Positions 1 to 44,753 of a stretch of 44,753 nucleotides of DNA are shown here, piece by piece (position 1 is the stretch's first letter; every line of letters begins with the position of its first letter). Origin of the DNA: Desulfobacula sp. (GTDB taxonomy: Bacteria > Desulfobacterota > Desulfobacteria > Desulfobacterales > Desulfobacteraceae). The DNA lies in the NCBI GenBank assembly GCA_021647625.1, contig JAKIUJ010000006.1:1-44753 (forward strand), read 5' to 3'. The notes below the pieces were generated by a model. That model had not been told where the DNA came from and did no database searches. It saw only the letters and a program-made list of their open reading frames with translations. Made by a program: the position numbers and the translations under genes.

Positions 1-948
1 CTGCCTGCAAATTATAAGGAATGTTCCCGCCTTATCAAAAGTGCTGTTGAAAAAGATGAGTGGGTTGAACTTGGAAAATTATCCGACACCATGGAGACGG
101 TTAAAAGGCCTGCTGCCGTTTACAAGGCGTGGGAAACCGAAGCGATTCTTCACAATAAAACTTACAGGGCTGTTGTTATCCATTCAAGTGCCCATGATAA
201 AAGGCGGCAAAAGCGAATTGAACGTGAACTTAAAAAGGCACACACAGGACTTTCCAAAAAGATTAAAGAGTTATCAAAACAGGAGTTGTTTTGCCGGGCG
301 GATGCCCTGAAAGCAGCAGAAGAACTCCAAAAAGGCAGCCCTGTTTTTTTTAAATCTGAAATACAAATTATTGAAATTTCAAAGTACAGGCGCGGTAGGC
401 CCAAAAAAGATGGGAGCAGAACTTTGGAAAAGATGATGTACTGTGTGAATGCCGATATTGTAGAAACCGAAGTAGTTGAAGAGCTTAAAAAGGAAGTCGG
501 CTGCTTTGTGCTTTTGAGCAATGTTCCCATCAATGGTCAAAAGGGTTACAGCTCATACGATATTCTGAGAACCTATAAAGATCAATATGGGATTGAACAA
601 AACTTTGGTTTCATAAAGAATACGCCTATCGTGAATTGCATATTTCTCAAAAAAGCCGAACGGATAGAAGTGTTAGGGCTTGTTTTGCTTCTGTCCCTTC
701 TTATCTGGCGGCTTATTGAGTACAACATGAGGCGGTATGCAAGGGATAACAAAAGGGATCTGCCAGGCTGGGTTAAAAGAAGAACCTACAAGCCCACAGC
801 ATTTATGTTGATGACAAGCTTCCAGTATTTGATGATTCTCAAAATAGGAGAACACAGGAGATTAAACAAACCCATGACTCAAAATCAACGTGAGTATTTA
901 AGAGCATTGGGGTTAAACTCGCAAATCTTCACAAACCCAGGAGGATAA
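1..948 (+). CDS. IS1634-like (IS4-type) transposase, C-terminal part, cut by window start
   Basis: The reading frame is open from base 1, so the N-terminus lies outside the window and the visible 315 codons are the C-terminal part. The segment YKDQYGIEQNFGFIK near residue 195 matches the conserved region around the last catalytic Glu of IS1634/IS4-type DDE transposases. It is followed by a hydrophobic helix (VLGLVLLLSLLIWRL) typical of this family. The first in-frame ATG is at 91, but homology to the family begins before it. The frame is intact to its stop, so this copy may be functional. The inverted-repeat end was not identified with certainty; the GTGTGGAATGTC stretch near 989 is a weak candidate. 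Family assignment is from recalled motifs. Confidence 0.8.
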   Translation: MPANYKECSRLIKSAVEKDEWVELGKLSDTMETVKRPAAVYKAWETEAILHNKTYRAVVIHSSAHDKRRQKRIERELKKAHTGLSKKIKELSKQELFCRADALKAAEELQKGSPVFFKSEIQIIEISKYRRGRPKKDGSRTLEKMMYCVNADIVETEVVEELKKEVGCFVLLSNVPINGQKGYSSYDILRTYKDQYGIEQNFGFIKNTPIVNCIFLKKAERIEVLGLVLLLSLLIWRLIEYNMRRYARDNKRDLPGWVKRRTYKPTAFMLMTSFQYLMILKIGEHRRLNKPMTQNQREYLRALGLNSQIFTNPGG

Positions 949-1216
949 GCGGTTTCTTCAAAAAAATGTACCATATTTGTAGATTGGGGTGTGGAATGTC
1001 AGATTGAAGATGAATTTGAAAAAAAACTATAATATCTGCAAAGACACCATAAATAAAACGTTTTTTTGTTTGTGTATGTCAGTGTTTGTACGAAATTTTA
1101 TCTTTGTTATGCTGTATTCGAATCCTGGAATGGGATTTGGAAAGACCGATTAGGAAAAAAAAGTAATAATTTATAACAAATAGTACATAGTATTTATAAC
1201 AAATACTACCACAATT
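949..1216. other. Intergenic region with a short direct repeat
   Basis: No gene is seen between the transposase and rsmI. A 14-base direct repeat, ATTTATAACAAATA, occurs at 1169-1182 and 1192-1205, with similar flanks (AGTAC and CTACC). The rest is AT-rich and probably contains the end of the insertion sequence. Confidence 0.6.
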
Positions 1217-2065
1217 TTACCCCTTGAATTTTAAAATTAAATCATAGACCTGTTTTCTGGGCAGATTAAATTCAACACAGATCTGTCTTGCCATTTGGGA
1301 TGTCCCGATTTTTGAATGCAGTAATCGATCCTTAACAATTGCCTCTATGTCATGGTCATCCATGACGTCATCTTTTGTACAGCCCTTAACAAACAAAGAG
1401 CATTCCCCTTTTATAACTTCTTTTTCATCAAGTTTTTGTAAAATATAAGATAAGGTTCCCCGGATGTATTCTTCATGCAGTTTAGTAATTTCTCTTGCCA
1501 GGCAAGCTTCTCGATCACCCATGATAGGTATCATGGTTTGGAGTGATTTTTTTATTCGTTTTGGAGATTCATATATGATCAGGGTAGACGATAGTTCTTT
1601 TAATGATTCAAGAATTTGTTTTTGTTTGTGAGCTTTTTTTGGCAAAAAACCAATAAACAAAAAAGAATCCGTTGGCAAACCTGCAACACTTAAACCTGCA
1701 ATGGCAGCACTGCAACCTGGAATCGGTATAATTTTGATGGCGTGTTTTGCAGCCGCCTGGATAAGTTTATATCCCGGATCTGAAATAGTGGGAGTACCGG
1801 CATCTGAAATCAAAGCTATATTGGTTCCATTTTTTAAATCTGCAATAAGTCTGGGTATCTTTTGAACTTCATTGTGTTCATGACACGAGATAAGGCTTGT
1901 GGTGATGTCATAGTGATTTAAAAGTCGCCTGGAGTAGCGGGTATCTTCCGCTGCAATCAGGTTCACCTGCTTTAGGATATCTACTGCACGAAAAGTGATA
2001 TCTGCTAGATTTCCCAAAGGGGTTGCCACAATATACAGGGTGCCGAATGAGGATTGTGTTTCCAT
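1217..2065 (-). CDS. rsmI: 16S rRNA (cytidine-1402-2'-O)-methyltransferase RsmI
   Basis: The 282-residue length is normal for RsmI, a tetrapyrrole-methylase-fold enzyme that methylates the ribose of C1402 in 16S rRNA using SAM. The N-terminus LYIVATPLGNLADIT and the segment LISDAGTPTISDPGYKLI around residue 85-102 are hallmark motifs. Another, LPTDSFLFIGFLPKK, follows near residue 132. It is the last gene of the ffh-rpsP operon, one base downstream of yraN, so translation is probably coupled. The start at METQSS sits just before the conserved core, leaving little room for an alternative. Confidence 0.95.
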   Translation of the reverse strand: METQSSFGTLYIVATPLGNLADITFRAVDILKQVNLIAAEDTRYSRRLLNHYDITTSLISCHEHNEVQKIPRLIADLKNGTNIALISDAGTPTISDPGYKLIQAAAKHAIKIIPIPGCSAAIAGLSVAGLPTDSFLFIGFLPKKAHKQKQILESLKELSSTLIIYESPKRIKKSLQTMIPIMGDREACLAREITKLHEEYIRGTLSYILQKLDEKEVIKGECSLFVKGCTKDDVMDDHDIEAIVKDRLLHSKIGTSQMARQICVEFNLPRKQVYDLILKFKG

Positions 2066-2066
2066 T

Positions 2067-2432
2067 TTATTGAACCTGGAATGCGTGTTTTATCAAATTA
2101 ATATCCGGTCTGTTATGGGATAGTATGACTTCAACTACATCAAACCTTGTTCGAACATCATTTAATTTTTTTTGTTTAAGATAAAGACTTGCCCCAAGGA
2201 TAATTTTTTTTTGTTTTGAAAATGTAACCGCTTCTCTTGGCAACCCTTTTCTCAAACTTTGACGGGTTTTGACTTCTATAAAGCAAAGTGTATCATTTTC
2301 CTTTGCTATGATATCGATCTCGGCAAATTTTGTACGATAATTGGTTTCAAGAATGTTGAACCCGTGTTTTTTAAGAAAAAAAACAGCAATTTTTTCACCT
2401 TCCTGTCCCAGGGTTACTTTGTCATCCGACAT
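2067..2432 (-). CDS. yraN: YraN/UPF0102 family endonuclease-like protein
   Basis: A small 121-residue protein with the restriction-endonuclease-like fold signature of the UPF0102 family. The visible motifs are GEKIAVFFLKKHG at the N-terminus, ILETNYRTKFAEIDIIAKE and LCFIEVKTRQS, giving the predicted E...D...EVK active-site pattern. The biological role is not established. The start overlaps the end of rnhB by 11 bases, and the rnhB-yraN pairing is common in bacteria. It therefore belongs to the same transcript as the upstream translation genes. Confidence 0.9.
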   Translation of the reverse strand: MSDDKVTLGQEGEKIAVFFLKKHGFNILETNYRTKFAEIDIIAKENDTLCFIEVKTRQSLRKGLPREAVTFSKQKKIILGASLYLKQKKLNDVRTRFDVVEVILSHNRPDINLIKHAFQVQ

Positions 2433-3027
2433 TCAGGACCTCTTTGACCCCTTTAAAACTTTGACGGTGAACCGGACAGGGGCCATGCGTAAGAATGGCC
2501 TGTTTGTGCGCCTTGGTTGGATAGCCTTTGTGCCGGGCAAAATTATAAGCCGGATATTGAGTATGAAGGCCTTTCATGATTGCGTCCCGGGTGACTTTGG
2601 CAATAATTGATGCCGCAGCAATGGAAATACTTTTTGAATCCCCCTTGATGATGGCGGATTGGTCGATGTGAGTTGCAATGGTAAACTTGCCATCAATCAA
2701 CAGGTAATCAGGAACTTGTTTTAGTGCCTCAACAGCTCGTTTCATGGAAAGCAGGGAGGCTTGTAAAATATTGATTTGATCAATTTTTTTGTGCGAGCAG
2801 ATTCCAACACCAACGGCAATCGCGTTTTCTTTGATTAAAGGAAAAAGAAGGGCTCTTTTTTTTTCTGACAGTTTTTTGGAGTCATCAATACCATCTATTG
2901 AAAAAATTTTTGGCAAGATAACAGCCGCAGATACGACGGGGCCGGCAAGGGGTCCCCTGCCGGCCTCATCAACACCTGCTATATATTTATATCCTTGGCT
3001 TGTGGCTTTTTGTTCAAGCTGCCACAT
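2422..3027 (-). CDS. rnhB: Ribonuclease HII
   Basis: A 201-residue RNase HII, which cleaves the RNA strand of RNA-DNA hybrids and removes misincorporated ribonucleotides. The metal-binding signature YIAGVDEAGRGPLAGPVV lies at residues 16-33 and provides the first two acidic ligands. DDSKKLSEKKR and AAASIIAKVTRD follow in the expected order. Its start shares one base with the stop of rplS, and its end overlaps yraN, consistent with translational coupling. Confidence 0.96.
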   Translation of the reverse strand: MWQLEQKATSQGYKYIAGVDEAGRGPLAGPVVSAAVILPKIFSIDGIDDSKKLSEKKRALLFPLIKENAIAVGVGICSHKKIDQINILQASLLSMKRAVEALKQVPDYLLIDGKFTIATHIDQSAIIKGDSKSISIAAASIIAKVTRDAIMKGLHTQYPAYNFARHKGYPTKAHKQAILTHGPCPVHRQSFKGVKEVLNVG

Positions 3028-3377
3028 TAAGCAAACCGTTTTTCTTTAATTCTGGCTGCTTTACCGCGAAGGTTTCTAAGGTAATAAAGTTTGGATCTTC
3101 TAACCCGTCCACGTGTAACCACTTCTATTTTATCAATGGATGGAGAGTAAAGAGGGAAGATTCTTTCAACACCGATACCGCCTGATATTTTACGTACTGT
3201 AAAACGGGCACCTGCAAGTCCTTTAGTCTTTTTAATAACCACGCCCTGGAATACCTGGATACGTTCTTTTTCACCTTCTCTGATTTTTACATGTACTTTG
3301 ATGGTATCGCCTGAATCAAATACAGGGATATCAAGGCGTATCTGTTCTCTTTCTAATTTTTCGATTACATTGCTCAT
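3027..3377 (-). CDS. rplS: 50S ribosomal protein L19
   Basis: A 116-residue protein of the normal L19 length, located at the 30S-50S interface. The conserved segments are [40 protein letters not shown] and [20 protein letters not shown]. The ATG is preceded at about five bases by a perfect AGGAGG (complement of 3383-3388), which fixes the start. The neighbours trmD, rimM and rpsP make this the classical rpsP-rimM-trmD-rplS ribosomal operon with extra genes inserted. Confidence 0.98.
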
Positions 3378-3422
3378 TTGTTCCTCCTAGGATCTTTCCT
3401 AAAGGCATGACAGGAGATTTTC

Positions 3423-3986
3423 CTATCTGCCATTTACTATTCTGTCTAAATATATTGACGTTGCGCTTCGAACAGACAAATGATTGTAATCTGCGGCTCC
3501 AAAAATCGGGTCCAAAATAAGATCACATGATTCTATTAGTTCGTCTGTCAATCCCCATGCTGTGCCAAAAACAAGGACATGGGACGCATTCTCTTCTAAT
3601 TTTTGTCTCAAACTTTTTACTGTTATGGATTCGGATGTTTTTTTTGCACTTGTGGCAATGGTAACAACCGGTTCACTTCTCTCTTTTTCAATTTCAATGA
3701 TGGCATCTCCCAGAGTTTGACTCACCCGAATCAACTCCAGAGCACTCTTTCTAAAAGGGTTAAGTTTTCCCCCGACACCTTTTGTCCAGTGGTCAATCAC
3801 CTGGTTTGCCAAAACAGCCTGGTCCCGGTAAGGGGTCACTACGAAAAAACCTTGCACACCAAAAGTGATTGACGCCCTTGCAATATCATGCAAATCAATG
3901 GTTGTCAAAGCAGACCCAACGATCTTTTCTTTTTTGTTCACAACAGGGTAGTGGACCAACGCCACATAAAGGTTACTATTGAACAA
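3423..3986 (-). CDS. TrmD-associated SPOUT-type RNA methyltransferase (Tm1570-like)
   Basis: A 187-residue protein resembling the SAM-dependent RNA methyltransferase family that sits next to, or is fused to, TrmD in Deltaproteobacteria and Thermotogae. The N-terminal LYVALVHYPVVNKKEKIVGS is typical. The C-terminal LVFGTAWGLTDELIESCDLI, followed by LSVRSATSIYLDRI, gives the SPOUT knot with its SAM-binding loop. The RNA target is not known to me. The start overlaps the end of trmD by 11 bases, so the pair is co-translated. Confidence 0.82.
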   Translation of the reverse strand: MFNSNLYVALVHYPVVNKKEKIVGSALTTIDLHDIARASITFGVQGFFVVTPYRDQAVLANQVIDHWTKGVGGKLNPFRKSALELIRVSQTLGDAIIEIEKERSEPVVTIATSAKKTSESITVKSLRQKLEENASHVLVFGTAWGLTDELIESCDLILDPIFGAADYNHLSVRSATSIYLDRIVNGR

Positions 3987-4728
3987 GGTCCTCTAACTCC
4001 TGGCACCAACGGGTTACAATCTGTTTTTCCTCGTCACTCAATTTGCCTTTTTCCAAAAGATCGGGGCGCTTTAAAAAAGTTCGTTGCAACGAAGAGCGTT
4101 TTCTCCACAGTCGAATTTTTTCGTGGTTTCCGGATAAGAGTACATCCGGAACTTTCAACCCTTCAAATTCTTCAGGCCGGGTGTACTGGGCATATTCAAG
4201 CCGGTCATCAATGAATGAGTCTGATTTAAAAGACTCACTGCATCCCAATAGTCCAGGGATAAGTCTTGCCACCGAATCAATAATGACCATGGATGCCAAC
4301 TCTCCCCCGGTCATGACATAGTCGCCAATAGAAATTTCTTCATCTATCATTGTGGTGTATACACGTTCATCAATGCCTTCATATCGACCGCAGATAAAAA
4401 TTAAGCCTTTGTTTCGGGATGCCATTTCAAATGCTTTGTTCTGGTTGAATCGGGCCCCTTGAGGCGTCATCAGCACGACTTTTGAGCAGGGTGACTTTTC
4501 TTTAGCCATCTCTATAGCAGCCTTTAACGGTTCCGGCTTCATTAGCATACCGCTGCCACCGCCATAGGGTTTATCATCAACTTTATGGTGGCGGTCTGTG
4601 GAAAAATCTCTGACATTCACACAATTGCCTGTTATCAGTTTTTTATCAATGCCCCGCTGAATCATACCGTGTTCAAAAAAGGAGTTGATCAGCTCGGGAA
4701 ATAATGTCAGCACTGTAAAGTCCATCAA
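3976..4728 (-). CDS. trmD: tRNA (guanine-37-N1)-methyltransferase TrmD
   Basis: A 250-residue TrmD, the SPOUT enzyme that makes m1G37 in tRNA and prevents frameshifting. MDFTVLTLFPELINSFFEHG at the start, KPYGGGSGMLMKPEPL, the deep-knot loop GRYEGIDERV, and ISIGDYVMTGGELASMVIID are all diagnostic. The stop of rimM overlaps its start by four bases (ATGA), so it is translationally coupled. The C-terminal domain is complete. Confidence 0.98.
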   Translation of the reverse strand: MMDFTVLTLFPELINSFFEHGMIQRGIDKKLITGNCVNVRDFSTDRHHKVDDKPYGGGSGMLMKPEPLKAAIEMAKEKSPCSKVVLMTPQGARFNQNKAFEMASRNKGLIFICGRYEGIDERVYTTMIDEEISIGDYVMTGGELASMVIIDSVARLIPGLLGCSESFKSDSFIDDRLEYAQYTRPEEFEGLKVPDVLLSGNHEKIRLWRKRSSLQRTFLKRPDLLEKGKLSDEEKQIVTRWCQELEDLVQ

Positions 4729-5234
4729 TATCCTTTTGGCAACCTGACTTTTACCATTTTTTCCTGAAGGTCCACTGACTCTACAAACTGCTTGTGCATC
4801 GGTACAAGCGTTTCCTGATCATCTTGTGTAACCACGAGAATATCATTTGCCCCGGTTGGAAAAATTTGGGTTATGTTTCCAATAAACCCTTTTTTTTCGT
4901 CGTGAACGGCAAGTCCGATAAGATCTTCCCAGTACCAGCTGTCTTCATCCGGTTCCGGTAATTGTTCCCGGTCGATAATAATGTCGCAGCCCATAAGATC
5001 TTCGGCAAGGTTTCGGTTATCAACCCCTGTCAGATTGAGCAGGATTCCTTTTTTATGCGGCCAGACTTTATTGATTGTATATATCTTGCCGGCATCTTTA
5101 TCATATTTTAAAAGAACGGTTCTACCTGGACTAAACGTTTCAACCGATTCTGCATACGACCAGACTTTAAGGTTGCCGTTGAGTCCATGAACCCCGGTTA
5201 CCTTGCCTATGGTAAACGAAGTGTTTTTGTTCAT
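4725..5234 (-). CDS. rimM: Ribosome maturation factor RimM
   Basis: A 169-residue RimM, which assists maturation of the 30S head by binding S19. The N-terminal IGKVTGVHGLNGNLKVWS corresponds to the canonical G-x-hGhxGxhkV start of the RimM beta-barrel. The C-terminal PRC-barrel part includes SWYWEDLIGLAVHDE, GANDILVV and LVPMHKQFVESVD. It sits between khpA and trmD in the usual order. Length and both domains are normal. Confidence 0.95.
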   Translation of the reverse strand: MNKNTSFTIGKVTGVHGLNGNLKVWSYAESVETFSPGRTVLLKYDKDAGKIYTINKVWPHKKGILLNLTGVDNRNLAEDLMGCDIIIDREQLPEPDEDSWYWEDLIGLAVHDEKKGFIGNITQIFPTGANDILVVTQDDQETLVPMHKQFVESVDLQEKMVKVRLPKGY

Positions 5235-5251
5235 CTGCTAGTGGCCATCGG

Positions 5252-5482
5252 TTATTCAATTATTTCAAGAACCGTGCGTTTTTTTAACTTGGTTGAAGCC
5301 GCACTCAAAATGGTTCTCATTGCCCGGGCAGAACGTCCCTGTTTGCCAATCACTTTACCCAGATCATCCTTTGCCACCTTAAGCTCCAAGACAGAGGTCT
5401 GATCGCCAACTACTTCCGATACATCAACTTGATCAGGATTATCTACCAAAGCTTTAGCAATGTATTCTATCAGGTCTTTCAT
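5252..5482 (-). CDS. khpA: KH-domain RNA-binding protein KhpA
   Basis: A 76-residue single-KH-domain protein of the YlqC/KhpA family. The GxxG loop of the KH fold is visible as [20 protein letters not shown] around residues 40-59. The N-terminus [18 protein letters not shown] is typical of the family. KhpA homologues bind RNA widely, often with KhpB. The position between rpsP and rimM is the conserved genomic context. Confidence 0.95.
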
Positions 5483-5547
5483 AGCTGCATTTCCTTTTAA
5501 TGGGGTGTTAAGAATACCTAGGTTAACTTAAATAACACATTGGTCGG

Positions 5548-5793
5548 TCAGGCCGGAACGCCTTCACGTTTCAAAATATTTTTGACGGTCGTAGAAGGTT
5601 TTGCACCTTCATCCAGCCAGTATTTGATTCTGTCTTCTTTCAGTGTAACAACAGCGGGGTCAACCATTGGATTGTATGTTCCTAAAAGTTCCAGAAATCT
5701 TCCATCTCTGGGGCATTCGATGTCTGCTGCCACAATTCTGTAGAAAGGTTTTTTTTTGCTGCCTTTTCTGGTCAATCTGATTTTAACGGCCAT
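5548..5793 (-). CDS. rpsP: 30S ribosomal protein S16
   Basis: An 81-residue S16, a primary assembly protein of the 30S platform. The start [20 protein letters not shown] is nearly invariant in bacteria, followed by ELLGTYNPM and [16 protein letters not shown]. It lies 16 bases downstream of ffh. The spacing to khpA (65 bases) is the longest gap inside this operon. Confidence 0.98.
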
Positions 5794-5809
5794 ATTCTTT
5801 TTTTTCTCC

Positions 5810-7135
5810 TTAAAACGGCAGCATATTCTTTAATGAACTCATGCCGCCTTTATTAAACTTCTTTATCATTTTCATTGATTGGGAATAGCTTTTTAAAAGT
5901 TTATTAACATCCTGTACCCTGGTGCCGCTGCCATTTGCGATTCGTTTCTTTCTTGATCCTTTAATAATCTTATAGGCACGTCGTTCACCAGGGGTCATGG
6001 AATTTATAATTGCTTCAATCTTAACAAATTCCCTGTCGCTTATATTCAGGCCTTTGAGCTGCTTTTTATTTACGCCGGGCAGCATACCTATAAGGTCTTT
6101 AATTGACCCCATCTTCCGAACCGACTGCATCTGGTTTCGAAAATCTTCCAGGGTAAAGGCATTCTTTCTCAGTTTTTTCTCAAGCGCTTTAGCCTCTTTT
6201 GTGTCGACTGCTTCCTGGGCTTTTTCAATAAATGAAAGAGTGTCCCCCATCCCAAGAATTCGAGAGGCCATCCTGTCCGGATGAAAGGGTTCCAGGGCGG
6301 TTGATTTTTCACCCACCCCGATGAATTTCAACGGTTTTCCTGTTATAGCTTTTATGGAGAGCGCGGCACCACCGCGGGCATCACCATCCATTTTTGTCAG
6401 TATTACACCGGTAAGATCGAGCGCCTTGTCAAAAGATCCGGCAATGTTTACCGCATCCTGACCGGTCATGGCATCAGCCACCAGGAGGATTTCTGATGGG
6501 TTAATTCCGTTTTTAATACCCTTGAGTTCATCCATTAATTCTTCATCAAAATGCAATCTGCCGGCAGTATCCAGCAATAGGGTGTCACACCCCATTTCCC
6601 GGGCTGCCAGCCTGGCATCCTGACAAATTTTTAATGGCTTCATGTCAGTTGAGGATTGGAAAACCGGAATATCCAGCTGTTTCCCCAGTTTTTTTAATTG
6701 ATCAATCGCTGCAGGCCTGTAAACATCCACCGGTACCAGAAAAGGTTTTTTGCCCTGGTTTCGAAGATAGCGCGCAAGCTTACCTGATGTGGTGGTTTTA
6801 CCAGAACCCTGCAGTCCAACAAGCATAACGGAACTTAAGGATTTTCCATCAAGGTCCAGGCCTTGATGCTCAGATCCCATCATTTTGGCAAATTCATCAT
6901 TTACAATTTTTATGACTTGCTGACCAGGTGTCAAACTCTGCATGACTTCCTGACCCAGGGCCCGGGCCTTTATGTCTGAAATAACAGATTTTGCAACTTT
7001 ATAATTGACATCCGCTTCAAGCAACGCCATTCGCACCTGTTTAAGACCATCATCGATGTTCTTTTCATTCAGGGTGCCATGACCTTTTAGTTTTTTAAAG
7101 ACCGAGTCAAGCCTGTCACTCAAATTTTCAAACAT
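5810..7135 (-). CDS. ffh: Signal recognition particle protein Ffh
   Basis: The GTPase of the bacterial signal recognition particle, about 441 residues with the chosen start. The NG domain shows [19 protein letters not shown] (P-loop), [24 protein letters not shown] and [15 protein letters not shown]. The C-terminal M domain contains [16 protein letters not shown] and the RNA-binding stretch [10 protein letters not shown]. The open frame extends upstream to 7192, but those 19 extra residues are not family-like. The internal ATG at 7135 ([10 protein letters not shown]) matches the normal Ffh start, with a GAGG about 11 bases upstream. It is first in the operon. Confidence 0.96.
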
Positions 7136-7213
7136 AAAGAGTGTAACCTCAAATAACAAATCAAATCTCAGGACAATAAATTCCAAGAACAAATTCCCAA
7201 GAACAAATCATTG

Positions 7214-7242
7214 AAATTAGACTATATTCCGTGTTATGTCAA
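7214..7242 (-). promoter_or_regulatory. Candidate sigma-70 promoter of the ffh operon
   Basis: Read on the minus strand, a perfect TTGACA (complement of 7237-7242) is followed after 17 bases by TAATTT (complement of 7214-7219), about 80 bases upstream of the ffh start. The -10 match is weak, so this is a pattern-based proposal only. Confidence 0.45.
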
Positions 7243-7274
7243 GGAAATATTAAGAATTAACGGGCAAATATGAA

Positions 7275-8315
7275 ATGAATAATATACTGAATTTTACCAG
7301 AGATGATCTTGCTGATTGGTTTGAAAACAATGATATGCGGTCCTTTCGGGCCGGTCAAATATTTAAATGGCTCTATATCCGCCAAGTGGATTCCTTTGAA
7401 CAGATGACGGATCTGTCTAAAGATTTGCGTGCAAAATTAAAAGAAAATTTTGAAATTCCCAGACTCTTGCTTGAAAAAAAACAAGTGTCGGCAGATACTA
7501 CGGAAAAATTTTTATTCCAGCTGGGTGATGGACAACATATTGAGTCTGTTCTGATTCCTGAAAAAGATCATTTCACCCTATGCGTCTCCTCCCAGGTCGG
7601 TTGTGCCCAGGATTGCAAGTTTTGCCTGACAGCTAAAGGCGGATTCTCCAGAAATTTAGAAGTATGGGAAATCATTGCCCAGATCAGGGATGCAAGACAT
7701 TATGTTATGGAAAAGGGGTTTAACCCTCTACGGCTATCCAACCTGGTGTTTATGGGTATGGGTGAGCCGCTTGCCAATTATAAAAATCTTATTGGATCTT
7801 TGAAGATTATTCGAGACAGTGATTATGGTCTTAAATTCTCAGCCAAACGGGTAACGGTTTCAACCTCGGGTATTGTTCCCAGGATTACCCAGCTCGGTAT
7901 TGATACCGATGTGAATCTTGCCGTTTCTTTAAATGCAACCACCGATGAAATGCGAACCCGTTTGATGCCCATAAACAAAAAATATACTTTGGATCAGTTG
8001 CTGGAAGCATGCAGGACCTTTACCATTAAACCGAGAAATAAGATTACGTTTGAGTACATTTTATTGAAAGGTATAAATGATTCAAAACAAGATGCAATCA
8101 GGCTTGCAAACCTTTTGAAGCCGATTAAGGCAAAGGTGAACCTGATTCCGTTTAATGAACACGACCAAAGCTCTTTTAAACGGCCTTCCAAAAAAGAGGT
8201 CAGTGATTTTCTTCAGATTTTACTTGACAGAAATCTCACAGCGATTACAAGAAAGAGCAAAGGTGATGATATTTTAGCTGCCTGCGGACAGTTAAAGGCC
8301 AAAATGTTGCCGTAA
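7275..8315 (+). CDS. rlmN: 23S rRNA/tRNA adenine-C2-methyltransferase RlmN
   Basis: A 346-residue radical-SAM enzyme that makes m2A2503 in 23S rRNA and m2A37 in some tRNAs. The CxxxCxxC cluster motif is VGCAQDCKFC near residues 111-120. The methyl-carrying Cys region (LAACGQLK) is at the C-terminus, and VFMGMGEPLANYKNL and RVTVSTSGIVPRI are diagnostic. It is transcribed divergently from ffh. The ATG at 7275 gives the family-typical N-terminal domain; no obvious terminator follows. Confidence 0.96.
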   Translation: MNNILNFTRDDLADWFENNDMRSFRAGQIFKWLYIRQVDSFEQMTDLSKDLRAKLKENFEIPRLLLEKKQVSADTTEKFLFQLGDGQHIESVLIPEKDHFTLCVSSQVGCAQDCKFCLTAKGGFSRNLEVWEIIAQIRDARHYVMEKGFNPLRLSNLVFMGMGEPLANYKNLIGSLKIIRDSDYGLKFSAKRVTVSTSGIVPRITQLGIDTDVNLAVSLNATTDEMRTRLMPINKKYTLDQLLEACRTFTIKPRNKITFEYILLKGINDSKQDAIRLANLLKPIKAKVNLIPFNEHDQSSFKRPSKKEVSDFLQILLDRNLTAITRKSKGDDILAACGQLKAKMLP

Positions 8316-8500
8316 AATACTCCTTTTTCGTTAAACGAGCTCTTCTTAACCAAAACATTGATCAAAAGACAGCGGTCATAGACACAAGGAATAAAAAATT
8401 TTAGTATATAATCATATATTTAGAGATGATGTGGATAGCCTTATTGGCTATATTTCCCTTCATTTGTTGACCATAACCTAATTTTAAATCGGATGGAAAA

Positions 8501-8983
8501 ATGTCAAATATCAGTATAGAAAACAAAAAGATCTTGATTGTTGATGATGAGCCGGATGTACTAGAGTCTCTTGAAGAGTTGCTCAATATGTGCATAACAG
8601 TCAGAGCACAAAGCTTTGAAGAAGCAAATACACTTCTTGAAACTCAGGATTTTGATATAGCAATTCTCGATATTATGGGTGTTGACGGCTATCAGTTGTT
8701 AGAAACTGCTACCAAAAAAGAGGTGATTACAGTCATGCTTACGGCGCATGCATTAAGCCCGGATAATATTAAAAAATCCTACCTTGGTGGGGCGTGTTCT
8801 TATATTCCAAAACAAGAAATGATAAATATTGAAGCCTTCCTCATTGATGTGCTTAAAGCACAAAAAGATGGTAAAAATCCATGGACAAGCTGGTATACAA
8901 GACTGGCATTGTTTTGTGAGCAAAAATTCGGACCGGATTGGGATAAGGATGAAAAAGAATTCTGGGAAAAAATGATCTACTAA
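8501..8983 (+). CDS. Response regulator receiver protein with a short uncharacterised tail
   Basis: A 160-residue protein. Residues 7-125 form a CheY-like receiver with the acidic pair (ILIVDDEPD), phospho-acceptor Asp in IAILDIMGVDGY, Thr in TVMLTAHA and Lys in YIPKQE. The remaining roughly 35 residues (WTSWYTRLALFCEQKFGPDW and following) are rich in aromatic and charged residues and resemble no output domain I know. The gene stands alone, with no kinase beside it. Its stop codon lies at the very edge of a 160-bp repeat element, so the C-terminus may have been set by that insertion. A TATAAT-like box is at 8407-8412 without a convincing -35. Confidence 0.85.
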   Translation: MSNISIENKKILIVDDEPDVLESLEELLNMCITVRAQSFEEANTLLETQDFDIAILDIMGVDGYQLLETATKKEVITVMLTAHALSPDNIKKSYLGGACSYIPKQEMINIEAFLIDVLKAQKDGKNPWTSWYTRLALFCEQKFGPDWDKDEKEFWEKMIY

Positions 8984-9140
8984 GGAACGTACATTAAATA
9001 ACCTACCCATAATTATTGCTTTTTTCGCCGTCTTCTGCGTTTCTCGTTGGGCACATAGCTAGTTTAGCTTCCTCCTCGCGCCTTGAATACGACAAAAACT
9101 TCTGCTAATTATGGGCACTTAATTTAATTCCCGTTCCTAA
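8981..9140 (+). repeat. Family 1 palindromic MITE-like element, copy A (160 bp)
   Basis: A 160-bp non-coding element with imperfect terminal inverted repeats of about 35 bases (TAAGGAACG at the left, CGTTCCTAA at the right, inner ends CCCATAATTA and TAATTATGGG). A second copy of identical length lies inverted at 34907-35066, with about seven mismatches by eye. A single end occurs at 40643-40677. It encodes nothing. The left edge includes the stop codon of the upstream response regulator. Confidence 0.88.
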
Positions 9141-9144
9141 ATTA

Positions 9145-9210
9145 GAGGCTGACCGGAAATAATGTGTTTGGGCGAAAAGTTGCCCAAACACGGGCCTTTG
9201 GGTCAGGCTC
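9145..9210. repeat. Mini copy of family 2 repeat with strong hairpin
   Basis: A 66-base derivative of the family 2 element. The outer arms GGCTGACC and GGTCAGGC flank a perfect 10-bp hairpin, GTGTTTGGGC (9164-9173) with GCCCAAACAC (9182-9191), around an 8-base loop. It lies between two convergent genes and could act as a bidirectional transcription block, although no T-run follows the stem. Confidence 0.75.
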
Positions 9211-9213
9211 TAT

Positions 9214-10215
9214 TTATATCATCAGCGGTTTTAAGTCTTTTGTAACGGGTGTTTGGATCGATAAAATACTTTCTTCATCTCTGCTGCGAACCTTCACCAG
9301 GCTTTGGTCTCCAGGGTTTGATTTAGTGTAGGCCGAACAGATTTCAGCGGCCTTTTGAATGTTTTTTAAAGAGAAGTTACCTGTAAGGATGACATCCGGC
9401 CCTGGCAAATCAGCGTGTTTGATCAGTATGTCATGGGTTTTATCTATATGATCCGATAAATTTTTGTTATCATTTTTCGAGCGACCGACAATCACTTTTG
9501 TTGTGGAGTCAAGCCGGAAATGACGTCCGAATTTTAAAAAGTACAGGTGCCGTGTTTCGATATGCTCGTGGTGATCCATTAAATCTTTTAATCGAGCGGA
9601 AAAAATTTTATCCGTTAAAAGACACCCGCCGGCAGGCGAGGGGAATTCTTTTACGCCAAAGTCTTTTGTCATCTGCATTTGGACTTTGCGCGATCGCCCT
9701 GTAATATCCATTAGCTGTTCACGGTCCACAAGACCATCTTTTTCCATGGGTGTTTGTGGCAATCGTTTCGCACACAAGGGCCTTAAAATGTGACCATCAA
9801 ACCCTGAATTTTTTTCTACATATCGCAAAGAGTTTTTATTTTGTGACTTTGGGCGCTGACCCAAGACCTCTCCACTGAACAAAAAATCGAATCCTTCTTT
9901 TTTTAAGAGTTCCCCGGCTTTTGCAAACATCAAGGCATGACAGTCCATGCACGGATTCATGTTTTTACCGAATCCGGCCCTGGGGTGTCGCATCATTTTC
10001 ATATATTCAATTGTAAGATCAATTACAATTAATGGGATATGGGTCTGTTGTGAGGCTTTTTTTGCAGAATCGGCAGAAAAAAAAGGTGTTTCAAAACAGA
10101 CCCAGGTCACATCAATTCCCTGACGCTGGAGTAGTAAAGCCGACAGAATGCTGTCCAGGCCGCCTGAGCACAGGCCGAGGCCTTTTATAGGTCTTGAGGT
10201 TTTTCCTTTATTCAT
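9214..10215 (-). CDS. PP-loop ATPase, tRNA thiolation-like (ThiI/MnmA-type) protein
   Basis: About 333 residues with the chosen start. The PP-loop motif LCSGGLDSILSALLL near residue 16 predicts adenylation of a substrate, usually a tRNA uridine or another sulfur acceptor. NPCMDCHALMF, with a CxxC pair, and FLFSGEVLGQRPKSQ follow, as in an uncharacterised branch related to ThiI and MnmA. The C-terminal part (PDVILTGNFSLKNI and beyond) looks like the small domain annotated DUF814/NFACT-R in such proteins. The open frame runs on to 10314, but those 33 residues overlap a repeat; the ATG at 10215 is the likely start. The exact modification is unknown. Confidence 0.75.
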   Translation of the reverse strand: MNKGKTSRPIKGLGLCSGGLDSILSALLLQRQGIDVTWVCFETPFFSADSAKKASQQTHIPLIVIDLTIEYMKMMRHPRAGFGKNMNPCMDCHALMFAKAGELLKKEGFDFLFSGEVLGQRPKSQNKNSLRYVEKNSGFDGHILRPLCAKRLPQTPMEKDGLVDREQLMDITGRSRKVQMQMTKDFGVKEFPSPAGGCLLTDKIFSARLKDLMDHHEHIETRHLYFLKFGRHFRLDSTTKVIVGRSKNDNKNLSDHIDKTHDILIKHADLPGPDVILTGNFSLKNIQKAAEICSAYTKSNPGDQSLVKVRSRDEESILSIQTPVTKDLKPLMI

Positions 10216-10235
10216 ATATAACCTTGCAATGAAAA

Positions 10236-10334
10236 TTTTATATGAAAGAACTGTGCAAACCCATTTAAGTTCTTTCTTGTTTTGTCGTGTGCAACCCCTT
10301 AATCGAAGGGGCAAAGCTGCGCATGACCGTTAGC
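10236..10334 (+). repeat. Family 5 repeat, copy 1, overlapping the nth start
   Basis: About 99 bases similar to 32341-32439 in the same orientation. Shared blocks include TGCAAACC, GTTCTTTC, TTTGT-GTG and GCTGCGCATGAC. The ATG in the last block is the apparent start codon of nth. Confidence 0.7.
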
Positions 10335-10973
10335 ACATCAAAAATACATACAATTTTGAAAATATTAAGAGACCGATACCCGATTGTCAAGACCCAGCTT
10401 ATGCATGAAACACCTTTTCAACTGCTCGTTGCCACCATCATGTCTGCACAATGCACGGATGGTCAGGTCAATAAGGTCACAAAACAACTGTTTAAACAAT
10501 ATCCTGACGCCAAAAAGCTTGCCGATGCGCCATTAAATAAGATTAAAAAAATTATTTATTCAACAGGTTTTTATAATAATAAAGCAAAAAATATTAAAGC
10601 ATGTTCCCTTGCCGTGTTGGATGAGCATCAGGGAATTGTGCCAGAAGATATTACAGCTTTGACAGCTCTACCCGGTGTGGGCCGGAAAACCGCCAATGTG
10701 GTTCTATCCGTGGCTTTTGGTCATCAAGCGATAGTTGTTGATACGCATGTTTTAAGAATTTCCAAACGGCTTGGTTTGACCGCAATGACAGACCCTGTAA
10801 AGGTTGAGTATGCGTTGATGGATATTATTCCAAAATCATCGTGGAGTGATCTTTCTTTGCAATTTATCTATTTCGGCAGGGAAATCTGTGATGCAAAAAA
10901 ACCGCAGTGTGATGATTGTCCATTGGTTGAATTATGTTTGACTATAAGGAAAGGGGCAGTGATTACCGGTTAA
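10323..10973 (+). CDS. nth: Endonuclease III (DNA glycosylase/AP lyase)
   Basis: A bifunctional DNA glycosylase/AP lyase for oxidised pyrimidines, about 216 residues. The helix-hairpin-helix with catalytic Lys is seen as TALPGVGRKTANVVL, the catalytic Asp as VVDTHVLRIS. The [4Fe-4S] loop is CDAKKPQCDDCPLVELC, with the expected C-x6-C-x2-C-x5-C spacing. The ATG at 10323 places KIHTILKILRD against the usual N-terminus; 12 further upstream residues from 10287 derive from a repeat. Its 3' end overlaps the convergent Hpt gene by 11 bases. Confidence 0.95.
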   Translation: MTVSTSKIHTILKILRDRYPIVKTQLMHETPFQLLVATIMSAQCTDGQVNKVTKQLFKQYPDAKKLADAPLNKIKKIIYSTGFYNNKAKNIKACSLAVLDEHQGIVPEDITALTALPGVGRKTANVVLSVAFGHQAIVVDTHVLRISKRLGLTAMTDPVKVEYALMDIIPKSSWSDLSLQFIYFGREICDAKKPQCDDCPLVELCLTIRKGAVITG

Positions 10974-11319
10974 AGTTTTTGATATATTCTATTAGTTTTT
11001 GACATTCATTTTTTAGATGATCTAATTTTTCTTCAGCACCACCCAGGTCGTTATTTTTACCGGCAGCCTCAAGCACCATGGCAGCATCTGCCGCAGATTC
11101 GGCTGCCAGATACCTTAAGGTCCCCTTCAGCTTGTGGGCTGACTCATCCAATGTCTGCGCATTTTTTTCAAGAACAGCACCTTTGATCTCAACGTATTGA
11201 ACGGGCCATTCGGAAATAAAATCAGCAAAGCAATCCTGGATAAGCTCCAGATCATCGTCCATTATTTCTTTTAGTTCTTTCAGGTCGACAACCTCGCTGT
11301 CGTTTTCGGGTGTTGACAT
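10963..11319 (-). CDS. Hpt (histidine phosphotransfer) domain protein
   Basis: A 118-residue single-domain Hpt protein. The phospho-accepting His is in LDESAHKLKGTLRYLAAESA around residue 58, inside a helical bundle. Such proteins relay phosphate between receiver domains. It lies downstream of the acidic protein and the CheY-binding-protein fusion on the same strand, although a repeat element separates them. That fusion's receiver is a plausible partner (inference). The 3' end overlaps nth on the other strand. Confidence 0.88.
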   Translation of the reverse strand: MSTPENDSEVVDLKELKEIMDDDLELIQDCFADFISEWPVQYVEIKGAVLEKNAQTLDESAHKLKGTLRYLAAESAADAAMVLEAAGKNNDLGGAEEKLDHLKNECQKLIEYIKNFNR

Positions 11320-11363
11320 AATTCAAGACTCCTCTTTTTTAAGCTTAAGACCATGTAATTAAT

Positions 11364-11505
11364 GGCTGACCGAAAACCCGTGTTTGGGCGAAAAATTGCC
11401 CATATGCAAGGCGCAAGAAATTCTGAAACCGGAGTGTACTATAGTACATGAGGATTTCAGGATTTTGCAGCAACGAAGCAGATGGGTGAGTTTTCGTTCA
11501 AACAC
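11364..11505 (+). repeat. Family 2 palindromic element, copy a
   Basis: A roughly 142-base non-coding element. It starts GGCTGACCG, then GTGTTTGGGC at 11380-11389, and ends GTTCAAACAC at 11496-11505. The centre is the perfect 14-base palindrome TGTACTATAGTACA at 11435-11448, flanked by CTGAAACC and GGATTTCAG arms. The boxes CAAGGCG and CAACGAAGCAG lie on either side. It sits inside the minus-strand signalling gene run. Confidence 0.85.
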
Positions 11506-11508
11506 TGA

Positions 11509-12306
11509 TTATGAACCTTTCTTCTGCTCCCAAAAGTTGCGGGAGTCCTTTAGGATATCACTGATGTCGTCATCAATAAGGTCATCATCTTCAAGGTCGT
11601 CAACTTGGCTCTCATTCTGAACTTCAGTTTCTTTTGATGTATCAATCACCTCTGGATCTGATTCTTCGGAAAGATCTAATTCTTCGGAATCCAATTCATT
11701 CAAGGCATTGAGATCATCATCAATTAATTGCCGGCTATCTTCGTCGCTTATAAGTTCGTCTAATTTAAGCAGGTCGTCATCCTGATCGGATTCAATAGTC
11801 TCATCATCATCCAGAGAATAGTCCGGAAGATCGATGTTTAAATCCTCGTCTTCCAGGTCGTCTTCTATATCAACGTTGACAGGGTCATCATCTTTTGGAA
11901 CATCCTCACTATCGTCATCCTGGGTATCCGGATTAATTTGGAATTGTTCCTCTTGATTTAAAACAGTACCCGGTCCAACCTCTTCAAGGGTTTCTTCTAT
12001 ATCAATATCATTCAGGTTAAGATCCTGTGAAAGGGTATCGTCAATATCACCGGTTTCATCTGAGTCAGGAATATAATTTCCCTGTCTATCAAACATGAGA
12101 CTGCCACTGAGATGAATATTAAAATTCATTCTAAAGGCAATTTCATTATTGTGAACAATAATTTCGCCTCCATCGGGTAACAGAGTTGAGGCGGCCATTC
12201 TTTTCTCTAAGATTTTTTTGACCGTATCCAGATCAAGATCCTCTTGCACCGCTTCTATGAGGTCCTTTTCACCATTTTTAATGACATCGGGGTCTGTAAT
12301 TTTCAT
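11509..12306 (-). CDS. Acidic protein of unknown function beside the CheY-binding-protein gene
   Basis: A 265-residue protein I do not recognise. Residues 1-85 look folded, with a helical start (DLIEAVQEDLDLDTVKKIL) and a beta-rich stretch (GGEIIVHNNEIAFRMNFNIH). The remainder is very rich in Asp and Glu with repeated DDD/EDD blocks, suggesting a disordered, strongly negative tail ending EQKKGS. It has no signal peptide. It lies 21 bases downstream of the CheY fusion and probably shares its transcript, so a role in the same signalling pathway is likely but unproven. Confidence 0.75.
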   Translation of the reverse strand: MKITDPDVIKNGEKDLIEAVQEDLDLDTVKKILEKRMAASTLLPDGGEIIVHNNEIAFRMNFNIHLSGSLMFDRQGNYIPDSDETGDIDDTLSQDLNLNDIDIEETLEEVGPGTVLNQEEQFQINPDTQDDDSEDVPKDDDPVNVDIEDDLEDEDLNIDLPDYSLDDDETIESDQDDDLLKLDELISDEDSRQLIDDDLNALNELDSEELDLSEESDPEVIDTSKETEVQNESQVDDLEDDDLIDDDISDILKDSRNFWEQKKGS

Positions 12307-12327
12307 TGATAATATTCCCTTTTCGAA

Positions 12328-13710
12328 TTATCGATAGGCTTTGTCGGCAAAACTGCTTTCAATAAATTTTTCCAAATCGATGATTTTGCCTATCTGCATA
12401 ACATCGTGCATATACCTTTGGATGTTATCAAGCGCTTCAGCCTCGGGATACAGGCCATCCCATCGAATTGCCAGGGGTTGGGAAAATACGTTTTTCAGCA
12501 CATCCGGGTTCAGGCCGATTTTTCCTTGCGGGTCTATAAAATCAACAGCAATTCGGGCCGCTCGTATTTTGTCGTTTTCTATATACTCTCCGGTGTCCAC
12601 CAATAAAGATACAAATTCCTGGGCTGCTTCAGGGTGTTTCTGGATAAAATCTTCCTGCATGGCAACAATGCAGCAGGGATGGTTTTCCCAACGGCTGGCT
12701 GAATAGAATTCAAGATTGCCGATTTCACCGACAATGGCTTTGGTCGCAACAGGTTCCGCCACCATAAATCCTGCAACATCCTCATTCTCTTTCATGATAC
12801 CCGGCATTTTGATGGGGGGAACAACTTCAAAACGGACATTGATGGCTTTTTTTCCCGGTACACCTGGTTTAAGGCCAAGTTCTTTTAAAAACTGGTGGGC
12901 CAGCATATGGTGGACAGACATCTTATGGGGGATGTCCACCACTTTATATTTGTAAAAACTTTGCAATGAATCAAATCGGTGGTCATAGTGTCTGGACCGG
13001 ACAAATGTACTCCCGTTTTTATGGGCAAACAGAACCAGTTTTATAGGCGAATCATAGGCAAAAAGATCCATGGCAATGGGGCCCAGCACAAAAGCGCAAT
13101 CAATTTCGCCATTTTCAAGTCCTTCCTGAATGGGATTCCATCCAGCCTTAAGGCTTGTGGTTAAATCAAAATGTTCGGGGTCGACGTCTCCCTGGTCAAT
13201 CCTGTGTTTTAATGCGCCCAAAGCGAGATGATCCGTAATCTGGATGTGGGCAACATTAAGTTCGACCCTTCCGCCGATAACCTGTCTTTGTTTCGGCTTT
13301 GAGGCTTCTTTGGCAGTATCACCTGAAAAGGCTTTTTCTATGGCTTTTCCGATCTGTATTTCGTCAAATGGTTTGGGAACATGAGCATTGCCGCCGGCTT
13401 CCATGATGGTGATTTGCTGGCCTTTATCTGATTGGGCCGTTGCCATGATAAAAGGCAGGTCCTTGAACTCATCTGTTTTTCTTAGGGCCTTTAAAAACTC
13501 AAGTCCGTCCATCTGCGGCATGTTCCAGTCACTGACAACAAGATCCGGCTTTTCCGCCTTTACCTTTTCAAGTCCATCACGTCCATTAACAGCCATTACA
13601 AGATTTTCAAATCCGGCTTTGTTTAAAATCTGTTTGAACATGATGCGCATGGTTCCAGAGTCATCGGCCACAACAATTTTAATGTTTGGATCTACAGCCA
13701 TAAAAAACAC
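12328..13710 (-). CDS. CheY receiver fused to a cytosolic NrtA/SsuA-like substrate-binding domain
   Basis: A 460-residue fusion without a signal peptide. Residues 10-130 are a complete CheY receiver: acidic pair in VVADDSGTMR, Asp in LVVSDWNMPQMDG, Thr in FIMATAQSD, Lys in VPKPFDE. After a short basic linker, residues about 150-460 form a periplasmic-binding-protein-like domain of the NMT1/NrtA type: DHLALGALKHR, IDCAFVLGPIAMDLFAYD, GFMVAEPVATKAIVG and RWENHPCCIV. The same motifs occur in the protein at 16503-17465. Being cytosolic, the domain is more likely a ligand sensor than a transporter subunit. It lies just after an ABC permease gene. The start may be the ATG three codons in (MAVDPN). 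Ligand unknown. Confidence 0.9.
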   Translation of the reverse strand: MFFMAVDPNIKIVVADDSGTMRIMFKQILNKAGFENLVMAVNGRDGLEKVKAEKPDLVVSDWNMPQMDGLEFLKALRKTDEFKDLPFIMATAQSDKGQQITIMEAGGNAHVPKPFDEIQIGKAIEKAFSGDTAKEASKPKQRQVIGGRVELNVAHIQITDHLALGALKHRIDQGDVDPEHFDLTTSLKAGWNPIQEGLENGEIDCAFVLGPIAMDLFAYDSPIKLVLFAHKNGSTFVRSRHYDHRFDSLQSFYKYKVVDIPHKMSVHHMLAHQFLKELGLKPGVPGKKAINVRFEVVPPIKMPGIMKENEDVAGFMVAEPVATKAIVGEIGNLEFYSASRWENHPCCIVAMQEDFIQKHPEAAQEFVSLLVDTGEYIENDKIRAARIAVDFIDPQGKIGLNPDVLKNVFSQPLAIRWDGLYPEAEALDNIQRYMHDVMQIGKIIDLEKFIESSFADKAYR

Positions 13711-13747
13711 TCCTTAAAGTTTTTATAAAAACATTTTTTATTATTTT

Positions 13748-14578
13748 TCATTCATTCCACGACCAGCTGAAGGTGTGCTGAATCCTTTGAATCACCCTGT
13801 CCAGAGCAAAACCTAAAATACCAATCGCAATGACCATGGCCATTAATTTGTCATATTCCATGGTGTCACGGGCATCATTGATCAAATATCCGAGCCCACT
13901 GGATACGCCAAGGAATTCTGCCGGAACGAGAACGATCCAGGCAACTCCCAGGGCCAGTCTTAAGCTGGTCAGCATATACGGTAAAGACGCCGGAATAACA
14001 ATGGTTCTGATTAACTGAAAATTATTTGCTCCCTGGTTTAATGCCATTTTTATCCATTGGGGATTGATATTTAAAACGCCAATGGTCGTGTTTAGTATTA
14101 TAGGGCAAACTGTGGCCATTACAATCAAAAAATAGACTGCGGACTCAAAATTTGCAAATAACAGTATGGCAACCGGCATCCAGGACAAAGGGCTGATCAT
14201 TCTGATAAATTGTATGGAAGAGTAAGAAAGGGACCGGAATTTTGGATAAAATCCAACCATAATGCCTATGGGAACACCAATAACAGCCGACAGGAGAATA
14301 CCAATAAGAATCCTTTTTAAACTTGCAAAAACCGATATCCAGAACTTGCTTTCCTGGACCGCAGCACAAAGGGCATCAAATGTAGGTCCTGGAAGGAATC
14401 CACTGAAATGGGAGAACTGTTCTCTTGTGAAAATGAAACTTGAAACAGCGACCCAGGCAAGAGCAAAAAGAGCAAGCCCTAAGACTTCAAATTTCCAGCC
14501 GAAATCACGACTTCCGAATACAGCATTCAGTCCGACCTGCTTTGGATCACGATACATGAATCGATTAATTGATTTCAA
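13748..14578 (-). CDS. ABC transporter permease (SsuC/TauC/NrtB type)
   Basis: A 276-residue inner-membrane protein with about six predicted membrane segments, beginning near LGLALFALAWVAVSSFIF. The binding-protein-dependent permease signature appears as the EAA-like loop ALNQGANNFQLIRTIVIPAS, followed by LRLALGVAWIVLVPAEFLG and SGLGYLINDARDTMEYDK, typical of the nitrate/sulfonate/taurine group. It overlaps the binding-protein gene by 14 bases. The substrate cannot be named from the sequence. Confidence 0.92.
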   Translation of the reverse strand: MKSINRFMYRDPKQVGLNAVFGSRDFGWKFEVLGLALFALAWVAVSSFIFTREQFSHFSGFLPGPTFDALCAAVQESKFWISVFASLKRILIGILLSAVIGVPIGIMVGFYPKFRSLSYSSIQFIRMISPLSWMPVAILLFANFESAVYFLIVMATVCPIILNTTIGVLNINPQWIKMALNQGANNFQLIRTIVIPASLPYMLTSLRLALGVAWIVLVPAEFLGVSSGLGYLINDARDTMEYDKLMAMVIAIGILGFALDRVIQRIQHTFSWSWNE

Positions 14579-15752
14579 CGATTTCTTCCCTTGTATATGG
14601 TTTGCTCATGTCACAATTGCAAAATTGATTGATTCCTCCCAATTCATCCATAGCCTTTAATACAAAAGAGTTGTCAACCAATGCATTAGCAGCCTTACCC
14701 GTATCAAGCCTTTCAAGAAATTGGGTGTTGCCTTCCACAAGAGTCTCACGCATCTGGTCGATGATAAACCGGGTTGCCGAAGGAAAAGGAAAGGGCTGGA
14801 AGCCGATTCGTGCTACATTCCAGCCTGGATGAATGAGTTGGTTTTTTTTAGGATTTTCAAATACCCGGCTTAAAATTTTTTTGGGCATGGGCAGATAACC
14901 TTCCCCATCCCGGCTCAAAAGATAGGCGGTCTCCTTAGGGTTGCGAATACACCATTCCTGTGCCCTTACAACTGCATTCATTGCTTTTTGCATCATAACA
15001 GGATTTGTATTAATGAATTTTTCGCTGGATACAATGACGCAGCAGGGGTGGTTCTTCCAGATATCTCCGCTGAATCTCATAATCCTTGCCTTAAATTTTA
15101 GCTCTGCAATGGCATTGAATGGATCAGCAACAATATAGCCGTCAATTTTTTTTCCCAATAGAGCCGGCGGCATATTAGGTGGTGGAAGAATGGATAAATT
15201 GACTTGATTTTTTTTAAGTTTATAGGATTGCGGCTTGATGACCGGTACAAGTCCGGCAGACTGTATCCCCATTTGGAGAATCAGGTTGTGCATGGAGTAC
15301 CAGGATGGAACGGCAATTTGTTTTTTGCCAAGATCATCAAAGGTTTTAATGTCTGAATCCCCCCTCACCGTAACGGCACTTCCGTTTGTATGATTCCATC
15401 CGAGAACCTTTACCGGGATTTTTTGATTAAATCGCATATATACAGGGATGGGAAAAAGCATGTGGGTAAAGTTAAATTTTTCTGCTAGAAATGACTCGGT
15501 CAGTATGTTCCATGATCTTACCATAACCGGTCTTTCAACCTTAAGTCCTTCTTCGGCAAAATACCCAAGCCCGTGGGCAACAAGCAGTGGGGTGGCATCT
15601 GTTATCGGAAGATACCCTATTTTGAGCGTTTCCTTTTTTGAAGCTGCCAAAAGAGGTCGGGCAGGCCCTGGAACAAAAAGACTTGAAGCTGCAACCGCCG
15701 CCGTCTTTAAAAACTGTCGTCTTGTTTTTTGTGATAGAGTTTGATCATTCAT
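14565..15752 (-). CDS. Tat-exported ABC substrate-binding protein (NrtA/SsuA-like)
   Basis: A 395-residue periplasmic binding protein. The N-terminus has a Tat signal (TRRQFLKTAAVAASSLF) ending near PLLAASKK. The mature part starts LKIGYLPITDATPLLVAHG, typical of NMT1/NrtA/SsuA binding proteins. IWKNHPCCVIVSSEKF is the motif shared with the two cytosolic relatives in this cluster. The gene shares one base with the ATPase stop and overlaps the permease, so all three form a transporter. Tat export suggests folding, or cofactor loading, before export. Ligand unknown; nitrate, sulfonate or similar small anions are family possibilities. Confidence 0.92.
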   Translation of the reverse strand: MNDQTLSQKTRRQFLKTAAVAASSLFVPGPARPLLAASKKETLKIGYLPITDATPLLVAHGLGYFAEEGLKVERPVMVRSWNILTESFLAEKFNFTHMLFPIPVYMRFNQKIPVKVLGWNHTNGSAVTVRGDSDIKTFDDLGKKQIAVPSWYSMHNLILQMGIQSAGLVPVIKPQSYKLKKNQVNLSILPPPNMPPALLGKKIDGYIVADPFNAIAELKFKARIMRFSGDIWKNHPCCVIVSSEKFINTNPVMMQKAMNAVVRAQEWCIRNPKETAYLLSRDGEGYLPMPKKILSRVFENPKKNQLIHPGWNVARIGFQPFPFPSATRFIIDQMRETLVEGNTQFLERLDTGKAANALVDNSFVLKAMDELGGINQFCNCDMSKPYTREEIVEIN

Positions 15753-16519
15753 TATAAAAGACTCCTCTTGGCAAGATACGAGTTTTTGAATCGTTCCAGT
15801 ATTTTCGTGCGGATTTCTTTAAATTCAGGCGCGTTTCTGTCCCTTGGATATTCCTCATTAATCTCAAACATATCCGTTATATTGGCTGGTTCTCCAGCCA
15901 GGAGTATGATTTTATTTCCCAGTCGGATGGCCTCATCAATATCATGGGTAACAAATACAGCTGTAAATTGTTCCGATAGCCATAAATTGACCAGCTCTTC
16001 TTGTATATGCGCCTGGGTAAACGTGTCAAGGGATGCAAAAGGCTCATCCATAAGCAATGCTTCAGGGTGTCCGACAAGCGCTCTTGCAAGACAGACACGT
16101 TGGGCCATGCCCAAAGATAGCTGACTGGGTTTTGCATCTGCAAAACCAGCAAGTCCCATGATTTCAAGAAATTGATATACACGGTATTCAAGCTCTTTTG
16201 TGTCCCCTCTGAGCTTGCAGCCATAGGCAACATTCTCTGTGACATTTAACCAGGGAATCAGGGTGGGCTGTTGAAACAACATGGATCGGGAAGGATGAAT
16301 GCCGTGGATGGGCTCCCCGTCAACGATAATATTTCCCGATGTTGGTTTTTCCAATCCTGCCAACATGTTCAAAAGTGTTGTCTTTCCGCAGCCGGATTCC
16401 CCTAAGATTATTACAAAATCGCCATCATCAATGGAAAAACTGATGTCTTTAAGTACAATATAATCTGAATTTTCTGATTTATTGTATATTTTTGTTACTT
16501 TTTCAATTTCGATTTTCAA
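15752..16519 (-). CDS. ABC transporter ATP-binding protein (SsuB/TauB/NrtD type)
   Basis: The ATPase of the importer, about 255 residues with the chosen start. Walker A is GESGCGKTTLL, Q-loop LFQQPTLIPW, Walker B ALLMDEPFASLD and the switch His FVTHDIDEA. The signature motif reads LSLGM where LSGGQ is usual, an unusual substitution. The frame is open to 16579, but that would overlap the preceding gene by 77 bases. A TTG at 16519 (protein MKIEIEKVTKIY) aligns with the family start and leaves a 17-base overlap. Confidence 0.9.
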   Translation of the reverse strand: MKIEIEKVTKIYNKSENSDYIVLKDISFSIDDGDFVIILGESGCGKTTLLNMLAGLEKPTSGNIIVDGEPIHGIHPSRSMLFQQPTLIPWLNVTENVAYGCKLRGDTKELEYRVYQFLEIMGLAGFADAKPSQLSLGMAQRVCLARALVGHPEALLMDEPFASLDTFTQAHIQEELVNLWLSEQFTAVFVTHDIDEAIRLGNKIILLAGEPANITDMFEINEEYPRDRNAPEFKEIRTKILERFKNSYLAKRSLL

Positions 16520-17465
16520 GGCTGTGTCCCAATGTTTTGTTTGAAGTAAACGCAGTTTCGACAAACCGGGCAATATCAATTTTTTCAGTCATAATGTTCA
16601 TTGTATCCGACATATAATTGTGAATTGTTTCTATCGCATCAAGATCCGGTGTTAAAAGATCAGGATCAAAGCAGATATCGGATTTTAACAATACCTGCTG
16701 GATGACGTTTTGTTTTTGATTCAAAAAGTGCCTGGCAATTGAAAAAAGGGATTCATCTTTTTGCATTTCGATTTTTTGGGCTGCTTGTACAAATAAGATG
16801 ATAATCTCCTTTACTGCATCAGGATATTGTTCAATAAACCGGGTGCTCATAATAAAGGCACAACAGGGATGGTTTTTCCATAGTTTGCCTGTGTAACACA
16901 CGCGTGTGGCTGTATCTTGTAATATGGCCTGACTGCCATAGGGTTCGGCAACAGCAAAGCCTGCAATATCGTTGTCAGTGTCATTTGCAAGCATCTGGGG
17001 CATTAGATAAGGGTTTGCAGTCTCCCGAACAACTTGAGCATTTTCGTCGTTATGGGTACCAAATTTAAGACCGGCAGATGACAGGAGACGATGTAAAAGC
17101 ATGGTTTGAACGCACAACTCAGATGGAACCAGAACCGTGTGATTTTTGAAATCCTTGATGCAGGTTATAGTGGATATGTTTTTTTTGACAATGATACCTC
17201 CTCCCCTGTGGGTAAACATCAAAAGTTTGATATCAAGGCCTTTGGCGAACAGATCCATAGCCGTTGGGATAGTTATGAATGCCCCATTGATATTTCCTTG
17301 AGTCAATTGATCACAAAGCTGGTTCCATGAGTTAAAAGCAAATGATTTAAATGTTGACTGTTCAAGGACGGCATCTTTTTTATTTAGCAGATGATCAACA
17401 ACGCCTAAAATAAGATGATCAATAATTTTTAGATGTCCGATTTTAAACTGTGGCTGACCCTTCAT
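16503..17465 (-). CDS. Cytosolic NrtA/SsuA-like binding-protein homologue without signal peptide
   Basis: A 320-residue protein resembling the C-terminal part of the CheY fusion at 12328: both have a DHL-LG start, A-MDLFA with IKLLMFTHRGGG, AGFAVAEPYGSQAIL and LWKNHPCCAFIMS. It starts directly at the domain (MKGQPQFKIGHLKIIDHLIL) with no export signal, so it should remain in the cytoplasm. It is the first gene of the transporter operon and overlaps the ATPase gene. This recalls the regulatory binding-protein-like domain of cyanobacterial NrtC, which senses the transported ligand (family knowledge); the same role here is an inference. Confidence 0.85.
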   Translation of the reverse strand: MKGQPQFKIGHLKIIDHLILGVVDHLLNKKDAVLEQSTFKSFAFNSWNQLCDQLTQGNINGAFITIPTAMDLFAKGLDIKLLMFTHRGGGIIVKKNISTITCIKDFKNHTVLVPSELCVQTMLLHRLLSSAGLKFGTHNDENAQVVRETANPYLMPQMLANDTDNDIAGFAVAEPYGSQAILQDTATRVCYTGKLWKNHPCCAFIMSTRFIEQYPDAVKEIIILFVQAAQKIEMQKDESLFSIARHFLNQKQNVIQQVLLKSDICFDPDLLTPDLDAIETIHNYMSDTMNIMTEKIDIARFVETAFTSNKTLGHSLENRN

Positions 17466-17805
17466 TAATACCTCTGTTTATTTGGTATTTTGATATTAAT
17501 ACATCTTGAAAGTATACCTGTGCATTGATCGTATACTATTAGCACACACACCCGTTGTTCGCAAGTTTTAACACTGCAAGGTGCAGGGTAAACGCATGTC
17601 AGTCCGGTGTAAAATTTAATCTTTTAACTTATAATGGGTTGCATAAATGGGCATGCCGGCCTCGGGTTTGAAACGTAAACCTGCGAATTCAGTAGATTGA
17701 ATAAATTACACGTTTGCCCTGCCTCAAGATAAAAGCTCTGACCAAGTTCTTGATATAGAGGTCAGAATGCGTTAAAACAGAAGTTAGAATAAATGAGATA
17801 AAAAT
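17466..17805. other. Divergent intergenic region with a family 6 repeat
   Basis: A 340-base gap between the divergent transporter operon and cheD. A segment at 17586-17632 beginning GGGTAAACGCATGT resembles 34815-34861 (about 75 percent by eye). No clear promoter was recognised, though control regions for both sides should lie here. Confidence 0.6.
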
Positions 17806-18318
17806 ATGAATTCAGATACGAATATACCGACAACCACAGATTATTATTTAAAGCCCGGGTATATTTTTGTGCCGGATAAACCCACAACCATTTCCACAGT
17901 GTTAGGATCCTCTGTCGCTGTCAGTTTGTATGACAGGTCACAAAAAATTGGTGGTATGAGCCATTTTTTATTCCCATATACGCAAGCAAAACAAGAGACA
18001 ACTGCACAGTATGGAAATATCGCTATATGGACATTGATAAAAATGATCACAAATGCCGGTGCGAAAAAATCAAGGTTGGAAGCACAGATTTTCGGGGGGG
18101 CTTTCAATCCTGAATTTCCCGGGCGGGATATCGGCCGGGATAACCTGGGATCAGCCCGTCAGGCTCTTTTTCGAAAAAATATTAAAATTGCATCTGAAGA
18201 TGTCGGTGGAGAGTTGGGTAGAAAGATTGTATTTAATACCACTACCTTTGAGATTGTTGTATTAAAGGTTGATCGCTTGAGGGAGTCGGACTGGTTTCCC
18301 TATTCAGGGGATCGATAG
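17806..18318 (+). CDS. cheD: CheD-like protein lacking the catalytic cysteine
   Basis: A 170-residue CheD-fold protein. CheD deamidates Gln residues of chemoreceptors with a Cys-His-Thr triad. The motif that normally reads LGSC-VAV is LGSSVAVSLYD here (residues 33-43), so the nucleophilic Cys is Ser. The His is kept in GGMSHFLFP, and AQIFGGAF and NLGSARQALF are typical of the family. Loss of the Cys predicts an inactive or altered enzyme that may only bind partners such as CheC/CheY-like proteins. It is divergent from the binding-protein/ABC operon and convergent with ubiB, seven bases away. Confidence 0.85.
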   Translation: MNSDTNIPTTTDYYLKPGYIFVPDKPTTISTVLGSSVAVSLYDRSQKIGGMSHFLFPYTQAKQETTAQYGNIAIWTLIKMITNAGAKKSRLEAQIFGGAFNPEFPGRDIGRDNLGSARQALFRKNIKIASEDVGGELGRKIVFNTTTFEIVVLKVDRLRESDWFPYSGDR

Positions 18319-18324
18319 GTGGTC

Positions 18325-20025
18325 TTAGAGCCGGCCTTTCCGAATAATAGCAACCAACAGCCAGATTCCCATGATTGCAGCTGCGACAAAACCTGCAATC
18401 CCAATGACGGATACGCCAAAAAGGGTAGGAGGCACATTTGAATTGATGACAATGGCAGAACCTAATATCAGTGCTGCAATGATGATGGAAAAAGAGATCC
18501 GGTTGCTGGTTTGATCCTGGGTGTGCATCAATTTGTCAAGTCCGTCTATTTTGATGTTGAGATGCAGTTTTCCCGATTTTGTTTGACGCAGAATTTCAAC
18601 CAGATCTGTGGGAAGGACCTGTAATAGTTTATAAGATTCCCTGGCAAATCCCATGAACTCCTCGGCCACACGGGACGGTTTGAATTTCTGATATTTTACA
18701 CGGGTTACATAGGGCACTGCGTGGGATATCATATCAAAGTCAGGGTCAAGTGTCTTTGCAACACCTTCTATAGAAATGAACGCCTTCATCATGAGAAAAA
18801 AATCAGGTGGGATTCTAAGATCGTATGTTGCGCATAATTCTAAGAATCGGTTCATCATCCTTGCCGTTTTTATATCTTTTAATGCTTTGGAAAGATGTGT
18901 GGAAACAAAAAAGGAGATCTCTTTTTCAAGACGTGTAAGGTCCGGTTGTATTTCAAATTCCGCCAGTTCGCACAAGAGCCTTGCAGTCAGCCTGAATTTT
19001 TTTGTCGCAATGGAGTGTATGAGATCCGCAAATAGTTCACGGGTATTTTTGTCGATAAATCCTGTCATCCCAAAGTCTATGGGACAGATGATATTTCCTT
19101 TTAAAACAAATATGTTGCCCGGATGCGGGTCTGCATGGAAAAAACCATGCTCAAACACCTGTTTCATAATAAAATCAGCACCCCGGCGGGTGAGCTTTTG
19201 TCTGTCCAGGCCATTTTTTTCGATGGCAGCGATATCATCGGCCTTTATTCCTTTAATAAAGGCCATGGTTAATACACGTTCGCTGGACTGGCTTCTATAT
19301 ACTCTGGGGATATGAATCGCCGGATCTTTTTCAAACTGGCCTGCCATCTGCTCCATGCTCAGGGCTTCAATGGCGTAATCAAGTTCTTTTTCAAGAGTCC
19401 TTGCGAATTCTTCTACAATTTTAACGGGTTTGAAAAAAGCCACTTCCTCAATATTGTTTTCCATGATTGAGGCAAGGTGGAGCATGATTTCAAGGTCAGC
19501 CTCAATGGTCTTGCGAATACCGGGGCGTTGCACCTTAACGGCAACCTCACTATTATCAAATAATGTGGCCTTATGTACCTGGCCAATGGATGCACTGGCC
19601 AATGGGGTTTTTTGCATGGAATCAAATATCTGGTCATAGGACTTGCCAAACTCCGATGCAATAATCGCTTTGACCTGTTCAAAATCAAAGGCAGGTACAT
19701 TATCCTGAAGCTTTGTGAATTCGTTTAAAAGATCGGGCGGTATCAGGTCGGGGCGGGAAGACAGAACCTGACCCATTTTAATAAAGGTAGGCCCTAGTTC
19801 CTCAAGGGTCATTCTGATGCGTTGATTTTTTGAAAGCTTTTCAACTTTCTCATGAACCGTTACAAAGGGTATCAACTGAAGACCGGACTCAATATAGTGG
19901 TCGATATTCATGGCATCAATGATATTATCAAAACCATATTTTAAAATGATGCCTATGATTTGCTGATACCGCCGAAGATGGCGGTATCGTTTGCTTACCC
20001 TGCCAATATCCTTAATGCTGAGCAT
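18325..20025 (-). CDS. UbiB/ABC1/AarF family atypical protein kinase
   Basis: A 566-residue member of the ABC1/UbiB atypical kinase family, linked to quinone biosynthesis or lipid handling. The family-specific KxGQ motif is TFIKMGQVLSSRPDLIPP. The Ala-rich nucleotide loop is PLASASIGQVHKA, the Lys is in VAVKVQRPG, and the catalytic region is FFHADPHPGNIFV, followed by CPIDFGMTGF. Two hydrophobic helices at the C-terminus (around residues 508-560) anchor it to the membrane. It lies 29 bases downstream of a phasin-like gene. Confidence 0.93.
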   Translation of the reverse strand: MLSIKDIGRVSKRYRHLRRYQQIIGIILKYGFDNIIDAMNIDHYIESGLQLIPFVTVHEKVEKLSKNQRIRMTLEELGPTFIKMGQVLSSRPDLIPPDLLNEFTKLQDNVPAFDFEQVKAIIASEFGKSYDQIFDSMQKTPLASASIGQVHKATLFDNSEVAVKVQRPGIRKTIEADLEIMLHLASIMENNIEEVAFFKPVKIVEEFARTLEKELDYAIEALSMEQMAGQFEKDPAIHIPRVYRSQSSERVLTMAFIKGIKADDIAAIEKNGLDRQKLTRRGADFIMKQVFEHGFFHADPHPGNIFVLKGNIICPIDFGMTGFIDKNTRELFADLIHSIATKKFRLTARLLCELAEFEIQPDLTRLEKEISFFVSTHLSKALKDIKTARMMNRFLELCATYDLRIPPDFFLMMKAFISIEGVAKTLDPDFDMISHAVPYVTRVKYQKFKPSRVAEEFMGFARESYKLLQVLPTDLVEILRQTKSGKLHLNIKIDGLDKLMHTQDQTSNRISFSIIIAALILGSAIVINSNVPPTLFGVSVIGIAGFVAAAIMGIWLLVAIIRKGRL

Positions 20026-20054
20026 ATACAGTCCCTATGGTCCATGAAGTAGGG

Positions 20055-20354
20055 TTACTTTTCTGATATTTTTTTGGTTAACTCATCAATTCTTTCATTG
20101 AGCACCTGAATATCCGACTTTGAAGGAAGATCCAGCTTCAGCAATATTTTTTCAATGGTTTTTTCTATTTTTTTGTCAAATCCTTTTTTTGCATCATCAT
20201 ATTTGTTCTGGCATTCTTTAAAGAAATCTTTTGCTTCATCCTGGTTCATCTCTGATTTTTTCGCAAACTCTTTGGCAAGATCTTCTATCTCGCTTTTTGA
20301 TCTCAAAGCAAGGCCAACGCCTGTTAACAGGCTTTTTTTTAAATATTCTAACAT
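20055..20354 (-). CDS. Phasin-superfamily small helical protein
   Basis: A 99-residue, highly charged, all-helical protein. It starts LEYLKKSLLTGVGLALRSKS and ends in a heptad-like coiled coil (DIQVLNERIDELTKKISE), as in the small phasin-like proteins often found next to ubiB-type genes. Phasins coat polyhydroxyalkanoate granules, but members in organisms without PHA genes have unclear roles. No PHA synthase is present here. It is probably co-transcribed with the kinase gene downstream. Confidence 0.7.
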   Translation of the reverse strand: MLEYLKKSLLTGVGLALRSKSEIEDLAKEFAKKSEMNQDEAKDFFKECQNKYDDAKKGFDKKIEKTIEKILLKLDLPSKSDIQVLNERIDELTKKISEK

Positions 20355-20375
20355 TTTAATTCCTCCTAATACCGG

Positions 20376-22223
20376 TTATTTTGATCCAAAAGAAACATCA
20401 AGAATATCTTCTACGCATGAGTCACCTTCAAGGATGGCATCCATTCTACCATAACTTGCCGGCAGAAGGGTATGAATAAAAAATCCGGCCGATGCCATTT
20501 GTCCGGCATAGAAAGCGGCATCTTTGTTTTTAGCGGCTTTAGCGGCTATGTCTTCTTTTTCCAGGCTGCCTGCTTTTTGGGCTAATTTGGGTGCTGCAAT
20601 GCCGGCCCGCCACAAATGCATCCAGGCAAAGGTTATCTCTCCTGTGATTTCAAGGAAGGGATGTGCAAAGGCATATGCATTTAATGCGTTTTTAGATCTG
20701 GATCTTTTGGCGATCTCTTTTGCAAGTTCCACATAACGGCCCAGAGCATATTCAAATTTTTCAACTAATTTTTCAACCCCTTCAATTTCTTTGGCATCAT
20801 CAATGGTTTTTTGCATTTGAGCCACAAAGTACTTAAAGCTTTCCCCTTTGTTCATGGAAAGTTTGCGACCGATAAGATCCATAGCCTGGATACCGTTGGT
20901 CCCTTCGTAGATCATGAAAATTCTTGAATCACGCATCAGCTGCTCAACCGGATATTCACTGACATACCCGTAACCGCCATAGATTTGTATTCCGTGGGAA
21001 CAGACCTCCAGAGATTTATCAGTGATAAATCCTTTTACGATGGGGGTGAGCACTTCGATTAATGCACTGGTGTCGGCTTTTAGTTGTGCATCATCCGTGG
21101 ATTGAACAAGGTCGGAACATTTGCCGTAATAATAGATCAAAGAGCGCATGCCCTCGGTATAGACTTTCATGTTCAAAAGCTGACGTTTAACATCCGGATG
21201 CTGGATGATAGCAACACTTTTTGCATCATCATTCCTGCCTGCCGCAAGGTGCCTGCCCTGAATTCTGGTTCGGGCATAATCAAGGGCATACATATAAGAA
21301 GCTGAAGCCACAGCGAACCCCTGCATACCGACAAAGGCCCGGGCTTCATTCATCATTTTAAACATTTCCGGCATCCCTTTGTTTTCTTCTCCTAAAAGGG
21401 TTCCTATACATTCTCCTTTTTCACCAAGGGATAGGGATGCCGTGGCATTGCCATGGATACCCATCTTGTGCTCAAGGCCGGTGCAGACAATGTTATTGAA
21501 ATCACCAAGGCTGCCATCATCATTGACATGGTATTTGGGAACCAGAAATAAGGATATACCCCGGGTACCGGCCGGTGCACCTTCAATCCTGGCCAATACC
21601 GGATGGATAATATTGTCACATAGATCGTGGTCTCCGGAAGAGATGAATATTTTAGACCCTTGGATGGCATAGGTTCCGTCCTCTTTTTTGATAGCAACAG
21701 TGGTTAAAGCGCCCACATCGGATCCTGCTTCAGATTCGGTCAGCAGCATGGTGCCGCCAAAGGTTCCTGCAAACATTTTTTTCATATAGCGTTTTTTTTG
21801 ATCTGCATCACCAAAGGCTTCAACAAGCTTTGCTGCGCCATGGGTCATGCCGTAATAGAGCATAAAAGCGGAATTGGCACCCACCATATATTCCAGGGCA
21901 GCGCAGCCTACCAGTTTGGGCATGCCCTGGCCACCCACTTCCGGATCATCGCACATGGCCAGCCATTCGCCTTCACAATAAAGCTGCCAGGCACGTTTAA
22001 AAGATTCCGGTGTGGTTACCTTGCCGTCTTCAAGAGTACATCCTGTTTCATCCCCGTCTTTAAATGTGGGAAGAATTTCTTTTATGGCCAGATTTCGAGC
22101 CTCGGTTACAATCATGTCTATTGTTTTTTTATTGAATTCATTAAATTGGTCACTGTCAACCATCTTTATCTGTTCATGCAGTACAAAGTCAACATCCCGT
22201 CTGTCGGATATAAGTTGTGCCAT
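20376..22223 (-). CDS. Acyl-CoA dehydrogenase with C-terminal extension
   Basis: A 615-residue FAD-dependent acyl-CoA dehydrogenase for beta-oxidation or a related acyl-CoA. Key motifs are LTESEAGSDVGALTTVA (FAD/substrate loop), CSHGIQIYGGYGYVSEYP and the catalytic base in RIFMIYEGTNGIQAMDLIGR. The 150-residue C-terminal extension is the one seen in large bacterial members of about 600 residues. It suits a complete-oxidising sulfate reducer using fatty or aromatic acids. No electron-transfer-flavoprotein genes are adjacent. Confidence 0.93.
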   Translation of the reverse strand: MAQLISDRRDVDFVLHEQIKMVDSDQFNEFNKKTIDMIVTEARNLAIKEILPTFKDGDETGCTLEDGKVTTPESFKRAWQLYCEGEWLAMCDDPEVGGQGMPKLVGCAALEYMVGANSAFMLYYGMTHGAAKLVEAFGDADQKKRYMKKMFAGTFGGTMLLTESEAGSDVGALTTVAIKKEDGTYAIQGSKIFISSGDHDLCDNIIHPVLARIEGAPAGTRGISLFLVPKYHVNDDGSLGDFNNIVCTGLEHKMGIHGNATASLSLGEKGECIGTLLGEENKGMPEMFKMMNEARAFVGMQGFAVASASYMYALDYARTRIQGRHLAAGRNDDAKSVAIIQHPDVKRQLLNMKVYTEGMRSLIYYYGKCSDLVQSTDDAQLKADTSALIEVLTPIVKGFITDKSLEVCSHGIQIYGGYGYVSEYPVEQLMRDSRIFMIYEGTNGIQAMDLIGRKLSMNKGESFKYFVAQMQKTIDDAKEIEGVEKLVEKFEYALGRYVELAKEIAKRSRSKNALNAYAFAHPFLEITGEITFAWMHLWRAGIAAPKLAQKAGSLEKEDIAAKAAKNKDAAFYAGQMASAGFFIHTLLPASYGRMDAILEGDSCVEDILDVSFGSK

Positions 22224-22515
22224 TTATGCTGTCCTTTCTGTAGAATCGGTTTCTATTTTTTTAAACTGGTTTGTTAATTTAATGTGCTATGATTTCCTAA
22301 GCAAAATAAACAGTGTTGTCAACTGGTGAACGCTAAAAAAGTTTGATTATCGTTAACTCTTTTTATAAATAGTTAACAAATCGCTTTATTTCTCCTTATT
22401 TGAATATAAGAATAACCCCTCTTTTCTTCTGGTGCAATGCTTTAAGATCTCATTGTTATATTTTTTATGCAACATTGGGGTAGACGATAGAATGTGGTTA
22501 TGATACAGAAAATAG
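22224..22515. other. Divergent intergenic region
   Basis: A 292-base AT-rich gap between the acyl-CoA dehydrogenase and the divergent metallo-hydrolase gene. Nothing beyond general AT-richness could be supported; promoters for both genes are expected here. Confidence 0.5.
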
Positions 22516-23355
22516 ATGGATATTAAATGCTGGGGCTCAAGAGGATCAATCTCTGTTTCTGGTAAAAGCACCCTTAAATATGGTGGGGATACAACCTGCC
22601 TTGAGATAACTGCGAAATCAGGACAAACTATTATTGTGGATGCCGGGACCGGTTTAAGACGTCTTGGGAACTCCTTTATTCAAAGAAATATCACGGATTA
22701 CTATATGCTGTTCACCCATGCCCATTGGGACCATGTTTTGGGCTTTGCTTTTTTTAGACCCCTCCAGTACAGTAAGATCAATATTATTATTCAAGACCGT
22801 ACCTTTGCCAATCTCGGCACAAGGCAAGTATTAGACAGCGTAATGAAAGAACCGTTTTTTCCTATCGGCTTGGGCGGTTTGAAAGCCAATATAACATTTG
22901 ATAAACGCCTTAATGATAAATTTACAATAGGTTCCATTACAATTGAAACCATATTGACAAGTCATACAGGTGGCGGCCTTGGGTATAAATTTGTTGAAGA
23001 TGGCAAATCTTTTGTTTTTTTAACAGATAATGAACTTGGGTTTGATCACCCTGACAGTATGGGATTTGATGCCTATCAAAATTTTTGCAACGGAGCAGAT
23101 CTTTTGTTTCACGATGGCGAATACACGAGGGATGAATATAAACGAAAAATATCCTGGGGCCATTCATCCATTCCCCAGGTGATGGATCTTGCCGTAAAAG
23201 CAAAAGTAAAAAAGGTAGGGCTGTTTCATCTGAGTCAGGACAGAACCGATGATCAGATGGACAAAATAGTAAACAAGTGCCGAACCGATTTAAAAAAGAT
23301 CAATTCGGCAATGGATTGCTTTGCCGTTTCCTGCGATCTGCATCTTAAGTTATAA
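22516..23355 (+). CDS. Metallo-beta-lactamase-fold hydrolase
   Basis: A 279-residue MBL-fold protein. The start DIKCWGSRGSISVSGKSTLK, with GGDTTCLEI, is typical of a phosphodiesterase-like subgroup. The metal motif is LFTHAHWDHVLGF (HxHxDH), further ligands are the His in TSHTGGG and Asp in LTDNE, and LLFHDGEYTRDEY is also conserved. The substrate is unknown; relatives are annotated as cyclic-nucleotide phosphodiesterases or occur near receiver domains. It lies 31 bases upstream of an MFS gene. Confidence 0.88.
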   Translation: MDIKCWGSRGSISVSGKSTLKYGGDTTCLEITAKSGQTIIVDAGTGLRRLGNSFIQRNITDYYMLFTHAHWDHVLGFAFFRPLQYSKINIIIQDRTFANLGTRQVLDSVMKEPFFPIGLGGLKANITFDKRLNDKFTIGSITIETILTSHTGGGLGYKFVEDGKSFVFLTDNELGFDHPDSMGFDAYQNFCNGADLLFHDGEYTRDEYKRKISWGHSSIPQVMDLAVKAKVKKVGLFHLSQDRTDDQMDKIVNKCRTDLKKINSAMDCFAVSCDLHLKL

Positions 23356-23386
23356 TCAATAACCCTCCCAACTAAATAGACACTCA

Positions 23387-24676
23387 ATGAAATCATCAAA
23401 AAAAAATTCTTCGTTACGGATTGTAAAAGTTATGCTGTCATGGAAAATGATGGTGATGTTTTTTTTCGGATTCTCTTCTGGTTTTCCGTTTTATATCATC
23501 AAAGATGTGCTTAAGTTCTGGATGACCGATGCCAATGTAGATCTTGGCACGATTGGTTTGTTTGCTCTTGTTGGGATGCCCTACACGCTCAAATTTGTCT
23601 GGTCTCCCATGATGGACGGTTTTGTTCCGCCGTTTTTAGGGCGTAGGCGCGGATGGATTTTGATGGCCCAGATCGGGTTGATGATCACCATAGCCGTTTT
23701 GGGTTTGTTTGATCCCACAAAATCCTTGTGGTGGATTGCGGTTTTTGCCCTTTGCTTGAATTTTTTTGGTGCCAGTCAGGATATTGCATTGGATGCATTC
23801 AGAAGGGAGTGTTTAACCAGCGATGAATTGGGATTCGGCACAGGCGTCTGGATGAATGCCTGGCGTTTGGGCACCTTTGTTTCAGTGGGGCTCTCGGTGC
23901 TGGCAGACTATGATTTTACCTGGCCCACTATCTTTTTAATGCTGTCGGGCATTATGTTTGTGGGTATCATTACCAACCTTCTGGTCCCTGAACCTGTTGT
24001 GAAAGATCCTGTGCCGGCGAATATAAAACAAGCCGTTGTTGAGCCCTTTATGGAATTTTTTCAAAGGGATAAGGCTTTTTTGATTTTGTTGTTTATTTTA
24101 CTTGAGAAGATAGGGGACAACATGGCAAGCAACATGACCATCCCTGTTATTGTTGAAATGGGATATACCAAAGTCCAGTATTTTGTCATTGTTAAAGGTG
24201 TCGGAATGATGGGACTTTTTGGCGGGGTTATTGTGGGGGGATCTATCATGATCCGGCTGGGCATCGCCAACTCTCTTTATGTGTTTGGCATCCTCCAGGC
24301 AATCTCAACAGCTCTTTTTGCTCTTTTAAACTCAATAGACCATGCCTCACCTTTCTGGCTGCAATATAACAGCGCATTGCTGGGCACGATTGTGGCGTTT
24401 GAATTCTTTGCAACAGGTTTGGGGCAAGCTGCCTACGCAACCTATATGGCCATCCAGACCAATAAACGGTTTACCGCAACTCAATATGCCCTGCTCACAA
24501 GTTTTATGGGGGTTCCCGGTGTTTTTGCAGCATCAATGACAGGGTATCTAAGTACATTTCTGGGTTGGAATTTTTTCTATTATTGTTGCGCACTGGTCGC
24601 AATTCCAGGTCTGCTCCTACTTTTAAAAATTGCTCCCTGGAATACCAGCAATGAGACATTGGAACAAGGGCGCTGA
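23387..24676 (+). CDS. AmpG-like MFS transporter
   Basis: A 429-residue major-facilitator protein with about 12 membrane segments. The N-terminal block FFGFSSGFPFYIIKDVLKFW, LKFVWSPMMDGFVPPFLGRR and NFFGASQDIALDAFRRE match the AmpG muropeptide permease group. The cargo could be anhydro-muropeptides, but no other cell-wall recycling gene is nearby. It ends just before a family 2 repeat; no intrinsic terminator is seen. Confidence 0.85.
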   Translation: MKSSKKNSSLRIVKVMLSWKMMVMFFFGFSSGFPFYIIKDVLKFWMTDANVDLGTIGLFALVGMPYTLKFVWSPMMDGFVPPFLGRRRGWILMAQIGLMITIAVLGLFDPTKSLWWIAVFALCLNFFGASQDIALDAFRRECLTSDELGFGTGVWMNAWRLGTFVSVGLSVLADYDFTWPTIFLMLSGIMFVGIITNLLVPEPVVKDPVPANIKQAVVEPFMEFFQRDKAFLILLFILLEKIGDNMASNMTIPVIVEMGYTKVQYFVIVKGVGMMGLFGGVIVGGSIMIRLGIANSLYVFGILQAISTALFALLNSIDHASPFWLQYNSALLGTIVAFEFFATGLGQAAYATYMAIQTNKRFTATQYALLTSFMGVPGVFAASMTGYLSTFLGWNFFYYCCALVAIPGLLLLLKIAPWNTSNETLEQGR

Positions 24677-24688
24677 TGTTAATAATCA

Positions 24689-24852
24689 GTGTCTGGCCGA
24701 AAACCAGTGCCTGGACGAAAAATTGTCTATATGCAAGGCGCAAAAAAAACTGAAACCGGACTGTATTGCTGTACATGAGGCCCGATTTATAATTTGGCAG
24801 GGTTTTGCAGCAACAAAGCAGATGGGTGATTTGAATAGGTCTGGCGCTTATA
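24689..24852 (+). repeat. Family 2 palindromic element, copy b (diverged)
   Basis: A diverged copy starting CAGTGTCTGGCCGAAAACC, with an inner AGTGCCTGGAC, and ending GTCTGGCGCTTA. It keeps ATATGCAAGGCGC, CTGAAACCGGA, a damaged central dyad (TGTATTGCTGTACA) and GCAGCAACAAAGCAGATGGG. It follows directly after the AmpG-like gene. Confidence 0.75.
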
Positions 24853-25445
24853 GAATTAATTCGGTTCACGATTTGCTAAAAAAATCATAGTAGAGGAATT
24901 ATAGTTATTAGAGGATGAGAAGTGCCGAATGTTCGAATAATTTATATAATAACTATAATAACTATACGAAAATGAAATTTATCTTGACAAAAAAAATGGG
25001 TTTCTTTAATTAGGGGCAGTTAAATTATATTAAAGTTATAGAGTTAAATCTATTTACTATACCGCTTTATTTTAGAAGTGAAGGTTTAAAGTGCTATTGT
25101 GCAACATTTTTGCACTGATATAAAACGACTGATCATAGATTTTTGTCAGTCAATAAGAGCTTATAGCAAACAGCCGGTTTTTTACCCTGATAAGCATCAG
25201 ACAGATGTTTTTTTTTGGTGGGGAAAGACCGGTTTTTTTATATCCTGCTGCAAACCATTGATTCATCACTCTCTCATTAGAACGGAGTTGTATATTAAAG
25301 CTGTTTATATAAGGTACAGGAACATAAATAAATCGTCCATTGAAATTAAATGGTTTTTGTGTCCGGTTTGAGCTTATATCGAGCTCAGTTCAAATTTTGG
25401 ATGTTTTTGATTTGATACCGGGCCTAAGGTTAGGAGGTTAAGATA
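24853..25445. other. Long leader region upstream of the Sec-HdrA operon
   Basis: No convincing gene is seen in these 593 bases. A TTGACA at 24984-24989 followed after 15 bases by TTTAAT at 25005-25010 is a possible promoter. A small hairpin, CTGAT (25187-25191) with ATCAG (25196-25200), overlaps the alternative CATC-GATG pairing that runs into nine T residues at 25208-25216. This could be a weak leader terminator. AGGAGG at 25432-25437 is the hdrA ribosome binding site. Confidence 0.4.
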
Positions 25446-28400
25446 ATGACCCAAAACACAACACCTGAAACTGATCTTCCCAAAGATAATCCGGCGGGTT
25501 CAGTCATGGTTCTTGGCGGTGGGATTGCAGGAATGCAGTCTGCCATAGATCTGGCCAATTCCGGCTATTATGTATATCTGGTAGAAAAATCATATGCCAT
25601 TGGCGGTATGATGGCCAGACTGGACAAGACGTTTCCGACCAATGACTGTACCATGTGAGTTATCTCACCCAAACTGGTCGAGGTCGGCCGGCATCTGAAC
25701 ATTGAATTATTAACCAACACTGAACTTCTTGGACTTGAAGGCAAAGAGGGTAATTTCACTGCGCGAGTTAGAGAAAATCCAAGATATGTTGATCTTTTAA
25801 AATGTACATCCTGTGGTGAATGCACCAAGGTTTGTCCCGTGGAAACACCCAGTGAACACAATGAATCTCTGGCACCCCGCAAGGCTATTTTTAAACAGTA
25901 CGAACAAGCCATTCCAGGTGGCTATGGAATTTCCAAACGTTCCACAGCCCCTTGTAAGGCAACCTGCCCTGCCCATGTCAGCATTCAGGGCTTTATTGCA
26001 TTAATGAGCCAGGGCAAATACGCCCAGGCCTTAAAATTGTTCAAAGATGAACATCCTTTTCCGGGTTCCTGCGGCCGTGTGTGTCATCATCCATGTGAGT
26101 CAGCCTGTACAAGGGGAGACGCTGATCAGCCGCTGGCTATTCAGTATCTTCACCGGTATTTGTCTGAAATGGATTTTGAAAACGGTGATCCCTATGTCCC
26201 TGATGTGGCAGAAAAAAGAGACGAAAAGATTGCAATTGTGGGATCAGGGCCTGCAGGGCTCACAGCCGCCTATTATATGGCGCAAAAAGGATATCAGGTT
26301 ACCATCTTTGAGAAACTGCCGGTAAAAGGCGGTATGATGGCCGTGGGTATTCCTGAATACAGATTACCAAAAGCTGAACTTGGAAAAGAGATAGAGGTCA
26401 TTGAACAACTGGGTGTAAAGATCAAAACCAATGTTGAGTTTGGTAAGGATGTAACCCTTGAAAGTCTTAAAAAAGATGACTATAGCTCATTGTTTTTGGC
26501 AACGGGTCTTCACGGTTCCCGGGGTCTCGGAGTGAAGGGTGAAGAGCTTGACGGTGTCATCAAGGGAATAAGTTTTTTGCGCGATTCAGCCATGGGTACG
26601 CCATATAAACTGTCCGGCAGAGTCATGGTTGTCGGTGGTGGTAATGTTGCCGTTGATGTGGCCTTGAGCGCAAAGAGACTGGGTGCGGACGATGTCACCA
26701 TGGTTTGTCTCGAAAAACGCGATGAAATGCCGGCATGGGATTATGAAATTGAAGAAGCCCTTGAAGAGGGTATTAATATTGTCAATTCGCTTGGGCCTTT
26801 GAGATTTATCGGTGATAACGGCAAGGTTGATGAAGTTGAATTTCAGGAATGTACCTCTGTATTTGATGAAAACGGTCGTTTCAGTCCCCGGTATGATGAT
26901 TGTAAACTGACAGCTTATAAAGCAGATTTTGTCATCGTGGCCATAGGTCAGATGGGCGAACTTGAATTTGCCGATAAAGAAGGAATTGCATTAACTCCAC
27001 CAGGTGGTCTTGAGGCTGATCCTGTTACCTTGCAGACACCCATCGACTGGGTATTTGCCGGTGGTGACGCTTATTATGGTCCAAAATCGGTTGTTGATGC
27101 CGTCGCGGCAGGTAAACAAGCCGCCGAAAGCATGCACCGTTTTATTAATGGTGAAGATCTGATGGAAGGCCGTGAGAAAAGTTGGGATTTTGAAAAACCC
27201 GATATTTTTGATGTTCCAAAACTTGATCGTGTGGAACCTTCAAAAATTGAAATAGAATCAAGAGATGGCAATTTTAATGAAGTAACCTTGTCATTGACCA
27301 AAGAGCTCATTGGCCAGGAAGCTGCCCGCTGTCTTTCCTGCGGTATCTGTTCCGAATGTTACCAGTGTGTGGATGCATGTCTTGCCGGTGCCATTGATCA
27401 CGATCAGCAGACACAGATAAAAGATCTCAACGTCGGGTCGGTGATCCTGACCAGTGGTGCAACAACCTTTGATCCGTCCGGGCTTGATGACATCTACATG
27501 TACAACCGATCAAAAAATGTCCTGACCTCCCTTGAGTTTGAAAGGATCTTAAGTGCCGGAGGGCCCACCATGGGACATCTGGTCAGACCTTCTGATGAAA
27601 AAGAACCGCAAAAAATTGCATGGCTGCAGTGCATCGGATCAAGAGATACCAATAAATGCGGTAATGGTTATTGTTCATCCGTCTGCTGTATGTATGCCAT
27701 AAAAGATGCCATGATTGCAAAAGAGCATTCCGAGCTTGAGCTGGATGCAGCCATATTTAATATGGATATGCGAACCTTTGGCAAAGACTATGAAAAATAT
27801 TATAACCGTGCAGCAGATCAGGAAGGGGTTAGATTTGTCAAATCAAGAATCCATTCTGTGATTGAAGAGCCCGGAACCGACAACCTTATATTAAGGTATG
27901 CCGATGAAGACGGTAACATGCAGGAGGAAATCTTTGACATGGTTATCCTGTCTGTGGGACTTGTCATTCCAAAAGAAAGTGTGGAACTGGCAAACCGGAT
28001 CAATATTGATCTTGATAAGTATAATTTTGTAAAAACATCCACCTTTAATCCATTGCAGACCAGCCGCCCCGGTGTCTATGTTTCAGGCTCTTTCCAGGGC
28101 CCTAAAGACATTCCGTCCTCGGTTACCGAGGCCTCCGGATCAGCCGGTGCTGTGGGTATGAAACTTGCATCTGCACGACATACCTGTACAAAAACAGTGA
28201 ATATGCCGGAGCAAAGAGATGTTTTGGGTGAAGAACCCCGAGTTGGTGTGTTTATCTGCAAGTGCGGTATTAATATTGCCGGTATTATCGATACACAAGC
28301 GCTGGAGGCTTACGCCAATTCGTTGCCCAATGTTGTCTATGTGGGAGAAAACCTGTTTACCTGTTCCCAGGATACCCAGGTTTCGATTAAAGATCTGATT

Positions 28401-29906
28401 GACGAGCATCAACTCAACCGGGTTGTTGTGGCATCCTGTACACCCAAGACCCATGAAGGGATTTTCATGGATACCTTGGAAGAGGCCGGATTAAACAAAT
28501 ATCTGTTTGAAATGGCCAATATCAGGAACCAGGATTCCTGGATGCATTACCATGAGCCTGAGAAAGCAACCCTAAAAGCCAAGGATCTGATCCGGATGGC
28601 TGTGGCGCGTGTTGTAACATTAGGACCCCTGCATGACAAAAAGATCTCGGTAATAGACAAGGCCTTGGTCATAGGTGGTGGTATAGCCGGCATGAACGCT
28701 GCCAAAGGCCTTGCAGATCAAGGCTACCACGTCACATTGCTGGAAAAAGAAAACCTGCTTGGCGGCTTGAGTAAAAGATTGTATCACACCATAGAAGGCG
28801 ATGATGTCCAGGGCTATATCAAAGAGCTGGTTGGCTATGTTGAATCCCATGATAAGATAGATGTTTTAAAGCAATCTTTGATTGTCGAATTTGGCGGTTA
28901 TAAAGGCAATTTTGAGACGACGATTCTGGTGGGAACTGCCATGGAAGAAAAAAAGATTGATCATGGTGTCATGATCGTTGCCACCGGTGCCAATGAATAC
29001 CAGCCAAAAGAATTTCTTTATGAACAAAGCGATAACGTCATCACGCAATTAGAACTGGCTGATATGATACAGGATAATAAAGCAAATGATCCGGACCGTG
29101 TGGTCATGATCCAGTGCGTGGGCTCAAGAAATCAGAAAAATCCCAATTGCTCCCGTATCTGTTGCCAGAATGCTGTAAAAAACGCCATTGCGCTCAAAAA
29201 GAAGAGTCCGGATACCGATGTGTTCATTCTTTACAGGGATATGAGAATGTACTCCATGATGGAAGAATTTTACACCCAGGCCCGAAATCTCGGGGTGATC
29301 TTTTCTCGCTATACGCCTGGGCATGAGCCTGAAGTGGCAAAGGGTGAAGATGGTAAAATGGCGGTGACTTTCAAGGATCATGTCCTTGGACAAAAACTTG
29401 AAGTAAGTGCCGATCTGGTTGTATTGAGTGCCGGTGTTGAGGCCGCTGATACACAAGAGCTTTCCTCTATAATAAAAACCGGTAGAAATGCAGAAGGGTT
29501 CTTCATGGAAGCCCATGTGAAACTGCGACCGGTGGAAGCCCCCACTGAGGGTATTTTTATCTGCGGTACGGCACATGGACCAAAATTGATTACGGAAACA
29601 ATCACCCAGGCCATGGCAGCGGTATCAAGAGCTACAACATTCCTTTCCCAGGAATCGTTGACCCTGTCTGCGGTTACCGCTGAAGTGAAACAGGAAAATT
29701 GTGCATCATGCCTGGTTTGTGTTCGATCCTGTCCTTATAATGTTCCGGTTATCAATGATCTTGGCGTTAGCTATATTGATCCGGCACTCTGCCAGGGATG
29801 CGGGGTGTGCGCATCAGAATGTCCTGCAAAAACTATAAAATTGAACTGGTATGAAGATCACCAGTTGCTCAGCAAGGTGGAATCTTTGCTGGAGGGGGTA
29901 ATATGA
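25446..29906 (+). CDS. hdrA: Selenocysteine-containing HdrA fused to a GltD-like module and a second HdrA domain
   Basis: Read through the in-frame TGA at 25656-25658 (residue 71, Sec), this is one 1486-residue flavo-iron-sulfur protein. Domains in order: HdrA FAD domain ([12 protein letters not shown]), with NDCTM-Sec-VISPK where HdrA normally has Cys; a [4Fe-4S] motif [12 protein letters not shown] at 120-131; a GltD/NfnB-like module with CxxxC clusters, FAD loop IVGSGPAG near 265 and NAD(P) loop [10 protein letters not shown] near 396. Next comes [17 protein letters not shown] near 629, then the HdrA N-terminal motif [12 protein letters not shown] near 935. A second FAD domain ([12 protein letters not shown] near 1077) has no Sec/Cys loop. 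Two ferredoxin clusters follow near 1419 ([24 protein letters not shown]). HdrA centres flavin-based electron bifurcation. AGGAGG lies eight bases before the ATG. Homology continues in frame right after the TGA, arguing against a pseudogene. Confidence 0.93.
25674..25691 (+). promoter_or_regulatory. Candidate SECIS hairpin of hdrA
   Basis: Beginning 16 bases after the TGA, CTGGTCG (25674-25680) pairs with CGGCCGG (25685-25691), including two G-U wobbles, around the loop AGGU. The distance to the apical loop (22 bases) and a loop containing GG fit bacterial selenocysteine insertion elements. Folding was done by eye. Confidence 0.65.
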
Positions 29907-30349
29907 CAAACGAATTTCAGCCGGTCATTCTGGCATTTTGCTGCAACTTTTGAGGATACTCAGCTGCGGACCTGGCAGGTTCCATGAGATTAAAAATTCC
30001 TTCAAACTTCAGGATTGTTCGCCTTCCCTGTAGTGGAAAGGTGGATATCATACATATTTTGCGCGCCTTTGAAAAAGGAGCAGACGGCGTTTACGTGGTC
30101 GGTTGTATGGAAGGTGATTGTCACTACAACGAGGGAAATTTTCGTGCAAGAAAAAGAGTTGAACAGGCACAAAAGATTCTCGATAAAGTTGGCGTTGGCG
30201 GAGAACGGGTGAAGATGTTTAATTTGTCATCCGGGGAAGGCCCTTTGTTTGCTAAGTATTCCATTGAGATGGATGCAAAGATTAAAGAGTTGGGACCCAG
30301 TCCTATTCGTCTGGCAAAACAAAAAACTAAAAAGAAAAATGCAGCATAA
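29903..30349 (+). CDS. mvhD: Selenocysteine-containing MvhD/FrhD-type [2Fe-2S] protein
   Basis: 148 residues when the in-frame TGA at 29951-29953 (residue 17) is read as Sec. The N-terminus LAFCCNF-Sec-GYSAADLAG lines up with the family motif CCN-x-C-x-Y, so Sec replaces a conserved cluster Cys. RLPCSGKVD and VGCMEGDCHYNEGN carry the other ligands. MvhD passes electrons from a donor such as hydrogenase or formate dehydrogenase to HdrA. GGAGGGGG lies just upstream, and the ATG overlaps the hdrA stop (ATGA). An ATG-initiated frame from 29984 would lose the first cluster motif, so it is not the true start. Confidence 0.92.
29959..29988 (+). promoter_or_regulatory. Candidate SECIS hairpin of mvhD
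   Basis: Outer arms CTCA (29959-29962) and TGAG (29985-29988) enclose GGACC (29968-29972) pairing with GGTTCC (29978-29983, one bulged T) around the loop TGGCA. The apical loop is about 20 bases after the TGA, the right distance for a bacterial SECIS. Folded by eye only. Confidence 0.6.
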
Positions 30350-30359
30350 TATATATAGT

Positions 30360-30501
30360 GGCTGACCGAAAACTCGTGTTTGGACGAAAAGTTGCCCATA
30401 TGCAAGGCGCAAGAAATGCTGAAACCGGAGTGTACTATTGTACATGAGGATTTCAGGATTTTGCAGCAACAAAGCAGATGGGTGAGTTTTTGCCCAAACA
30501 C
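30360..30501 (+). repeat. Family 2 palindromic element, copy c, inside the hdrA-met operon
   Basis: A 142-base copy starting GGCTGACCG, with GTGTTTGGAC at 30376 and GCCCAAACAC at 30492-30501. Its central dyad is TGTACTATTGTACA. It is very similar to copy a. It fills almost the whole gap between mvhD and metV, genes expected to be co-transcribed. Confidence 0.85.
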
Positions 30502-30530
30502 TATATAACAGCAAAATATGAGGATTGCTT

Positions 30531-31199
30531 ATGATAATAGCAGAAAAGAAACCCATTGAAGAGATCATCGAGGAAATTAAAAATTTCGATAGAGTTCTGA
30601 TTTTAGGGTGCAACGAATGTGTAACCGTGTGTGAAGCTGGTGGTAAAAAAGAAGTTGAAATATTGGCTTCTGCATTAAGAATGTATTTCATTACCAAGGG
30701 CAAAGAAAAAGTGATCAGCGAAAGAACATTGGAAAGACAATGTGATCACGAATATCTGGAAGAATTACGATCCAATATTGATGATTATGATGCCATTGTA
30801 TCTCTGGCTTGCGGCGTGGGAGTCCAGTTTGCAGCAGAAAAATATCTCACCATGCCGCTGTTGCCTGGTGTAAACACTATCTGCCTGGGTGCCAATGAGG
30901 ACAGAGGGCTCTGGACAGAAAGATGCCAGGCCTGTGGAGCTTGTGTCCTTGCAAAAACCGGTGGGATTTGTCCTGTGGCCCGTTGTGCCAAACGTGTCAT
31001 GAACGGTCCCTGTGGCGGATCAACCAATGGAAAATGTGAGATCAGCAAAGATGTGGACTGTGCATGGCAGTTAATTGTGGACAGACTCAAAGCATTGGAT
31101 AAGATGGGTGATTATGAAACAGTCATGCCGATCAAAGATTGGTCAAAAGATCGTGCCGGCGGTCCAAGAACAGTAACCAGAGAGGATGTGAACATATGA
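30531..31199 (+). CDS. metV: MetV, zinc/iron-sulfur partner of methylene-tetrahydrofolate reductase
   Basis: A 222-residue protein of the MetV family, the C-terminal-domain partner of MetF in acetogens and sulfate reducers. The Cys-rich segments are LGCNECVTVCEAGG near residue 25 and CQACGACVLAKTGGICPVAR near residue 128. Another, MNGPCGGSTNGKCE, follows near 157; together they bind metal or Fe-S clusters. The ATG at 30531 is preceded six bases upstream by TGAGGA, favouring it over the TTG at 30525. The stop overlaps metF (ATGA), so both are coupled. Confidence 0.9.
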   Translation: MIIAEKKPIEEIIEEIKNFDRVLILGCNECVTVCEAGGKKEVEILASALRMYFITKGKEKVISERTLERQCDHEYLEELRSNIDDYDAIVSLACGVGVQFAAEKYLTMPLLPGVNTICLGANEDRGLWTERCQACGACVLAKTGGICPVARCAKRVMNGPCGGSTNGKCEISKDVDCAWQLIVDRLKALDKMGDYETVMPIKDWSKDRAGGPRTVTREDVNI

Positions 31200-32128
31200 G
31201 CGAAATATATACTAAAAGCAGACTTGAACGGGTAATGAAAGCCGGCCACATTGGTGTGACTTCCGAGTGCGGCCCCCCACGGGGAACTGATGCTGAAGAA
31301 GTTCGAAAAAAAGGGTTGCTGATCAAAGATCATGTGGATGCTGTTAATGTAACGGATAACCAGACTGCCATGACCCGTATGTCTTCTCTGGCAGCTTGCG
31401 TGCATTTGAAATTGATCGGTATCGAACCTGTTCTCCAGATGGTTACCCGGGACAGAAACCGTGTTGCCCTTCAGAGTGATGTTCTGGGAGCCGCTTCCTT
31501 TGATATTCCAAACATGCTGTGTCTGTCCGGCGATCACCAAAGTTTTGGTGATTGTGCCCAGGGCCAGAATGTGCATGATTTAGATTCCATGCAGTTGGTT
31601 CAGACTGTTCGTTACATGAGAGATGAAGGAAAATTTCTTGGTGGTGATGATATCAAAAAGCCACCAAAAATTTTCGTTGGTGCGGCTGCCAACCCCTTTG
31701 CCGACCCCTTTGAGATTCGAGTGCCAAGACTGGCTAAAAAAATTGCCTGTGGTGCGGAATTTATCCAGACCCAGTGTATCTATAACCTGGACAAATTCAA
31801 AGAATGGATCAAAAGAGCCGCTGATAGGGGACTTACAGATAAAACCTTTATCATGGCCGGCATGACCCCGATGAAATCTGTGGGCATGGCCAAATATATG
31901 AAAAACAGAGTACCAGGCATGGATGTTCCTGATGAAATTATTGCTCGCCTGGCTGGTGTTTCCAAAGAAAAACAGGCCCAGGAAGGGATTGATATCTGTG
32001 TTGAACATATCCAGGAACTCAAAGAAGTCAATGGCGTTGCAGGGTTTCATATCATGGCTATTGAATGGGAAGAAAAAGTACCTGAAATCGTAGAGAGAGC
32101 AGGACTATACCCAAGACCTGAAGTATAA
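31196..32128 (+). CDS. metF: Methylenetetrahydrofolate reductase MetF
   Basis: A 310-residue TIM-barrel flavoprotein that interconverts methylene- and methyl-tetrahydrofolate in the Wood-Ljungdahl pathway. VTSECGPPRGTDAEEVRKKG contains the catalytic Glu region. LCLSGDHQSFGD, GAAANPFADPF, GAEFIQTQCIYNLDKF and FIMAGMTPMKSVGMAKYM are typical of the short, MetV-dependent type. An upstream in-frame extension from 31139 lies inside metV; the ATG at 31196 is chosen. Placement after HdrA and MvhD suggests electrons reach or leave this enzyme through the Hdr module. Confidence 0.95.
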   Translation: MSEIYTKSRLERVMKAGHIGVTSECGPPRGTDAEEVRKKGLLIKDHVDAVNVTDNQTAMTRMSSLAACVHLKLIGIEPVLQMVTRDRNRVALQSDVLGAASFDIPNMLCLSGDHQSFGDCAQGQNVHDLDSMQLVQTVRYMRDEGKFLGGDDIKKPPKIFVGAAANPFADPFEIRVPRLAKKIACGAEFIQTQCIYNLDKFKEWIKRAADRGLTDKTFIMAGMTPMKSVGMAKYMKNRVPGMDVPDEIIARLAGVSKEKQAQEGIDICVEHIQELKEVNGVAGFHIMAIEWEEKVPEIVERAGLYPRPEV

Positions 32129-32135
32129 GGGTTCC

Positions 32136-32267
32136 GTGTTTGTCGAAAATTGTAAGTTTATTCGGCTACTGCGTTGGTCTGAATTTTAATCCTCGATATA
32201 CTTATAGTATCATGCCGGTTAAAATTTAATCCTGCCTTGTATTCGAGATTAATTTTAGTTCAAACAC
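32136..32267. repeat. Family 2-related palindromic element, copy e
   Basis: A 132-base element with ends GTGTTTGTCGAAAATTG and AGTTCAAACAC, resembling family 2 ends. The interior differs: arms ATTTTAATCC and GGTTAAAATTTAATCC around ATACTTATAGTAT, with CTGCGTTG on one side and GCCTTGTATTCG on the other. Confidence 0.7.
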
Positions 32268-32289
32268 TATTTAATATTTTAGGCTATGT

Positions 32290-32329
32290 GCCACAGGCAA
32301 AGGAAAATCCTTTACCTGTGGCCTTTTTT
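32290..32329 (+). terminator. Intrinsic terminator after the hdrA-mvhD-metVF operon
   Basis: GCCACAGG (32290-32297) pairs perfectly with CCTGTGGC (32315-32322). The stem is extended inward by AAAGGA with TCCTTT around an AAA loop and followed by six T residues. This is a textbook Rho-independent terminator, 160 bases after metF. Confidence 0.92.
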
Positions 32330-32340
32330 ATATTAAGAGG

Positions 32341-32439
32341 TTTTATATATGAAACGCCTATGCAAACCGAATCAGGTTCTTTCATGCTTTGTTGTGCGCC
32401 GTCCCTGGTCGAGGTGCCAAGGCTGCGCATGACTGTAAC
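32341..32439 (+). repeat. Family 5 repeat, copy 2
   Basis: About 99 bases similar to 10236-10334, sharing TGCAAACC, GTTCTTTC, TTTGTTGTG and GCTGCGCATGAC. It lies between the operon terminator and yebG. Confidence 0.7.
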
Positions 32440-32502
32440 TGTTGGAGTATTAAATAGATTCGTTGGAAAAATGCTCAATTTTGTTTTGATCAAGGAGAAA
32501 AC

Positions 32503-32787
32503 ATGGCTGTAATAGTTAAGTACATTGTTGTCAGAAATGGAGAGGAAAAGATGACATTTGCGACAAAAAGAGAAGCAGACGCCTATGATAAGATGCTCGA
32601 TATTGCCGACAATATGTTTGAATTCCTGGAAAAATCGAAACTCAAACTAACCGAAAATCAGCTTGAAAAAATTTCATTTTGCCTGGCGGAAAACAAAGAT
32701 GATGTTGTCGGAATTTTAAGGGGAACCAAACCCAAGAAAAAACCGGCCAAAAAAGCAGACCCCAAAAAGGCAAAACCTGAAAAATAA
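32503..32787 (+). CDS. yebG: YebG-like DNA-damage-associated protein
   Basis: A 94-residue protein. The N-terminus VIVKYIVVRNGEEKMTFATK, followed by KREADAYDKMLDIADNM, matches the YebG family, named for an SOS-induced protein of E. coli whose function is unknown. The C-terminus is a Lys/Pro/Ala-rich tail (KPKKKPAKKADPKKAKPEK) that could bind nucleic acid. GGAG lies six bases before the ATG. No E. coli-type LexA box is visible upstream. A repeat end begins at its stop codon. Confidence 0.88.
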   Translation: MAVIVKYIVVRNGEEKMTFATKREADAYDKMLDIADNMFEFLEKSKLKLTENQLEKISFCLAENKDDVVGILRGTKPKKKPAKKADPKKAKPEK

Positions 32788-33017
32788 TTTTTGAGTGAGC
32801 CCTCAGGGTCAGGTGAAATGATTATACCTTTAATCTAATAATTTACATGCGATTGTCCGGAATTTATTGATAATATTGATGTCGTCGCAAAAAGTCCGAT
32901 CTACTGCGTTGCATCTTTTTGACAGACACTCAACATACTATATGTCTTGTTGAGTCCCTGTAAAAAATTTACGTCTTGTATATCAAACTTTTGTGCTCAG
33001 GGCTCACTCAAAAATAA
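32785..33017. repeat. Family 4 repeat block, first part
   Basis: Bounded by inward-facing ends TAATTTTTGAGTGAGCCCT (from 32785) and AGGGCTCACTCAAAAATAA (to 33017). Inside are CTACTGCGTTGCATC and an 8-bp perfect stem, ACTCAACA with TGTTGAGT, around 12 bases. No coding capacity is seen. Confidence 0.75.
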
Positions 33018-33160
33018 CTTTACATTTTGAGAGCCGATTCATCCTGCCCGACTGCGTTGTGAAAACGCGACATATCTCGACATACCTCAGTTCTCACGCC
33101 TACCTGCCAGGCGACTCAACTTACAAAATTGATAATTAATTTTTAAGTGAGCCCTGAGCC
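32995..33160. repeat. Family 4 repeat block, second element
   Basis: A 166-base element sharing the 32995-33017 end with the first block and ending GTGAGCCCTGAGC at 33147-33159. The ends are inverted repeats of about 23 bases. The interior has GACTGCGTTGTG and CTACCTGCCAGGCG around a CGACATATCTCGACAT dyad. It lies between yebG and the coiled-coil gene. Confidence 0.75.
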
Positions 33161-33200
33161 ATCTATAGCTTCGAATGGACTTTTTACGAGTCCATCAATA

Positions 33201-34169
33201 TTATTCTTCTGCTTTTTTTTCGAGTTCGTCCAGTTTGTCGGGATCAGAAACGGCAATGTCAACAAGGCACTGTGGGATGGCGCTTTGCTCACACATTGTC
33301 CTGATCTCTTTCTCTACTTCGCTAAATTCCATGATTTCGCGAATTGAATCAATGTGGTCAATCATCTCATCGGAAGGAATATCCTCCAAAGCAGGTCCCG
33401 CAGCCTCGGCCTTTTTCTTGGCGGCTTTTTCCTCTGCTAATCTTTGTTGCTCCTTGAGTTCCTCTTCCATGGCTTTTTTGACATTGTTAACAGCACCCTG
33501 GTCAACACCTGCCATCTCTATGATCAATTGCTCCGTCACATTATTGGTAATTAAGTGCTTCACCTTTTCTTCTTCTGATTTGCCATCAACCGCCTCGAGC
33601 AGTGTTGCCACTCGATCCTTTTCTGTCTTTTCCTTTTCAATTTCGGCGTTCACCCCGGCCAATTTTTCTTCTGTAATGCCTAATTTATTTACAATCACCT
33701 CGGATGCCAACTGTTCTTCAATGAGGAATCGGATACTTTCATTTTCAGACAGTTCTTTTGCTTTTTTTACAAGCAAATCAAGTCTTGTTTCTTCGACAAT
33801 CCGTATTACGTCCGGTCTACGTTCGGCTTTTTTAAGTTCTTTCCACGTTTCACCAAGATTGTCGATAAGGTTACTGCTCGCTGAATAAGGATCGAGGACG
33901 TCCTCCAGTGAAAGCGCCGACACCGCATTATTAAAATCCTTCATCAATGGCCTTCCAACTGTCAGCATGTCATCCATGGCCCATCGCAACTGCATTATCT
34001 TGCCCCCGCTTTTGGAAACATTAAAACCTTCACTGTCAAGGTCCCCAATGATTTTTTGAATCGCTGCTTCCTTGGCTTGTCCTGAGAGTTCTCCTGCATT
34101 AAGCTCACATAGATTTTCTTCAATCCCCAACCAAAGGGTTTTTTTTTGCGCTTCGTCAGTCGTCGTCAT
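33201..34169 (-). CDS. Unrecognised charged coiled-coil protein
   Basis: A 322-residue cytosolic protein I do not recognise. It is mostly helical and rich in Glu and Lys. Residues 1-130 look globular (LWLGIEENLCELNAGELSGQ, LRWAMDDMLTVGRPLM). Residues 145-245 form long charged helices, including an Ala/Glu/Lys coiled coil (EELKEQQRLAEEKAAKKKAE), and a short conserved-looking end (REIMEFSEVEKEIRTMCEQS) follows. There is no signal peptide or membrane segment. Codon use and the clean single frame support a real gene. Repeat ends lie on both sides (33160 and 34326), suggesting a possibly mobile or recently rearranged locus. Confidence 0.7.
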   Translation of the reverse strand: MTTTDEAQKKTLWLGIEENLCELNAGELSGQAKEAAIQKIIGDLDSEGFNVSKSGGKIMQLRWAMDDMLTVGRPLMKDFNNAVSALSLEDVLDPYSASSNLIDNLGETWKELKKAERRPDVIRIVEETRLDLLVKKAKELSENESIRFLIEEQLASEVIVNKLGITEEKLAGVNAEIEKEKTEKDRVATLLEAVDGKSEEEKVKHLITNNVTEQLIIEMAGVDQGAVNNVKKAMEEELKEQQRLAEEKAAKKKAEAAGPALEDIPSDEMIDHIDSIREIMEFSEVEKEIRTMCEQSAIPQCLVDIAVSDPDKLDELEKKAEE

Positions 34170-34325
34170 TCTTTAATCTCCTTTTATTGATATGTCCTGC
34201 CTGTTTTTAATTCGCCGCCGGCATCCAGTGAAACGTCATGTTGGAAATGCCGGAGTATTTTTGAAACTATAAACTTTAACTGTCTCATACACAACAGCGA
34301 GTTTACAACCAAGAGCTTAACCAAC

Positions 34326-34344
34326 CTTTTGAGTGAGCCCTAAG
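34326..34344 (+). repeat. Solo family 4 repeat end
   Basis: CTTTTGAGTGAGCCCTAAG repeats the outer end of the 32785-33160 elements, with no partner end nearby. The surrounding 34170-34560 has no other supported feature. Confidence 0.6.
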
Positions 34345-34560
34345 GTTTTACCGCCAAACTTATCATTGTTTTCATCTCTGTGCCGAAAGCCGAGTCTAAG
34401 CTGACTGAAAAATCATAGCAGTAACTCCAAGCTTTTTATCCTTACCTTGATAACTATGCGTGAAATCGGTTGATTGAATATATAATTTTCTAAAAAGTTT
34501 CTCAAATTTTCTGATACTTTTACAGCATGCTGGCCTTTTTTATCTCTATTTGAGTGTACG

Positions 34561-34721
34561 ATCCCCATTGCTTTTTTGATAGGTGGGGGAGTGGTTCCTA
34601 TTCTCATTGGATTTTTAGGAGAAAAAGGTCTCTTTTCGCCATGGGGTTTGTCGGTTCGGGCGTATTGATTCTTTCAGGGACTATTATTCCGTTTTTCTTA
34701 AAACTTCAAAAAGATAGTTAA
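34561..34721 (+). pseudogene. C-terminal remnant of an MFS transporter, frameshifted
   Basis: Translating from 34561 gives IPIAFLIGGGVVPILIGFLG, a recognisable MFS membrane segment, then EKGLFS. The frame must shift near 34631-34637 to continue FAMGFVGSGVLILSGTII and PFFLKLQKDS with a stop at 34719-34721. No upstream part of a transporter is present. This is the decayed tail of a gene otherwise lost, possibly through the rearrangements that placed the surrounding repeats. Confidence 0.75.
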
Positions 34722-34906
34722 TCGGGTTAATTTTTACATTTATTTACATGTCCAAGCCTTCCCAAAATAAAAAACATGGTATATACAAGGATTCTAACGG
34801 ATTAAAACTCAGGGGGGTAAACGCATGTGAATCCGGCATGAATTTTATTTTTTAATTTACAGTTATCGTAATACATTTGGTACAAATGTTTTACAGATAT
34901 TTATGC
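34722..34906. other. Intergenic region with a family 6 repeat
   Basis: 34815-34861 begins GGGTAAACGCATGT and resembles 17586-17632. Nothing else is recognised. Confidence 0.55.
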
Positions 34907-35066
34907 TAAGGAACTGGAATTAAATTAAGTACCCATAATTAGCAGAAGTTTTTGTCGTATTCAAGGCGCGAGGAGGAAGCTAAACTAGCTATGTGCCCAA
35001 CGAGAAACGCAGAAGACGGCGAAAAAAGCAATAATTATGGGTACTTAATTTAATGTACGTTCCTAA
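34907..35066 (-). repeat. Family 1 palindromic MITE-like element, copy B (160 bp)
   Basis: The reverse-complement partner of 8981-9140, the same length and with about seven mismatches by eye, mostly in the terminal repeats. The interior of about 100 bases appears identical, implying recent movement or gene conversion. It lies upstream of the RND efflux operon. Confidence 0.88.
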
Positions 35067-35190
35067 ACAAAGGTTTTTGTGGCGTTGACCTTCACAACGC
35101 AAATACCTGGAATTATTAGGTCGGATAAGTTACATGCGTTAGCCTTGTAGAATCAGGTAGCTTTTCGCAGACCTTCGCAAGGAGATAATT

Positions 35191-36501
35191 TTGGATAAAA
35201 TGAAAGCACCATCCACAAGTAAAAAAGTTATAACAATCCTATTCAGATTTTTGAGAGTGTTGATTGTTTTGGGCATTGCAGGTGTGCTTGCATATATGCT
35301 GGTTTCATTTAAAAAAGAACCCGAGAAAAAAGAGATCGTAAAAACGCCTCCAAGCGTAAATGTGATCTCTGCTGAATCGGTTTCCAAGGTGATGACTGTG
35401 AACGCTTATGGCACTGTTAAACCCAGAAAACTTGTAAAGATTGCCGTGGAGGTGCCCGGGAGAATTACCTATCTTAATCCTTCCTTTATTGAGGGCGGTT
35501 ATATCGGCAAAGGAGAAACATTGATCCGGCTTGACCAGCGGTCCTATCGACTGGACCTGCAGGCCGGCGAGGTTCGAATCGATCAGGCCCAAACCGATAT
35601 CGCAAGCTTTGTTCAGGATATTGAAAATCTTAAGAAAGACCTCTTGCTTTCAAAGGCCAATATGGCACTGGCCAAAAAAGAACTGGATCGAATGAAAGCA
35701 TTGACAAAAAATCAATTTGCATCAGAAAACAGCCTGGATAAGGTGGAACAGCAATATTTACAAAGCAGAATTCAATTGCAGAATGTTGAAAATCGATTGT
35801 CCCTGACCAGCACCACTATGGAACAAAAAAAATCAGCTCTTTCCATGGCAAGAGTGGACTTTGAAAAAGCGGACCTGGCACTTGCTAAAACCAAGATTAC
35901 CGCAGCCTTTGATGGATTTGTATTGGATAAATATGCCGAGCAGGGTGAGTATGCCAATCCGGGACAGATTATCGGCTCCATATATCAAAAAGACAGCCTG
36001 GATGTGGATGTTCGAATCCCTTTGGAAAAAATGAAATGGATTGAATCGTTTTTTGGTAATGGCAAGACACCTTTGGCTAAAGTTTTGGTGGCTAATTTTG
36101 AGAGTTTAAAAACCCATGTATGGGATGCAAAAGTGGTGCGGGTAAAGGCCAAAGTGGACGAAAAAACCCGAACTCTTCCCATAACCCTTGAAATTTTAAA
36201 TCCGGATGTGAAGATCAAAGGCATTTTTGATTTAAAACCCGGTACATTTGTAAAGTGTACGATTCTAGGAGAAACAATTGATAATCTTTTTGTGGTGCCG
36301 CGCCACATGCTCAAACCAAAGAGTGTCCTTTATATAGTAAATGACAATCATTTAAAGATGAAAAAAGTAGATATCCTGCGAAAATTTGAAGATGAAATTT
36401 ATGTTCGATCAGGATTGATAACAGGGGACAAAATTATCTCTTCACCTTTGCCCGGTGCCCTTGAGGGCATGGAACTTATCATAAAAGAAAACGGGAATTA
36501 A
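35191..36501 (+). CDS. RND efflux periplasmic adaptor (membrane fusion) protein
   Basis: A 436-residue HlyD/AcrA-type adaptor. One N-terminal membrane anchor (residues 15-45) is followed by the lipoyl/barrel start VNVISAESVSKVMTVNAYGT, the biotinyl-like motif GRITYLNPSFIEGGYIGKGE and a coiled coil around residues 130-230. Next comes ITAAFDGFVLDKYAEQGEYA and a membrane-proximal beta domain. The start is TTG at 35191, six bases after AAGGAG; the first ATG at 35200 would be 15 bases away and is less likely. The RND pump gene starts three bases downstream. Confidence 0.93.
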   Translation: MDKMKAPSTSKKVITILFRFLRVLIVLGIAGVLAYMLVSFKKEPEKKEIVKTPPSVNVISAESVSKVMTVNAYGTVKPRKLVKIAVEVPGRITYLNPSFIEGGYIGKGETLIRLDQRSYRLDLQAGEVRIDQAQTDIASFVQDIENLKKDLLLSKANMALAKKELDRMKALTKNQFASENSLDKVEQQYLQSRIQLQNVENRLSLTSTTMEQKKSALSMARVDFEKADLALAKTKITAAFDGFVLDKYAEQGEYANPGQIIGSIYQKDSLDVDVRIPLEKMKWIESFFGNGKTPLAKVLVANFESLKTHVWDAKVVRVKAKVDEKTRTLPITLEILNPDVKIKGIFDLKPGTFVKCTILGETIDNLFVVPRHMLKPKSVLYIVNDNHLKMKKVDILRKFEDEIYVRSGLITGDKIISSPLPGALEGMELIIKENGN

Positions 36502-36504
36502 ATC

Positions 36505-39500
36505 ATGAAAGCATTTGGCAGGTGGTCAGTTGAGCATCGGGTCTCGGTAAATTTGATAATGATTTTTCTTTTTATCGCCGGTGGATTTACCGTTTACAAT
36601 ATGAAACGGGAGATGTTTCCGCAATTTTCTTTGGATATGATCGATATTGGCGTCAGCTACCCAGGTGCCTCGCCCGAAGAGGTGGAAGAAGGGATCTGTA
36701 TAAAGATTGAAGAGCAGCTCAAAAGCCTTGAAGGTATCAAGACGATGTATTCATCTGCATTTGAAGGCTATGGCGGCGTCAACCTGGAACTTAAGGCGGG
36801 TACCGACATTAAAGACAAGCTTGATGAGATAAAAGCCGAAATTGATTTGATCGATTCTTTTCCTGAAGAGGCGGAAGATCCGGTTATCATAGAAATTAAA
36901 AATAATGATCCGGCCATCTATCTTGCCATCTATGGTGATGTGGATGAGGGGCTGCTTAGAAAAACAGCAGAACAGATCAGGGATGATCTGGTGGAATCAG
37001 AGTATATTACCCTTGCCAGCCTCATTGGTGTCAGGGAATATGAAATTTCAATTGAGGTGTCTGAAGAAAGTTTAAGGCAGTTTAATCTGTCTTTTGACCA
37101 GGTGGCGGCAGCTGTGAAATCAGGAAGCCTTGATCTTCCCGGCGGTAAGATTAAGACCAAAGGTGGTGAATTTTTAGTCCGGGCAAAGGGCAAGCTTTAT
37201 AATGGGGATGAATTTGAACGGATTCCCGTTTTAACACAAGAAGACGGCACCGTCATTCGTCTAAGTGATGTTGCAACGGTTAATGACGGGTTTGAAGATA
37301 CACAAAGAAAAGCACGGTTTAATGGTAAACCTGCGGCGCTTGTTGTGGTGAAAAGAACAGACAGCCAGGATACCATCTCCATTACAAAGACGGTAAAAGC
37401 GTATATTGAAGCAAATAAAGACCTGATGCCCAAAGGGATCACTTTGGGATACTGGTTTGATATGGCGGAAATGGTCCAGGGGCGGATTGATCTGTTATTC
37501 TGGAACGGGTTGCAGGGTATCCTTCTTGTATTTCTGGTTCTGGCCATGTTTTTAAACCTTGGGCTTGCCTTCTGGGTGGCTTTGGGAATTCCCATTTCAT
37601 TTATGGGAGCCTTTTTAATTCTGGATTATTTCGGGGCTTCCTTAAATATGCTGTCCATGTTTGGATTTATCATGACCCTGGGTATTCTAGTGGATGATGC
37701 CATTATTGTCGGGGAAAATGTATATACCCATTATACAATGGGAAAGACAGCCAAACAGGCAGTGATAGACGGTGTGGCCCAGATTGGCGGGCCTGTTGTG
37801 ATGGCTGTAACCACAACAATCGTTGCCTTTGCACCGTTAATGTATATTACCGGAATTATGGGCAAGTTTATTGCGATAATGCCCCAGGCGGTGATCTGTA
37901 TTCTAATATTTTCTCTGGTGGAAGCCTTTATTATTTTACCGGCGCATCTGGAGCATGCATTGACGCCTCCCAAAAAGAGTCAAACTATGATTTACAGGGT
38001 TTGCTTTTTCTGGCTGGAATGGTTGAAAAAAGATATTTTTGCAGTTCACGGCTGGATTCGGGACCGGGTTGAAAGAGGGATGAATGCATTTATTCTGCAT
38101 GTATATACACCGGTTTTAAAGTATTGTGTAAAAAATAGATATTTTACGCTGGCCTTAGGAGTCGCATTTCTCATTGTCAGTATCGGCCTTTTAGCCGGCG
38201 GGCATGTTCCTTATCTATTGTTTGGAAAAACAGACAGTAATTGGATGATTTGTGAGGTGGTTTATCCTTTGGGAACACCTTTTAAAGCCACGGAAAAAAC
38301 TATTAAGCAAATTGAACAGGGTGCGTTTGAGCTTAATGAGTATTTCCGTGACCGGGTGAAGGGTAAAAAAGATTTAATCGTTAATAACTTTTCCCAGGTT
38401 GGAATCATCCCAAGGCGCGACTGGAAACCGGGTGTTTACGGAGGCCATTGCGGTGAGGCCTGGATAGAAATTGTTCCGGCCGACATGCGTCCGGACATTG
38501 CAGCCCCTGAAGTGACGGCCAAGTGGCGGGAACTCACAGGGGATATTCTTGGTGCCGAACAACTTACCTTCAGCATCATCCAGGGAGGACCCGGCGGGAA
38601 CCCCATAGAGATACGATTGGTGGGGAGCGATCTTGACCAACTCCAGCGTGCGGCGGATGAATTAAAAGATGAGATTGCCAAATATCCGGGCACCATTGAT
38701 ATCACAGATAATTTCAGACCCGGAAAAATGGAAATCCAGATTAAAATCAGAGAAGGAGCCCGGTCTTTAGGGGTAACCATGGCGGATATTGCCACCCAGA
38801 TTCGACAAGCCTATTATGGAGACGAGGTCTTAAAGATACAGCGGGGCAAAAATGATATCAAGGTGATGGTCCGGTATTCGAAAAAGGAGCGGGAAACCGA
38901 GTCCAGTATTGATGATTTGAGAATTCGCACACGGGATGGCCGTCAGATTCCCTTAAACCAGGTGGCGATAGTGACAGTCAAACGCGGGTATTCATCCATC
39001 CAGCGGGTGGATCGTAAAAGAATTATTACTGTTATTTCTGATATCAATGAAGATATTGCAAACTCACAAAAGATTGTTGAAAATTTAAAAACAAATTATT
39101 TGGATACCCTTGTACAAAGGTTTCCGGGTGTTGGTTATGACTTGGAAGGCCAGGCAAAAAGAACAAAAGAGATGATGGAAAGCCTTTTAGTCGGGTTTGC
39201 AGTTGCAGCCATGATTATGTTTTTACTTTTAGCCAGCCAGTTCCGGTCTTACAGCCAGCCGCTTATCATCATGACAGCCATTCCTTTCGGGCTGGTCGGA
39301 GCTGTTGTCGGCCATTATGTTATGGGGATTGCACTGACCATGTTCAGTATTTTCGGTGTTGTTGCCTTATCCGGGATCGTGGTGAATGATTCATTGATTC
39401 TGATTGACTTTATAAATTCAAAAGCCAGATACGGTGTAGGGGTGTATGATGCTATTCTTGATGCCGGACAAAGCCGGTTTCGACCGGTATTATTAACCTC

Positions 39501-39747
39501 TGTTACAACGGTTGCAGGGCTGTTCCCTCTGCTTTTGGAAACCAGTTTCCAGGCGCAGTTTTTAATCCCCATGGCTGTCAGTATAAGCTTTGGTCTTGTT
39601 GCATCAACGGTGTTAACCCTTGTTTTTGTGCCGGCTCTCTATTATGTTGTTGATGAACTCAGCAGTATTTTTATTGCACCGGTAGATGATGAATTACAGC
39701 ATGCTGAAATACAAACAGCAGACCCACAACCCAAAGAGATGACTTGA
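36505..39747 (+). CDS. RND efflux transporter (AcrB/MMPL superfamily, HAE1-like)
   Basis: A 1080-residue inner-membrane pump with 12 expected helices and two large periplasmic loops. The first loop begins MKREMFPQFSLDMIDIGVSY, with PGASPEEVEEGICIKIEEQL. TM4 carries the proton-relay Asp pair in MTLGILVDDAIIVGENVYTH. The second half shows LLLASQFRSYSQPLIIMTAI and FGVVALSGIVVNDSLILIDF. The substrate is unknown. It forms a two-gene operon with the adaptor; no TolC-type outer-membrane gene is nearby. Confidence 0.95.
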   Translation: MKAFGRWSVEHRVSVNLIMIFLFIAGGFTVYNMKREMFPQFSLDMIDIGVSYPGASPEEVEEGICIKIEEQLKSLEGIKTMYSSAFEGYGGVNLELKAGTDIKDKLDEIKAEIDLIDSFPEEAEDPVIIEIKNNDPAIYLAIYGDVDEGLLRKTAEQIRDDLVESEYITLASLIGVREYEISIEVSEESLRQFNLSFDQVAAAVKSGSLDLPGGKIKTKGGEFLVRAKGKLYNGDEFERIPVLTQEDGTVIRLSDVATVNDGFEDTQRKARFNGKPAALVVVKRTDSQDTISITKTVKAYIEANKDLMPKGITLGYWFDMAEMVQGRIDLLFWNGLQGILLVFLVLAMFLNLGLAFWVALGIPISFMGAFLILDYFGASLNMLSMFGFIMTLGILVDDAIIVGENVYTHYTMGKTAKQAVIDGVAQIGGPVVMAVTTTIVAFAPLMYITGIMGKFIAIMPQAVICILIFSLVEAFIILPAHLEHALTPPKKSQTMIYRVCFFWLEWLKKDIFAVHGWIRDRVERGMNAFILHVYTPVLKYCVKNRYFTLALGVAFLIVSIGLLAGGHVPYLLFGKTDSNWMICEVVYPLGTPFKATEKTIKQIEQGAFELNEYFRDRVKGKKDLIVNNFSQVGIIPRRDWKPGVYGGHCGEAWIEIVPADMRPDIAAPEVTAKWRELTGDILGAEQLTFSIIQGGPGGNPIEIRLVGSDLDQLQRAADELKDEIAKYPGTIDITDNFRPGKMEIQIKIREGARSLGVTMADIATQIRQAYYGDEVLKIQRGKNDIKVMVRYSKKERETESSIDDLRIRTRDGRQIPLNQVAIVTVKRGYSSIQRVDRKRIITVISDINEDIANSQKIVENLKTNYLDTLVQRFPGVGYDLEGQAKRTKEMMESLLVGFAVAAMIMFLLLASQFRSYSQPLIIMTAIPFGLVGAVVGHYVMGIALTMFSIFGVVALSGIVVNDSLILIDFINSKARYGVGVYDAILDAGQSRFRPVLLTSVTTVAGLFPLLLETSFQAQFLIPMAVSISFGLVASTVLTLVFVPALYYVVDELSSIFIAPVDDELQHAEIQTADPQPKEMT

Positions 39748-39756
39748 GATTTACAT

Positions 39757-40641
39757 ATGACTTCTATATTTAACAAAGAGTTCTGGCTTAGCGAATGGCA
39801 AAAAGACAAGAGCTCTGATACCTACAGTGTGCATAAAGGATACTCCAGCGCAGAATATTGGGACAAGGCTGCCGGCAGCTATAATCAGGATGAAAATGAA
39901 GTAAAAAGCCGCAGACAGGATAAAACCCTTGGCCTGCTTGAAAGAAATAATCTTTTATTTGAGGGAATGGAGGTCCTGGATATTGGCTGTGGAACGGGAA
40001 TGCTTTCAATTGCCCTGGCCCATAGGGGGGCCAATGTAACTGCCATTGATTTTTCAAAGGGGATGCTTGATCAGTTCAGGCATCTTTTATCCATGGATGA
40101 GAATGAAGCGGCCCGGGACAAAATCTCCATTCATCAGGGAGACTGGCATACACTGGATATCGAACAAAAAAACTGGAAAGACCGGTTTGATCTTGTCATC
40201 GCTTTTATGTCCCCGGGGGTTGCCACACCGGACTCTTTTTTTAAGATGATAAATTGTTCAAAAAATGGCTGCGCCATCCGTGGGTGGGCAGCAAAACAAA
40301 CCCATCCGATTCTTGCAGCGCTCTGGGAAAAAATTATGGACACACAGTTAGAAGATAAGCCCCAGTCCATTCTATTTAAGATAAATCTTTTATTTTCTCT
40401 GGGGGTTTTCCCTGAAATTAGTTTTGATACGGTTGAATGGAACCAGGATACAATGGTTCAAGAGGAGCTTGATCGGCAACGGGCTTTTTTTAAAAAGGTG
40501 AGCGATAAGCCGGGCAAAGACCTTGAACGGATCATCAGATCCTACCTGGAAAGTATCTGCGATGGAGGGCGTATCATAAGAAAACATAAAGGCCTTACAG
40601 CTACTGCCGTTTGGAAAAAGAGATCCGGATCAGGAATGTAA
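39757..40641 (+). CDS. Class I SAM-dependent methyltransferase
   Basis: A 294-residue protein with the SAM-binding motif I VLDIGCGTGMLSIALAHRGA near residues 74-93, then VTAIDFSKGMLDQFR and a motif-IV-like FDLVIAFMSPG. The first 60 residues (EYWDKAAGSYNQ) form a typical N-terminal helix region. The substrate is unknown. It starts nine bases after the RND pump stop, so it is probably co-transcribed. A solo family 1 repeat end begins two bases after its stop codon. Confidence 0.85.
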   Translation: MTSIFNKEFWLSEWQKDKSSDTYSVHKGYSSAEYWDKAAGSYNQDENEVKSRRQDKTLGLLERNNLLFEGMEVLDIGCGTGMLSIALAHRGANVTAIDFSKGMLDQFRHLLSMDENEAARDKISIHQGDWHTLDIEQKNWKDRFDLVIAFMSPGVATPDSFFKMINCSKNGCAIRGWAAKQTHPILAALWEKIMDTQLEDKPQSILFKINLLFSLGVFPEISFDTVEWNQDTMVQEELDRQRAFFKKVSDKPGKDLERIIRSYLESICDGGRIIRKHKGLTATAVWKKRSGSGM

Positions 40642-40642
40642 A

Positions 40643-40677
40643 TAATTATGGGTAATTTATTTAATTTCCGTTCCTAA
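40643..40677. repeat. Solo end of family 1 element
   Basis: TAATTATGGG at 40643-40652 followed by CCGTTCCTAA at 40668-40677 matches one terminal repeat of the 160-bp elements, without interior or second end. It abuts the methyltransferase stop. Confidence 0.75.
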
Positions 40678-40801
40678 GACTGCGTTTGGTAGAAAACAAC
40701 TAAGTATCGGCTACAAAATTAGTTGATCTTTTATTTTCATAATACCCAGTCTTTTAAGGGGCTTTGGAAACAATTTAGATCAAGTTATTTTGTAACGATT
40801 C

Positions 40802-41206
40802 CTAAAAGAGATCATGGTCTAAAATCAATGAAGAAAGTGAAACTACACCCACAATATTACCATTTTCTTCAACAGGGGCACGGCGGATTCCAGCACGGTA
40901 TATTAGTCGTGCTACATAACGAATATCCATATCTGACGGAACAGTGATGATGGGTTTTGTCATGATTTCATAGACATGGACATCTTCGGGTGATCGACCG
41001 GATATGATTACTCCCTTTATTAAGTCATGAACAACCATAATCCCCCAGGCATCATCTGCATGCCTTTTTTTAACAATCAGACAGAATATTTTTTCCGATT
41101 TCATCTTAGCCGCAGCCTCTTTTGCTGTGGCCATACCATCGATGAATACAATTGTCTTTTGCATTACATCTTTTGCACGAATAATTAATTTTTTATCATT
41201 TTCCAT
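40802..41206 (-). CDS. CBS-domain pair protein
   Basis: A 134-residue protein made of two CBS motifs. The first (RAKDVMQKTIVFIDGMATAK) runs to DDAWGIMVVHDLIKGVIISG; the second (VYEIMTKPIITVPSDMDIRY) runs to PVEENGNIVGVVSLSSLI. Such pairs bind adenosine nucleotides and regulate enzymes or transporters. It follows a PII-like gene and two DUF1538 membrane genes, so it may help gate that transport system (inference). Confidence 0.88.
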   Translation of the reverse strand: MENDKKLIIRAKDVMQKTIVFIDGMATAKEAAAKMKSEKIFCLIVKKRHADDAWGIMVVHDLIKGVIISGRSPEDVHVYEIMTKPIITVPSDMDIRYVARLIYRAGIRRAPVEENGNIVGVVSLSSLILDHDLF

Positions 41207-41235
41207 AAGTTCCTCTTAAAATAAAAATTTAATAA

Positions 41236-41583
41236 TTAAAAATAACTTTTACGAACATCTTCTTTAAATTTTTCCATCTGACTATCCAGACCTACAACGT
41301 TTTCAACCGGAACGACGAAGGCAATACCGGTTCCCGGTTTATGAAATTTCCCTGCTGTTTTTATGGCATCTAATATTTTTGGAACAAGGTGCTCTTCAAC
41401 AAGCAGCAGGACAATATCTGTTTGTGCTTCCAGAGTGAGGCCAAAAAAGGTTTTTGCTTCATGGATACCCGTTCCTCTGGCAGGTATGATTGTGGCCCCG
41501 GTAGCCCCTGCTTTTTTTGCCGCTTCAACAATACGGTCAGTGATATCCGCTTTTACGGAAGCTAAGATAAGTTTAAAGCGCAT
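41236..41583 (-). CDS. PII-like nitrogen-regulator-family protein
   Basis: A 115-residue GlnB-fold protein: RFKLILASVKADITDRIVEA at the start, GATGATIIPARGTGIHEAKT in place of the usual T-loop region, LLLVEEHLVPKILDAIKTAG and KPGTGIAFVVPVENVVGL. The T-loop lacks the uridylylated Tyr of classical PII, so regulation is probably by small-molecule binding. It overlaps the DUF1538 gene by 11 bases, suggesting it binds or regulates that membrane protein. Confidence 0.87.
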   Translation of the reverse strand: MRFKLILASVKADITDRIVEAAKKAGATGATIIPARGTGIHEAKTFFGLTLEAQTDIVLLLVEEHLVPKILDAIKTAGKFHKPGTGIAFVVPVENVVGLDSQMEKFKEDVRKSYF

Positions 41584-42367
41584 TTTTTTTCTCCATAGAT
41601 TTTATTTTACGTTGAGTTGACCATTGCATTAACTGAGCATATCCCATAACGGCTATGATTGGAAACAAACTGGCAAAGGCAATAAGACCAAATCCGTCAA
41701 GGGCCGGATTTCTCCCGGGCACGGTGGCGGACAGCCCAAGTCCAAGTGCTGTCACCAAAGGCACAGTAACTGTTGATGTCGTGACACCGCCTGAATCATA
41801 TGCCAGGGCTATAATATTTTTCGGGGCAAATACGGTCTGCACAATAACAATCATATATCCCACAATAATATATAGGTAAAGTGGGGTGCCCGTGACAATT
41901 CGAAACGTTCCAAGGCTTATTCCAAAAGCAACACCTATGGCAACCGTAATCCGCAAACCCCATTGTTTGATTGTTCCGGCAGAGACTTCACTGGCCTTAA
42001 ATGCTACAGCAATGAGAGATGGCTCGGCAATAGTGGTGGCAAAACCGATCATGGCAGCAAAAAGATATACCCAGCCATATGCCTTCCAATCCGCCTGGGT
42101 AATGATTTCTCCTGTACCATATATAAAGGCGGGATCAGACAATTGGCTCGCCATAATATTCCCCAATGGGAAAAGGGCTTTATCAAGCCCTGCTAAAAAC
42201 AGAGCAAGGCCAATGATAACATATACACCACCGATGATGAGACCACGCAGATGGGGAATTGACTGACGTAGAACCAGAAGCTGAAAACCAATTATAAGAA
42301 CAATGATCGGCAGTACATCTCGACAGGTGGCGAGCAATATTTTACCGAACTCATATATAAATTCCAC
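41573..42367 (-). CDS. DUF1538 membrane protein, second copy
   Basis: A 264-residue integral membrane protein of the DUF1538 family. It has about seven hydrophobic segments with conserved intramembrane motifs: GFATTIAEPSLIAVAF near residue 107, AYDSGGVTTSTVTVPLVTAL near 188, and DGFGLIAFASLFPIIAVMGY. These conserved polar patches look transporter- or channel-like, but I know of no established substrate. It shares the same motifs with its neighbour at 42387 and may form a heteromer with it. Confidence 0.87.
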   Translation of the reverse strand: MEFIYEFGKILLATCRDVLPIIVLIIGFQLLVLRQSIPHLRGLIIGGVYVIIGLALFLAGLDKALFPLGNIMASQLSDPAFIYGTGEIITQADWKAYGWVYLFAAMIGFATTIAEPSLIAVAFKASEVSAGTIKQWGLRITVAIGVAFGISLGTFRIVTGTPLYLYIIVGYMIVIVQTVFAPKNIIALAYDSGGVTTSTVTVPLVTALGLGLSATVPGRNPALDGFGLIAFASLFPIIAVMGYAQLMQWSTQRKIKSMEKKNAL

Positions 42368-42386
42368 CGTACCCCTCTCTTTTTCA

Positions 42387-43130
42387 TTAAAATATTATAA
42401 GTCCATACCCCATGACAAAAATTATGGGAAGAAGAGAGGCAAAAGCAATTAAGCCAAACCCATCCACTAACGGACTTCGGCCCCTGATGGAGGAGGCAAG
42501 ACCTACGCCAAGAGCTGCAACCAGGGGGACTGTGATGGTGGATGTGGTAACACCTCCGGCATCATAGGCGATTCCGATAATTTCTTTTGGAGCAATGATG
42601 GTCATCAGCATGACAACAACATAGCCACTGATGATCAGATAATGAATAGGCCAGCCCCTGAGTATTCGCAAAACGCCGATAAGGATGGCAAGTCCCACGG
42701 AAAATGCAACCGAGATGCGAAGTCCAAAGGCATAATTGTTTAAAGATTCCCGGTTTGTGGCTATAAGACCTCCCTGACCGGCTATTTCTGCTGCTTCCCA
42801 GGCCACCGCAATAAGAGCAGGTTCTGCTATTGTTGTGGAAAATCCCAGAGCAAAGGCAAAACAAAGTAACCAGAATAGACTTCCTTTTCTGGCTAAGGCA
42901 TGTGCCATTGCTTCTCCGATCGGAAACAGCCCCATTTCAAGACCCTGAACAAATAAGGTTAGACCGGTGACCACCAGAAGCCCACCAAAAAGAACTTCAC
43001 CCATTTGTGGTAATGGCTGCTTTAAGACAATAATTTGAAAAAAAGCAATGACCAGAATAATGGGCAGCAAATCTGTGAAAGAATTTTTAATTTTTATAAG
43101 GATGGACTTTATGATCATTTTTTTTCTCAC
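42387..43130 (-). CDS. DUF1538 membrane protein, first copy
   Basis: A 247-residue relative of the gene at 41573, with GFSTTIAEPALIAVAWEAAE, AYDAGGVTTSTITVPLVAAL and DGFGLIAFASLLPIIFVMGY at matching positions. About seven membrane segments are expected. The start is GTG at 43130 or the ATG at 43118; neither has a clear ribosome binding site. It is first of a four-gene run, DUF1538-DUF1538-PII-like-CBS. Confidence 0.86.
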   Translation of the reverse strand: MRKKMIIKSILIKIKNSFTDLLPIILVIAFFQIIVLKQPLPQMGEVLFGGLLVVTGLTLFVQGLEMGLFPIGEAMAHALARKGSLFWLLCFAFALGFSTTIAEPALIAVAWEAAEIAGQGGLIATNRESLNNYAFGLRISVAFSVGLAILIGVLRILRGWPIHYLIISGYVVVMLMTIIAPKEIIGIAYDAGGVTTSTITVPLVAALGVGLASSIRGRSPLVDGFGLIAFASLLPIIFVMGYGLIIF

Positions 43131-43357
43131 ATTTTGTGGTCATGAATCAGACTTGATGGATCTGCACAAAGACAAGTTTGATCCGGTAATGAAAAAAGAA
43201 GACCTACAGTGCTTTCCATATGACTTAGTACATTTTTTACCTTATATTATAAAGCACCGGCATGAAGTCAATTAAAATTGATTATAAGCACTATACAGTC
43301 AAGGGGAATCCAGCGATAATGGTATAAAGGAACACCGGAAAGCGTATTGAAAACGGT

Positions 43358-43783
43358 TTAATCGGTTTCAATACCGCAATTTGGACACAAATCAATTTTT
43401 TTGACGAAATTTTTAAACTTATCAAAGGTCTTCTGATCCATGGCATGTTCCATCCGGCAGGCTGTTTGATCCGCAATCTCCTCATTTACATTGAGAACCC
43501 GGAAAAAAAAATCTTTAAGGAAAATATGTCGCCGTTCTATCTGGGTGGCTATTTTTTTGCCTTCTGGTGTCAGTGTGACATATCCGTATGGTTCGTAGTT
43601 TATCAGATTGTGCCGGGCCAGTTTTTTCAACATTCCGGTAACAGAACCGCGTTTGATATCCATTTTTTCAGCAATATCTTTGGATCGGGCAACTGTTTTT
43701 GTTTTCTGCAGTTCCAGTATGGTTTCAAGATAATCCTCAAGACTTTCGGAAAGCAATTCTTTTTTAATCATTTTTTTCTCCAC
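43358..43783 (-). CDS. DtxR/MntR-family metal-dependent transcription regulator
   Basis: A 141-residue repressor-like protein. The start LSESLEDYLETILELQ and the winged helix VARSKDIAEKMDIKRGSVTG, with LTPEGKKIATQIERRH, are diagnostic of the DtxR/MntR family. The metal-binding dimerisation domain includes ACRMEHAMDQKTFDKF. A C-terminal CPNC pair (LCPNCGIETD) is an addition seen in some anaerobe members. It is divergent from feoAB across 163 bases and probably controls iron uptake. Confidence 0.92.
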   Translation of the reverse strand: MEKKMIKKELLSESLEDYLETILELQKTKTVARSKDIAEKMDIKRGSVTGMLKKLARHNLINYEPYGYVTLTPEGKKIATQIERRHIFLKDFFFRVLNVNEEIADQTACRMEHAMDQKTFDKFKNFVKKIDLCPNCGIETD

Positions 43784-43864
43784 AGATTGATTTGGATATA
43801 ATGTTTAACCTTAATTATTTAGTAAGTCAAATGCTTATTTTTTAACCATAGCATAAGTTTTGTA

Positions 43865-43893
43865 TTGACTTTGGAAAAAGTTAGGTGTAAAAA
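43865..43893 (+). promoter_or_regulatory. Candidate feoAB promoter with overlapping dyad
   Basis: TTGACT (43865-43870), 17 bases, then TAAAAA (43888-43893), about 50 bases upstream of feoA. A short inverted pair, AAAAGTT and AACTTTT, spans the -10 and could be a regulator site, possibly for the divergent DtxR-type protein. Pattern-based only. Confidence 0.4.
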
Positions 43894-43946
43894 ACTTTTC
43901 AAGTATAAAAACATTTTGTTCTAAAGAGAAATATCAGGAGGGTGTT

Positions 43947-44177
43947 ATGGGAAAAATAATATTAAGACAGATGCAGGTGGATCAAACAGGAACAATTGTC
44001 TCTGTGAAAGCATTTGGTGAGCTTGGGCGCCGGCTGAGGGATATGGGGCTTGTTCCTGGAAAAAAAATTAAGGTCCAGGGCCGGGCCCCTCTTTATGATC
44101 CGGTCTCTGTAAGAATTATGGAATTTACATTAACTCTTCGAAATAATGAAGCTGATTTAATAGAAGTAGAGGTTTAA
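43947..44177 (+). CDS. feoA: Ferrous iron transport protein A
   Basis: A 76-residue SH3-like protein that supports FeoB-dependent Fe(II) uptake. GELGRRLRDMGLVPGKKIKV and PVSVRIMEFTLTLRNNEADL are the conserved FeoA segments. GGAGG precedes the ATG by about six bases. feoB begins five bases downstream. Confidence 0.95.
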   Translation: MGKIILRQMQVDQTGTIVSVKAFGELGRRLRDMGLVPGKKIKVQGRAPLYDPVSVRIMEFTLTLRNNEADLIEVEV

Positions 44178-44182
44178 AAAAA

Positions 44183-44753
44183 ATGAACACAGCAATTGTC
44201 TTGGCCGGTAACCCGAATTCAGGCAAGACTACTATTTTTAATGACCTTACAGGCTCAAAGCAACATGTGGGAAATTATCCCGGCGTCACGGTTGAAAAAA
44301 AACAGGGGATATGTGTTAGTGATGCCGGAAAATTTGATATAGTCGATCTTCCCGGCACCTATTCATTGTCTGCCTATTCTCTTGAAGAAGTAGTGGCAAG
44401 GGACTTCATTGTTAACGAAAAACCTGCGATGATCGTTAACATTGTTGATGCATCAAATCTTGAAAGAAACCTTTATTTGTCTGTTCAGTTTATGGAGATC
44501 GGGATACCTGTAACCATTGCACTGAACATGATGGACGTGGCAAAAAAAAGGGGCATTAAAATAGATATTGATAAATTGTCCCGCCTTTTAAATGTACCTG
44601 TTGTCCCGACGATTGCCCGGAGCGGCGACGGGAAAGCCGAATTGTTGCAGGCCATCGCATCCCATAAAGACGTCAAGGCTGTGCCGTTAAAGATATCTTA
44701 TGGCAGCGATATTGACCAGGCCCTCGATGAAATGGAAGACATCATTAAAGCAG
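44183..44753 (+). CDS. feoB: Ferrous iron transport protein B, N-terminal G-domain, cut by window end
   Basis: The first 190 codons of FeoB, the membrane Fe(II) transporter. The GTPase domain shows G1 AGNPNSGKTTIFNDLTG, G2 VGNYPGVTVEKK, G3 VDLPGTYSLSAYS and G4 ALNMMDVAKKRG. The frame stays open to the last base, so the transmembrane part lies outside. Confidence 0.96.
   Translation, partial: MNTAIVLAGNPNSGKTTIFNDLTGSKQHVGNYPGVTVEKKQGICVSDAGKFDIVDLPGTYSLSAYSLEEVVARDFIVNEKPAMIVNIVDASNLERNLYLSVQFMEIGIPVTIALNMMDVAKKRGIKIDIDKLSRLLNVPVVPTIARSGDGKAELLQAIASHKDVKAVPLKISYGSDIDQALDEMEDIIKA

Follow-up and report, generated by a model that had tools for sequence, protein, structure and literature searches.

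Bacteria are usually viewed as steering by solutes outside the cell. Binding proteins such as NrtA, CmpA and SsuA are exported and unfused, and CheV proteins carry a CheW domain and then a receiver in one chain. Cytosolic NrtA-type domains have been described as the C-terminal regulatory domains of CmpC and NrtC, which belong to the cyanobacterial bicarbonate and nitrate transporters and are joined to the transporter ATPase (PMC11349869, in excerpt). In the two-protein NasS-NasT system, NasS, a cytosolic NrtA-like sensor that keeps all nitrate-site residues, holds the receiver-bearing protein NasT, which also has an ANTAR domain, until nitrate or nitrite binds (PMC3795266, in excerpt). Reading of internal metabolites by chemosensory arrays has been described in few cases, for example CheWS of Treponema denticola, in which an intracellular small-molecule sensor, a CheR-like SAM domain, is fused to CheW and anchored in the array; the excerpted text mentions no receiver in this protein (PMC10653840).

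The DNA analysed here (the window) is a 44,753-nucleotide stretch from a Desulfobacula sp. (assembly GCA_021647625.1, contig JAKIUJ010000006.1). An earlier note, made from the letters of this DNA, had described an open reading frame at 12328-13710 that joins a complete receiver to an NrtA/SsuA-type ligand-binding domain with no export signal. The frame is present, on the minus strand, while the plus strand has many stops there. Because an AAGGAG lies ahead of the ATG at 13701, and because the fourth residue of the listed frame is the start in most aligned relatives, we take the protein to be 457 aa long (12328-13701, with the stop at 12328) rather than 460 aa with a GTG start at 13710. The gene is part of an apparent minus-strand operon, recognised by spacing and conservation, in the order standalone NMT1_2 protein, ATPase, Tat-exported NMT1_2 protein, permease, fusion, acidic protein and Hpt protein; scans of this operon for consensus promoters and terminators gave no more sites than scans of shuffled sequence. 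The features of the locus are as follows.

10963..11319, minus strand: Hpt phosphotransfer protein, 118 aa, with His62 in an AHKLKG context; a possible phosphate partner
11509..12306, minus strand: acidic 265-aa protein with no family match in Pfam or NCBIfam
12328..13701, minus strand: REC-NMT1 fusion gene, 457 aa, with a CheY-like receiver at about residues 9-121 and a cytosolic NMT1_2/NrtA-type binding domain at about 147-457
13748..14578, minus strand: ABC-transporter permease (BPD_transp_1; nearest NCBIfam models SaoP and NtrB, both under cut-off)
14565..15752, minus strand: exported NMT1_2 binding protein with an HPCC motif (Tat signal TIGR01409, 18.4 bits against a cut-off of 16.7)
15752..16579, minus strand: ABC-transporter ATPase (nearest NCBIfam models SaoA and NtrCD, under their cut-offs; a listed frame whose true start may be downstream)
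16503..17465, minus strand: standalone NMT1_2 protein of 320 aa, encoded by the gene that opens the apparent operon; a signal peptide was looked for and none was found
17806..18318, plus strand: CheD (chemoreceptor deamidase family), above the Pfam cut-off and divergent from the operon

The fusion of a CheY-like receiver to a cytosolic NMT1_2/NrtA-type domain is confirmed. In 460-aa numbering, Pfam places Response_reg (PF00072) at residues 12-124, with 89.4 bits against a cut-off of 30.2, and NMT1_2 (PF13379) at residues 150-385, with 90.8 bits against 24.7. The phospho-site aspartate, acidic pair, threonine and lysine of a receiver are all there, and D14, D58, T88 and K110 (numbered on the 457-aa protein) are invariant in 36/36 and in 42/42 aligned members, which bears out the reading of the receiver as complete. 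No signal-like or membrane segment was found in the fusion (the highest 19-residue Kyte-Doolittle mean is 1.25, and 0.83 within the first 60 residues), in keeping with the proposed lack of an export signal. Two-domain relatives are about 70-90% identical inside the family and about 41-60% elsewhere, so the fusion is not a product of chance.

The AlphaFold model of the fusion (pLDDT 91.3, pTM 0.88) confidently predicts a complete NrtA/CmpA-type fold with two lobes for the second domain; the ligand cleft postulated by the earlier note was judged from this fold together with conservation. The modelled receiver fits CheY 4hns with an rmsd of 1.0 over 124 residues, and its nearest NCBIfam, PDB-sequence and PDB-fold matches are all CheY. 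By VIA-align, the best structural match of the second domain is 3un6 (Z 36.3, rmsd 2.0), a zinc-bound binding protein of Staphylococcus aureus that is part of an ABC importer (about 21% identity), followed by NrtA (Z 34.8), CmpA (34.6), CmpC (34.0), NrtC (32.0) and SsuA (about 26). Foldseek comparison of the binding domain with the CmpC/NrtC regulatory domain gave E values of 2e-18 to 1e-16. Ranked by sequence with the window protein alone, 3un6 and the CmpC/NrtC regulatory domains come above periplasmic NrtA and CmpA; with a 17-sequence profile, NrtA is equal to them. The earlier note stated that such domains normally sit in the periplasm, as do NrtA, CmpA and SsuA, which share this fold; NasS and the CmpC/NrtC regulatory domains are further cytosolic examples.

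Like the CmpC/NrtC regulatory domain, the window's binding domain is a cytosolic domain of NrtA type associated with an ABC transporter, but it is joined to a CheY receiver, and the ATPase is a separate gene. Like NasS-NasT, the fusion unites a cytosolic NrtA-like sensor with a receiver, but it does so in one chain, the window protein has no ANTAR match, and HPCC replaces the HPEK of NrtA in 110/110 fusions examined. Nor is it CheY proper, since it has two domains and scores 94.8 bits against a cut-off of 189 for the NF007901 equivalog model; the window protein also has neither the CheW domain of CheV and CheWS nor the CheR-like domain of the latter. Receiver and CheW occur in one chain in 11/33 scanned relatives, but with the receiver first, the binding domain between and CheW last, the reverse of the CheV order, and these proteins resemble CheWS in fusing an intracellular sensor to CheW but have an NMT1 domain and a receiver where CheWS has its SAM domain. 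PDB entry 8q52, a leucine-specific-binding protein/CheY construct, is presumably an engineered chimera. The earlier note knew of no described protein of this design, and among the top-ranked titles and abstract openings of a literature that took in few subscription papers we likewise recognised no description of NMT1-type or periplasmic-binding domains joined to a receiver or to CheW. The novelty is one of description and function, since the sequences themselves will sit in databases, and the CheW form may be among the 30 undescribed CheW architectures counted in PMC10653840 (its Fig. S10).

The pocket of the binding domain carries a distinctive motif. After removal of repeats and some short pieces (81, 38, 47 and 48 rows becoming 73, 37, 42 and 44), HPCC is present in 73/73 'short' fusions, 37/37 CheW-labelled fusions, 41/42 exported transporter proteins and 26/44 standalone forms, where 'short' means having no blastp match to one CheW domain, a class to which L050 and L182 were misassigned, Pfam finding CheW in the former and a CheA core in the latter. 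In an alignment of the standalone NMT1 protein, HPCC falls on HPEK of NrtA, so that Lys becomes Cys, and CmpC has HPGK at this place. The HPEK lysine is a nitrate-binding residue of NrtA, so the fusion is unlikely to bind nitrate as NrtA does. The SaoX/SaoA/SaoP assignment was also set aside as a clue to the ligand, the scores being far under the model cut-offs. A Cys-Cys pair stands at the position of HPCC in zinc-bound 3un6, which makes chemistry based on a metal or on thiols a candidate for the cleft. The H409 residue of CmpC is the counterpart of H196, a putative ligand residue of NrtA (PMC11349869, in excerpt); H259 and H264 of the fusion, both invariant, fall in this stretch in a by-eye alignment, and either could be the counterpart. 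Of the 311 binding-domain positions, 68 show at least 97% conservation across 81 fusions, and 15 exported proteins have the same majority residue at 33 of these 68 positions versus 43 of the 243 others. Such a shared pocket signature fits, but does not prove, a shared or similar ligand for the fusion and the exported protein.

The fused outputs of the cassette were surveyed with Pfam in 33 relatives that have both domains, many of them chosen because their length was unusual. In 11 of them CheW is C-terminal (L046, L049, L050, L052, L053, L056, L156, L165, L171, L173 and L202), two being REC-NMT1-REC-NMT1-CheW proteins of about 1200 aa (L049:7968-11567 and L050:6790-10407). Two more, L182:5978-9058 and L187:1-3213 (both minus strand, the latter frame extending beyond the fetched stretch), have a CheA core of H-kinase_dim, HATPase_c and CheW twice, with no Hpt match, and would be chemotaxis kinases that carry their own cytosolic sensor of the binding-protein type. 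Nine have an HATPase_c_2 kinase together with STAS (L188, L190-L193, L196-L199) and two have SpoIIE (L189, L195), fusions that point to partner-switching regulation by the same sensor, and in one (L186) a DUF3369-HisKA-HATPase_c part stands in front of the cassette. The remaining eight have no recognised output (L035, the 490-aa protein of L051, L194, L200, L203-L205, and L201, which is truncated at a contig end). The pair of receiver and binding domain thus behaves as a portable cassette, with signalling outputs in the same chain in 25/33 scanned relatives. They are non-chemosensory in 12/33, so chemotaxis is not the cassette's only role, and a purely chemosensory role was dropped given the HATPase_c_2-STAS, SpoIIE and HisKA fusions among these odd-length relatives.

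A quick binding-domain tree (117 rows, with no HATPase_c_2, SpoIIE or HisKA forms among them) groups all fusions in one clade (SH-aLRT 100) with the standalone forms outside, and nests the output-less clade of the window (42 rows, support 100) among CheW-bearing branches. On the simplest reading of these sequences a fused output was lost in the window's lineage, and the output-less forms elsewhere suggest further losses.

We lean towards the view that this cassette is a two-input cytosolic sensor, a gauge of an internal solute that gates a signalling output, which in many relatives is chemosensory. In this scheme the ABC transporter encoded in the operon would bring in a solute, this solute or a chemically related one would bind in the NMT1 cleft, and closure of the domain would alter the uptake, retention or transfer of phosphate by the receiver at D58, or the presentation of the output domain. 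The output would be chemosensory where CheW or a whole CheA core is in the same chain, and in some relatives would be the anti-sigma-type kinase with STAS, the SpoIIE phosphatase or the HisKA kinase. The window protein has no fused output and so probably influences the chemosensory system in trans; its putative phosphate partner is CheA or the Hpt protein of the operon, and the acidic downstream protein may serve as a tether. Sensing of an intracellular solute by the fusion is plausible. The broader proposal, that a CheY receiver plus cytosolic binding protein forms a new class of input module plugged into chemosensory adaptors, CheA and partner-switching kinases and phosphatases, we hold to be evenly poised.

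The distribution of the fusion among genomes ties it to CheW. An order-wide search at E 1e-30 matched 46/194 genomes, and 42/194 encode the two-domain protein. The four others are a receiver-only genome (G102), two with the binding domain only (G106 and G175) and G181, where the match runs from residue 88 on and the frame has NMT1_2 and CheW with no receiver match. In a phylum-wide draw, 21/395 genomes matched at E 1e-50. A scan of named genomes gave 218 encoding stretches, and the best 80 of these 218 are largely from Desulfobacterales (Desulfobacter, Desulfobacula, Desulfotignum, Desulfospira, Desulfamplus and Desulfoluna) and also include the isolate Rhabdochromatium marinum DSM 5261, together with three spirochaete assemblies and one Melioribacteraceae assembly, these four being of metagenome type and possibly containing misplaced contigs. 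The operon is present in Desulfobacter latus (L102) and in Desulfospira joergensenii (L088). CheW domains (PF01584, E 1e-5) occur in 141/194 genomes, 42/42 with the fusion versus 99/152 without it (Fisher 2.7e-7, a test that ignores shared ancestry and genome size). Some of these CheW matches are the fusions themselves, yet each of the 42 fusion genomes lists at least four matches, and the window's genome has 12 CheW matches and 25 MCP signalling domains.

Flagella follow the fusion less closely. FliM was detected in 31/42 fusion genomes and 76/152 others; 11/42 fusion genomes have no detected FliM and 10 of these 11 have no FliG either, so a flagellar output cannot be general and was rejected as the general role of a family that is tied to CheW, not to flagella. 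In the window's own genome FliG was found and FliM was not, which makes a draft gap likely there. A 97% complete genome of the same genus, G192, has FliM and FliG, with CheW, fusion and exported protein absent at the thresholds used. The one-contig genomes G115 (8.0 Mb) and G117 (6.9 Mb) have many CheW domains and CheW-bearing fusions, and neither FliM nor FliG.

The exported binding protein was found at E 1e-60 in 24/194 genomes from 12 families, and 23 of the 24 also hold the fusion, a co-occurrence whose statistics ignore shared ancestry and genome size; the exception is G106, which shows only a standalone binding domain. The two genes are within about 4 kb of each other in 10/23 genomes and apart or on different contigs in 13/23; they are truly apart in the one-contig genomes G117 and G169, and for some of the 13 contig breaks may mask linkage. 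At the same threshold no transporter orthologue was found in 19/42 fusion genomes, so the solute may also have another source.

For the gene in the window the main competing reading, and one compatible with solute sensing, is control of the operon's ABC transporter by the fusion, as proposed for the CmpC/NrtC regulatory domains, with receiver phosphorylation as a further signal that switches uptake on or off. In its favour, the binding domain aligns to the CmpC/NrtC regulatory domains as well as or better than to periplasmic NrtA/CmpA, and the exported protein is almost never without the fusion (23/24 genomes). Counted within 6 kb of the fusion in the fetched loci, which are a retrieved set and not a random sample and include some short contigs, ATPase, exported binding protein and permease are all present for 39/73 'short' fusions, but for just 3/37 CheW-labelled ones, and the permease is on the same strand for 42/73 'short' fusions, at a median distance of 57 bp. 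A standalone NMT1 gene, within 6 kb of 41/73 'short' and 1/37 CheW-labelled fusions, cuts both ways: in the window it encodes a cytosolic protein ahead of the ATPase, but it is also the more obvious CmpC/NrtC counterpart. Since 19/42 fusion genomes lack a transporter orthologue at E 1e-60 and signalling outputs are present in the same chain in 25/33 scanned relatives, we regard transporter control as unlikely, though deserving of weight; the CheA, HATPase_c_2-STAS, SpoIIE and HisKA fusions in particular tip the balance slightly away from it and towards a signalling sensor.

Gene control of the NasS/NasT kind within one chain, where the ligand state frees or hides the receiver and another protein carries the effect to transcription or RNA, appears improbable. 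The NasS precedent itself (PMC3795266, in excerpt) and the anti-sigma-type kinase, STAS and SpoIIE domains of relatives, which could reach transcription by partner switching, speak for it, but the receiver is CheY-like, and no ANTAR, DNA-binding or RNA-binding output was found in the window protein or the 33 relatives, bar a weak nucleoprotein match below cut-off in L201. We give still less credence to loss of the ligand, with the binding domain a mere protein-binding scaffold beside the receiver. The cysteine in place of the NrtA HPEK lysine could be so explained, but the invariant histidines of the ligand-site stretch, the 68/311 positions at least 97% conserved, of which 33/68 agree with the exported protein against 43/243 elsewhere, and the full binding-protein fold predicted by the model all argue for a retained cleft.

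If the cassette is indeed a sensor of an internal solute, cells would set taxis and other responses by internal nutrient level, the importer reading a solute on one side of the membrane and the sensor the same solute on the other, and sulfate reducers and some relatives would probably act, through the fusion, on the amount of a nutrient already imported. Such a widespread cassette, travelling with a single importer, would open metabolism-dependent signalling to direct tests, with one solute, one exported and one internal binding protein and one phosphorylatable site.

Within the same 6 kb and the same retrieved set, other genes near the fusion also differ between the two classes: the acidic gene accompanies 50/73 'short' and 0/37 CheW-labelled fusions, Hpt 15/73 and 0/37, and CheD 22/73 and 3/37. 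An FDRxGN-like core is present in 45 of the 50 acidic-gene matches, and 44 share the strand of the fusion; the matches in L043, L131 and L137 are weak ones that could be spurious. The acidic protein has a conserved N-terminal domain of about 80 aa, a long D/E-rich linker and a C-terminal DDDIxDILKESRxFWExKK motif, which we guess might dock on a partner; its N-terminal domain gave a weak model (pLDDT 70.4, pTM 0.38), for which Foldseek found nothing at E 0.001 or better. Two copies of this protein are found in L124 and in L139. A full CheA gene (Hpt, H-kinase_dim, HATPase_c and CheW) adjoins the fusion in L039, and CheX phosphatase genes adjoin the fusions in L050 and L053.

The window also encodes an orphan receiver protein of 160 aa (8501-8983), and about 10 of the best 80 named-genome loci have a close relative of it in the neighbourhood of the operon. 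In 10 CheW-type loci, for example L168:5937-6794, an opposite-strand gene lies about 100 bp from the CheW-bearing fusion, and the one in L168 encodes an HDOD protein. At L016:2054-3373 (G047:C214:2063-3439) an apparent stop-ridden second copy, consisting of a separate receiver frame followed by an intact standalone NMT1 frame, is present beside the fusion.
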